38,084 nt of DNA. Origin: an uncultured Erysipelotrichaceae bacterium. GTDB taxonomy: Bacteria; Bacillota_I; Bacilli_A; RFN20; CAG-826. The notes beneath the pieces were generated by a model. That model did no database searches. It was not told where the DNA came from and saw only the letters and a list, made by a program, of their open reading frames with translations. The DNA lies in assembly GCA_902803375.1 (NCBI GenBank), contig CADCPN010000032.1:1-38084 (forward strand). The letters are read 5' to 3'. This document shows positions 1 to 38,084 of this stretch, piece by piece (the first letter of the stretch is position 1; each line of letters opens with the position of its first letter). A program made the translations under genes and the position numbers.

Positions 1-1353
1 TAGCGGGATAGTGGCGCGAACGATGGCATTGGTGAAGTCGTATCTCTTCTTGGAGATGGCGTCTTGGATATAGCCTTCTTCCGTAGCAACGCCATTGGGG
101 ACGAGCTGAGTGAGGTCGGCGTCGAAAGGATCCTCGCCGAGGATGACTTTGCCATGGCTCGTGATCAGAGCATCATCATATTCGTTCTGGGTGACGTCTT
201 TATGCATGACCTGGATGTTCTCCGGCTCAACGCTAAGCCCGACGGTAACGCCGACTTCATAGGATTTGGTGTCGCGGCAGGAGACTTCGGATTTGTCCAC
301 CTGGACGATGTAGCCATAGTGGACGCCTTGGAAGATCTTGGAGACGATGGTGCCTTTGACTATGCCTTTGCTTTCATCGGTGATGATGACATCTTCCGGA
401 CGGACGACGACATCGACCTTCTCGTTAAGCGGGAAGTCATCGACGCAGGGGAAGGAGGCGCCGATGAAGCGGACCTTCTTCTTGCCGATCATGGTGCCGT
501 TATAGATGTTGGACTCGCCGATGAAGTCGGCGACGAAGGCGTTGACCGGCTCGTTATAGATATCTTCCGGGGTGCCGACCTGCTGGATGACGCCATCCTT
601 CATGACGAGGATGCGGTCAGACATCGTGAGGGCTTCTTCCTGATCGTGGGTGACATAGAAGAAGGTGATGCCTAGCTTCTTATGCATTTCCTTAAGCTCG
701 ATCTGCATGTCCTTCCTCATCTTGTGGTCGAGGGCCGATAGCGGCTCATCTAGAAGCAATACCTTCGGCTCATTGACGATGGCTCTGGCGATGGCGACGC
801 GCTGCTGCTGGCCGCCGGAAAGAGTGGAGACATCGCGGTCTTCCATCTCGTCGAGGTCGACGATCTGAAGGGCGCGGGAAACCTTTTCGTCGATTTCGCG
901 CGGAGAGAGGTGCTTCAGCTTGATCTTCTGCTGTCCGGTCTTCTTGTCGATGACCGGTTTGCCTTTTCTATCGGTAACCTTGACCGGAACCTTCTTCAGC
1001 TTGAGGCCAAAGGCGACGTTATCGTAGACGTCTAGATGCGGGAAAAGGGCATAGTGCTGGAAAACGGTATTGACTGGACGCTTATAGGGCGGGAGCAAGG
1101 AAATATCGGTGCCGTTAAGCAGGATCTTGCCTTTTGTTGGGAGCTCAAAGCCCGCGATCATGCGCAAAGTGGTGGTTTTGCCGCAGCCAGACGGACCAAG
1201 GATGGTGATGAACTCACCCGCTTTGACGTCGAGATCGAAATCGACGACGACGGTGGTGTCGTCGAAGGACTTGCCGACGTGCTGCAAAGAGATGATGGTG
1301 TCGGGGCTGACTTCTCTGTCGCAGGGAATGGACTCTTCCTTCTTTTCTTCCAT
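1..1353 (-). CDS. potA: Spermidine/putrescine ABC transporter ATP-binding protein PotA (partial, C-terminus beyond window)
   Basis: ATPase subunit that powers polyamine import through PotBC/PotD at the membrane. The 451 visible codons show Walker A GPSGCGKT (residues 53-60), Q-loop near Q99, signature LSGGQQQR (178-185), Walker B ending in LLLDEP (199-204), H-loop H236 and a TOBE-like C-terminal region. A Lys-rich insert of about 25-30 residues (roughly 120-149) lies between Q-loop and signature. As I recall, mycoplasma PotA proteins also carry insertions here. The start is an ATG at 1353 with a GGAGG ribosome site about 8 bases upstream. The reading frame is open to base 1, so the protein is already longer than the usual 350-380 residues. 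PotB/C/D would be expected to the left of the window. The family call is firm; the polyamine substrate is inferred from similarity. Confidence 0.9.
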   Translation of the reverse strand, partial: MEEKKEESIPCDREVSPDTIISLQHVGKSFDDTTVVVDFDLDVKAGEFITILGPSGCGKTTTLRMIAGFELPTKGKILLNGTDISLLPPYKRPVNTVFQHYALFPHLDVYDNVAFGLKLKKVPVKVTDRKGKPVIDKKTGQQKIKLKHLSPREIDEKVSRALQIVDLDEMEDRDVSTLSGGQQQRVAIARAIVNEPKVLLLDEPLSALDHKMRKDMQIELKEMHKKLGITFFYVTHDQEEALTMSDRILVMKDGVIQQVGTPEDIYNEPVNAFVADFIGESNIYNGTMIGKKKVRFIGASFPCVDDFPLNEKVDVVVRPEDVIITDESKGIVKGTIVSKIFQGVHYGYIVQVDKSEVSCRDTKSYEVGVTVGLSVEPENIQVMHKDVTQNEYDDALITSHGKVILGEDPFDADLTQLVPNGVATEEGYIQDAISKKRYDFTNAIVRATIPL

Positions 1354-1616
1354 GGAAAATACCTCCGTGTTTCTCAAAAGAAAACAAATTGAGTTTTTCG
1401 TCGCTTTTTAGCCATCAAATAAGCCTAAAAATCAACGGCGAAATCATGAGTTAAAATTAGCCATTTTGCAACTAAAAATGTAGGGGCGTTTTTCTCCATT
1501 TTCCCCCACTCGTTTCAAAAGATAGATTTTTAGGCATTTCTATGAGTAAACCCATTAGATATTCTTCAAAGGAACAAGGTGGGAGCCAAAAGAGTTACCT
1601 CTTTCAAAAATTAAGG

Positions 1617-1622
1617 TAAAAT
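1617..1622 (+). promoter_or_regulatory. -10 element of a leaderless gene
   Basis: TAAAAT ends 7 bases before the ATG at 1630, and no Shine-Dalgarno lies between them. A weak -35 candidate (TTACCT, 1595-1600) sits 16 bases upstream. Confidence 0.6.
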
Positions 1623-1629
1623 AGCGCTT

Positions 1630-2814
1630 ATGAAATTGAAGAAGCTTCTCCTATTAAACCCCCTCGTCCTAAGTCCCTTATTGGCTAGCTGCGGCCAAAG
1701 CAGTGCCCCAAGACGCGTGAATATCGAATTCGGCACCATGATCGGCATGGATGAAAAGGCGGAAGGCAACTCTCACCTCACTCGTCTTTGCCAAAGCGAA
1801 CTCGCTTCTTTCGTCGCGGCGAAGAAAAACTTCATCCTCCTCGTCCATAACTCGATGCAAGACACCTGCACCTGCTATACCGAGTGGCACGACAACATCC
1901 TCGTCCCCTATATCAAAAAGCATAACCTTCTCGTCTATGTCATCGATCTATCAGAGCTTAAGAAGGATGGCGTCGATAACTATGGCTTGAAGCTATTCGA
2001 ATCCAGCGAAACCCTTGGCATCTTCTCTGATGGAAAGCTTATCCATCAGGAGAATAACTCCAACGAAAAAAACGCATGGGTCACCTCCATTGATGAATTC
2101 AGCGCCTGGATGGATCTGCGCATCAAAGCCCCGCAGATGTTCTATGTGAACATCGATCAGCTTAATGGCATGTACCAGTCCAACAAGGAATTCACGATCT
2201 ACTTCTCTCGCTCTTCGTGCTCAGATTGCGCCTTCTTCGAATCCAATGACCTTAAAGAATACCTTTCTTCCCATGATGGGCTAGAGGCTTCCTATGTTCT
2301 CGATTGCGATGTGCTCGGCATCCGCGGCTATGAAGAAGATGGCACCGTTTATTGGCCTTCTAATAGCATAAGCGCAAGCGAAGGGCAAAAGAAAGCCGCC
2401 GAACAATGGGCGAACTTCAAAGTCGAATATGGCCTTGCTTGGTCTGAAACCAATGCTTCTGGCTACTCCACCGGCATGGTCCCGACCCTCCTTCACATCA
2501 ACCCGGAAGGAAACGGCAAGAAAACGGGCGATGTCATCGACGCCGCCTTAACCGTCTATAACGACACGATCGATGAGGAAACCCTCACCATCGCCGATAG
2601 CTATTTCACGCAGGAAAGGCTAGCGGAGGCCGAGAGCACCTACTTCACTTATCTCAGCGATTCCCCTATCGCGAGGGCGAATAAAATCGTTAAAGGCCAG
2701 AAGGTAGAGCCGCAAGGGGAAAGAACCAAATCCGAATGGCGGCATCAGGAACAGCAGAAATGGCATAAGCCAATCGCGAGCGCCTTCCTTGATTGGACCA
2801 TTGCGAATAAGTAA
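1630..2814 (+). CDS. Lipoprotein with two thioredoxin-like domains
   Basis: Predicted surface lipoprotein: a Lys-rich N-terminus, a hydrophobic stretch and the lipobox LLASC (lipidated Cys21). Two thioredoxin-fold-like segments follow. The first (about 50-165) contains C80-T-C82 where the active site would be. The second (about 168-310) contains a true CxxC, C197-S-D-C200, and the later segment MVPTLL resembles the cis-Pro loop of thioredoxins. A likely role is thiol-disulfide exchange outside the cell, but no substrate can be named. The last 80 residues are charged and unassigned. The gene stands alone, between divergent potA and a convergent transporter. The start is the ATG after a closely spaced -10 box. 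The tandem architecture is read by eye, not by profile search. Confidence 0.65.
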   Translation: MKLKKLLLLNPLVLSPLLASCGQSSAPRRVNIEFGTMIGMDEKAEGNSHLTRLCQSELASFVAAKKNFILLVHNSMQDTCTCYTEWHDNILVPYIKKHNLLVYVIDLSELKKDGVDNYGLKLFESSETLGIFSDGKLIHQENNSNEKNAWVTSIDEFSAWMDLRIKAPQMFYVNIDQLNGMYQSNKEFTIYFSRSSCSDCAFFESNDLKEYLSSHDGLEASYVLDCDVLGIRGYEEDGTVYWPSNSISASEGQKKAAEQWANFKVEYGLAWSETNASGYSTGMVPTLLHINPEGNGKKTGDVIDAALTVYNDTIDEETLTIADSYFTQERLAEAESTYFTYLSDSPIARANKIVKGQKVEPQGERTKSEWRHQEQQKWHKPIASAFLDWTIANK

Positions 2815-2863
2815 ATCCCATAGGCAATGAGCTTTGTGGTTCTTTGCCTTTTCTACTCCGAAA

Positions 2864-2883
2864 TTATCCACGATTGTGGATAT
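2864..2883. promoter_or_regulatory. Inverted pair of DnaA-box-like sequences
   Basis: TTATCCACG (2864-2872) faces TGTGGATAT (2875-2883). Each is one mismatch from the DnaA consensus TTATCCACA. The two arms also form a small hairpin with a GATT loop, so this may only be part of a 3' end. Confidence 0.35.
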
Positions 2884-2943
2884 CCCTTCCTCGCATCGCT
2901 AGAGCGATAAAAAGCGAAGGGGTGTATTTGTTTTCGCATCAAA

Positions 2944-2971
2944 AAAGGCCGAGGTTCGTCGGCCTTTCCTA
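2944..2971. terminator. Bidirectional terminator between convergent genes
   Basis: A 9-bp stem AAAGGCCGA/TCGGCCTTT with a 6-base loop is flanked by A-runs on the left and T-rich sequence on the right. It can end the lipoprotein transcript (+) and the sugar symporter transcript (-). Confidence 0.85.
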
Positions 2972-2977
2972 GGTGTT

Positions 2978-4753
2978 TCAGTTAGATTCTTTTTGGCGTT
3001 GCTTCTGTTCGGGAATCTCTTCTTTCATAGCAGCTTCTACCACAGGTTGCTTTTCCTGCAAGGCATCCGCGATGGCGGCTTTCTTCTCGTTTTCCTTGTG
3101 GCGCTGCTCAAGGACCAAGGCGATCTCCTTCTCCTTTTCCTCATCGATCTTATAGCCAAGATGAAGGATGAGATAGAGGGCGAGCATGGAAGCCACGACG
3201 ATGCCGACGGCGATGATGCCATAGACGACAAGTTGCCATCTTTCGACGCCGACGCCGGCATTATAGATAGCCGTATTCCTATCGGCGGCCGCCTCAGAGA
3301 TGACGGATTGGGAGGTGCCAGGAGTATTGGCGATGGAATTATAGGTGCCTTCCGCGGAGGAGACGGCGGAGAAATAGCCTGAGACCCCAGCGATGGCGAA
3401 GATCATGTACTGGAAGGCGCGCAGGAGGGCGCTGCTAAGCTTTACGTCCAGAGGGCGCCAAGCGAAGGCAACGGATTCCTTCCTTTCGCCATATTCATAC
3501 TCGCCATAGTCGATGGCGTTCTGGAACATGACGAGGATGATCATGTAGATGAAGCCTTCGGTGAAGAAGAATATGAGGGGGAATAGATAATATAGGATCA
3601 TCGTTCCGCCGAAGCTCCAGGCCAAGCCTTTGCCCATATCGTCGATGAAATGGGTGGCGCCGATATAGGGGGTCGGGTCGTTATAGGCCAGCGGATGCTC
3701 ACCAAAGACGGGGAAGCAAAATAGGAAAAATCCAGCATAGGCCAGAAAGCCGATGATGGACATGACGGTGAGAAGCTTTTGCTTGGAGAACTTCTTGGCT
3801 AACGTCGGGTATAGCGCCTGCGCGCCGACGTTGCCTGCGACGTACATCACGGAGATCAGCGTCGCGCAGAGGCCGCCCTGCCAAGAGCCATAGCCGAGGT
3901 TAAGGTAGAAGTAATATAGGCCAATGCCGCCGGTTAAGACGCCAGAGGCCAGATAGAACAAGAACATAGAGATGACGGCAAGGCGGAGCTGCTTGTTCTT
4001 GCCAACGATCTTGAAGAGGTCAAGGAAGTGGGATTGCTCGGAGATCTCCTCCTGCTTGATGTCCCTTTTTCTTTCCTGGCAGAAGAAATAGATGGCGGCT
4101 TGGCCGAGTAAGAACAAGATGGAGCAGACGATGGAGATGATGGCATATACTTCGCCAGCGCCTTTGCCTCCTTCTCCTGCAAACATCGAAGGGAGCAAGA
4201 AGCAGATGCCGGTCATCAAGAAGCCGCCGATGCTAGCGGCGATAGTGACCCTAGAGGTGAGGGAAGCGCGTTCATGCTCATCGCTAGTAAGGGAAGGGAG
4301 CATCGACCAGTAACCGACGTCATTCATCGTGAAGAAGAGGTCCCAAAGGAAATAGAAGGCGATCATGGTGCCGACAAATCCCCAGCCATCTCCTCCTGGG
4401 CGGAGGCAGAACATCAAGGTGACGACGATCGCATTGCCGATGGCGCCGATGAGAATCCAGGGTTTGAACTTGCCGGTTTTGAAATGGCACTTCTCAATGA
4501 TGAAGCCCATGATCGGGTCATTGATGCCATCCCAGACTAGGGCGATCATCATCGCGATGGTGATGACGCCATATTGGGCGGTATAGGTATCCGGGTCGCT
4601 GGATAAGACGCCGGTGGTCATCGCGTAAGTCAGCAAGAATGAGCCAACTAGCGCATAGCAGGCATCGCGAAAAATGCCAGAGAAGGGATAAAGGAACTTC
4701 GTTAGGCGCGGAACCTTATTCCCCTCGAAAGTAGAATTCACCTTATTTCTCAT
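2978..4753 (-). CDS. GPH-family (MFS_2) sugar/glycoside:cation symporter
   Basis: Membrane transporter of the glycoside-pentoside-hexuronide family, which couples uptake of sugars, glycosides or hexuronides to H+ or Na+. About 12 hydrophobic segments are visible. The family signature NDPIMGFIIEK, followed by GKFKPWI, lies near residues 78-95, and a second conserved block starts at DVGYWSMLPSL (about 145). At 591 residues it is longer than usual (450-500) because of a charged, Lys/Glu-rich cytosolic tail of about 70 residues. The start has GGAGAG 5-10 bases upstream of the ATG. A cre/LacI-type operator lies about 70 bases upstream, which suggests control by carbon source. The substrate is unknown. 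A pectinesterase encoded elsewhere in the window makes uronides a possibility, not a conclusion. Confidence 0.85.
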   Translation of the reverse strand: MRNKVNSTFEGNKVPRLTKFLYPFSGIFRDACYALVGSFLLTYAMTTGVLSSDPDTYTAQYGVITIAMMIALVWDGINDPIMGFIIEKCHFKTGKFKPWILIGAIGNAIVVTLMFCLRPGGDGWGFVGTMIAFYFLWDLFFTMNDVGYWSMLPSLTSDEHERASLTSRVTIAASIGGFLMTGICFLLPSMFAGEGGKGAGEVYAIISIVCSILFLLGQAAIYFFCQERKRDIKQEEISEQSHFLDLFKIVGKNKQLRLAVISMFLFYLASGVLTGGIGLYYFYLNLGYGSWQGGLCATLISVMYVAGNVGAQALYPTLAKKFSKQKLLTVMSIIGFLAYAGFFLFCFPVFGEHPLAYNDPTPYIGATHFIDDMGKGLAWSFGGTMILYYLFPLIFFFTEGFIYMIILVMFQNAIDYGEYEYGERKESVAFAWRPLDVKLSSALLRAFQYMIFAIAGVSGYFSAVSSAEGTYNSIANTPGTSQSVISEAAADRNTAIYNAGVGVERWQLVVYGIIAVGIVVASMLALYLILHLGYKIDEEKEKEIALVLEQRHKENEKKAAIADALQEKQPVVEAAMKEEIPEQKQRQKESN

Positions 4754-4822
4754 GAATCTCTCCTATTGTTGAGTGAGCAGACGCTCCATCGACGTTTATG
4801 CTAACCCCGATAAAAGCAAAAT

Positions 4823-4834
4823 GAAAGCGCTTTC
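4823..4834. promoter_or_regulatory. LacI/CcpA-type operator (cre-like palindrome)
   Basis: GAAAGCGCTTTC is a perfect 12-base palindrome, and the surrounding sequence fits the cre consensus WTGNAANCGNWNNCW at 14 of 15 positions. It lies about 70 bases upstream of the sugar symporter ATG and overlaps its probable -35 region, so repression by a LacI-family protein or CcpA is likely. Confidence 0.65.
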
Positions 4835-4951
4835 CATTGAAAAAAATAGGAGGGGCATGCCTTTTTGTTCGTCCGCTAAAAAATTCAAAATGGCGATGGC
4901 GCGCCACGAAAGTTGCCCGTTCGATTTCGTAAAAATTGCATAGCAATAATG

Positions 4952-4979
4952 TTTCACATTTTCGCTTATTGGTTAGAAT
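4952..4979 (+). promoter_or_regulatory. Probable pepT promoter
   Basis: TTTCAC and TAGAAT are separated by 16 bases. TAGAAT lies 36 bases before the pepT ATG, leaving room for the AGGAAGG ribosome site. Confidence 0.5.
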
Positions 4980-5015
4980 AGCGAGGTACCTAATTTAGGA
5001 AGGATTATTACCACA

Positions 5016-6215
5016 ATGGAAAAAGCAATTGAGCGTTTCCTCGATTACGTCAAAATCGACACCCAATCCGATGACACCTCTGACTCAATCCCAAGCCAAG
5101 ATAAGGAGCTTAACCTCTCCAGAAAGCTCCTCGCCGATCTCAAGGAGATGGGTATCGTTGCCTATCTTGACGAATTCGGAATCGTCTATGGCAAGCTGCA
5201 AGGCGAAGAGGGCCTCGACCCAATCGGCCTCAACGCCCACGTCGACACCGCCCTTGAAATCAGCGGAGCCAACGTCAAGCCGCAGTATATCTCCAACTAC
5301 GATGGCGGCTATATCAAGCTTAACGACGCCTACAAAATGTCCCCAGTCGAATTCCCGACCCTAGGCGCCCACATCGGCGATGACCTTATCGTCACCAGCG
5401 GCGACACCCTTCTAGGGGCCGATGACAAAGCCGGCATCGCCATCATCATGGCCGTCCTCGATCACTACGCCTCCCACCCGGAAGAAAAGCACCACACCAT
5501 CTGCTTCTGCTTCACTCCCGATGAGGAAATCGGGCGTGGCCCGGATCACTTCGACGCCAAGAAGTTCGGCGCCAAATACGCCTACACCATCGATGGCGGC
5601 ATCTATAACGAAATCGCCATCGAAACCTTCAACGCCGCCCATGCCGACATAAAGATCGAAGGCGTCTCCATCCACCCGGGAGAAGCCAAAGGCAAGCTGG
5701 TCAACGCCTCTAACGTCGCCATGGTCTTCGACTCTTATCTTCCCCCAAAGAAGCGTCCGCAGTTCACCGAAGGCCACGAGGGCTTCAACCACCTCGTCGA
5801 GATTTCCGGTGGCGTCGATAACGCGCACATGCATTACATCATCCGCAACCATGACCGCGCTTTGCTTAATGAGCAGAAGAAAGAATTCGAAATCGCCAGG
5901 GAGAAGACCCTCAAGGACTTCCCGACCGCGAAGATCGAGCTCTCCATCGGCGATGATTACCGCAACATGAAGGAAATCCTCGATGAGCAGCCTTCTGCCG
6001 TCTTGACCGCGAAGAAAGCCTTCGCCGAGCTTGGCATCACCCCAGAATTCAATCCGATCCGCGGCGGCACCGATGGCGCCACTTTCTCCTTCAAGGGCTG
6101 CCCGACCCCAAACCTTGGCACCGGCTCCTATAACCACCATGGCCGCTTCGAATATCTCTCCATCAAGGAATTTTTGACCATGATCGAGATCGTAAAGCAG
6201 ATCATGAAGGCTTAA
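5016..6215 (+). CDS. pepT: Peptidase T (tripeptide aminopeptidase, M20B)
   Basis: Cytosolic dizinc aminopeptidase that removes the N-terminal residue from tripeptides. The 399-residue length matches the family (about 408). Metal and catalytic positions are visible: HVDT (H75, D77), GADDKAG (D138 bridging), DEE (D171-E173, catalytic and metal Glu) and the C-terminal His in SYNHHGRFE. The start ATG has AGGAAGG about 11 bases upstream. The gene is monocistronic, with its own promoter and terminator. Together with the pyroglutamyl peptidase and the amino acid transporter in this window, it fits a peptide- and amino-acid-scavenging lifestyle. Confidence 0.95.
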   Translation: MEKAIERFLDYVKIDTQSDDTSDSIPSQDKELNLSRKLLADLKEMGIVAYLDEFGIVYGKLQGEEGLDPIGLNAHVDTALEISGANVKPQYISNYDGGYIKLNDAYKMSPVEFPTLGAHIGDDLIVTSGDTLLGADDKAGIAIIMAVLDHYASHPEEKHHTICFCFTPDEEIGRGPDHFDAKKFGAKYAYTIDGGIYNEIAIETFNAAHADIKIEGVSIHPGEAKGKLVNASNVAMVFDSYLPPKKRPQFTEGHEGFNHLVEISGGVDNAHMHYIIRNHDRALLNEQKKEFEIAREKTLKDFPTAKIELSIGDDYRNMKEILDEQPSAVLTAKKAFAELGITPEFNPIRGGTDGATFSFKGCPTPNLGTGSYNHHGRFEYLSIKEFLTMIEIVKQIMKA

Positions 6216-6241
6216 TTAAGGCAGCAAAAGGAAAAACTTTC

Positions 6242-6276
6242 AGGCGTTCTTCTTAAAAGAAGGCGCCTTTTGTTTT
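6242..6276 (+). terminator. pepT terminator
   Basis: Stem AGGCG..CTTCTT pairs with AAGAAG..CGCCT across a 2-base loop and one small internal loop, followed by TTTTGTTTT. Confidence 0.85.
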
Positions 6277-6296
6277 GGAAAAGAAGCAAAAATCCT

Positions 6297-6324
6297 TTGA
6301 CAAAAACTGTAGCAGCCTTAGATT
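6297..6324 (+). promoter_or_regulatory. Promoter of the Tyr-attenuated ABC transporter operon
   Basis: Perfect -35 TTGACA (6297-6302), 16-base spacer, -10 TAGATT (6319-6324). It reads into the leader peptide at 6351. Confidence 0.75.
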
Positions 6325-6350
6325 TATGCCATCCAAAGGAGGAGAAACGT

Positions 6351-6434
6351 ATGCCAGATTCGATTGTCGTAACTGCCACTAAGTCCTTCTGCGGATTCTA
6401 TTATTACTATTACGGACTGGACATCGTTTCCTGA
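6351..6434 (+). CDS. Tyrosine-rich leader peptide (27 aa)
   Basis: Short ORF with its own strong ribosome site (AAAGGAGGAG, 6335-6344) and an ATG 6 bases later, ending in TGA. It contains FCGFYYYYYG: five consecutive Tyr codons (TAT TAT TAC TAT TAC, residues 17-21) preceded by two Phe in the same stretch. It lies between a promoter and an intrinsic terminator that precedes an ABC transporter operon. This is the classic layout of a ribosome-stalling leader: scarcity of charged tRNA-Tyr would hold the ribosome on the Tyr codons and change downstream RNA folding. The peptide itself probably has no other function. The coding call is strong because of the Shine-Dalgarno and the codon run; the regulatory role is inferred. 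Confidence 0.8.
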   Translation: MPDSIVVTATKSFCGFYYYYYGLDIVS

Positions 6435-6448
6435 CCTTTCGTAATAGT

Positions 6449-6530
6449 TCGGTGGGAAGCGAAATATCGCTAACACCGACAGAAAGAATGAATCTTCCAG
6501 CCAGGTGTTCGCCACCTGGCTTTTGTTTTA
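6449..6530 (+). promoter_or_regulatory. Transcription attenuator (competing hairpins plus terminator)
   Basis: Three alternative pairings are visible. A protector hairpin is closed by TCGGTG (6449-6454) with CACCGA (6474-6479), with AGCGA/TCGCT inside. An antiterminator can form between GGTGGGAAG (6451-6459) and CTTCCAGCC (6494-6502), 8 of 9 positions pairing. The terminator is AGCCAGGTG (6499-6507) with CACCTGGCT (6513-6521), followed by TTTGTTTT. The antiterminator consumes both the protector's 5' arm and the foot of the terminator, so the structures are mutually exclusive. The aggagg ribosome site of the first structural gene begins immediately after the T-run. How a stalled ribosome would disrupt the protector hairpin is not fully resolved by eye. 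Confidence 0.7.
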
Positions 6531-6545
6531 GGAGGAAAAAACATC

Positions 6546-7514
6546 ATGAAAAACAAAGCTCTTTGCCTATGGCCTTGCGCCTTTGCCCTTGCGCTGCTCG
6601 CTTCTTGCGGCAATAGCGAATCCAAAACCCAAGTCGGCATTCTTCAGTTCGGCAGCTTCCAAGCTCTAGAAGAAGCCAAAAGAGGATTCGTCGAAACCTT
6701 AAACGCCTCTATCTTCAAAGATAAGGTTGAGATTGATGTGCAGAACCCGGAGTCTGATAGCGCGACCAACGCATCCATGGCCTCAACGCTTGCCTCAAAG
6801 TCAGACCTCGTCTTCGGCATCGCCACCCCTAGCGCCGTCGCCTTAAAGACCGCGGTCGATAGCTTTGGCTCCAATATCCCGGTCCTTTTCTCCGCGGTCA
6901 CCAATCCCGTTGGCGCAAACCTCGTGAATAGCCTTGAAAGCAGCGGCAATAACGTCACGGGCGTCACCGATTTAGGCGATATCGCTAAAGGGCTAAGCAT
7001 CCTAGAGCAATTCAACGTCGATAACGTCGTCTCCTTCTTCACATCCACCGAGACCAATAGCGTCTACCAGGCTTCGATCGCCGAAAAGTGGATGGATGCC
7101 AAAGGATGGGAGCATTCCAGGAAGACCATCACTAGCGCCTCAGAGATCTCTCTCGCTCTTGCCTCTATCCCCGGCTCTGTCGATGCCGTCTTCCTCCCTA
7201 CCGACGACACGATTGCCAATTCCATTGCAATGGTCAAGGCGGCAAATGAATCAAGAGCCAACCCGCTAGTCATCTTTGGCTGCGACGTTGGCATGATTGG
7301 TGGCGTCACCTTCGCCCTTGGCGTCGACTACTTCGAATGCGGCGTCCAGGCTGGCAAGCAGGCCATAGAGATCCTTAATGGAAAAAAGCCGTCGGAGATC
7401 GCCGTGGAGAGTTGCGACAAAAGCGCAATCAGCATCAATAAGACCGGAGCCGAATCCTTGGGCATCGCCATTCCAGAGTCGATATTAGCAATCGAAGGCG
7501 CGGAGATTCAATAA
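6546..7514 (+). CDS. ABC transporter substrate-binding lipoprotein (TrpX/ABC_sub_bind family)
   Basis: Membrane-anchored binding protein of the PF04392 type (TrpX-like), which captures the substrate for the adjacent permease. The signal peptide ends at the lipobox LLASC (Cys21). Mature domains follow the usual two-lobed fold: VGILQFGSFQALEEAKRG at the start, LVFGIATPSAVALK near 95, VPVLFSAVTNP-like (here IPVLFSAVTNP) near 115, and VDAVFLPTDDTIANS near 220. Length 322 is typical. It has a strong aggagg ribosome site. It is followed after 6 bases by the permease. The Tyr-codon leader upstream suggests tyrosine or a related aromatic compound as substrate. TrpX homologues in streptococci are linked to tryptophan, so I leave the gene symbol empty. 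Confidence 0.85.
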   Translation: MKNKALCLWPCAFALALLASCGNSESKTQVGILQFGSFQALEEAKRGFVETLNASIFKDKVEIDVQNPESDSATNASMASTLASKSDLVFGIATPSAVALKTAVDSFGSNIPVLFSAVTNPVGANLVNSLESSGNNVTGVTDLGDIAKGLSILEQFNVDNVVSFFTSTETNSVYQASIAEKWMDAKGWEHSRKTITSASEISLALASIPGSVDAVFLPTDDTIANSIAMVKAANESRANPLVIFGCDVGMIGGVTFALGVDYFECGVQAGKQAIEILNGKKPSEIAVESCDKSAISINKTGAESLGIAIPESILAIEGAEIQ

Positions 7515-7520
7515 ACGATT

Positions 7521-8525
7521 ATGGGCAGTGGCGAACTTCTTTCCTTCTTCCTTAACCCATGGGTCAATGGCCTGATTTTGGGGCTGCTCGTACTTGGTGT
7601 CTTCCTTTCTTTCCGCATCCTAGATATCGCTGACCTCAGCGTCGAAGGCATCTTGCCGCTTATCACCTTGCTTAGCTGCGTATTGATCAACTCCGGGGTT
7701 AACTCATGGCTGGTGCTCCTTATCTCCATCGGCATCGGCGCGCTTTGCGGCGTGCTCAATAGCCTTCTTACCATCTATTTGAAAACGCCTCCTCTTCTTA
7801 GCGGCATCATCGTGATGGCCTTAACCTTCGGCTTGGGCATCATGATCAACTCGATGCATAACGGCTCTGTTACCATCGATTCGGGCAAAAGCACGGTCTT
7901 CAGCGGGCTATCCTCTTTGCTAAGAGGGTTTAGCAGCGACAGGATGTGGCTAGTCGCGGCAAGCTACCTAAGTTACATCTTGCTTAGCCTTCTTCTCGTT
8001 GCCCTGCTCGGCGCCGTCCTCTACTTCTTCTTCGGCACCGAGTTCGGCATGAGCATCCGCGCCTGCGGCAAAAACAAAGCCATGTCTAGGGCGAATGGCA
8101 TCAACGTCAACCTCATGGTAACATTTGGCCTTGCGATCTCCGGCGCCTTAATCGGCTTGGCCTCCAGCCTATATGGCCAGCATAACCAGATGGGCTTGCC
8201 AACCGATGGCCAGGGCATGATCGTCATCGGGCTTAGCGCCTTATTCCTAGGAGAAGCGATATTTGGGACAAGCAGCTTCAAGAAGAGCCTTATCTCCGCC
8301 ATTGTCGGCTCGCTTCTATACTGGTACCTCATCCAGATTCTCACCAAGCTTGACAATAACGGCTACATGCTTAGCGTCTATAAGGCGATTCTGCTCGTGC
8401 TAGTGATCTTCTTGAAGACCCTAGTGAGCTTCCTAAAGAAGAAAAAAGGCGGTAACCCCACCTCCCTTAAAGAAAGCCTAAGCAAACACATCAGCGGAAA
8501 GGAGAAAGACGATGCTAGAGCTTAA
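7521..8525 (+). CDS. ABC transporter permease (TrpY-like, BPD_transp_2)
   Basis: Integral membrane subunit forming the translocation channel for the neighbouring binding protein and ATPase. About eight to nine hydrophobic helices are visible over 334 residues. Conserved family pieces are LSFRILDIADLSVEG near residue 30, FGTEFGMSIRACGKN near 175 (the coupling loop that contacts the ATPase) and a GLSALFLGEAIFG block near 235. The C-terminus is a Lys-rich cytosolic tail. The start follows the binding protein stop by 6 bases, and the end overlaps the ATPase start by 14 bases, so translation is probably coupled. It is regulated with the operon through the upstream attenuator. Confidence 0.88.
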   Translation: MGSGELLSFFLNPWVNGLILGLLVLGVFLSFRILDIADLSVEGILPLITLLSCVLINSGVNSWLVLLISIGIGALCGVLNSLLTIYLKTPPLLSGIIVMALTFGLGIMINSMHNGSVTIDSGKSTVFSGLSSLLRGFSSDRMWLVAASYLSYILLSLLLVALLGAVLYFFFGTEFGMSIRACGKNKAMSRANGINVNLMVTFGLAISGALIGLASSLYGQHNQMGLPTDGQGMIVIGLSALFLGEAIFGTSSFKKSLISAIVGSLLYWYLIQILTKLDNNGYMLSVYKAILLVLVIFLKTLVSFLKKKKGGNPTSLKESLSKHISGKEKDDARA

Positions 8526-9297
8526 TGACGTCTCCAAGACGTTCCATATCAATAGCAACCCCCTTGATGACAAGCTAGCCCTTGATCACGTTAGCTTCTC
8601 TCTAGGCGAGGGCGACTTCATCTCGCTCATCGGCAGCAACGGGTCCGGCAAATCCACATTGCTTAACCTTATCGCCGGCAGCGTATCCCCCGATTCTGGC
8701 TCCATCATCTTAGAGGGGAATGACATCACCCATCAGAAGGAGCACGAGCGCGCGAAAGCCATCGGCAGGGTATTCCAGGACCCGAGCAAAGGCACGATCG
8801 CGGACATCTCCCTGTTTGAGAACATGTCGATCGCCTCTAGGAGAGGGAAGAGGCAATCCCCGTTCCGCTGGGCGTTATCCAAAGCCAAGAAGAAAGAGTT
8901 CCAGCAGGTGCTTGCCCCATTAGGCTTAGGCCTAGAGAATAGACTTAACGCACCCATGGGCGCCTTCTCCGGCGGCCAAAGGCAGTCGGTGACCCTCCTT
9001 ATGGCCGCGAGTAACAAGCCTAAGGTACTGCTTCTAGATGAGCATACGGCGGCGTTAGACCCAAAAACGGCCAAGACCGTGATGGAATTAACCGACAAGA
9101 TCGTCAAAGAGAACCATATCCCGACTTTGATGATCACCCACAACATGAAGGATGCCCTAAAGTATGGCAACCGCCTCGTGATGATGAGCGGGGGACATAT
9201 CGTTTTCCAGGCAAACGAAGAGGAAAAGAAAAAGCTCACGGTCAATGACTTAGTGGAGCTCTTCTCCAAATTCGAGGAGGGAGCCTTGGCCGAATAG
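8512..9297 (+). CDS. ABC transporter ATP-binding protein (TrpZ-like)
   Basis: Cytosolic ATPase that energises the amino acid transporter encoded just upstream. Walker A is GSNGSGKST (41-49), the Q-loop is VFQDPSKGT near residue 90, the signature is the variant FSGGQ, and Walker B is VLLLDE followed by HTAALDPK. His in place of the common Pro after the catalytic Glu is usual in this subfamily. The H-loop is ITHNMKDAL. Length 261 is normal. Its start lies inside the 3' end of the permease gene. Its stop TAG is one base from the stop of the convergent patatin gene, with no visible terminator between them. Confidence 0.9.
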   Translation: MLELNDVSKTFHINSNPLDDKLALDHVSFSLGEGDFISLIGSNGSGKSTLLNLIAGSVSPDSGSIILEGNDITHQKEHERAKAIGRVFQDPSKGTIADISLFENMSIASRRGKRQSPFRWALSKAKKKEFQQVLAPLGLGLENRLNAPMGAFSGGQRQSVTLLMAASNKPKVLLLDEHTAALDPKTAKTVMELTDKIVKENHIPTLMITHNMKDALKYGNRLVMMSGGHIVFQANEEEKKKLTVNDLVELFSKFEEGALAE

Positions 9298-9298
9298 C

Positions 9299-10537
9299 CT
9301 AGGCTTCCTTTTCTTTTTTGTTGATGCCGTTTAGGAGGTATTTCGTAAGCAATGGGCGGCCAGAGGGGGTCGTCAGCTTCAGATACTTGCTGCCAAACTC
9401 GATGAGGAACTTTGTTTTGATGGCGCGCCTTTTCGTGCTGATGTCGGATGTGACGGATTGGAAGGTCCTTGAGAGGAAGCCTTGGTTGGCCTTCTTCTGC
9501 TTGATGGCTTCCCTTAGCCTAGAGGCGAATTCCTCCATCGTGAAGCAATCATAATAGTCCTTCATATCGAGTCGGATGGCGATGTCCTCCATCGCGCGGA
9601 CGAAGTAATCCTTTTCGTCCATCACCCAGTGGGAGTCTTTCTTCAGCTCATCGAGAATCCATTCGGAGTCGGTGCCATATTCATGGATGAGATCAGCCAA
9701 AAATCCAGAACTGGGAATCTCGCCTTGGAAGCAGAAATAGAAGCCCCGGTACTTCTTGAAGAACTTCATGGTGTCCAGATAGCCTAGCTTCATGTACTTC
9801 TGGATGCTCTCTTGCGAGAAATCGACCATCGACCCCAAAGGGATATAGGGGGCGATGTAGCTAACGTTGGGAAGTGTGAGGAAGAATCGGTTCTGCGGCT
9901 TCAAAGAGAATAGCCTCATATCGATGGCGATGACCTCATCGGCACCAAGCTTAAAGGCAAGGCGAATCGGAAGGTTGTCGTTAAAGAAGCCATCGATGTA
10001 GCGCTTGCCATCGATGATCTCAGGGGGGAATATCGGGGTGCAGGCGCTAGAGGCGTGAAGGAAAGGGAGGAACTTATCCTTATCGACTTCCTTCATATTC
10101 ACGTCGACGAGCTTCATCGAAGGGAAAGAAGTCGTGACGACGCCGAATTCCATATCGGAATTCAAGGCAGCATCCACGTCAAGTGCGTCTTTGATGTACT
10201 CCTTAAAGGGAGTGATATCGGCAGAGAGGCCGTTTTTGAAATAGGTCCAATACCACTTGTTGAATTCCTTGGTGGTGTTGAGGCTCGGGTTAGTGAGTAG
10301 CTTTTTGGAGATATCCACGCCATTGACCATTACTTTGTCGGCGGTGATGTTGCTCCAAAGGGGACGAAGCCTTTTGGCGGCGTGGCTTGCGAGGAAGGCG
10401 CCATTGAGGGCGCCGATGCTCGTGCCGCTAACGACATCGAAATGAAAGCCAAGCTCCTCTAAGGCCTCAATCGCGCCGACTTCATAGGAGCCTAATGCCC
10501 CTCCGCCCGCCAGGGCGAGGCCTAGCTTCTGTCCCAT
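9299..10537 (-). CDS. Patatin-like phospholipase A
   Basis: Predicted Ser-Asp dyad lipid acyl hydrolase. The N-terminus has the glycine-rich oxyanion loop AGGGALG (10-16) and the nucleophile elbow GTSIG (Ser40). The dyad Asp is in RYIDGFFNDNLP near residue 180. Residues beyond about 300 form a basic C-terminal extension of unknown function (TKRRAIKTKFL). There is no signal peptide, so it acts inside the cell, probably at the membrane. It is the last gene of a three-gene operon and overlaps the preceding patatin gene by 16 bases. Likely substrates are membrane phospholipids; this is family knowledge, not something seen here. Confidence 0.85.
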   Translation of the reverse strand: MGQKLGLALAGGGALGSYEVGAIEALEELGFHFDVVSGTSIGALNGAFLASHAAKRLRPLWSNITADKVMVNGVDISKKLLTNPSLNTTKEFNKWYWTYFKNGLSADITPFKEYIKDALDVDAALNSDMEFGVVTTSFPSMKLVDVNMKEVDKDKFLPFLHASSACTPIFPPEIIDGKRYIDGFFNDNLPIRLAFKLGADEVIAIDMRLFSLKPQNRFFLTLPNVSYIAPYIPLGSMVDFSQESIQKYMKLGYLDTMKFFKKYRGFYFCFQGEIPSSGFLADLIHEYGTDSEWILDELKKDSHWVMDEKDYFVRAMEDIAIRLDMKDYYDCFTMEEFASRLREAIKQKKANQGFLSRTFQSVTSDISTKRRAIKTKFLIEFGSKYLKLTTPSGRPLLTKYLLNGINKKEKEA

Positions 10538-11412
10538 GAATCCTCCTTGACGCGATATAGCGCGTTCAAGATATCGACTAAGCTCATCAGGCCGTCGCCA
10601 TTCTTGATATGGCGGGCATGCATCTTCGCATTGGTATATTCGTAGCAGCGCTTCTGCACTCTTTCGTAGTCGAAGTCGCCATCAAGGAAAATTGCGTCCG
10701 CGAATTCTTTGCCAGCCACCGTCGCCTTTTCGATCATATAGATGAAGTTCTCCCTAGAAAGAGAGAAGGAAGTGACTTTCTTATCGAGGCTAAGCGTAAC
10801 GTCGGCATCGACGATGACGGTATTCTTCTTCGCCTCGTAAAGCTCGGCGGGCGGATAGTACTTCGGGTAGCAATGAAGGATGATGATCATGTCCACGTCG
10901 AAGTAATTCATGGGGTAGGTGGGCACGTTATCGGTGGCGCCGCCATCGATGTAGATGCCGCCGTTGAAGCGATGAGGACCGTTTATCAATGGGAAAGCCA
11001 TGGAGACGTTAATGGCTTTCTTGATGTCGCTTCGCGGCATCTTGTTGAGGCAGAAATAATGGGGGACGAGCTGAAAGATCTTGGTGCCGGAGACGTAGAC
11101 CGGCATCAGCATTTGCTTGCCTTCGACCTGTTTGAAGATTGAGTTGAAAAGGCCGCGGCGGATCTGCTTCATGAAGGCGAATTTGTCATCCGCGTCGATG
11201 TTCTTATAGGCATAGAGCATCTGATCGATGTGGTTGCAGCTCGTGGCGTAGGCGTTTAAGGCGCCGATAGAGGAGGCGGAGATGACCGCCACCTTGTCCA
11301 TGCCGATCTTCTCGATGATCTGCTTGGCATAGGCAAGCTCGGCGGCACCTCTAGCTAGGCCGCCGGAGTAGACGAGTCCAATCTTTTTTATCTGCCTTCT
11401 CTCACTGCCCAT
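10522..11412 (-). CDS. Second patatin-like protein with altered nucleophile elbow
   Basis: Patatin-fold protein of 296 residues: loop SGGLARG (16-22), then SASSIG where GxSxG is expected. Ser48 is present but the first Gly is replaced by Ala46. The dyad Asp is in YIDGGATDNVP near residue 165. It resembles the RssA-like group more than its downstream neighbour does. It overlaps the zinc-ribbon gene by 11 bases upstream and the other patatin gene by 16 bases downstream, so the three are translated together. It may still be active, because Gly-to-Ala is a mild change, or it may partner the second lipase. The substrate is unknown. Confidence 0.75.
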   Translation of the reverse strand: MGSERRQIKKIGLVYSGGLARGAAELAYAKQIIEKIGMDKVAVISASSIGALNAYATSCNHIDQMLYAYKNIDADDKFAFMKQIRRGLFNSIFKQVEGKQMLMPVYVSGTKIFQLVPHYFCLNKMPRSDIKKAINVSMAFPLINGPHRFNGGIYIDGGATDNVPTYPMNYFDVDMIIILHCYPKYYPPAELYEAKKNTVIVDADVTLSLDKKVTSFSLSRENFIYMIEKATVAGKEFADAIFLDGDFDYERVQKRCYEYTNAKMHARHIKNGDGLMSLVDILNALYRVKEDSWDRS

Positions 11413-12157
11413 AAATGTATTTGACCTTGGAGATTAGACTGCTCGCGAGGATGACGTTGAAGTTGGCGAAGAAGAAGACCGTGACGAAGAAGTTGGCGAT
11501 GATCACCCCTTTCATCACGCGGTAGGCAGGGGTCTTATAGGCAAGTATGCCTTCCGACATAAACGTAAGCATGGTGCCGCCGGATTTGTCATTCACGATC
11601 AAGAAAACAAAGGCCGTGACGGAGATGGCGAAGCAAACGATGAGCAATAGCTCGGTGGCAAGGGGGCGAAACTTCTGGCCTCTGCCGAAGCAAAGAAAGA
11701 ATATCGAGGTGATGGAGCCGATGCAGATAAGGGCAGGCACCCCGATTAGCCCTATCGTATTAAAGGGGTTATCGCCTTCGCCATGGAAACGCACTCCTAG
11801 CAAAAGACCCGTCAGCATCGTCCCGACGAGAATGAAGGCGTATAGCCTTTCAAACGTCGAGATCGGAGAGCGGGAGCGATAGAGGATGGAGATGATGGCG
11901 ACGGAGCCGATGCACACGAAATAAGCGCCTATGGTAAGGAGGTACTTAAAAGAAAATAGCGCATCGATAAGAAGCGCTATTGCGAAGGCATTCAAGAAGA
12001 CGACGGTGAGGAGGGTGCGTAAGCTGACGGACTGGTTCTGCCCAACGCGAATCGAGCTATGAAAGACGTTCTCAGGATCCTTATCCGCCTTTCTTCCGCA
12101 ATAGGGACATGTATCGAAATCGAAATTGGAAATGAAACCGCAATGTTCGCATTTCAT
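11402..12157 (-). CDS. Zinc-ribbon membrane protein heading the patatin operon
   Basis: N-terminal zinc ribbon with C3-x2-C6 and C17-x2-C20 (CEHCGF...CPYCGRK), followed by about six hydrophobic helices over residues 45-245. This architecture is common in Firmicutes membrane proteins of unknown function. The start ATG has AAGGAGG 10 bases upstream and a TATAAT (12181-12186, minus strand) at promoter distance. It is the first gene of the operon and overlaps the next gene by 11 bases. It may recruit or regulate the two lipases at the membrane; that is only inferred from the gene order. Confidence 0.7.
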   Translation of the reverse strand: MKCEHCGFISNFDFDTCPYCGRKADKDPENVFHSSIRVGQNQSVSLRTLLTVVFLNAFAIALLIDALFSFKYLLTIGAYFVCIGSVAIISILYRSRSPISTFERLYAFILVGTMLTGLLLGVRFHGEGDNPFNTIGLIGVPALICIGSITSIFFLCFGRGQKFRPLATELLLIVCFAISVTAFVFLIVNDKSGGTMLTFMSEGILAYKTPAYRVMKGVIIANFFVTVFFFANFNVILASSLISKVKYIYGQ

Positions 12158-12293
12158 GAGAACGCATACCTCCTTACTTCATTATAGCCAACAAGGAGAA
12201 AAGATTACAAAAAAGTTTTGTTGTATAGTTAAGTATCAGGTAAACGGATGTTGTATGGAAATGCGCAAAAGGGTAGATAGGCGGCGAAAAAAA

Positions 12294-12313
12294 ACCATCG
12301 CTTCCACGATGGA
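12294..12313. terminator. Terminator downstream of tRNA-Gln
   Basis: CCATCG/CGATGG stem with a 6-base loop, T-run on the minus strand (plus strand shows an A-run at 12286-12293) and also T-rich on the plus strand. It ends the tRNA-Gln transcript. Confidence 0.8.
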
Positions 12314-12330
12314 TTTTTTTGGATTCAAAT

Positions 12331-12405
12331 TGGCTGGGGTGGCTGGGATCGGACCAGCGTATGTGGGTTTCAGAGACCCATGCCTTACCACTTGGCTACA
12401 CCCCA
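12331..12405 (-). tRNA. tRNA-Gln (anticodon CTG)
   Basis: Cloverleaf read on the minus strand: acceptor TGGGGTG/CACCCCA, discriminator G and encoded CCA, D-arm with AGCCAAGTGGTAAGGCA typical of tRNA-Gln, anticodon stem TGGGT/ACCCA around loop CTCTGAA (anticodon CTG, decodes CAG), and T-loop sequence GTCCGATC. It stands between a lipase operon and a hydrolase, followed by its own terminator. Confidence 0.95.
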
Positions 12406-12465
12406 AGGCGAGGTTTATTCTACACGTCTTTATGCTGGATACAAGAGGAAATTTAAAATTCGAGT

Positions 12466-13122
12466 TCAGAAAGGCCGATTTTCTAGATACAATCGGCCTT
12501 CTGGCGCCTTTTTCGTGCGTTCGATGAGGTCGAGGAAGAACTTATCGATGGAAGGCTGGTCCATCTCTCCAATGCTTTCTCCATTATGGCCGCCGATATA
12601 GAGTTTGCCATGGAGATCTTTGAGCACGCGGTACTCCTCATAGACGGCGCTGCGGTCATAGTAGGCGTTTCTATCGATATCGGTCGCAGGCCCAAGCGCG
12701 TCGCCGATAAAGATAGCCTCTCCATCATTGACGTCGATTAGCAAAGAGCCCTTCGCATGAGTATTGGGGAGAGGGACGATCTTAACCTTGGTATCTCCTA
12801 GGTCTATAACAATGGGTTCAGAAACGAGAATATCGACGCGTAAACGCCTGGCATCCGCTTTGGTGCCGAAGACCTTGGCGCCAGAAAAATAGGGGAAATT
12901 CGCGACATGATCCTCATGAAAATGGGTGATGGCGAGATAACTGGGATTAGGAAGCAGGCCCTTCTCCCTCATTTCATCAAGAAGCAAAAGCTGCTGCCTA
13001 GAGCTGCCCGTATCGATAAAGAGGGTTCCTTTGTTCCCCCTGACGATGCCGATGCGGGAGCAGATGAACCTTTGATCTTCCTCAATGTAGCCGATAGTTG
13101 GCGTGAGCTCGATATACTTCAT
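12466..13122 (-). CDS. MBL-fold metallohydrolase
   Basis: Dizinc beta-lactamase-fold hydrolase of 218 residues. The zinc motif THFHEDHVAN supplies H67, H69, D71 and H72. NTHAKGS gives the next His, FIGDAL the bridging Asp and GGHNGES the last His. The substrate is unknown; many relatives act on thioesters or phosphodiesters. I place the start at MKYIEL, not at an ATG 27 bases further upstream, because a -10 box ends 7 bases before this codon. It is divergent from an amidohydrolase whose protein also begins MKYI, and the two share a 48-base promoter region. Confidence 0.85.
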   Translation of the reverse strand: MKYIELTPTIGYIEEDQRFICSRIGIVRGNKGTLFIDTGSSRQQLLLLDEMREKGLLPNPSYLAITHFHEDHVANFPYFSGAKVFGTKADARRLRVDILVSEPIVIDLGDTKVKIVPLPNTHAKGSLLIDVNDGEAIFIGDALGPATDIDRNAYYDRSAVYEEYRVLKDLHGKLYIGGHNGESIGEMDQPSIDKFFLDLIERTKKAPEGRLYLENRPF

Positions 13123-13129
13123 GCGCTTA

Positions 13130-13135
13130 AGTTTA
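13130..13135 (-). promoter_or_regulatory. -10 element of the MBL hydrolase gene
   Basis: TAAACT on the minus strand ends 7 bases before the ATG at 13122, with no Shine-Dalgarno. Confidence 0.55.
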
Positions 13136-13156
13136 GCAAAGATTGGCAATTCCGTT

Positions 13157-13162
13157 TATCAT
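13157..13162 (+). promoter_or_regulatory. -10 element of the amidohydrolase gene
   Basis: TATCAT ends 8 bases before the ATG at 13171. The divergent -10 box is only 21 bases away, so the two promoters must overlap. Confidence 0.5.
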
Positions 13163-13170
13163 TAACGAAG

Positions 13171-13956
13171 ATGAAATATATTGACGCTCACGCCCATATC
13201 GCCTCCTGGCCAACCATCAAGACCACCGAGGGATATTTATTGGCCGCGAAGAAGAATTACCACTTCTCCTTCACCCTCCTTTCTAACTGCGACTGCGCCT
13301 CCTTCCCTAACGAAGGGCAAAAAGGCGGGGTGTCTAGCCTAGCGGGGCTAAAGCAAGTCGTCTCCTTCGTGAAGAAGAACGCCTCTAGCTTTGGCGCAGG
13401 CGTCTGGATCAAGCCGCTCGTCGAGAAAGAAGTCAGCCAAGAGCTTCGCGACTATATCGAAAAGAACCGCAAATACATCTATTTCCTAAAGCTGCACCCT
13501 TGGTGCGAGAAGGTCGCGATCGATGATCCTAGCCTTGAGATATGGCTAGAATACGCCCGCGAATTAGGCTTGCCAGTGCTCGTGCATACGGCTACCGATG
13601 ACTACTCCTCTATCGGCCACCTGGAAAAAGCCTGCGACATGTATCCGGACCTCACCTTCGTCGCCGCTCACCTTGAACTATCTAGCGACCATCTTTATGC
13701 CATCGAGGCCATGAAGCGTCACCCCAATATGTACGCCGACACGGCCTGGGTCGATATGGAGACCGCGAAGAGAGTCATCACCGAGGTCGGCGAGTCAAGA
13801 ATCATGTTCGGCACCGACAACCCCGTCGATGGGGCAAATACGCTGAACAACCCCATCTATCAAGAGTACCGAAAGAACGGAAAAGGCCTCACGCCCGCTC
13901 AATTAAGGAAACTCTTCAGTGGCAATGCGCGTCTTGTGTACAAGATAAAGATATAA
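13171..13956 (+). CDS. Amidohydrolase-2/TatD-like metal-dependent hydrolase
   Basis: TIM-barrel hydrolase of 261 residues. The N-terminal DAHAHIA supplies two metal-binding His. Further ligands or catalytic residues lie in KLHPWCE (near 108), VLVHTATDD (near 138), FVAAHLE (near 163) and FGTDNPVDG (near 212, Asp). The order fits PF04909 amidohydrolases. The substrate is not evident. An ORF extends far upstream in the same frame, but that part is the antisense of the divergent hydrolase gene. The ATG chosen gives the family's canonical start and sits 8 bases after a -10 box. Confidence 0.85.
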   Translation: MKYIDAHAHIASWPTIKTTEGYLLAAKKNYHFSFTLLSNCDCASFPNEGQKGGVSSLAGLKQVVSFVKKNASSFGAGVWIKPLVEKEVSQELRDYIEKNRKYIYFLKLHPWCEKVAIDDPSLEIWLEYARELGLPVLVHTATDDYSSIGHLEKACDMYPDLTFVAAHLELSSDHLYAIEAMKRHPNMYADTAWVDMETAKRVITEVGESRIMFGTDNPVDGANTLNNPIYQEYRKNGKGLTPAQLRKLFSGNARLVYKIKI

Positions 13957-14021
13957 ACCTTTTCAACGCACTTTTCTTGGGTTAATATTAGGGTAATCCA
14001 TACACTTAAGGAGGCCCTATC

Positions 14022-14564
14022 ATGAAGGTCTTAGTCACTGGTTTTAAGCGTTTCGCCACCCACGAAAGCAACCCAACCGAGGCGATGCTTCCCCTTTTGA
14101 AAGACAAGGAAGTCGTCACCCGCTTGCTTGACGTCGATTATAAAAAAGCCAAAATCGAGCTTGAGAAAGCCATCCAGGAGGAAAATCCTGATTTCCTTCT
14201 TATGCTCGGCCTATCCCCCTACACCGATCGCCCCGTCATCGAGCAATACGCCTATAACGAGATGAACTCGGTTCAGCCTGATGAGAATGGCGTCGTTGAA
14301 TCTGGCAAAGCCATCTTCGAGAATGGCCCGAAGTCCATCTCTTCCAGCGTCGATGTCTGCTCGCTGCAGCAATACATCGTCTCCCAGGGCGAGAAAGCCA
14401 ACATCTCCATCGACCCGGGAAGGTTCGTCTGCAACATGACCTACTATGTCGGCCTCCACTCTGGCAAGCCTGGCATCTTCGTCCATATCCCGACCGAGGA
14501 CTCCTATCCTTTGCAGGAATCCGTCGACACGGTCAAATGCATTCTCTCCTACATTAACTATTGA
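14022..14564 (+). CDS. pcp: Pyroglutamyl-peptidase I (C15)
   Basis: Cytosolic cysteine peptidase that removes N-terminal pyroglutamate from peptides. The catalytic Cys is in GRFVCNMTYY, the His in FVHIPT, and the Glu in a region equivalent to PER (here RPVIEQYAYN). The protein is 180 residues, slightly shorter than the usual 200-215, mainly at the C-terminus. The start has AAGGAGG 7 bases upstream. The gene is single, with a terminator directly after it. It complements peptidase T in peptide use. Confidence 0.9.
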   Translation: MKVLVTGFKRFATHESNPTEAMLPLLKDKEVVTRLLDVDYKKAKIELEKAIQEENPDFLLMLGLSPYTDRPVIEQYAYNEMNSVQPDENGVVESGKAIFENGPKSISSSVDVCSLQQYIVSQGEKANISIDPGRFVCNMTYYVGLHSGKPGIFVHIPTEDSYPLQESVDTVKCILSYINY

Positions 14565-14592
14565 TTTAGTCGACTGTAGAAACATCAAAGCG

Positions 14593-14618
14593 GCCCCGAG
14601 CACCATCGGGGCTTTTGT
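14593..14618 (+). terminator. pcp terminator
   Basis: GCCCCGA/TCGGGGC stem with a 6-base loop followed by TTTTGTT. Confidence 0.85.
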
Positions 14619-14673
14619 TATGCGTAAAAATAACTGGTGCCAGGACTTATTTCTCCTTTAAGGTTAATAGCCT

Positions 14674-14698
14674 CACGTGCTGCACGTGCATCTATAAA
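14674..14698 (+). promoter_or_regulatory. CACGTG repeat and TATAAA promoter remnant
   Basis: Two CACGTG palindromes (14674-14679, 14683-14688) sit next to TATAAA (14693-14698), upstream of a broken lipoprotein gene. This could be an operator plus -10 box, or chance. Confidence 0.3.
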
Positions 14699-14710
14699 AG
14701 AAAAGGAAAT

Positions 14711-14947
14711 GTATCACGAAAACATTCCCTCTTACTTCTTCTCCCCCTGGCCTTACTTCTAGATGCTTGCGGCAAAATGGCCGCCCCACCCTCTCGCCCT
14801 CCCGATTCTTCTGAAGCGGTGGCTAGTAGCCCTAAGGTCGCCTTAGAAGGCACCGGCACCCTTAGCCGCGGCGTCAAGCTCTTCCAGCTGCAACAACAAA
14901 GCAACTTGGCCTTCGACTTAAAAGTCGATGGCCTTTCCCTTTGCTGA
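14711..14947 (+). pseudogene. Broken small lipoprotein gene
   Basis: The frame encodes a typical lipoprotein signal (RKHSLLLLLPLALLLDACG) and a Pro/Ser-rich linker, then a short segment that stops at TGA after about 79 codons. There is no in-frame ATG, GTG or TTG close to the signal peptide. The only well-placed ATG (14709) is one frame away. That ATG follows TATAAA by 10 bases, as real starts do elsewhere in this window. The simplest reading is a one-base indel behind the start plus loss of the C-terminal domain. It could also be a short expressed lipoprotein with an unusual start codon. The family is not recognised. Confidence 0.4.
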
Positions 14948-14960
14948 CTTTTTGTAGAAA

Positions 14961-14987
14961 AAAGGCCCCTAGGTAGACTAGAGGTCT
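14961..14987 (-). terminator. Enolase terminator
   Basis: On the minus strand AGACCTCTAG pairs with CTAGGGGCCT (9 of 10, one G-U) and runs into TTTTTTC. Confidence 0.75.
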
Positions 14988-15013
14988 CTAACGAAAGGAA
15001 AGCGAATGATGGA

Positions 15014-16426
<1,413 letters not shown>

Positions 16427-16455
16427 CTACGTAAAAAGACGAAAGTAAAACAAAA

Positions 16456-16480
16456 AGGGCTGTTGCAGAACCAGCCCCCG
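16456..16480 (-). terminator. Terminator of the 53-residue protein gene
   Basis: On the minus strand GGGCTG/CAGCCC closes a 9-base loop and runs into TTTTTGTTTT. It lies 25-50 bases after the small ORF's stop codon. Confidence 0.8.
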
Positions 16481-16504
16481 TGGGAATCAAGATTCGCTTG
16501 GCGA

Positions 16505-16666
16505 TCAAGCGCCGTCGATATCGTCTTTATAGGAATCGCAATAGGACTTAAAAGTCTCAGGCTCCTCTTCCATATGCCTATCGTTAAGCATATCGATGTC
16601 TTCGCCGGTCCTCTCGCTCTTCTTATAGGGAGCGTGCTTGCTGTATTTCTTCTTGAAGGTTGGCAT
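16505..16666 (-). CDS. Small hydrophilic protein, 53 aa, unknown function
   Basis: An ORF too short for usual cut-offs in the gap between enolase and a DJ-1 gene. The protein begins MPTFKKKYSKHAPYKK (basic) and ends in an acidic, Asp/Glu-rich half (EEEPETFKSYCDSYKDD). It has one Cys and no membrane segment. Support for a real gene: codon choices match the neighbours (AAG, ATC, GAC, AGC), TATAAT (16682-16687, minus strand) lies 15 bases before the ATG, and an intrinsic terminator follows. No Shine-Dalgarno is visible. Its promoter overlaps the divergent DJ-1 promoter. I do not recognise the family. Confidence 0.65.
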   Translation of the reverse strand: MPTFKKKYSKHAPYKKSERTGEDIDMLNDRHMEEEPETFKSYCDSYKDDIDGA

Positions 16667-16689
16667 AATTTTATCGGCCTAATTATAGT
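16660..16689 (+). promoter_or_regulatory. DJ-1 gene promoter overlapping a divergent promoter
   Basis: TTGGCA, 18-base spacer and TATAGT (16684-16689) read right. The minus-strand TATAAT for the small protein occupies 16682-16687, so the two -10 boxes physically overlap. Confidence 0.55.
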
Positions 16690-16723
16690 AAGGGCGTTAG
16701 ACAAGGAAAGAGGTAACGACATT

Positions 16724-17272
16724 ATGATGCGTGGCATTTGCTTATTAGAAGACGGGTTCGAGGAAACCGAGGCGATTTCGACTCATGACATCCTCACCAG
16801 GACCCATGAAATCGAGCTCGACATGGTCAGCTGCAACGGCAGAGGCGAAGTCGAGACTTCGATGGGGCTTATCATCAAGTGCAAGAAATGCCTAGAAGAG
16901 GTTGAGCTAATGGATTATGAATTCTGCGTCCTCCCAGGCGGCAAGCGCGGGGTGGATAACCTTAAGGCTAACGGCAGTGCCATGAATGCGGTTAAGGCCT
17001 TCATCAAAGAGGGCAAACCCGTGTATGCGATTTGCGCGGCTCCTTCCATCCTGGGAGAGCTTGGCTACCTCGATGGCAAAAACTACACCTGCTTCCCTGG
17101 CTTCCAGGTTGGCAAAGGCAACTATATCCACACCGGCAGCGTCGTTGACGGCAATCTCATCACGGGACACTCGATGTTCTATACCATTGAGTTCGCCGAG
17201 AACATAGTAAAAAGCCTCCTCGGCGAGGAAGCTTTAGATAGGATTGCTCAGGGCACCAAAGGCCTTAGATAA
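16724..17272 (+). CDS. DJ-1/PfpI family protein (YajL/ThiJ-like)
   Basis: 182-residue member of the class I glutamine amidotransferase-like superfamily. The N-terminal GFEETEA carries the conserved Glu, and the nucleophile Cys sits in AICAAPSILGE. FCVLPGGKRGVDNL precedes it as in other DJ-1 proteins. Proposed roles of the family are protein or nucleotide deglycation and oxidative-stress protection. The start is one of two adjacent ATGs (16724 or 16727), with GGAAAGAGG about 10 bases upstream. A long in-frame extension upstream is the antisense of the small ORF and is rejected. Its stop overlaps the stop of the convergent permease. Confidence 0.9.
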   Translation: MMRGICLLEDGFEETEAISTHDILTRTHEIELDMVSCNGRGEVETSMGLIIKCKKCLEEVELMDYEFCVLPGGKRGVDNLKANGSAMNAVKAFIKEGKPVYAICAAPSILGELGYLDGKNYTCFPGFQVGKGNYIHTGSVVDGNLITGHSMFYTIEFAENIVKSLLGEEALDRIAQGTKGLR

Positions 17273-18167
17273 GGGCTTGGATCGCCAGGGCGATATAGCC
17301 AGATACCAAAGAGACGCCAAAGGAGATCGCGAGGATGATGATGGCATCCTTGAAGTTCTCCTTTTTTCTTAGCAGCACGAGGACGCCAAGTCCGGCGTTG
17401 ATGAGCAGTCCCGAGAGCAATGCGCCAAAGGGGAGGGCGCCTTGGACGAACAAGTCAGAGAGCAGGACGCTAGAGGCGCAGTTGGGGATTAAGCCAACGA
17501 CGATGGCAAGCAGCGGCGAGAACCAGTAGTTGCCAGTGAGGAAGGAAGAAAGAGCATCTTCGCCGATCCACATAATGAGATAGCCAAAAGCCAAGTTGAT
17601 GACCAAAACATAGGCGAAGATCTTAAGCGAATGGATGACGGGGTGGAGGATATGCTCATGAAGCCAGGACTCCTTGCCTTCCCCCTCTTCGATCTCATGT
17701 CCGCAGCAGCCGATATGGACCTCGCCCTCTTCGCCATGGCACTCTTCTTCAAGGTGCTGATGGACTTTCTTTGCGGCCTTGTAGTTAATGAGGTCGACGA
17801 TGATGCCGACGGCGGATGCAATCGCGATCTTGCAGGCGATGAGCACAAAGCCCATGTACCAGCTAGAGGTGAGATTGGTGAACAAAATCGGCAAAGCTTC
17901 GTCGCTGCAGGCGAGGAAGACGGCGATAAGCGTGCCCATCGAGATGTGATGCTTGCCATATAAATCAGCGGCGACAACGCTGGTTCCGCATTCTGGGACA
18001 ATGCCGAAAAGGCCACCCAGAGCCGGGGCGAACCAACGTCTTTTCTCCAACAGCCTCGCGATCTTTCCTTCAATAAAGGAAAGCAAGAAATGGAAGGCAA
18101 AGACGAAGGCTAGGACAATCGCAGAATCTTTTAATGCGTCCAGCAGGACTTCAACCGCTTCATTCAT
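17265..18167 (-). CDS. ArsP_2-type permease (putative metal/metalloid exporter)
   Basis: 300-residue membrane protein made of two related halves of about four helices each. Each half carries a similar motif: FGIVPECGTSVVAADLY near residue 55 and VGLIPNCASSVLLSDLF near 225. The loop between the halves (about 133-172) is rich in His, Cys, Asp and Glu (HQHLEEECH, HIGCCGHE) and is likely metal-binding. It belongs with the putative 10-TM heavy-metal exporters (PF11449). The exported ion is unknown. A TATAGT ends 11 bases before the ATG. The 3' end overlaps the DJ-1 gene by 8 bases in a shared TTAGATAA. Confidence 0.75.
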   Translation of the reverse strand: MNEAVEVLLDALKDSAIVLAFVFAFHFLLSFIEGKIARLLEKRRWFAPALGGLFGIVPECGTSVVAADLYGKHHISMGTLIAVFLACSDEALPILFTNLTSSWYMGFVLIACKIAIASAVGIIVDLINYKAAKKVHQHLEEECHGEEGEVHIGCCGHEIEEGEGKESWLHEHILHPVIHSLKIFAYVLVINLAFGYLIMWIGEDALSSFLTGNYWFSPLLAIVVGLIPNCASSVLLSDLFVQGALPFGALLSGLLINAGLGVLVLLRKKENFKDAIIILAISFGVSLVSGYIALAIQALI

Positions 18168-18239
18168 AACGCAGCGATACTATACACTACTTGTCAAGAT
18201 TACCTAGCGTTTCGCTACCGCAAACGCGACAAAATCTTT

Positions 18240-18245
18240 TATACT
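18240..18245 (+). promoter_or_regulatory. -10 element of the CBS-Mrp operon
   Basis: TATACT ends 10 bases before the ATG at 18256. The predicted mRNA start leaves at most a few untranslated bases. Confidence 0.5.
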
Positions 18246-18255
18246 TGTGTCTAAC

Positions 18256-18669
18256 ATGAAAGCAAAAGATCTATCCACCCCGAAATCCAAAGTCATCAGC
18301 GTCTATAGCGACACTAGCGTCGAAAGCGCCCTCAAGATCATGCTGAAGAGCCATTTCACCATGATCCCAGTCCTCGAAAGAGAGAGCGACCGTTACATCT
18401 ACTCCCTTTCCACCAGCGACATCCTTGCCCGATTCGCCGAGACCGAGGATATCGAGTCCGTTAAGAAAGAGACCATCTCCTCCATCGCGATCGGAAGACT
18501 CATCGTCCCTTGCCGCATGGATACCGAAGTCGAGATCCTCACCGACTTAGTCGTCAACCAGAACTATGTCCCTCTCGTGGATGAGGATGGAAAGTTCGTT
18601 GGACTAGTCACCAGAAAAGCCGTCATCAATTACCTCGTCGACCGCCTCGACGAATGCAAAGGAGAATAA
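18256..18669 (+). CDS. Two-CBS-domain protein
   Basis: 137-residue protein made only of a CBS pair: the first covers about 10-65 (VISVYSDTSVESALKIMLKSHFTMIPVLE), the second about 78-132 (MDTEVEILTDLVVNQNYVPLVDEDGKFVGLVTRKAVINYLV). CBS pairs bind adenine nucleotides such as AMP, ATP or c-di-AMP and act as sensors. It ends 2 bases before the Mrp gene and is presumably co-transcribed with it. An alternative GTG start 9 bases upstream is disfavoured because it would precede the predicted transcription start. Confidence 0.85.
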   Translation: MKAKDLSTPKSKVISVYSDTSVESALKIMLKSHFTMIPVLERESDRYIYSLSTSDILARFAETEDIESVKKETISSIAIGRLIVPCRMDTEVEILTDLVVNQNYVPLVDEDGKFVGLVTRKAVINYLVDRLDECKGE

Positions 18670-18671
18670 CC

Positions 18672-19514
18672 ATGCCAGATTGCGATAACAACTGCGAACA
18701 CTGCAGCGAAGAATGCGACGAGAGGCAGACCCCCGAGTCCTTCCTCGCCAAGCAAAACGAGAATAGCAACGTCAAGAAGGTCATCGCCATCGTCTCCGGC
18801 AAAGGTGGCGTCGGCAAATCCCTCACCACTTCTCTTCTCTCCGTCAACGCCAAGCGCGATGGCAAGTCCGTCGCCATTATGGACGCCGACGTCACCGGAC
18901 CGAGCATCCCAACCATCTTCGGCCTTAAGGAGCTAGCTACCGGTACCGAGACCTGCATCTATCCGGTCAAGACCAAGACCGGCATCGAAGCCATCTCCCT
19001 TAACCTCCTCATGGACGACCCGGCTGAACCGGTCGTCTGGAGAGGGCCAGTCGTCTCCGGACTCATCAAGCAGTTCTGGAGCGATGTCGCTTATGGCGAC
19101 GTCGATGAGCTTTATGTCGATATGCCGCCGGGAACCGGCGATGTCCCGCTAACCGTCTTCCAGTCGATCCCAGTCGACGGCATCGTCATCGTCACCTCCC
19201 CGCAGGACCTTGTCTCCCTCATCGTTGAGAAGGCCGTGAGAATGGCTGCCATGATGAACATCCCCGTCATCGGCATGGTCATGAACATGTCCTATATGGA
19301 ATGCCCGCATTGCGGCGAGAAGATCTATCCTTTCGGCAAAGAATCCGATGAGGACCTCGCTCTAAAGTACGGCATCCCCGTCATCGGCAGACTCCCGATT
19401 GACCCAAAGCTTGCCAAGCTCTGCGACGCCGGCGCCATCGAAGATTATGAAGGCGAATACCTCCGTGAGATCTCCGATGCGGTCCATCGCCTCAACCCGA
19501 AGCCAAAGAAGTAA
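18672..19514 (+). CDS. Mrp/NBP35-family Fe-S cluster carrier ATPase
   Basis: P-loop ATPase of 280 residues that carries and delivers iron-sulfur clusters. The N-terminus has four Cys (C4, C8, C11, C15), a candidate cluster site like that of NBP35/Cfd1-type proteins. The deviant Walker A GKGGVGKS starts near residue 41, with DADVTGPSIPTIFGL after it, and DMPPGTGDVPLT near 155. The scaffold CxxC is in MECPHCGEK near 217. The start has GGAG 8 bases upstream. Pairing with a nucleotide-sensing CBS protein suggests that cluster delivery is tied to energy or nucleotide status; this is inference from gene order. Confidence 0.9.
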   Translation: MPDCDNNCEHCSEECDERQTPESFLAKQNENSNVKKVIAIVSGKGGVGKSLTTSLLSVNAKRDGKSVAIMDADVTGPSIPTIFGLKELATGTETCIYPVKTKTGIEAISLNLLMDDPAEPVVWRGPVVSGLIKQFWSDVAYGDVDELYVDMPPGTGDVPLTVFQSIPVDGIVIVTSPQDLVSLIVEKAVRMAAMMNIPVIGMVMNMSYMECPHCGEKIYPFGKESDEDLALKYGIPVIGRLPIDPKLAKLCDAGAIEDYEGEYLREISDAVHRLNPKPKK

Positions 19515-19524
19515 AGCAAATCTC

Positions 19525-19552
19525 AAAGGATCGCCAAACGGTGGTCCTTTTT
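19525..19552 (+). terminator. CBS-Mrp operon terminator
   Basis: An 11-bp stem with two G-U pairs (19525-19535 with 19540-19550) and a 4-base loop, ending in a T-run. Confidence 0.8.
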
Positions 19553-19567
19553 GCTTACCCTTATCGG

Positions 19568-19595
19568 CAAAAAGCTTCTAGACAAAGCTAGAAGC
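19568..19595 (-). terminator. Terminator of the Pr6Pr-like gene
   Basis: GCTTCTAG/CTAGAAGC with a 6-base loop. On the minus strand it is followed by TTTTTG. It directly abuts the stop codon. Confidence 0.8.
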
Positions 19596-19596
19596 A

Positions 19597-20262
19597 TCAA
19601 TACAGATCAATGGCTCTTTTCCTATATTTGCCACCGAAGAGGTTATTTAGGAAGATCAACAGCATCGCCAGGGCATATAAGCCAACAAGCCACGCTCCGA
19701 GGTAAAGCGGGAAGAGTGGGTCTTTTGGATTTAGCATCCAATAGGGATAGGCAGAGCCATCGGAATAGAGAGCAATGTTAGGGAAGATATAAGGACGGAA
19801 GAGCATGAAGACGGCATAGAAGATCGGATAGGCCAAGAAGGTGAATCCGAAATACCAACGCAAAGTGCCCTTCTCATCGAATAGCAGCCAGTCGATAACG
19901 GGGAGAATCAATAGGAGTGTTACGTAGATATGCCCTGCAAGGTGCCTTTCCTCAGGATGGCTGGGCACGAGGATCGCGAAATAAAGCAAAGCCGAGGTGA
20001 TGGCGTAGAAGAATACGCCTAAGGTGATTGGCATATATAGTCCAGCAGGGAAGCCGCGGGTGCCATGGCGGAGGTCGATGGCGTTGGCGATGATCTCCAA
20101 AAAGAAAACGCCCATCAGCATGATGCCGGACTGCACATGGTAATAGCAGATCCAAGCGCCGGGGTTGCCTGCGCCCATCACGTAAAAGGAAAAGAACGTG
20201 GCGAGGAGGCCAAGGCTGATCATGCGGCTTGCTAGGGAGATGAGGCGGTTGCGGACGTTCAT
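19597..20262 (-). CDS. Pr6Pr/FAR-17a/AIG1-like six-helix membrane protein
   Basis: 221-residue protein with about six hydrophobic helices. The pattern YYHVQSGIMLMGVFFLEI near residue 40, ITSALLYF near 85 and LAGHIYVTLLLILPVIDWLLFDEKG near 107 (His in a helix) fits the Pr6Pr membrane family. Eukaryotic FAR-17a/AIG1 relatives hydrolyse fatty-acid esters; for bacterial members the role is unknown. The gene faces away from a Nudix gene 47 bases off. A TAAACT ends 7 bases before the ATG. Confidence 0.7.
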   Translation of the reverse strand: MNVRNRLISLASRMISLGLLATFFSFYVMGAGNPGAWICYYHVQSGIMLMGVFFLEIIANAIDLRHGTRGFPAGLYMPITLGVFFYAITSALLYFAILVPSHPEERHLAGHIYVTLLLILPVIDWLLFDEKGTLRWYFGFTFLAYPIFYAVFMLFRPYIFPNIALYSDGSAYPYWMLNPKDPLFPLYLGAWLVGLYALAMLLIFLNNLFGGKYRKRAIDLY

Positions 20263-20269
20263 GGGAAGA

Positions 20270-20275
20270 AGTTTA
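20270..20275 (-). promoter_or_regulatory. -10 element of the Pr6Pr-like gene
   Basis: TAAACT, ending 7 bases before the ATG at 20262, is the same hexamer and spacing as at 13130-13135. Confidence 0.55.
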
Positions 20276-20296
20276 GCACCTATTGGGCGCTTCGCG

Positions 20297-20302
20297 TATA
20301 AT
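20297..20302 (+). promoter_or_regulatory. -10 element of the Nudix gene
   Basis: A perfect TATAAT ends 7 bases before the ATG at 20310, with no Shine-Dalgarno. Confidence 0.7.
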
Positions 20303-20309
20303 CCAGTCT

Positions 20310-20825
20310 ATGTCCAAGCTGCATTTAACCTTAAAAGACGAAGAATATCCTTATTCTGGCTTCTCCCACACTCGGCTCGTCGCCCGCGCCTTCGTCATGG
20401 ATGAAAAGGGCAACTACGCCCTTCACACCGTCTCTAGGGATGATGCCTTTGGATGCCAGACCTACTTCGAGACCCCAGGAGGTGGCGTCGAAAAAGGGGA
20501 GAGCCCAGAAATCGCGCTAGTCCGCGAATGCAAAGAAGAATTAGGCGAAGAGGTCGAGATCCTTGAGGAGCTAGGCAGCGTCGATGACGCCTATAACCTT
20601 ATAAAACGCGCAAACCATAACGTCTACTTCCTCTGCAGGAAATTATCCACGGGGGAAAAGCATTTCGTGTCTAGGGGCGATGCCTTCATCAAGAAGACGG
20701 AACACCTCCCCATCAACGAAATCGTTGCCAGATACCAGGCCCAAGATGACCATGGCGTCGCAGGTTTGGTGAAGAGAAGAGAACTCCCTTTTGCCTTGCT
20801 TTTATCGGAAAGAAGCGCGAAATAG
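20310..20825 (+). CDS. Nudix hydrolase
   Basis: 171-residue pyrophosphohydrolase. The Nudix box runs from GGGVEKGESPEIALVREC to KEELGE (near residues 62-85) and matches GX5EX7REUXEEXGU at the catalytic Glu residues. Substrates of this family are nucleoside diphosphates linked to another group; none can be assigned here. The long ORF begins 27 bases further upstream, but the ATG at 20310 is preferred since the -10 box leaves no transcript upstream of it. It is divergent from the six-helix membrane protein. Confidence 0.9.
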   Translation: MSKLHLTLKDEEYPYSGFSHTRLVARAFVMDEKGNYALHTVSRDDAFGCQTYFETPGGGVEKGESPEIALVRECKEELGEEVEILEELGSVDDAYNLIKRANHNVYFLCRKLSTGEKHFVSRGDAFIKKTEHLPINEIVARYQAQDDHGVAGLVKRRELPFALLLSERSAK

Positions 20826-20896
20826 ACTTTAGGGAACTAAATTCGTTATCAAAGTTCTTGATTTACAATGGCGAGTCTAATATATTTATTCCCGCT

Positions 20897-20973
20897 GGCG
20901 CTGTTGGTGAAACGGTGAACACATCCGGCTGTGAACCGGACATGAATGAGTTCGACTCTCATACAGCGCCCCA
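20897..20973 (+). tRNA. tRNA-His (anticodon GTG)
   Basis: The acceptor stem has 8 pairs, GGCGCTGT/ACAGCGCC, including the extra G-1:C73 pair that marks tRNA-His. Anticodon stem TCCGG/CCGGA around CTGTGAA gives GTG. T-stem ATGAG/CTCAT with loop TTCGACT; CCA is encoded. A short D-stem (GTG/CAC) is the weakest part. Confidence 0.96.
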
Positions 20974-20990
20974 TTCTTAATGTACAGCAT

Positions 20991-21022
20991 AAATGCCCAT
21001 GAAAAATGGGCATTTTTGTTTA
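20991..21022 (+). terminator. tRNA-His terminator
   Basis: 10-bp stem AAATGCCCAT/ATGGGCATTT with a 5-base loop, followed by TTGTTTATTT. Confidence 0.85.
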
Positions 21023-21188
21023 TTTCTAGCACCAATTCATACTTTTAATAATTAAGGGTGGTGGATGGGGAGCAAGAAAACGTCAAAGAATTTATTAAAT
21101 ACAAATTTGGTTACTTCCAGACAGTGTGCACAATGAAGGACTGTTTCACTTTCATGAGAGTCCGAATCCGGGATGTCCGATAGGCTGA

Positions 21189-21362
21189 ATCATTCATAAG
21201 ACAACGAATTCTAAACTGAAAAGAGTTCAAGAGCGCACGGAAGAAGAAATAAGGAAGATTACCCTCGCTGATGTGATGGCGGAATTTCAAAGTGAATGAA
21301 AGAAGAACTTAAGCAAAGCTTTTGTCAAGGCGTTTAAAGCGTGCAATAAGGACAGACAATAA
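21189..21362 (+). pseudogene. Possible decayed coding fragment
   Basis: The frame reads a helical, charged protein-like sequence (RTEEEIRKITLADVMAEFQ, then TGA, then LSKAFVKAFKACNKDRQ and TAA). There is no plausible start, and an upstream coding-like fragment lies in another frame. Identity is unknown; it could be the remnant of a mobile-element or DNA-binding gene. Confidence 0.25.
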
Positions 21363-21495
21363 AAGAAGTTCGGATAGCTTCAGCCCTCCGATTTCTTATC
21401 CGTAATTCCGCTGTTTAGGTTCCGATTATCAACAAAGCACTAACGGAGGAAGCGAAACGATTACAAACCTTTCGTTTGAGCGTATAAAGAATCCA

Positions 21496-21536
21496 TGGTC
21501 AGGAAGCCCCATGAGCACTCATGGGGGGAATGGCCA
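21496..21536 (+). ncRNA. Candidate structured RNA element
   Basis: TGGTCA pairs with TGGCCA (one G-U), enclosing an asymmetric GGAAG/GGAA internal loop and an inner 8-bp stem CCCCATGA/TCATGGGG with a GCAC loop. The purine-rich internal loop resembles a structured RNA motif rather than a terminator, as no T-run follows. Function unknown. Confidence 0.3.
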
Positions 21537-21589
21537 GATAAGGTATTTGTTATCCCTTCCCTTAATTTTAACGAATTGCCTTATTAACG

Positions 21590-21642
21590 AAGCAGGTCCT
21601 GGGCCCTCCTAATTTTTCAGGACCTGCTTTTTGTTCCCTCTT
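21590..21642 (+). terminator. Strong terminator at the end of the gene-poor stretch
   Basis: AAGCAGGTCCTG-type left arm (21590-21601) pairs with CAGGACCTGCTT-type right arm (21618-21629) over 12 bases, followed by TTTTTG. It implies that something upstream is, or was, transcribed. Confidence 0.85.
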
Positions 21643-21743
21643 TTCGCCATCGGCTATAGAATGGAACTGAAAAGCATGGCAAAAGCAATAAGTTCTTTCA
21701 CCTTCTTGTTTGTTGCGTGCTTGTACAAAAAGGAGGAGACGAA

Positions 21744-22223
21744 ATGAAAAGCAAATGGAAAACCCTATCGACGATAGCGTTGATCCTGCTTATTTTGGCA
21801 ACGTTGACCTTTATCGGCACTAGGATTGCAATGCCATCGCTAAATCTATTGCCCAACTCTAGTGAGGCGGCAAGTAGCGGCGTCGAAACTTCCTCCGCCT
21901 CTTCTAGCTTGCCTCCAGAAGCGCTGATTGCAGGAGGCCTTGCCGTCGGCATTGCCCTTGCTATCGTCTATAGCTTTATCTACTTCTTCTACATCGCCGG
22001 CATTGCATTCGGGCTAATCGGAACCCTTTTCTCGATCCTAGGGAGGACGATGAAATCGAAAGGGTTCCTAATCTCCGCGATCGTCTTTGCCTTCTTGGCG
22101 TTATTGCCTTCTCTCTTGCTTTGCTTCTTTAACCTTTGGCCCTCTTATATCGGGGCCTCGCTTTTCCTTGCCGCGGGCATTCTAGAGATCATCGCGGTGA
22201 AATCCTTTGCAAAAGAGGAGTAA
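21744..22223 (+). CDS. Small membrane protein with Ser-rich extracellular loop
   Basis: 159 residues with about four hydrophobic helices (near 10-30, 68-95, 95-112, 120-150). Between helices 1 and 2 lies a Ser/Ala/Glu-rich stretch (NSSEAASSGVETSS) that is probably outside the cell. The Ser-rich style matches the linker of the pectinesterase lipoprotein in this window. The start ATG has AAGGAGGAG 6 bases upstream. It is single, with a terminator behind it. The family is not recognised and no function is assigned. Confidence 0.75.
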   Translation: MKSKWKTLSTIALILLILATLTFIGTRIAMPSLNLLPNSSEAASSGVETSSASSSLPPEALIAGGLAVGIALAIVYSFIYFFYIAGIAFGLIGTLFSILGRTMKSKGFLISAIVFAFLALLPSLLLCFFNLWPSYIGASLFLAAGILEIIAVKSFAKEE

Positions 22224-22235
22224 TGGCAAAGAAAA

Positions 22236-22262
22236 AAATAAAGGGTCCTAGAGCCCTTTTTG
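22236..22262. terminator. Terminator between convergent small membrane protein genes
   Basis: AAAGGG/CCCTTT stem over an 8-base loop with A-run on the left and T-run on the right. It overlaps the 3' end of the VanZ-like gene. Confidence 0.6.
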
Positions 22263-22700
22263 TTTACGGTGCATATAGGTGAAACTTGGGATAAGCAGAA
22301 ACCCCATGAAGTCGATTAGGACATCGGAGAAGCTTGCGACTCTGCCGGCGGAGAACAGTTGAATGAACTCTCCAAGATTCGATAAAGCTAAGCCAAATAG
22401 AATCGCATAAAGATAGCGATGCTTGACGTCGAGCTCATAAACGAAAAGCAAGGCGAATAATCCGTCGAGAGAGAATAGCAGGAAGTGGCCGAAAAGCTTG
22501 CCGGCGACCCCGAGAATGGAAGATTGCTCCGATTCCGAGAGCATGCCGCCGAAAAACACGTTATTGATAAAGGCGATGAGGTTGCCGCCTAATCCGGCAT
22601 GATCATCCTGGGTGCGGGTTGAGGTAAAGCAGATGAAAGCGGCGATAGCCATCGTCAATAGGCCATAGATTATCCTTTTAATCAGCCGCTTTTTCCCCAT
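22248..22700 (-). CDS. VanZ-like membrane protein
   Basis: 150 residues with about four helices. The conserved end pattern EFIQLFSAGRVASFSDVLIDFMG (near 110-133) and GKLFGHFLLFSLDGL in the middle are typical of VanZ-family proteins. VanZ itself gives low-level teicoplanin resistance, but most homologues have no known role. There is no Shine-Dalgarno: TAGAAT on the minus strand ends 7 bases before the ATG. Confidence 0.8.
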   Translation of the reverse strand: MGKKRLIKRIIYGLLTMAIAAFICFTSTRTQDDHAGLGGNLIAFINNVFFGGMLSESEQSSILGVAGKLFGHFLLFSLDGLFALLFVYELDVKHRYLYAILFGLALSNLGEFIQLFSAGRVASFSDVLIDFMGFLLIPSFTYMHRKQKGL

Positions 22701-22707
22701 AAGGCAA

Positions 22708-22713
22708 ATTCTA
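22708..22713 (-). promoter_or_regulatory. -10 element of the VanZ-like gene
   Basis: TAGAAT, ending 7 bases before the ATG at 22700. Confidence 0.6.
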
Positions 22714-22739
22714 CCTTATGGCCAAAGACTAGTGTAGGC

Positions 22740-23135
22740 CTACCTTGGACGAGAGTATTCCCCGTTTAGGAGACCGCCATCGCCTTTTGTGAGATTCACG
22801 CAGGTCATGCCTTGGTAAAGCCACTTCTTGGGTCTGCCTAAGTGTTTGACGTGGATGCTGACCATCTGAAACTTGCCAGACTTGAAATAGAACCTCACGA
22901 ATTCAAAGGCATCACCCCTTTCCTCATAATGGACGAAATCGGGGTTCTTTGTGATCTTCGCGATCTCATCGATAACCTTCAGATAGGTTGAGGGATGGGT
23001 CTCGGCTAAGGCGTTGAGGACCTTCTCCTCCATGTAGATGGCGACGCCGCTAGTCAAACTGATGCCGACCGCCTTTTCAGCCGCTACGCTGATGCGGCCG
23101 ATTTTGATGGGTCCGCCGCTAACTTTTTCATTCAT
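22740..23135 (-). CDS. Unknown protein, possibly a PBECR/BECR-fold nuclease-like domain
   Basis: 131 residues, no signal or membrane segment. The pattern IKIGRISVAAEKAVGISLTSGVAI, then a helix with HPSTYLKVIDEIAKI, PDFVHYEERGDAFEFVRFY, QMVSIHVKHLG and W-Y-GMTCV resembles the small BECR-fold (Barnase-EndoU-colicin-RelE) domains found in phage and mobile elements. I cannot confirm this without a profile search. The start MNEKV has GGAGGT 11 bases upstream; a longer ORF reaching 23252 overlaps the divergent promoter and is rejected. No obvious antitoxin is adjacent. Confidence 0.5.
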   Translation of the reverse strand: MNEKVSGGPIKIGRISVAAEKAVGISLTSGVAIYMEEKVLNALAETHPSTYLKVIDEIAKITKNPDFVHYEERGDAFEFVRFYFKSGKFQMVSIHVKHLGRPKKWLYQGMTCVNLTKGDGGLLNGEYSRPR

Positions 23136-23208
23136 AGCAATAACTACCTCCACTTTCCTTTTAGGGGCCGAAAATGAAAATGGTCTACAAAGTAGGGGTG
23201 AAAAAGAA

Positions 23209-23214
23209 GATAAT
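23209..23214 (+). promoter_or_regulatory. -10 element of the RNA methyltransferase gene
   Basis: GATAAT ends 9 bases before the ATG at 23224; no Shine-Dalgarno is seen. Confidence 0.4.
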
Positions 23215-23223
23215 CGTGCCGAT

Positions 23224-23937
23224 ATGACGAAATATAGCAAAGACGAAAACATCTCCTACGCGTTAGGCACCACTCTTACCATCGAGCTGCTCAAAAGAAA
23301 AATCGATGTCGTGAGAAAGGTCTACATCTCCCCGAAGCAGAAACGTGACGATACCTACGCCAAGGTCATCGACCTCTGCAAGAAATCCCCGAAAATCCAG
23401 ATCATTGAGAACAACGAACGCATCTTCCGCGACCTTTCCGGCAAAGACAACACCATGGTCATCGGCGAGTTCGAGAAGTTTAAGTCTCCTCTAAACAAAA
23501 ATGCCAACCACGTCGTCTTGGTCAACCCCAGCAACATGGGCAACCTCGGCACCATCATCCGCTCCACGATCGGCTTCAATCTCAGCGACATTGCGATCAT
23601 CACGCCTGCCGCGGATATCTTCGATCCGAAGGTCGTCAGAGCCTCCATGGGCGCGATCTTCAACCTTAATTTCGAGCTATTCTCCTCCTTTGAGGAATAC
23701 ATGAAAGCCATGGGCGGAGAAAGGCATCCCTACCCCTTCATGCTTCAGGCGAAAGTCGATTTGAAGAACGTCGAAATCAAGTACCCCTACTCCCTTGTTT
23801 TCGGAAACGAGGCGACTGGTCTTGACCGCTCCTTCCTCGAAGTCGGCACCCCCATCCTCATCCCGCATAGCCCGCTTATCGACTCCCTTAACCTTGATAA
23901 CGCGGTCGCGATCGGCATCTACTGGTTCACGAAATAA
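23224..23937 (+). CDS. TrmH/SpoU-family RNA 2'-O-methyltransferase
   Basis: 237-residue SPOUT enzyme using S-adenosylmethionine to methylate ribose in rRNA or tRNA. An N-terminal RNA-recognition-like part (about 1-85) is followed by the knotted domain: NPSNMGNLGTIIRS (motif 1, near 100), VFGNEATGLD (motif 2, near 200) and IPHSPLIDSLNLDNAVAIGIY (motif 3, near 215). In motif 3 the more common PM is replaced by PHSPL, with SLNLDNAVAI retained. The target nucleotide cannot be predicted. The longer ORF upstream covers the divergent gene and is not used. Confidence 0.88.
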   Translation: MTKYSKDENISYALGTTLTIELLKRKIDVVRKVYISPKQKRDDTYAKVIDLCKKSPKIQIIENNERIFRDLSGKDNTMVIGEFEKFKSPLNKNANHVVLVNPSNMGNLGTIIRSTIGFNLSDIAIITPAADIFDPKVVRASMGAIFNLNFELFSSFEEYMKAMGGERHPYPFMLQAKVDLKNVEIKYPYSLVFGNEATGLDRSFLEVGTPILIPHSPLIDSLNLDNAVAIGIYWFTK

Positions 23938-23943
23938 CGTATT

Positions 23944-23970
23944 GGCCTGAGTAAAATCAGGCCTTTCTTT
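23944..23970 (+). terminator. RNA methyltransferase terminator
   Basis: GGCCTGA/TCAGGCC, 6-base loop, TTTCTTT. Confidence 0.85.
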
Positions 23971-24053
23971 CGCAAAGAAACCTTCGCGCATTGCTTTCTA
24001 TATCGATAAGCGTAAAATTCGTTTCGCTTTCTAAAGTGAAAGGAGCTCATTCC

Positions 24054-25463
24054 ATGGCAAAAGTATCATTAACCCATATGGACATGACGAAGGGGAACCT
24101 CTTTTGGAAGATGGGCCTTTTCTCCCTTCCGATGTTCCTGACTTTTGTCTTTCAGCTTCTCTATAGCACGATTGACCTCCTGACCGTCCATTTCATGGGC
24201 GGAGGTCAGACCTCAATGAGCGCGGTTCAGGCCAATGGCAGCCTTATCTCCCTTATCATCATCGTCTTCTCGAACATGAGCCTTGGGGCCAATGTCAGCG
24301 TTGCCAACGCTAAGGGTGCCAACGATCGGGAAAAGGCCTCCAAGGTCCTTCACACCTCGATCATCTTCTCCACCGTCTCCGGCTTAGGCGTTGCCGTCGT
24401 TGGCTATTTTGTCTCCGGCTACTTGCTGCAACTAATGGGAACGAGCGAGCACATCATCGATTTGGCCACGATCTATTTGAAGATCTACTTCATCGGCGTC
24501 CCCTTCATCATCATCTATAACTACGTCTCTCAGATCATGAGGGCGCTAGGCGATAGCACCACTCCTCTTGTCATCCTACTCATCTCCGGCCTCATCAATG
24601 TCGCCGCGGATATCCTCTTCGTCGCTGCCTTCCATATGGACGTCGACGGCGTCGCTTGGGCAACCGTGCTCTCTGAGGTTGTCTCCTCCGTACTTGGCGT
24701 TCTCTTCTTCGTCTTCTCGAAGAAATCATTCATCAACCTCCATTGGAAAGAACTTAAGATCGATAGAACCGCGATGAAAGACATCGTCCGCATCGGATTG
24801 CCGGCTGGCTTCCAGGGCTTCTTCTTCGCGCTTCCCAACGTCTTCATTCAAGCCAAGCTCTATCAGGTCGATCCAGGCAATACACAGCTCACCGATGGCG
24901 CGATTGCCTCCAGCAACATCGAAGGCTATATCTATGCGGGCATCGAGGCCATCTATAGCGCGGCCATGAGCTTCACCGCCCAGAACTATGGCGCGAAGAA
25001 CAAAGAGAACATCCGCAAGGTGTTCCGTTATTCCCTCCTTTGGGTCTTCTTGTTCTGCCTGCTCGTCGATTTGATCATCGGCTTCGCCTATCAGCCCTTA
25101 TTGAAGCTATATGTCGATACCCCTGAGGCCATTGAGGCCGGAAGGCAGCGTCTATGGGTTGTCGGATTCACTTACCTGTTAGATGGCATCATGGATATGT
25201 TCAGTGGCTCAATGAGAGGCGTGAGGCATAGCACCTTCCCAATGGTCACGACCCTCATCACCTGCACGATCTTTCGCATCGTGATGCTGGAAACCGTCTT
25301 CAATATCCCATTGTTCCATACGGTCATCTGGCTCTACGCGGTCTTCCCGGCCTCATGGATACTCGCCGATATCATGGATCTTGTCGGTTACCTCATACTC
25401 ATGCCCAAAGCCTATAAGGAAATGGGCTTATTGCCCGCGGCAACAAAAGAAGAAGCGAAATAA
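24054..25463 (+). CDS. MATE-family efflux transporter
   Basis: 469-residue cation-coupled multidrug/metabolite exporter in the membrane, with about 12 helices. Typical pieces are WKMGLFSLPMFLTFVFQLLYSTIDLL at the N-terminus, QIMRALGDSTTPL near 180, and GLPAGFQGFFFALPNVFIQ near 265 at the start of the second half. The start ATG at 24054 has AAAGGAG 9 bases upstream. A further upstream start in the same frame would lack a ribosome site. The substrate is unknown. It is a single gene followed by a terminator. Confidence 0.92.
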   Translation: MAKVSLTHMDMTKGNLFWKMGLFSLPMFLTFVFQLLYSTIDLLTVHFMGGGQTSMSAVQANGSLISLIIIVFSNMSLGANVSVANAKGANDREKASKVLHTSIIFSTVSGLGVAVVGYFVSGYLLQLMGTSEHIIDLATIYLKIYFIGVPFIIIYNYVSQIMRALGDSTTPLVILLISGLINVAADILFVAAFHMDVDGVAWATVLSEVVSSVLGVLFFVFSKKSFINLHWKELKIDRTAMKDIVRIGLPAGFQGFFFALPNVFIQAKLYQVDPGNTQLTDGAIASSNIEGYIYAGIEAIYSAAMSFTAQNYGAKNKENIRKVFRYSLLWVFLFCLLVDLIIGFAYQPLLKLYVDTPEAIEAGRQRLWVVGFTYLLDGIMDMFSGSMRGVRHSTFPMVTTLITCTIFRIVMLETVFNIPLFHTVIWLYAVFPASWILADIMDLVGYLILMPKAYKEMGLLPAATKEEAK

Positions 25464-25490
25464 CTCACCCACGGGTGCGTTATTTTTCTT
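25460..25490 (+). terminator. MATE gene terminator
   Basis: ATAAC-CACC arm pairs with GGTG-GTTAT arm, one mismatch, followed by TTTTTCTTT. The stop codon is inside the left arm. Confidence 0.75.
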
Positions 25491-25519
25491 TATGGCTTCC
25501 TCTTTTTCCTTTCATTCTT

Positions 25520-25525
25520 TAGAAT
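25520..25525 (+). promoter_or_regulatory. -10 element of the DUF368 gene
   Basis: TAGAAT ends 8 bases before the ATG at 25534; no Shine-Dalgarno. Confidence 0.6.
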
Positions 25526-25533
25526 GAAGCCCT

Positions 25534-26505
25534 ATGGAAAAGCAAATTAACAAAGTCGGGACCTTCTTCCTCCATGTCGGCGAAGGCATCACCCTTGGCA
25601 TCTCTGCGGCCGTGGCGGGCTTATCCGCTGGCACGATCGCCGTCGCGGAAAAGATCTACGACCCCCTTATTAACTCCGTCTCTAACCTCAGGAAGGAATT
25701 CAAGAAGAGCTTCCTATATCTTCTCCCCTTCTTCCTCGGCCTCCTGCTTGGCGCATTGGCGGCTCTAGTTGGCATTCAACGCGGCTATAAGGCTGCCCCC
25801 TTCTCCTTAACGGGGCTCTTCGCCGGCTTCATCTTAGGCTCCGTCCCCGTCGCCATCTCTGAATGCAAGAAGGGTCAGACCAAGAAAGAGAAGATTATCC
25901 ACATTGTCTCCTTTACTTGGTGCTTCCTCCTTGCGGCAGGATTGGGCATCGTCACCGCGCTTACCAAATTCGAGCTAGGGCAATATATGAATGAGCGCGC
26001 CTGGTGGATCTATATCCTTATCTTCTTTAGCGGCGTCATTGCGGCAGGAGCATGCGTCATCCCCGGCATCTCCGGTTCCATGACCTTGATGGTCATCGGC
26101 ATGTATTACCCGATCCTTAACACCTACACGGGTGAGGCTTCTATCCTTCATACTGGCGATGCCATGTTCAAAGTCACCGGCTTAGTGATGGCTTTGCTTC
26201 TTTTCCTCGGCGCTATCGTCGGCGTAATGCTATCAAGCAAGTTCATGAGGTTCATGCTGGAGAAGCATAGGGTCTCTACCTTCTACTCAATCCTTGGCTT
26301 GATCCTAGGCTCCCTCATCTCGATGTTCATCAATTCGAGCATCTATCCTCTCTACCCAAGCATCGCGACCTGGGATTACATCGTCGGCGGCATCCTCTTC
26401 GTTGCCGCCGCGATTGGAGCCTTCCTCCTTGTTACCCACGTTGGCAAAGCCAAAATTGAAGAAGAAGTCACTTCCGCTCTCGAGATTGAAGAAAAAGAAG
26501 AATAA
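25534..26505 (+). CDS. DUF368/PopT-like polyprenyl-phosphate transporter
   Basis: 323-residue membrane protein with about eight helices. The second family repeat is well conserved (CVIPGISGSMTLMVIGMYYPIL, near 178), and the first, usually PGVSGGT, is degenerate here (GISAAVAGLSAGTIAV, near 21). PopT relatives flip undecaprenyl phosphate back across the membrane for cell-wall precursor recycling. It is therefore likely to support envelope lipid-carrier recycling. The degenerate first repeat is unusual and could change specificity. The C-terminus is an acidic cytosolic tail. Confidence 0.82.
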   Translation: MEKQINKVGTFFLHVGEGITLGISAAVAGLSAGTIAVAEKIYDPLINSVSNLRKEFKKSFLYLLPFFLGLLLGALAALVGIQRGYKAAPFSLTGLFAGFILGSVPVAISECKKGQTKKEKIIHIVSFTWCFLLAAGLGIVTALTKFELGQYMNERAWWIYILIFFSGVIAAGACVIPGISGSMTLMVIGMYYPILNTYTGEASILHTGDAMFKVTGLVMALLLFLGAIVGVMLSSKFMRFMLEKHRVSTFYSILGLILGSLISMFINSSIYPLYPSIATWDYIVGGILFVAAAIGAFLLVTHVGKAKIEEEVTSALEIEEKEE

Positions 26506-26509
26506 GCAA

Positions 26510-26543
26510 AAAGTGAGTTCGGATTCGAGCTCACTTTCTCTTT
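26510..26543. terminator. Bidirectional terminator between DUF368 and acetyltransferase genes
   Basis: AAAGTGAG/CTCACTTT stem. The stop codon of the minus-strand gene (26531-26533) lies in the right arm. Confidence 0.8.
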
Positions 26544-27043
26544 ATGTAGGCATTGACCGTGACGGTCTTGCCTTTTAATGGCACCTGATAAGATTTGGTT
26601 CCAATAAAGGTGAAACCGCATTTCTCTATGACGCGGTTGGAGGCGATATTATCCACATCGGCGCAGATATATAGCTTCTTGTAGCCTAACGAGAATAGTT
26701 TCTTGACAAAGGCGTTGCAGGCTTCGGTCATGTAGCCTTTGTTCCAAAACTTTCTAGCCAATACATAGCCGATTTCAGGAACCCCTTCTTCATCTAGAGA
26801 AACGACGTTGATCATCCCGATGGCTTCGTCTTTGCCTTTTTCGAGGATGACGTAGCGCGGAATCTCAGGGCGCTGTTTATCTTCCTCTAGCCAAAGCTTC
26901 ACGATCATCTTCGTGACATCGATATTGGGGTGAGGGTTCCAAGTCATGAACCTGGTTACTTCAGGGTCGGTCGCGTAGTTGCGGTAGATCGCCTCGGCAT
27001 CGCTTTCCCTAATAGGGCGGAAATCCAGCCTTTCCGTTTTCAT
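26531..27043 (-). CDS. GNAT N-acetyltransferase (RimJ/RimL type)
   Basis: 170-residue acetyl-CoA-dependent acetyltransferase. TERLDFRPIRESDAEAIY opens the fold, GYVLARKFWNKGYMTEAC (near 94-112) is the acetyl-CoA loop with the R/QxxGxG/A-like turn, and VDNIASNRVIEKCGFTFIG (near 133-150) is the conserved C-terminal block. Targets of such proteins include ribosomal protein N-termini or small amines. Its ATG overlaps the TGA of the preceding gene (ATGA), so the two are translationally coupled. Confidence 0.88.
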   Translation of the reverse strand: MKTERLDFRPIRESDAEAIYRNYATDPEVTRFMTWNPHPNIDVTKMIVKLWLEEDKQRPEIPRYVILEKGKDEAIGMINVVSLDEEGVPEIGYVLARKFWNKGYMTEACNAFVKKLFSLGYKKLYICADVDNIASNRVIEKCGFTFIGTKSYQVPLKGKTVTVNAYIKRK

Positions 27044-28038
27044 CTCCTCACTCCCTTGATGACTTTCCTTAGGAATTCCTGGCATTCTGGCGTAGCGGAG
27101 GATTTAAGGATTAGAAAGCCAGCGGGGCGCTTTCCCATCTTGCCGATGAAATAGAAGACCGTCTTGCCTTCCTTTGCTTCCTTGATGTCGCCATAGCGCA
27201 AAGTAATGGCAAGCATAGCCTTCTCCTTCTCTTCCTTATTTTCGATATCGAAGTAATTCTCAAGGCGGTCAGCATAGACGTGGACGCCGGAAGTTTTGAT
27301 GCTTTCATCTTCGTGGCTCTTCTTTAGCTTCTTCTTGTAGAAGAGGGGGAGAGAGAAAAGCAAAGCGATAAAGGAAACGATGAGGATCAGGCAGACGAGC
27401 AAGGTGATGGTGGCTAAATCGAATTTCCCTTTGTCCATTCCCAGGGCAAAAGCGAAGCAAAGCAAGATAAAGGCCGCGACAAAGAAGACAAGGATGAAGG
27501 TGCTTTTGTTTAGCAGCATCAGGAAAGGGAGAAGTTCCCCATAGGTGAAGGATTTGGCCTTGTCATCGAGGACGTCAAATAAAGGCTCCTCTTCTTTCGG
27601 CGCGCTTTCCTCTTGCTTCGCCTTCTTTGCTGGCAATGATTCGATGGTAAGGGGTATGTCGTTTTCATTAAATTTGGCAGGGGAGGCGAATGGCTTAGCG
27701 GCAGTTGCCTGGACAAAGACTCTCATGGAGGAGACCTCTTTGTAGTACTTCTTCCTTTGCCTAAAGACGATAGCTAGGACAATGACGAGGACGACTAGCA
27801 AAATAGAGGCGACCAAAAAGATGATATAGGGGGTGAGGAGGTAATCTGGCAAATCGATTCTCTCCTCGCCGTTTTCAAGGTTTTTGAAATAGGATATTTC
27901 GCCTGCATGGAAAAGAAAAAGGAACAAGACGCCCTGCATCAGTATCGCGAAGACCATGAGGTAGAAGCTGGCCGCGGTAGTAATGTTGGTGAAGAAGCCT
28001 TTTCGATAGTCCCAGGCCAGCGCGTTTTTCTTTTTCAT
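27040..28038 (-). CDS. Membrane protein of unknown function, coupled to GNAT
   Basis: 332 residues. Two hydrophobic helices near the N-terminus (about 18-45 and 70-100), a cytosolic segment rich in Glu/Lys/Pro (KKAKQEESAPKEEE, near 140), two more helices (about 172-230), then a soluble C-terminal domain of about 100 residues that could be a PH-like or YcxB-like sensor domain (VHVYADRLENYFDIENKEEKEK...). The start MKKKNALAW is chosen because TAAGAT on the minus strand ends 7 bases before it. Its end overlaps the acetyltransferase start by four bases. I do not recognise a named family. Confidence 0.65.
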   Translation of the reverse strand: MKKKNALAWDYRKGFFTNITTAASFYLMVFAILMQGVLFLFLFHAGEISYFKNLENGEERIDLPDYLLTPYIIFLVASILLVVLVIVLAIVFRQRKKYYKEVSSMRVFVQATAAKPFASPAKFNENDIPLTIESLPAKKAKQEESAPKEEEPLFDVLDDKAKSFTYGELLPFLMLLNKSTFILVFFVAAFILLCFAFALGMDKGKFDLATITLLVCLILIVSFIALLFSLPLFYKKKLKKSHEDESIKTSGVHVYADRLENYFDIENKEEKEKAMLAITLRYGDIKEAKEGKTVFYFIGKMGKRPAGFLILKSSATPECQEFLRKVIKGVRR

Positions 28039-28045
28039 GCCCTTC

Positions 28046-28051
28046 ATCTTA
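28046..28051 (-). promoter_or_regulatory. -10 element of the membrane protein-GNAT operon
   Basis: TAAGAT, ending 7 bases before the ATG at 28038. Confidence 0.5.
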
Positions 28052-28145
28052 AAATAAAACGAGGATTTTTCCAAATCTCTATCCTCGCTTGCTTCTTAAA
28101 AAGAAGAGGAGCGTATATAGTTTCTTTCGTTGATGGAGGAGAGAT

Positions 28146-29141
28146 ATGAAGATTAGCTTTATCGGCAGCGGCGCCTGGGCGAGCGCGCTTGCTTGCGTCT
28201 TAGCGGGCAAGATGGGGAATGAGGTCACTCTCTATGGCAGAAGCAAAGCGGAGATCGACGACATCAACCTTAATCACGTTAATTCCAAATACTTCCCAGA
28301 CGTCAGCTTGCCCTTCTCTATCAAAGCCACCCTTGATCCCAAAGAAGCCCTTCGCGATAGAGACCTTTTGGTCTTGGCCGTCCCTTCCAGCCAATTAGGC
28401 AACATCGTCGAATTACTGAAAGAGAACCTTAATAACAAGCCTCTTCTTGTCAACGTCATTAAAGGATTCGACCTGAAGACGGGGGAAGGGATCTCCTCGA
28501 CGTTATCCAAATGCTTCGGAGATTATGTCTCTGGCATCGTTAGCCTAGTAGGCCCAAGTTTTGCCAAAGACGTCATCCATGGCGATGTGACCTGCATCTG
28601 CGCGGTCTCCTCCTCCTTATCCGATGCCGAGAAAGTCCAAAGCATATTCTCTACGCCCTCTTTCCGCGTCTATACCAACCTCGATGTTATCGGGGCTGAG
28701 GTGGGGGCTGGCATGAAAAACATCATTGCGATAGCCTCTGGCATCCTTAATGGCTTAGGCTATAGCGATAACGCGAGGGCTAGCCTAATCACCAGGGGCT
28801 TAGCCGAGATCACCCGATTCGGCGTGGCGTGCGGGGCAAGCGAAAGGACATTCCTTGGCTTAACCGGCGTTGGCGACCTCTTCCTGACCTGCTCCTCCTT
28901 CTCTTCCCGTAACTACTCCTTCGGCTATGAGATTGGAAAGAAGGATGAAGCCGCCGAAGTGATTAGGAGCAACACCAAAACCATCGAGGGCATGGATGCG
29001 GCAAAAGCCATCCATGAGTTCGCGAAGGCCAGAGGGGTCGAGGTCCCCATCACCGACGCCGTCTATTCCATCCTATTTGAAGGAAAGAAGCCTAGCCTCA
29101 TCGCCAAGGCGCTCATGAGCAGAGAGCTTAAGGCCGAATAA
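28146..29141 (+). CDS. gpsA: Glycerol-3-phosphate dehydrogenase [NAD(P)+]
   Basis: Cytosolic enzyme reducing dihydroxyacetone phosphate to sn-glycerol 3-phosphate, the entry step of phospholipid synthesis. The N-terminal dinucleotide site is GSGAWASAL (residues 7-15, usual form GxGxWGTAL), followed by NVIKGFD, SLVGPSFAKDV, the catalytic Lys in VGAGMKNIIAIASG near 195 and GLAEITRFGVACGASERTFLGLTGVGDLFLTCSS near 220-252. Length 331 is normal. The start has GGAGGAG 5-6 bases upstream. Confidence 0.96.
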   Translation: MKISFIGSGAWASALACVLAGKMGNEVTLYGRSKAEIDDINLNHVNSKYFPDVSLPFSIKATLDPKEALRDRDLLVLAVPSSQLGNIVELLKENLNNKPLLVNVIKGFDLKTGEGISSTLSKCFGDYVSGIVSLVGPSFAKDVIHGDVTCICAVSSSLSDAEKVQSIFSTPSFRVYTNLDVIGAEVGAGMKNIIAIASGILNGLGYSDNARASLITRGLAEITRFGVACGASERTFLGLTGVGDLFLTCSSFSSRNYSFGYEIGKKDEAAEVIRSNTKTIEGMDAAKAIHEFAKARGVEVPITDAVYSILFEGKKPSLIAKALMSRELKAE

Positions 29142-29142
29142 A

Positions 29143-29175
29143 GAAAGCAATCCGCCAGGCCGACGGATTGCTTTC
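29143..29175. terminator. Bidirectional terminator after gpsA
   Basis: A 12-bp stem GAAAGCAATCCG/CGGATTGCTTTC with a 9-base loop. It serves gpsA (+) and the convergent PTS-like gene (-). Confidence 0.8.
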
Positions 29176-29177
29176 GT

Positions 29178-30344
29178 TTATAGTTCGTTAGAAAGGGCGA
29201 AATCGCCGCTTTTGATCCAGCCGGCTTTGCGGAAGAGCAAGTCGACAAGATAGACGAGAATGATCGGGGCGAGTAGGCAGAAGCCAAGCACTTCCAATAG
29301 CGTCACATAGTTGAAGGAGAGGACGTCCAGGAAGTTTAGCGGGCCAACTAATCCGCAGCTTCCCATGCCGGCGCCGACGGAGAGGGCGGACATAAGGCTG
29401 GTGTTGCCTTCTTCTACCGCTTCCATGGCAGGCTGCAGCGGGAAAAGCATCGCTAGCGGGCCAAGGATCGCCGAGACGATGATGGTCGGAAGCCAGATGA
29501 TGGGCTTGCGGAGAATGTTCTTGAATTGAAGCATGGAGGTACCTAGCCCAACGGCTAAGACGCTGCCCCACTTATTGTCGCGTGCGGTCTCTACCGCAAA
29601 GCCGACCATCTCTACGCAGCAGCCGATAAGGGCGCTGGCGGCCGCTAAAGGAACGGAGCCGATATTGATGGCAACGCAGATGGCGACGGAGCTAATCGGG
29701 GCGGTAAGGGCCATGCCGACGAGCACCGAGACGATGATGCACATCAAAAACGGAACGGCGGCGAAGCTAACCTTGATAAGGGCGCTGATGCCGATGGTGA
29801 TGTAGTGGATCCATTCGGCCAATAGGAAGCTATAGGCGATGGCGGCCAATAGACCGACTAAGGGAATGAGGATTAAGTCGACAGGAGTCTTCTTTCTCAT
29901 GACAAGCTTAACGATGGCATAGGCGAGAATCGCGGCGACGTAGCAAGACAAGGGGTCGCCGATGGAGCCCACGTTATATTGGGCAAGCTTGGCGTTATTG
30001 GGGAGCCATTCGAATTCGTAGTTGCCGATATAGCCGGCAGCCATCATGGCGACGACCATAACGCCGTTTTGCTTTAAAGACAATGCGACGCCTAAGCCGA
30101 TGCCGGCGCCGAGCAGCCCCTGAACGACTTTCGCCCAGGTCCCCATCTGCTCCATGTAAGGGATTTTGGCGAAGAGGTTCAAGACGGTGCCGATGATGAG
30201 GGTACCGAATAGGCCGATCGCCATGCCATTGGTCGTTTTCATGAAGAACGACTTCACGTCCTTCATCCTTTCTTTGAATGAGTTATTATGGGAGGGTGTT
30301 TCTTCTTCAGGAGTCACCGTCTTCTCTTTTACAGCGTTTTCCAT
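29178..30344 (-). CDS. PTS_EIIC_2-type sugar transporter IIC component
   Basis: 388-residue membrane protein with about ten helices resembling the PF13303 family: MAIGLFGTLIIGTVLN near residue 45, GLLGAGIGLGVALSLKQNG near 80, GCCVEMVGFAVETARDNKWG near 255 and a C-terminal GAGMGSCGLVGPL block near 320. An N-terminal cytosolic segment of about 35 residues is charged. No separate IIA or IIB gene is adjacent, so it is not a complete PTS here, and the substrate is unknown. The start MENAV has AAAGGAAA about 10 bases upstream; an extension to 30380 has no ribosome site. Confidence 0.75.
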   Translation of the reverse strand: MENAVKEKTVTPEEETPSHNNSFKERMKDVKSFFMKTTNGMAIGLFGTLIIGTVLNLFAKIPYMEQMGTWAKVVQGLLGAGIGLGVALSLKQNGVMVVAMMAAGYIGNYEFEWLPNNAKLAQYNVGSIGDPLSCYVAAILAYAIVKLVMRKKTPVDLILIPLVGLLAAIAYSFLLAEWIHYITIGISALIKVSFAAVPFLMCIIVSVLVGMALTAPISSVAICVAINIGSVPLAAASALIGCCVEMVGFAVETARDNKWGSVLAVGLGTSMLQFKNILRKPIIWLPTIIVSAILGPLAMLFPLQPAMEAVEEGNTSLMSALSVGAGMGSCGLVGPLNFLDVLSFNYVTLLEVLGFCLLAPIILVYLVDLLFRKAGWIKSGDFALSNEL

Positions 30345-30560
30345 TTTAAAAATTTCCTTTGCGGTTAGGAAGTCTACCATTGTCGAGAAAAAATTATCGA
30401 TAATAATGAATACCGATTTCGCTATCCAAACGTAAATAACGCAGTAATTAGCAAAATAATATAGGTAGCATCGATACTTTCTTCATCCTTTTTAAAACAT
30501 CCTATCTTTTGAATATCGTTGAGGAAACACAAAGAAAATAGGGGCTATAGGCATAGAAAA
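30345..30560. other. AT-rich gap upstream of the PTS-like gene
   Basis: No gene seen. It contains the palindrome ATTATCGATAAT near 30395-30406, which may be an operator for the minus-strand PTS-like gene, and otherwise nothing recognisable. Confidence 0.3.
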
Positions 30561-30591
30561 AGAGGAGGCATTGTTGCGGCGGGCCTCCTCT
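30561..30591 (-). terminator. Pectinesterase gene terminator
   Basis: AGAGGAGGC/GCCTCCTCT stem with a 13-base loop. On the minus strand it is followed by TTTTTCT. Confidence 0.8.
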
Positions 30592-30604
30592 AGTTGGGAG
30601 AGAA

Positions 30605-32881
30605 TCAGAACTTGGCCTTGAAGGCAGTCACCTTAGCGGTAAGGGCAAGGTAGCCTTCTTCATCAAGGATGGATCCGCCTTTGACTGCGGCAACAATCGC
30701 GCCTTCGCCAGTGGAGCCATATTCGGCGAAGTAGGCCTTATCTGGCAAATTGCCAGACATCGCTTCCCATCTGGCGTTCTTGCTGGAAGAAGTGTCGCCC
30801 TGAGCCTTTTTGGAGATGTGGTTTGCCATAGCGCAATTCACGTAATTGACGGTGGCGGCGCTGCCCCAAGGACGGGCAAGGGAGACGGTTCCTTCGGTGA
30901 CGGTGGATTCTGCAAGAAGGCTGCAGTTTATGAAGGTGAAGCCGAGTTCTTTCTTGGCGGCTGGCTTTGGGGCGCAGATATAGCCGCCATTGGTGGAGCT
31001 GCCGCGATCAAGGGAGCGAATGGTGCAGGATTCAAATAAAGCATCGGAGTCCTGGCCGAAAATGAAGTCAGTCATACCTATGATCTCGCAGTTGACGTAA
31101 TATTGGGAGTTCTTATTGACGAGGAGGGTGTCCTGATAGCCAAGGAACTTGACTTCGCTAAAGGAGGCAAGGTCAGCGTCGCAGGTGAGGGCGCAGGCCT
31201 GCTTGTTGCCATCTTTGGAGTTTTTATATTCCTTCATGGAGGTGAACTTGCTGTTATTGAGGGCAAGCTTCTCGGCGTGGAAGGAAGTGGCGGCGCCTAA
31301 AACCATGAGGGTTCCAGAGCCATAGGTGCTATAGGCGGCTCCGCCGTCATCAACGGTATCCGCATCGGCGGCGAACTTGATCTCTGTGACGTCTTTGCCT
31401 TCACCAAGCAGGGAGAGGTTCGGGATCTCGATGTAGTCCTTTTCCTCATAGGTGCCGGCTTTGACGTTGATGACCTTCTTATCATCGTTATTCGCGCCTA
31501 AGGCCAGCTTAAGGAAGTCATGGGCGTTCTGGACGCAGGAGAAAGCAAGGGAAGAGCCGACCTTCTCGCCTTCATTGCCGATGCTAGAATCGACGGAAAC
31601 CGCATAGACGCCCTCGCTCTTTTCTAGGGTAGAGGCATCAATGACGGTGACGGAGAAGGAATCGGTGTAGTCATTTCCCAGGCAATGGAAGGTAGCGGTG
31701 AAAGATTTCTTGCCTGCGGTGGTGGAATCGACGCCGCTATTACTGACCTTAGAGGGATCTAGCGGCAACTCTTTGCCGCCTTCAACAACGGCCTTATAGG
31801 AGATATAGGAAGCATCGAAGGTCCCATTAAGCGGAAGAACGCGGTAAGTTCTATGAATCTTATTTCCGCCGGCGGATTCCTGCTTGATGCCAGCGTGTAT
31901 CTTTAGTCCGGTGACGGAGAAGACGGTGACCTTGATGACCTTAGTGGCGTAATCCTTGTACTTGACGAGGAGGTCATAGGTGCCCGGGGTATTCATATTG
32001 ACCGCGGAGGCATCGATAGTGAACTTGCTGGGGTCTAGGTCGACTTTAGCGCCGGAAGAAAAGGTAGCGGCAGCACGGATAGAGGAGGTATCGAGGCTAT
32101 CGCCAGGGATGTAGTCGGTGATGAAGGAGGTGGCGTTGACTTCAAAGCCGGTCTCCTCGCCAAGCTTCACTCTCTGGACGAAGTCTAGGTAATAGAGGTT
32201 GAAGCCATTGACTGGCGAGAATAGGTAATAGGTGCCAGCCTCTTTGATTTCATAGGTATAGGTGGTGGAGACGAGGGCAACGCCGTCTTCGCTCTTGAAG
32301 AGGGTGGTGGGTTCGCCATCCTTCACGGTGCCGATGGCCCATTTGCGGCTCGCATCGCTGCTATTGGCGGATTTGGCGATGAAACGGAGGGTACCAGCCC
32401 CATTGGCGGTGATGCGGATGGACTTCTTCGTAGCGAAGGTAGAGGCGGATTCGCCATTGAGTTTGAATCTGCCCTGCTTCGGGTAGGTCTTGCCATCGAT
32501 GGTGACGGCTTCGCCAGTGTTGTCAATCTGGGTGCCGGGCATCAAAGCAAAGACGCTATTGAGGTTCTGGATGGCATCGAATTTGACCGCTGGGGCCATA
32601 TCCGGGGTAGCGATGGTCTTTATGGTGACAAGGTCATCATCATCGCTAGAGCGCTCGGAAGAAGACTCCCCGAGGGAGGATTCCTCAACGGAACTTTCCG
32701 CCGCAGAGGTCGCTCCTTCTTTTGACGATTCCTTCACGTCCTCACTCTTAGTTTTCTCAGGGTTAGAGGAAGCTTGCGCGCTAGATTCATCTATAGAGGA
32801 AGCCGGGACGACAGGGTTATTCCCGCAGCAGCAAAGGGAAAGTAGCGCAAGGGTGGACAAAAACAAAACTGATTTCTTCAT
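30605..32881 (-). CDS. Surface lipoprotein pectinesterase with Ig-like domain
   Basis: 758-residue extracellular enzyme that demethylates pectin. The signal peptide ends in LLSLCCCGN; the lipidated Cys is one of C17-C19. A long Ser/Glu-rich linker (about 25-85) follows, then a beta-rich region (about 95-230) and Ig-like domains (about 235-410). The C-terminal right-handed helix carries pectin methylesterase motifs: VKAGTYEEKDYIEI, the CAL of the QA-type block, GYQDTLL and TDFIFG (the two catalytic Asp), and LARPWG. All are intact. The start MKKSVLF has AGGAG 4-6 bases upstream; an upstream in-frame extension is rejected. No pectate lyase or polygalacturonase is nearby. Confidence 0.88.
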   Translation of the reverse strand: MKKSVLFLSTLALLSLCCCGNNPVVPASSIDESSAQASSNPEKTKSEDVKESSKEGATSAAESSVEESSLGESSSERSSDDDDLVTIKTIATPDMAPAVKFDAIQNLNSVFALMPGTQIDNTGEAVTIDGKTYPKQGRFKLNGESASTFATKKSIRITANGAGTLRFIAKSANSSDASRKWAIGTVKDGEPTTLFKSEDGVALVSTTYTYEIKEAGTYYLFSPVNGFNLYYLDFVQRVKLGEETGFEVNATSFITDYIPGDSLDTSSIRAAATFSSGAKVDLDPSKFTIDASAVNMNTPGTYDLLVKYKDYATKVIKVTVFSVTGLKIHAGIKQESAGGNKIHRTYRVLPLNGTFDASYISYKAVVEGGKELPLDPSKVSNSGVDSTTAGKKSFTATFHCLGNDYTDSFSVTVIDASTLEKSEGVYAVSVDSSIGNEGEKVGSSLAFSCVQNAHDFLKLALGANNDDKKVINVKAGTYEEKDYIEIPNLSLLGEGKDVTEIKFAADADTVDDGGAAYSTYGSGTLMVLGAATSFHAEKLALNNSKFTSMKEYKNSKDGNKQACALTCDADLASFSEVKFLGYQDTLLVNKNSQYYVNCEIIGMTDFIFGQDSDALFESCTIRSLDRGSSTNGGYICAPKPAAKKELGFTFINCSLLAESTVTEGTVSLARPWGSAATVNYVNCAMANHISKKAQGDTSSSKNARWEAMSGNLPDKAYFAEYGSTGEGAIVAAVKGGSILDEEGYLALTAKVTAFKAKF

Positions 32882-33000
32882 ACGACTCCTTTTGTCTGTA
32901 TATCGAGTTGATTTTAACACTGGTATACATCAATTGCTTTGTGTTGGGTGCATAAAAAATAAAGGAGACCAAAAATAAGAAAGAAGACTACATGGGTCCT

Positions 33001-33585
33001 CTATTTTATGTCGTAGCCTTCCAGCTTCCGTTCGCTTTGAAGCACCTTATTCCAGTCTGGTTTCTCTATGGGGGAAACTACCTGCATGTAACCTAGATAC
33101 ATCGCCTTGGCGCAGATGCTGGCATCCACTTTCCCCGCGCCTCCGCCAAAAACAGGAATTACGATGGAGTCAATTCCGCTGCTTATCGCCTCAAGAAGCG
33201 TCACCCTCATGCATTGATAGATGACCATCGGATCCTTGATGGGGGATGGCGCGCGCATACTGGGGGTATGGATAAGCTTCTTATCGCTATGGGGGATGGA
33301 GATGATGAAGGCGGTTCCGACGGGCTGCTCTCCATGGAAAAGGTCACGGATATACCTTTGGACACTTCGCTGGAGGCTATCGCCAAAATAAGAGGTTATC
33401 GCCGCATCAAAGCCTCCGTCCATCAAGCCAAACGAGTTGCCGGGCGAAACGACGCAGCTGACATTATGGCAATCCAGATAGGAGGCTAGGTCGCTGCAGG
33501 CGACTTCTACTTCAGGCCTAGTTAAGAAAGCAGTCCGAATAGCTGCGGCCATCTGTGGGCTATTATCAAGAATCGTGATCTTCAT
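33001..33585 (-). CDS. Macro-domain protein
   Basis: 194-residue single macro domain, the fold that binds ADP-ribose and related nucleotides. VVSPGNSFGLMDGGFDAAI (near 50-68) is the ligand loop of the class with SPxNSFGxMDGG, GTAFIISIPH follows near 100, and IPVFGGGAGKVD (near 160) is the phosphate-binding loop. It may hydrolyse ADP-ribose-1''-phosphate or ADP-ribosyl esters; the exact activity is unknown. The start MKITILD follows TATAAT by 7 bases; a longer start at 33612 would lie upstream of the transcript. Confidence 0.88.
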   Translation of the reverse strand: MKITILDNSPQMAAAIRTAFLTRPEVEVACSDLASYLDCHNVSCVVSPGNSFGLMDGGFDAAITSYFGDSLQRSVQRYIRDLFHGEQPVGTAFIISIPHSDKKLIHTPSMRAPSPIKDPMVIYQCMRVTLLEAISSGIDSIVIPVFGGGAGKVDASICAKAMYLGYMQVVSPIEKPDWNKVLQSERKLEGYDIK

Positions 33586-33592
33586 ACCCTTA

Positions 33593-33598
33593 ATTATA
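33593..33598 (-). promoter_or_regulatory. -10 element of the macro-domain gene
   Basis: A perfect TATAAT ends 7 bases before the ATG at 33585. Confidence 0.65.
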
Positions 33599-33640
33599 TC
33601 GGCGGCTTGCAAGGGCGCTATAGCAGCTGTTTCGAAGAAA

Positions 33641-33667
33641 AAAAGAAAACTCGGGGCGAGCCCGAGT
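33641..33667 (-). terminator. DASS-chorismate mutase operon terminator
   Basis: ACTCGGG/CCCGAGT with a 5-base loop. On the minus strand it runs into TTTCTTTTTTTC. It lies 6 bases after the chorismate mutase stop. Confidence 0.85.
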
Positions 33668-33672
33668 AACCT

Positions 33673-33954
33673 TTATTCCTTTTTTTCATCAAGCAGTTCC
33701 TTCTGCATATCCTTGCTGGCCTTAAGGAAGCCTAGAAGCACGGAAGGGTAGTATTTCTTATAGTCTTGGTTAGAGACCTTGCTTAGGTTCTTCTCTAACA
33801 TCGCCGCTTCTCTAGAGGGGTCGAGGATGGGGAGAGAGTTCTCAATCTTATAGGCAGCGATTTCTTTGACAATCGCCATACGGCGTTCATAGAGCTCGAT
33901 GATCTTGGTGTCGATTTCATCGATCTCTGCTCTGCATTTTGCTAAATCAGCCAT
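33673..33954 (-). CDS. Chorismate mutase (AroQ type, monofunctional)
   Basis: 93-residue all-helical enzyme converting chorismate to prephenate, the branch point to Phe and Tyr. ADLAKCRAEIDEIDTKIIELYERRMAIVKEIAAYK gives the family's first helix with active-site Arg8 and the RR pair, and the loop ILDPSREAAML is the typical mid-block. Length matches the single-domain form. The start at 33954 has AAAGGAG about 8 bases upstream; a longer ORF into the transporter is not used. It follows a DASS transporter gene by 14 bases and ends at a terminator, so the two form an operon. Confidence 0.88.
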   Translation of the reverse strand: MADLAKCRAEIDEIDTKIIELYERRMAIVKEIAAYKIENSLPILDPSREAAMLEKNLSKVSNQDYKKYYPSVLLGFLKASKDMQKELLDEKKE

Positions 33955-33968
33955 AACGGTACTCCTTT

Positions 33969-35465
33969 TTACATGAATAGGCAGGCTAGCGGGTAGCCAA
34001 TTAGGCAAGCGACCAGGATAGACAGCACCATCAAGACGCCACCATAGATTAGGACATCCTTCGTCGAGCAATAGTCGCTTCCAGCGACGATTGCGATATG
34101 GGGCATAGAGGGCGGGGTGGCAAAGGCAAAGCTTGCGAGCATGCCGATGACGCTGGCCATCGCGTTGAGGTTAAGTCCGGTGTCGGCGCTAGCAAGAACT
34201 GAGGCGGCAACGGCGGAGACAAGAGTCGCGGTGACCATGTTGGACGAAAGATTGGTCTGGATTGCGGCCCAGAGTGCGAAGATGATAAGCAGGCCGATGG
34301 CGGCAACACCCGTCAAAGAGGAACCGATATTATCCTTTAGGAAAGCCTTTAGCCCAATGGCGTCATTGGTCAACGCTACGCCGAGAACCAGGGTGGCGGC
34401 GCACATCATCAAAGAACCCCAGGGGATGCCATTTCTAAAGGCATCGTCGACTTTAATGAGAGGCTCTCCATCGATGCGGATGATGCAAAGAAGCAAGACG
34501 CCTAGTAGAGGCGGCATCGCGGTGCCGTATTGGTTGATCGCGTTATAGAAATCGGGGGCGGCTTCCTTAAAGAAACTTGGGACGATCCAGAGCAAGATGA
34601 CCATGACGAAGATGGAAAGGATGACGATATCCTTTTTGTTGGTTTTCGGCAGCGCTTTTCTTAGCGAAGATAGGTCTAGGTCCTTTAGCTTATCCACCTC
34701 CGGCTTAGCAAAGAGGATGAGCATGAAATACATAAGCATAAACAAGACGATGCCGGCGGGGATGGCCATGCCCATGTAAACGATGAGGGAGATGGAGGCG
34801 GCGGCAGCCTTTAACGCCAAAACTGGGAAGACGTGGGCGATAGGGGTCATGCCAGAAGAGATGGAGACGGTGAACCCCAGCCCCATCATCAAGACCTTGG
34901 CGATGCGGTCACCTTTCTCGATATGGGCAATCTCGAAGATTTCGTTAAGGATCGGCAAGACGACGATGAAGAGGACGGTCGGGGAGATGAATAGGCCTAG
35001 AAGCAAAATGGAGGTTAAGAAAAGCAGAATGAATAGCCTGCCAGACTTCTTGGCGAGTTTATTGTCAACGAAGGCGATGGCCACCCTTTTGATAAGGGAG
35101 GTCTTGCTTAGGGCATAGGTGCAGATGAAGGTGAAAAGAAGGAAGAGCCAGGTCTCGTTGCCAAAGCTATTGGCGAGAGCGGACTTAAAGCCGATGTTCT
35201 TAAGGAAAGATAGAGAGAAGATGCAAAGCAAAGACGGCCAATCGATGCCGATGGTCAGCCAAAGGATCAAAGATCCCAAGAAGATGAAGATGACGCCCAT
35301 GGCGTCGCTAGAAAGGCCCTCAAAGGGAGGGATGAACCTTCCGAAAAGGCACATGGCGATGCAGATGGGAATCATGATCCAACGGTAGATCTTGTTGTCT
35401 TTTAAAGGGATGTGCCCCTTCATCGAGGAAAGTTCCCTCGCCTCTGGCGTAGTTTGTTTATCCAT
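33969..35465 (-). CDS. DASS/SLC13-family anion:Na+ symporter
   Basis: 498-residue membrane transporter with about 12 helices. The conserved Na+/substrate site in the second half is QTNLSSNMVTATLVSAVAAS, the counterpart of the SNT motif. The first-half motif is weaker (FISPTVLFIVVLPI). The family moves di- and tricarboxylates, sulfate or similar anions. Co-transcription with chorismate mutase suggests that the substrate may be a shikimate-pathway dicarboxylate such as chorismate or prephenate. The start is the ATG at 35465; TATAAT (minus) lies about 30 bases upstream. No strong ribosome site is seen, and MKGHIPLKD (start near 35420) is an alternative. Confidence 0.82.
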   Translation of the reverse strand: MDKQTTPEARELSSMKGHIPLKDNKIYRWIMIPICIAMCLFGRFIPPFEGLSSDAMGVIFIFLGSLILWLTIGIDWPSLLCIFSLSFLKNIGFKSALANSFGNETWLFLLFTFICTYALSKTSLIKRVAIAFVDNKLAKKSGRLFILLFLTSILLLGLFISPTVLFIVVLPILNEIFEIAHIEKGDRIAKVLMMGLGFTVSISSGMTPIAHVFPVLALKAAAASISLIVYMGMAIPAGIVLFMLMYFMLILFAKPEVDKLKDLDLSSLRKALPKTNKKDIVILSIFVMVILLWIVPSFFKEAAPDFYNAINQYGTAMPPLLGVLLLCIIRIDGEPLIKVDDAFRNGIPWGSLMMCAATLVLGVALTNDAIGLKAFLKDNIGSSLTGVAAIGLLIIFALWAAIQTNLSSNMVTATLVSAVAASVLASADTGLNLNAMASVIGMLASFAFATPPSMPHIAIVAGSDYCSTKDVLIYGGVLMVLSILVACLIGYPLACLFM

Positions 35466-35549
35466 AAAATCCGATAGAATTTACCATTCCTATTATACAG
35501 GCGCAACCTCACATTATGCATCTATGCACATGCGGTGGCGCATATGTGG

Positions 35550-35555
35550 TATATT
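35550..35555 (+). promoter_or_regulatory. Extended -10 element of the U32 peptidase gene
   Basis: TATATT, preceded by TGG, ends 7 bases before the ATG at 35563; no Shine-Dalgarno. Confidence 0.6.
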
Positions 35556-35562
35556 AGCGCCC

Positions 35563-37809
35563 ATGAGTGAATTACTTTGCCCAGCGGGCACCATTGAAGC
35601 CTTCCACGCGGCTATCAGCAACGGCGCGGACGCCATTTATCTCGGACTCGATAAGTTCTCGGCCAGAGCTTATGCCGAGAACTTTAATATCGATAACCTA
35701 AGGGAGCTTGTTAAGTTTGCGCATCTACGCAACGTCAAGATCTACGTCACGGTCAACACCATCGTCTATGACTATGAACTCGAAGAGGTCTACAAGACCA
35801 TCGATGAGCTTGCCGCCATCTCCGTCGACGGCGTCATCGTCCAGGACTTGGCCGTTTTGACCTACGTCACCGAACACTATAAGTCCATGCAGGCCAGCGC
35901 CTCCACGCAATGCGGCATCGAAGATGAAGACGGCGTTGCCCTTGTCCAAGATCTAGGCGTTGAGCGCGTCGTCTTTGCAAGGGAAACCCCGGTTGCCCGC
36001 CTAAAGGAAATCAAAGAGCACACCAACATTGAGGTTGAGGCCTTCATCCACGGCGCTCTTTGCGTCTCCTATTCCGGCAATTGCCTCATGTCCTCCATGA
36101 TCGGCGAACGCAGCGGCAACAGAGGCCGTTGCGCCGGCTGCTGCAGAAAGCGCTATACCCTTATCGACACCAATACCAAGGAGAAGGTCGCCTCAGGCTA
36201 TCTTCTCTCCATGAAAGACCTTAACGTCGCATCGAAGATTGATGATCTTCGCTTCGCCGATTCCTTAAAGATCGAAGGCCGCATGAAAGACCCGGCTTAT
36301 GTCGCCGGCGTCACCAGGCTTTACCGTCGGCTCCTTGATGGCGAGAAAATCGATTTCAACGACTTTAACAAAATCTTCAACCGCACTTATACCCTTGGCT
36401 TCAGCAACGGCGAGACCGCCGCTACCATAACCAATATCGAGCGTCCGAATAACAACGGCTACCTCATCGGCACCATTGAGAAGGTCCATGGCAGCAAGAT
36501 CTGGATCCGCCTCACCAGCAAGATTGGCAAAGGCGACCAGCTCCGTATCGAGATCCCAGGCGTCGATAAAGAGATCTCCATCCCTGTCACCAAGATGTTC
36601 GACTATAACGGCAACGAGGTCGAAAGCGCGGTCAAGTGCGTCGTCACCTATTGCGACTACTACGTCAAAGCCGGCGCGAAGGTCTTTAAGACCAAAGACG
36701 CCGAATTCGTGAAGAAGGCTGAAGAAGATTGCAGGTCCTCTGAATATAGAAAGCTTCCGGTCGACATGGAATTCTCCGCCCATATCGGCGAAGCCTTGTC
36801 CCTTAAGGTCAAATATCAGTCCTATGAAGCTAGCGTGAGCAGCGAGTTCATCGTCCAGGAATCCAAGACTTCCTCTGTCACAAGCGAGAATATCCAAAAG
36901 CAGCTTGGCAAGCTAAACGATACCCCGTATAGCCTTGGCAACCTCAAGATCAGCAAAGATGAAGCCATCTTCGTCCCGCTTAAGGCCATCAACGAGCTTA
37001 GGCGCCTTGCCATCGAATCCCTTAACCAAAAGCGTCTCTTCAGAGAGACCATTGCCGGCAAGAAGATTGAGATCAACCCCAAGAAGTATGAGGCCCAAAA
37101 GCCAGAGCTGACCGTTGAAGTCGTCAATGACGAGCAGTATGCGGTCGCGAAGGAGCTTGGCATCAACCATATCTACTATAAGAACGTCGTCAGAAGGAAT
37201 AACTGCCATTACGTGGAAGATAATGGCGAAGTCCTCGTCGGCGGGCTTGGCGGCATCCACCACTACGCTGGCAAAAACCCGATCGTCACCGACTACTCCT
37301 TCAACACGGTTAACGCGAAATCCGTTGCCTTGCTTTCCACTCTTGGTGCAGAACGCATCACCCTATCTCAGGAAATCAGCCGTGAGAACATCGAGACCCT
37401 TATCTATAACTATGAAAGGGACTATGGCACCCATCCTAACCTTGAGCTCATCGTCTATGGCAGAGCCAAGGTCATGCATTCCAGGTACTGCCCGCTGAAG
37501 CGCCTAGGCAAGTGCGGCGATTGCAGGAAGAGCAACTTCGTCCTCAAAGACGAATTCGCCTCCTTCCCGATCAAGTTCAACGAAGACTGCACCACGACCA
37601 TCTATAACTCCAAGACCCTCAACATCATCGATGATCTCGATACCATCCATGGCGTGAACTACTTCCGCCTCAGTTTCTCTACCGAGAGCCCAGAAGAGGT
37701 AAGGAAAGTCATCGAGGGCTATCAGCTGAAGATCAATTCCGGCTACTCCGGACTCCACTTCGACAAAGCCACCGATACTCACGGCCACTTCTTGAAGAAC
37801 CCGCTATAA
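35563..37809 (+). CDS. Peptidase U32 family protein, long form with DUF3656-like C-terminus
   Basis: 748 residues. The N-terminal TIM barrel starts SELLCPAGTIEAFHAAISNGADAIYLG. The U32 signature is EAFIHGALCVSYSGNC (near 164), and Cys-rich GRCAGCCRKRY (near 187) supplies Fe-S ligands, with KIEGRMKDPAYV near 232. The second half (about 290-600) matches the extended type of the family, and a C-terminal Cys set (YCPLKRLGKCGDC, near 645) may complete the cluster site. Long relatives such as RlhA hydroxylate 23S rRNA, so an RNA-modifying role is more likely than proteolysis. The start is the ATG after the TATATT box; a longer upstream frame overlaps the transporter gene. Confidence 0.88.
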   Translation: MSELLCPAGTIEAFHAAISNGADAIYLGLDKFSARAYAENFNIDNLRELVKFAHLRNVKIYVTVNTIVYDYELEEVYKTIDELAAISVDGVIVQDLAVLTYVTEHYKSMQASASTQCGIEDEDGVALVQDLGVERVVFARETPVARLKEIKEHTNIEVEAFIHGALCVSYSGNCLMSSMIGERSGNRGRCAGCCRKRYTLIDTNTKEKVASGYLLSMKDLNVASKIDDLRFADSLKIEGRMKDPAYVAGVTRLYRRLLDGEKIDFNDFNKIFNRTYTLGFSNGETAATITNIERPNNNGYLIGTIEKVHGSKIWIRLTSKIGKGDQLRIEIPGVDKEISIPVTKMFDYNGNEVESAVKCVVTYCDYYVKAGAKVFKTKDAEFVKKAEEDCRSSEYRKLPVDMEFSAHIGEALSLKVKYQSYEASVSSEFIVQESKTSSVTSENIQKQLGKLNDTPYSLGNLKISKDEAIFVPLKAINELRRLAIESLNQKRLFRETIAGKKIEINPKKYEAQKPELTVEVVNDEQYAVAKELGINHIYYKNVVRRNNCHYVEDNGEVLVGGLGGIHHYAGKNPIVTDYSFNTVNAKSVALLSTLGAERITLSQEISRENIETLIYNYERDYGTHPNLELIVYGRAKVMHSRYCPLKRLGKCGDCRKSNFVLKDEFASFPIKFNEDCTTTIYNSKTLNIIDDLDTIHGVNYFRLSFSTESPEEVRKVIEGYQLKINSGYSGLHFDKATDTHGHFLKNPL

Positions 37810-37834
37810 GGGAGTCGAAACCAGGTCGATTCAC

Positions 37835-37897
37835 TTATCCCCAAGCCTGCGTTGTGGATAAATATTTATCCACAATATTGACAAAGTGTGTGGATAA
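37835..37897. promoter_or_regulatory. DnaA-box cluster
   Basis: Three perfect boxes: TGTGGATAA (37853-37861), TTATCCACA (37866-37874) and TGTGGATAA (37889-37897), plus TTATCCCCA (37835-37843) with one mismatch. They lie within 63 bases after the U32 gene. A TTGACA (37878-37883) sits between boxes. This could be a DnaA titration site, a DnaA-controlled promoter or part of an origin; dnaA itself is not seen. Confidence 0.7.
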
Positions 37898-37906
37898 CTC
37901 ATATCT

Positions 37907-37936
37907 AAGAAGCATAAATTCCTATGCTTCTTTTTC
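37907..37936 (+). terminator. U32 gene terminator
   Basis: AAGAAGCATA/TATGCTTCTT, 10-bp perfect stem, 6-base loop, then TTTCATTTG. Confidence 0.85.
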
Positions 37937-37963
37937 ATTTGTTTTTTCTTTTTGAATGACAAA

Positions 37964-37986
37964 AAGAAAATCCCGGACAAGCCGGG
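37964..37986 (-). terminator. Terminator of the minus-strand gene at the right edge
   Basis: CCCGG/CCGGG with a 5-base loop. On the minus strand it leads into ATTTTCTTTTTG. Confidence 0.6.
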
Positions 37987-37994
37987 CATATTCT

Positions 37995-38084
37995 TTAATT
38001 GGCAGACTTTGATGTTTTTGATACAAAGTCATTTCTGCCGTGAAACCAGTTTATCACAATTTGAAACCAGTGTCCAAAAAGTGA
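37995..38084 (-). CDS. Partial unidentified ORF (3' end only)
   Basis: The last 29 codons of a minus-strand frame open to the window edge, reading GHWFQIVINWFHGRND near its start and ending SKSAN and TAA just before an intrinsic terminator. The composition differs from the neighbours (Trp/Phe/His rich). The DNA contains GAAACCAGT twice (38042-38050, 38063-38071) and an imperfect hairpin (38001-38040). It may be the end of a mobile-element gene or non-coding repeat DNA. Too short to identify. Confidence 0.25.
   Translation of the reverse strand, partial: SLFGHWFQIVINWFHGRNDFVSKTSKSAN

Follow-up and report, generated by a model that had tools for sequence, protein, structure and literature searches.

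What substrate does the TrpX-like ABC transporter encoded at this locus carry, and how is its expression controlled? The window (the whole stretch of DNA that was analysed, 38,084 nucleotides) comes from a member of the class Bacilli that lives in the gut. An initial annotation, made from the letters alone, proposed that the transporter genes are preceded by a leader peptide rich in Tyr codons and by an attenuator. The promoter, the 27-codon ORF with its strong ribosome site, the five Tyr codons following two Phe codons, the terminator and the transporter genes are all found where that annotation placed them (Table 1). As judged from the sequence comparisons described here, the locus is very probably a ribosome-mediated transcription attenuator of the his-operon type, which senses the charging of tyrosyl-tRNA and controls a tyrosine ABC importer.

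Organisation of the locus

Table 1. Positions of the leader, attenuator and transporter features within the window.
Feature	Position	Strand	Basis
Sigma-70-type promoter, TTGACA-16-TAGATT	6297-6324	+	Sequence scan; TTGACA also in orthologues
Shine-Dalgarno of leader ORF, AAAGGAGG, AGGAGG core	6337-6344	+	Sequence
Leader peptide ORF, 27 codons, ATG at 6351, MPDSIVVTATKSFCGFYYYYYGLDIVS-stop	6351-6434	+	ORF, conservation
Phe codons of leader ORF	6387-6389 and 6396-6398	+	Sequence
Five consecutive Tyr codons, proposed stall site	6399-6413	+	Only run of five TAY codons in genome
Segment 1, 5' arm of helix A, overlaps Tyr codons	6406-6420	+	Own versus swapped, p = 5e-5
Segment 2, 5' arm of helix B, overlaps stop codon	6425-6436	+	Swap test
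Segment 2, 3' arm of helix A	6435-6448	+	Folding, swap test
Helix C, protector hairpin, 6449-6461 with 6468-6479	6449-6479	+	Folding, swap test, covariation
Segment 3, 3' arm of helix B	6451-6461	+	Swap test
Segment 4, 5' arm of antiterminator helix D (AACACC)	6472-6477	+	Swap test, covariation
Intrinsic terminator T, stem 6499-6507 with 6513-6521, U-rich tail	6499-6529	+	Folding, scan, covariation
3' arm of antiterminator helix D (GGTGTT), within 5' half of terminator	6504-6509	+	Swap test, covariation
Substrate-binding lipoprotein, TrpX-like (PF04392), Asp/Tyr pocket, predicted tyrosine-binding	6546-7514	+	
ABC permease (PF02653)	7521-8525	+	Domain match
ABC ATPase (PF00005)	8512-9297	+	Domain match

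Orthologues L002-L007 and L010 have the TTGACA element at the same place 5' of their leader ORFs, and a Shine-Dalgarno sequence precedes the leader ORF in most of the genus-level orthologues; it is on this ribosome site and on conservation that the predicted translation of the ORF rests. The run of five TAY codons occurs once in the 1.67 Mb genome, namely in this leader. The terminator lies between the leader ORF and the first gene, and is followed by a Shine-Dalgarno sequence (AGGAGG) and then by the start codon of the gene for the substrate-binding protein (SBP). The TGA that closes the leader is taken as a stop, because several orthologues have TAA or TAG at the equivalent place; reading it as Trp, which would extend the leader through the hairpins, was rejected.

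As to the surroundings, a gene for peptidase T (tripeptide aminopeptidase, 5016-6215) lies directly upstream on the same strand. Two adjacent and overlapping genes for patatin-like phospholipases (9299-10537 and 10522-11412) are found on the minus strand.

Conservation of the leader peptide

Queries with single proteins against the genome and viral contigs gave no relatives of the SBP, which were found with an alignment as query. The SBP or a relative is present in 10 of the 31 genomes of the genus and in 91 of the 279 genomes of the order. Upstream of the SBP relatives across the order, a short Tyr/Phe-rich leader ORF, defined by a score of six aromatic residues in nine, is present in 78 of 93 regions; 0.5 would be expected from dinucleotide shuffles, and the reverse strand has 2. 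Summed over these leaders there are 421 Tyr codons, 213 Phe codons and a single Trp codon, with both TAT and TAC used for Tyr, and Tyr outnumbers Phe in 68 of the 78. Examples from orthologues are MKQSMIQHMRRSTGFYYYYYYYR, MKEVIKPKIINHSGFYYYFSYYYR and MKRAFYYFYSYYYPRGNQ, each followed by a stop codon, and MQKLSKTTKYFNESVSYYYYYYYYLREN... The comparison of relatives' leaders, which the initial annotation had proposed as a check, bears out its reading: across many genera of the order, the genes for related SBPs are preceded by conserved runs of Tyr codons, and mutually exclusive hairpins covary.

Since the leader ORF is conserved, the site stands beyond chance, and a chance ORF is ruled out by its presence in so many of the regions. 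The wider proposal, that an ordinary terminator happens to follow a chance short ORF and that nothing is regulated, draws on terminator scans, in which about 0.4 such sites are expected per shuffled region; with a Tyr-rich ORF conserved throughout the order, and with covarying exclusive helices, we regard it as extremely improbable. The leader RNA is also more stably folded than its dinucleotide shuffles (z = -3.3; 1 of 200 shuffles).

Many of the leaders (L002-L010, and the streptococcal L132-L142) end in an aromatic residue, Arg and a stop codon (YYYR-stop, YFR-stop), and this in distant genera. This ending may reflect pairing of the Arg codon (AGG or AGA) in helix A, or it may have a cause at the level of the peptide. 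TnaC senses tryptophan as an arrest peptide, and one could imagine that here too the growing peptide responds to free tyrosine, or to some other small molecule, and not to tRNA charging. The regularity of the Arg-stop endings would fit such a proposal, but we consider it very unlikely. The number and position of the Tyr codons vary freely and the remainder of the peptide is unconserved; the Arg codon lies inside helix A, where RNA pairing can explain it; and the leader in the window has no terminal Arg. With so few other features common to the leader peptides, codon-dependent stalling fits better than a specific arrest peptide.

Base pairing in the leader RNA

Base pairing was analysed in 11 orthologues, some from the genus itself and the others from two genera close to it. 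In all of these, from the Tyr codons through the terminator, the RNA is made up of six segments, each of which is complementary to the next. This produces five overlapping helices, supported by covariation: A (segments 1:2), B (2:3), C (3:4), D (4:5) and T (5:6). When duplex energies of segments from the same species were compared with those of segments swapped between species, the species' own pairs were better in each of the five helices (p = 5e-5 in every case, 0 of 20000 permutations, with hand-picked segments and permutations that ignore relatedness). For the non-neighbouring control pairs 1:3, 2:4, 1:4, 2:5 and 1:5, own pairs were no better than swapped ones in the same 11 orthologues.

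A MAFFT alignment gives a similar result. In the structure composed of A, C and T, two-sided base changes are seen at 18 pairs (0 of 500 shuffles), and the structure composed of B and D has a raised covariation score (0 of 500 shuffles). Both structures exceed shuffled partners, and also partners slid by one to three columns, so that covariation supports an antiterminator exclusive of the terminator. Helices A and B in the window are placed slightly off the genus consensus. An apparent pairing of segments 3 and 6 is treated as a by-product, because segments 3, 4, 5 and 6 are successive complements.

These results uphold the mutually exclusive pairings of the initial annotation but replace its antiterminator. 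It had paired 6451-6459 with 6494-6502, a helix that can form in the window (8 of 9 pairs, -9.7 kcal/mol) and that is unconserved in relatives, where own pairs (-6.5) do no better than swapped pairs (-6.7; p = 0.69). From the sequence comparison, the antiterminator is a two-step switch, in which helix B frees helix D.

Proposed mechanism

In the his operon attenuator, a run of cognate codons is followed by RNA that can form either three successive hairpins (off) or two alternative ones (on), with an intrinsic terminator as the last hairpin. A similar course of events is proposed here, with A, C and T as the off state and B and D as the on state. When charged Tyr-tRNA is ample, the ribosome would reach the stop codon at 6432 and cover segment 2, so that helix C could form and the terminator would end transcription. 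In the absence of translation, A, C and T would form, and the operon would likewise be off. When charged Tyr-tRNA is scarce, we infer that the ribosome would wait on the run of Tyr codons, blocking segment 1 and leaving segment 2 free; segment 2 would then pair with segment 3, segment 4 would be free to take the 5' arm of the terminator, and with D formed the transporter genes would be transcribed.

Folding calculations agree with the on state: when the RNA is folded as far as the terminator loop with a ribosome placed on the middle Tyr codon, helices B and D form, both for the window and for most of its orthologues. At equilibrium, the terminator prevails in nearly all orthologues whatever the state of the ribosome, and when the ribosome stands at the stop codon, D is often still a stronger pairing than C, leaving several orthologues with no clean off state. 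Because equilibrium folding alone gives no clean off state, the off state would rest on the order of folding, with C presumably forming before D, as expected during transcription.

Substrate of the transporter

The nearest homologue of the window SBP with a solved structure is CD0873 of Clostridioides difficile (PDB 6hni; E = 1e-42). CD0873 has been shown to bind tyrosine: its Glu263 makes contact with the hydroxyl group and its Tyr279 keeps tryptophan out; the paper describes no leader (PMC6816091). At these two positions the window SBP has Asp and Tyr. Its pocket therefore resembles that of CD0873 in having an acidic residue and a Tyr, and differs in that the acidic residue is Asp and not Glu; it is accordingly a predicted tyrosine binder. 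The same combination, Tyr with either Asp or Glu, is found in every SBP examined from the order whose gene follows a Tyr leader, and elsewhere the residues are Ala/Gln in SP1069 (Trp) and Ala/Tyr in VC_1101 (Phe). The pocket thus gives independent support to the suggestion in the initial annotation that tyrosine is the likely substrate. Against the model for the tryptophan SBP TrpX (NF041285) the window SBP scores 213 bits, below the curated cut-off of 390 bits; it is a homologue of TrpX, and not an equivalog. The host genome (88.5% complete) gave no match to a prephenate dehydrogenase domain, from which it follows that the host probably imports tyrosine.

T-boxes in the host and its relatives

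Neither a T-box (RF00230) nor any other Rfam family matches at 6200-6600. None of the Rfam amino-acid leaders (His, Leu, Thr, Trp and others) is found at gathering score, and the whole window matched only a tRNA. The T-box model does match elsewhere in the host genome, upstream of a MetN-type ABC operon, valS, pheST, thrS and ileS (identities read from translations); these matches score below the Rfam gathering score but have E values of 1e-12 to 7e-21. It also matches at paralogues. In the same genus, the selectivity position is occupied by Ala or Val in a second TrpX-like paralogue (loci L019, L020 and L021): L020 and L021, with Val/Ala in the pocket, are preceded by T-boxes above the Rfam cut-off, and L019 by a T-box-like sequence. 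This suggests that two tRNA-sensing mechanisms serve two paralogous importers.

It is also possible, though we consider it rather unlikely, that the leader senses Tyr and Phe jointly, as a general measure of aromatic limitation, and that the transporter carries both. Phe makes up one third of the aromatic codons in leaders across the order, Tyr and Phe are equal in 8 of the 78, and streptococcal leaders such as TYFYSYFR have nearly as much Phe as Tyr; with Phe mixed among the Tyr codons in many relatives, the specificity may be for Tyr plus Phe. Set against this are the five Tyr codons after only two Phe codons in the window, the excess of Tyr in most leaders, the acidic residue of the pocket where the hydroxyl of tyrosine is recognised, and the separate T-box of the host pheST. 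We therefore retain tyrosine as the preferred reading.

Distribution of tyrosine leaders

In a profile scan of named genomes, the relatives fall among uncultured Bacilli of the gut, several apparently from ruminants. Similar leaders occur in streptococci (TYFYSYFR-stop), in Clostridia (Anaerofustis, Eubacteriaceae, Crickella and Peptacetobacter) and in a Leptolinea record. In eight streptococci the same chain of five helices can be drawn, and own pairs are better than swapped ones for A, C, D and T (p = 0.0004 to 0.015), in a test that is weaker because two of its five controls are just under 0.05. For helix B the streptococcal own pairs are no better than swapped ones, since its sequence hardly varies. 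In Halanaerobium, Kocuria and others, no such leader was seen before the tyrosine-type SBPs. Four clostridial Tyr leaders (L162, L174, L184 and L185) run on into tails that contain Cys (for example DRCCTSLD, VECCAANI and KRCTADTL).

We think it probable that these leaders represent a large and unrecognised family of tyrosine attenuators in Bacillota (gut Bacilli, streptococci and Clostridia), with at least one Leptolinea record from Chloroflexota, which commonly controls CD0873-type tyrosine importers, alongside T-boxes on paralogues in the same genome whose pockets are not of the tyrosine type.

Relation to known attenuators

The his attenuator of E. coli and Salmonella (Rfam His_leader, RF00514) has the same architecture of leader peptide, alternative hairpins and terminator. 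It differs in having His codons and a biosynthesis operon, whereas here there are Tyr codons, a transporter and no Rfam sequence match. We know of no leader-peptide attenuator described for tyrosine, and none was found in Rfam or in the full text of open-licence papers. In our judgement the locus is very probably a genuine tyrosine attenuator; its mechanism is a known one, and its amino-acid specificity has apparently not been described before.

The initial annotation placed leader-peptide attenuation mainly outside Firmicutes. This needs correction, as candidate His RNA attenuators have been reported from Firmicutes, including Erysipelotrichales and Peptostreptococcaceae, in 17 genomes (PMC9413887). 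These are likewise leader-peptide systems in Bacillota, but with His codons before his biosynthesis operons, in place of Tyr codons before a TrpX-type importer. Upstream of aroF in Acholeplasma, a relative of Bacilli, the uORFC-13-1 motif (24 sequences) is a candidate Phe-type uORF (PMC8632094); it too is an aromatic leader uORF before a terminator, but with Phe codon(s), a different gene and a different structure. The trpXYZ operon of Streptococcus suis, whose substrate is tryptophan, is a homologous ABC operon in which tRNA charging also acts through termination; there, however, a T-box binds tRNA-Trp directly, with no leader peptide (PMC9382623).

If the proposal is correct, tyrosine would be added to the amino acids of the leader-peptide attenuator class, and leader-peptide attenuation and T-boxes would divide related transporters between them within one genome. 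Current annotation lumps tyrosine and tryptophan importers together as TrpX; leader codons and pocket residues would then provide a sequence rule that separates the two.
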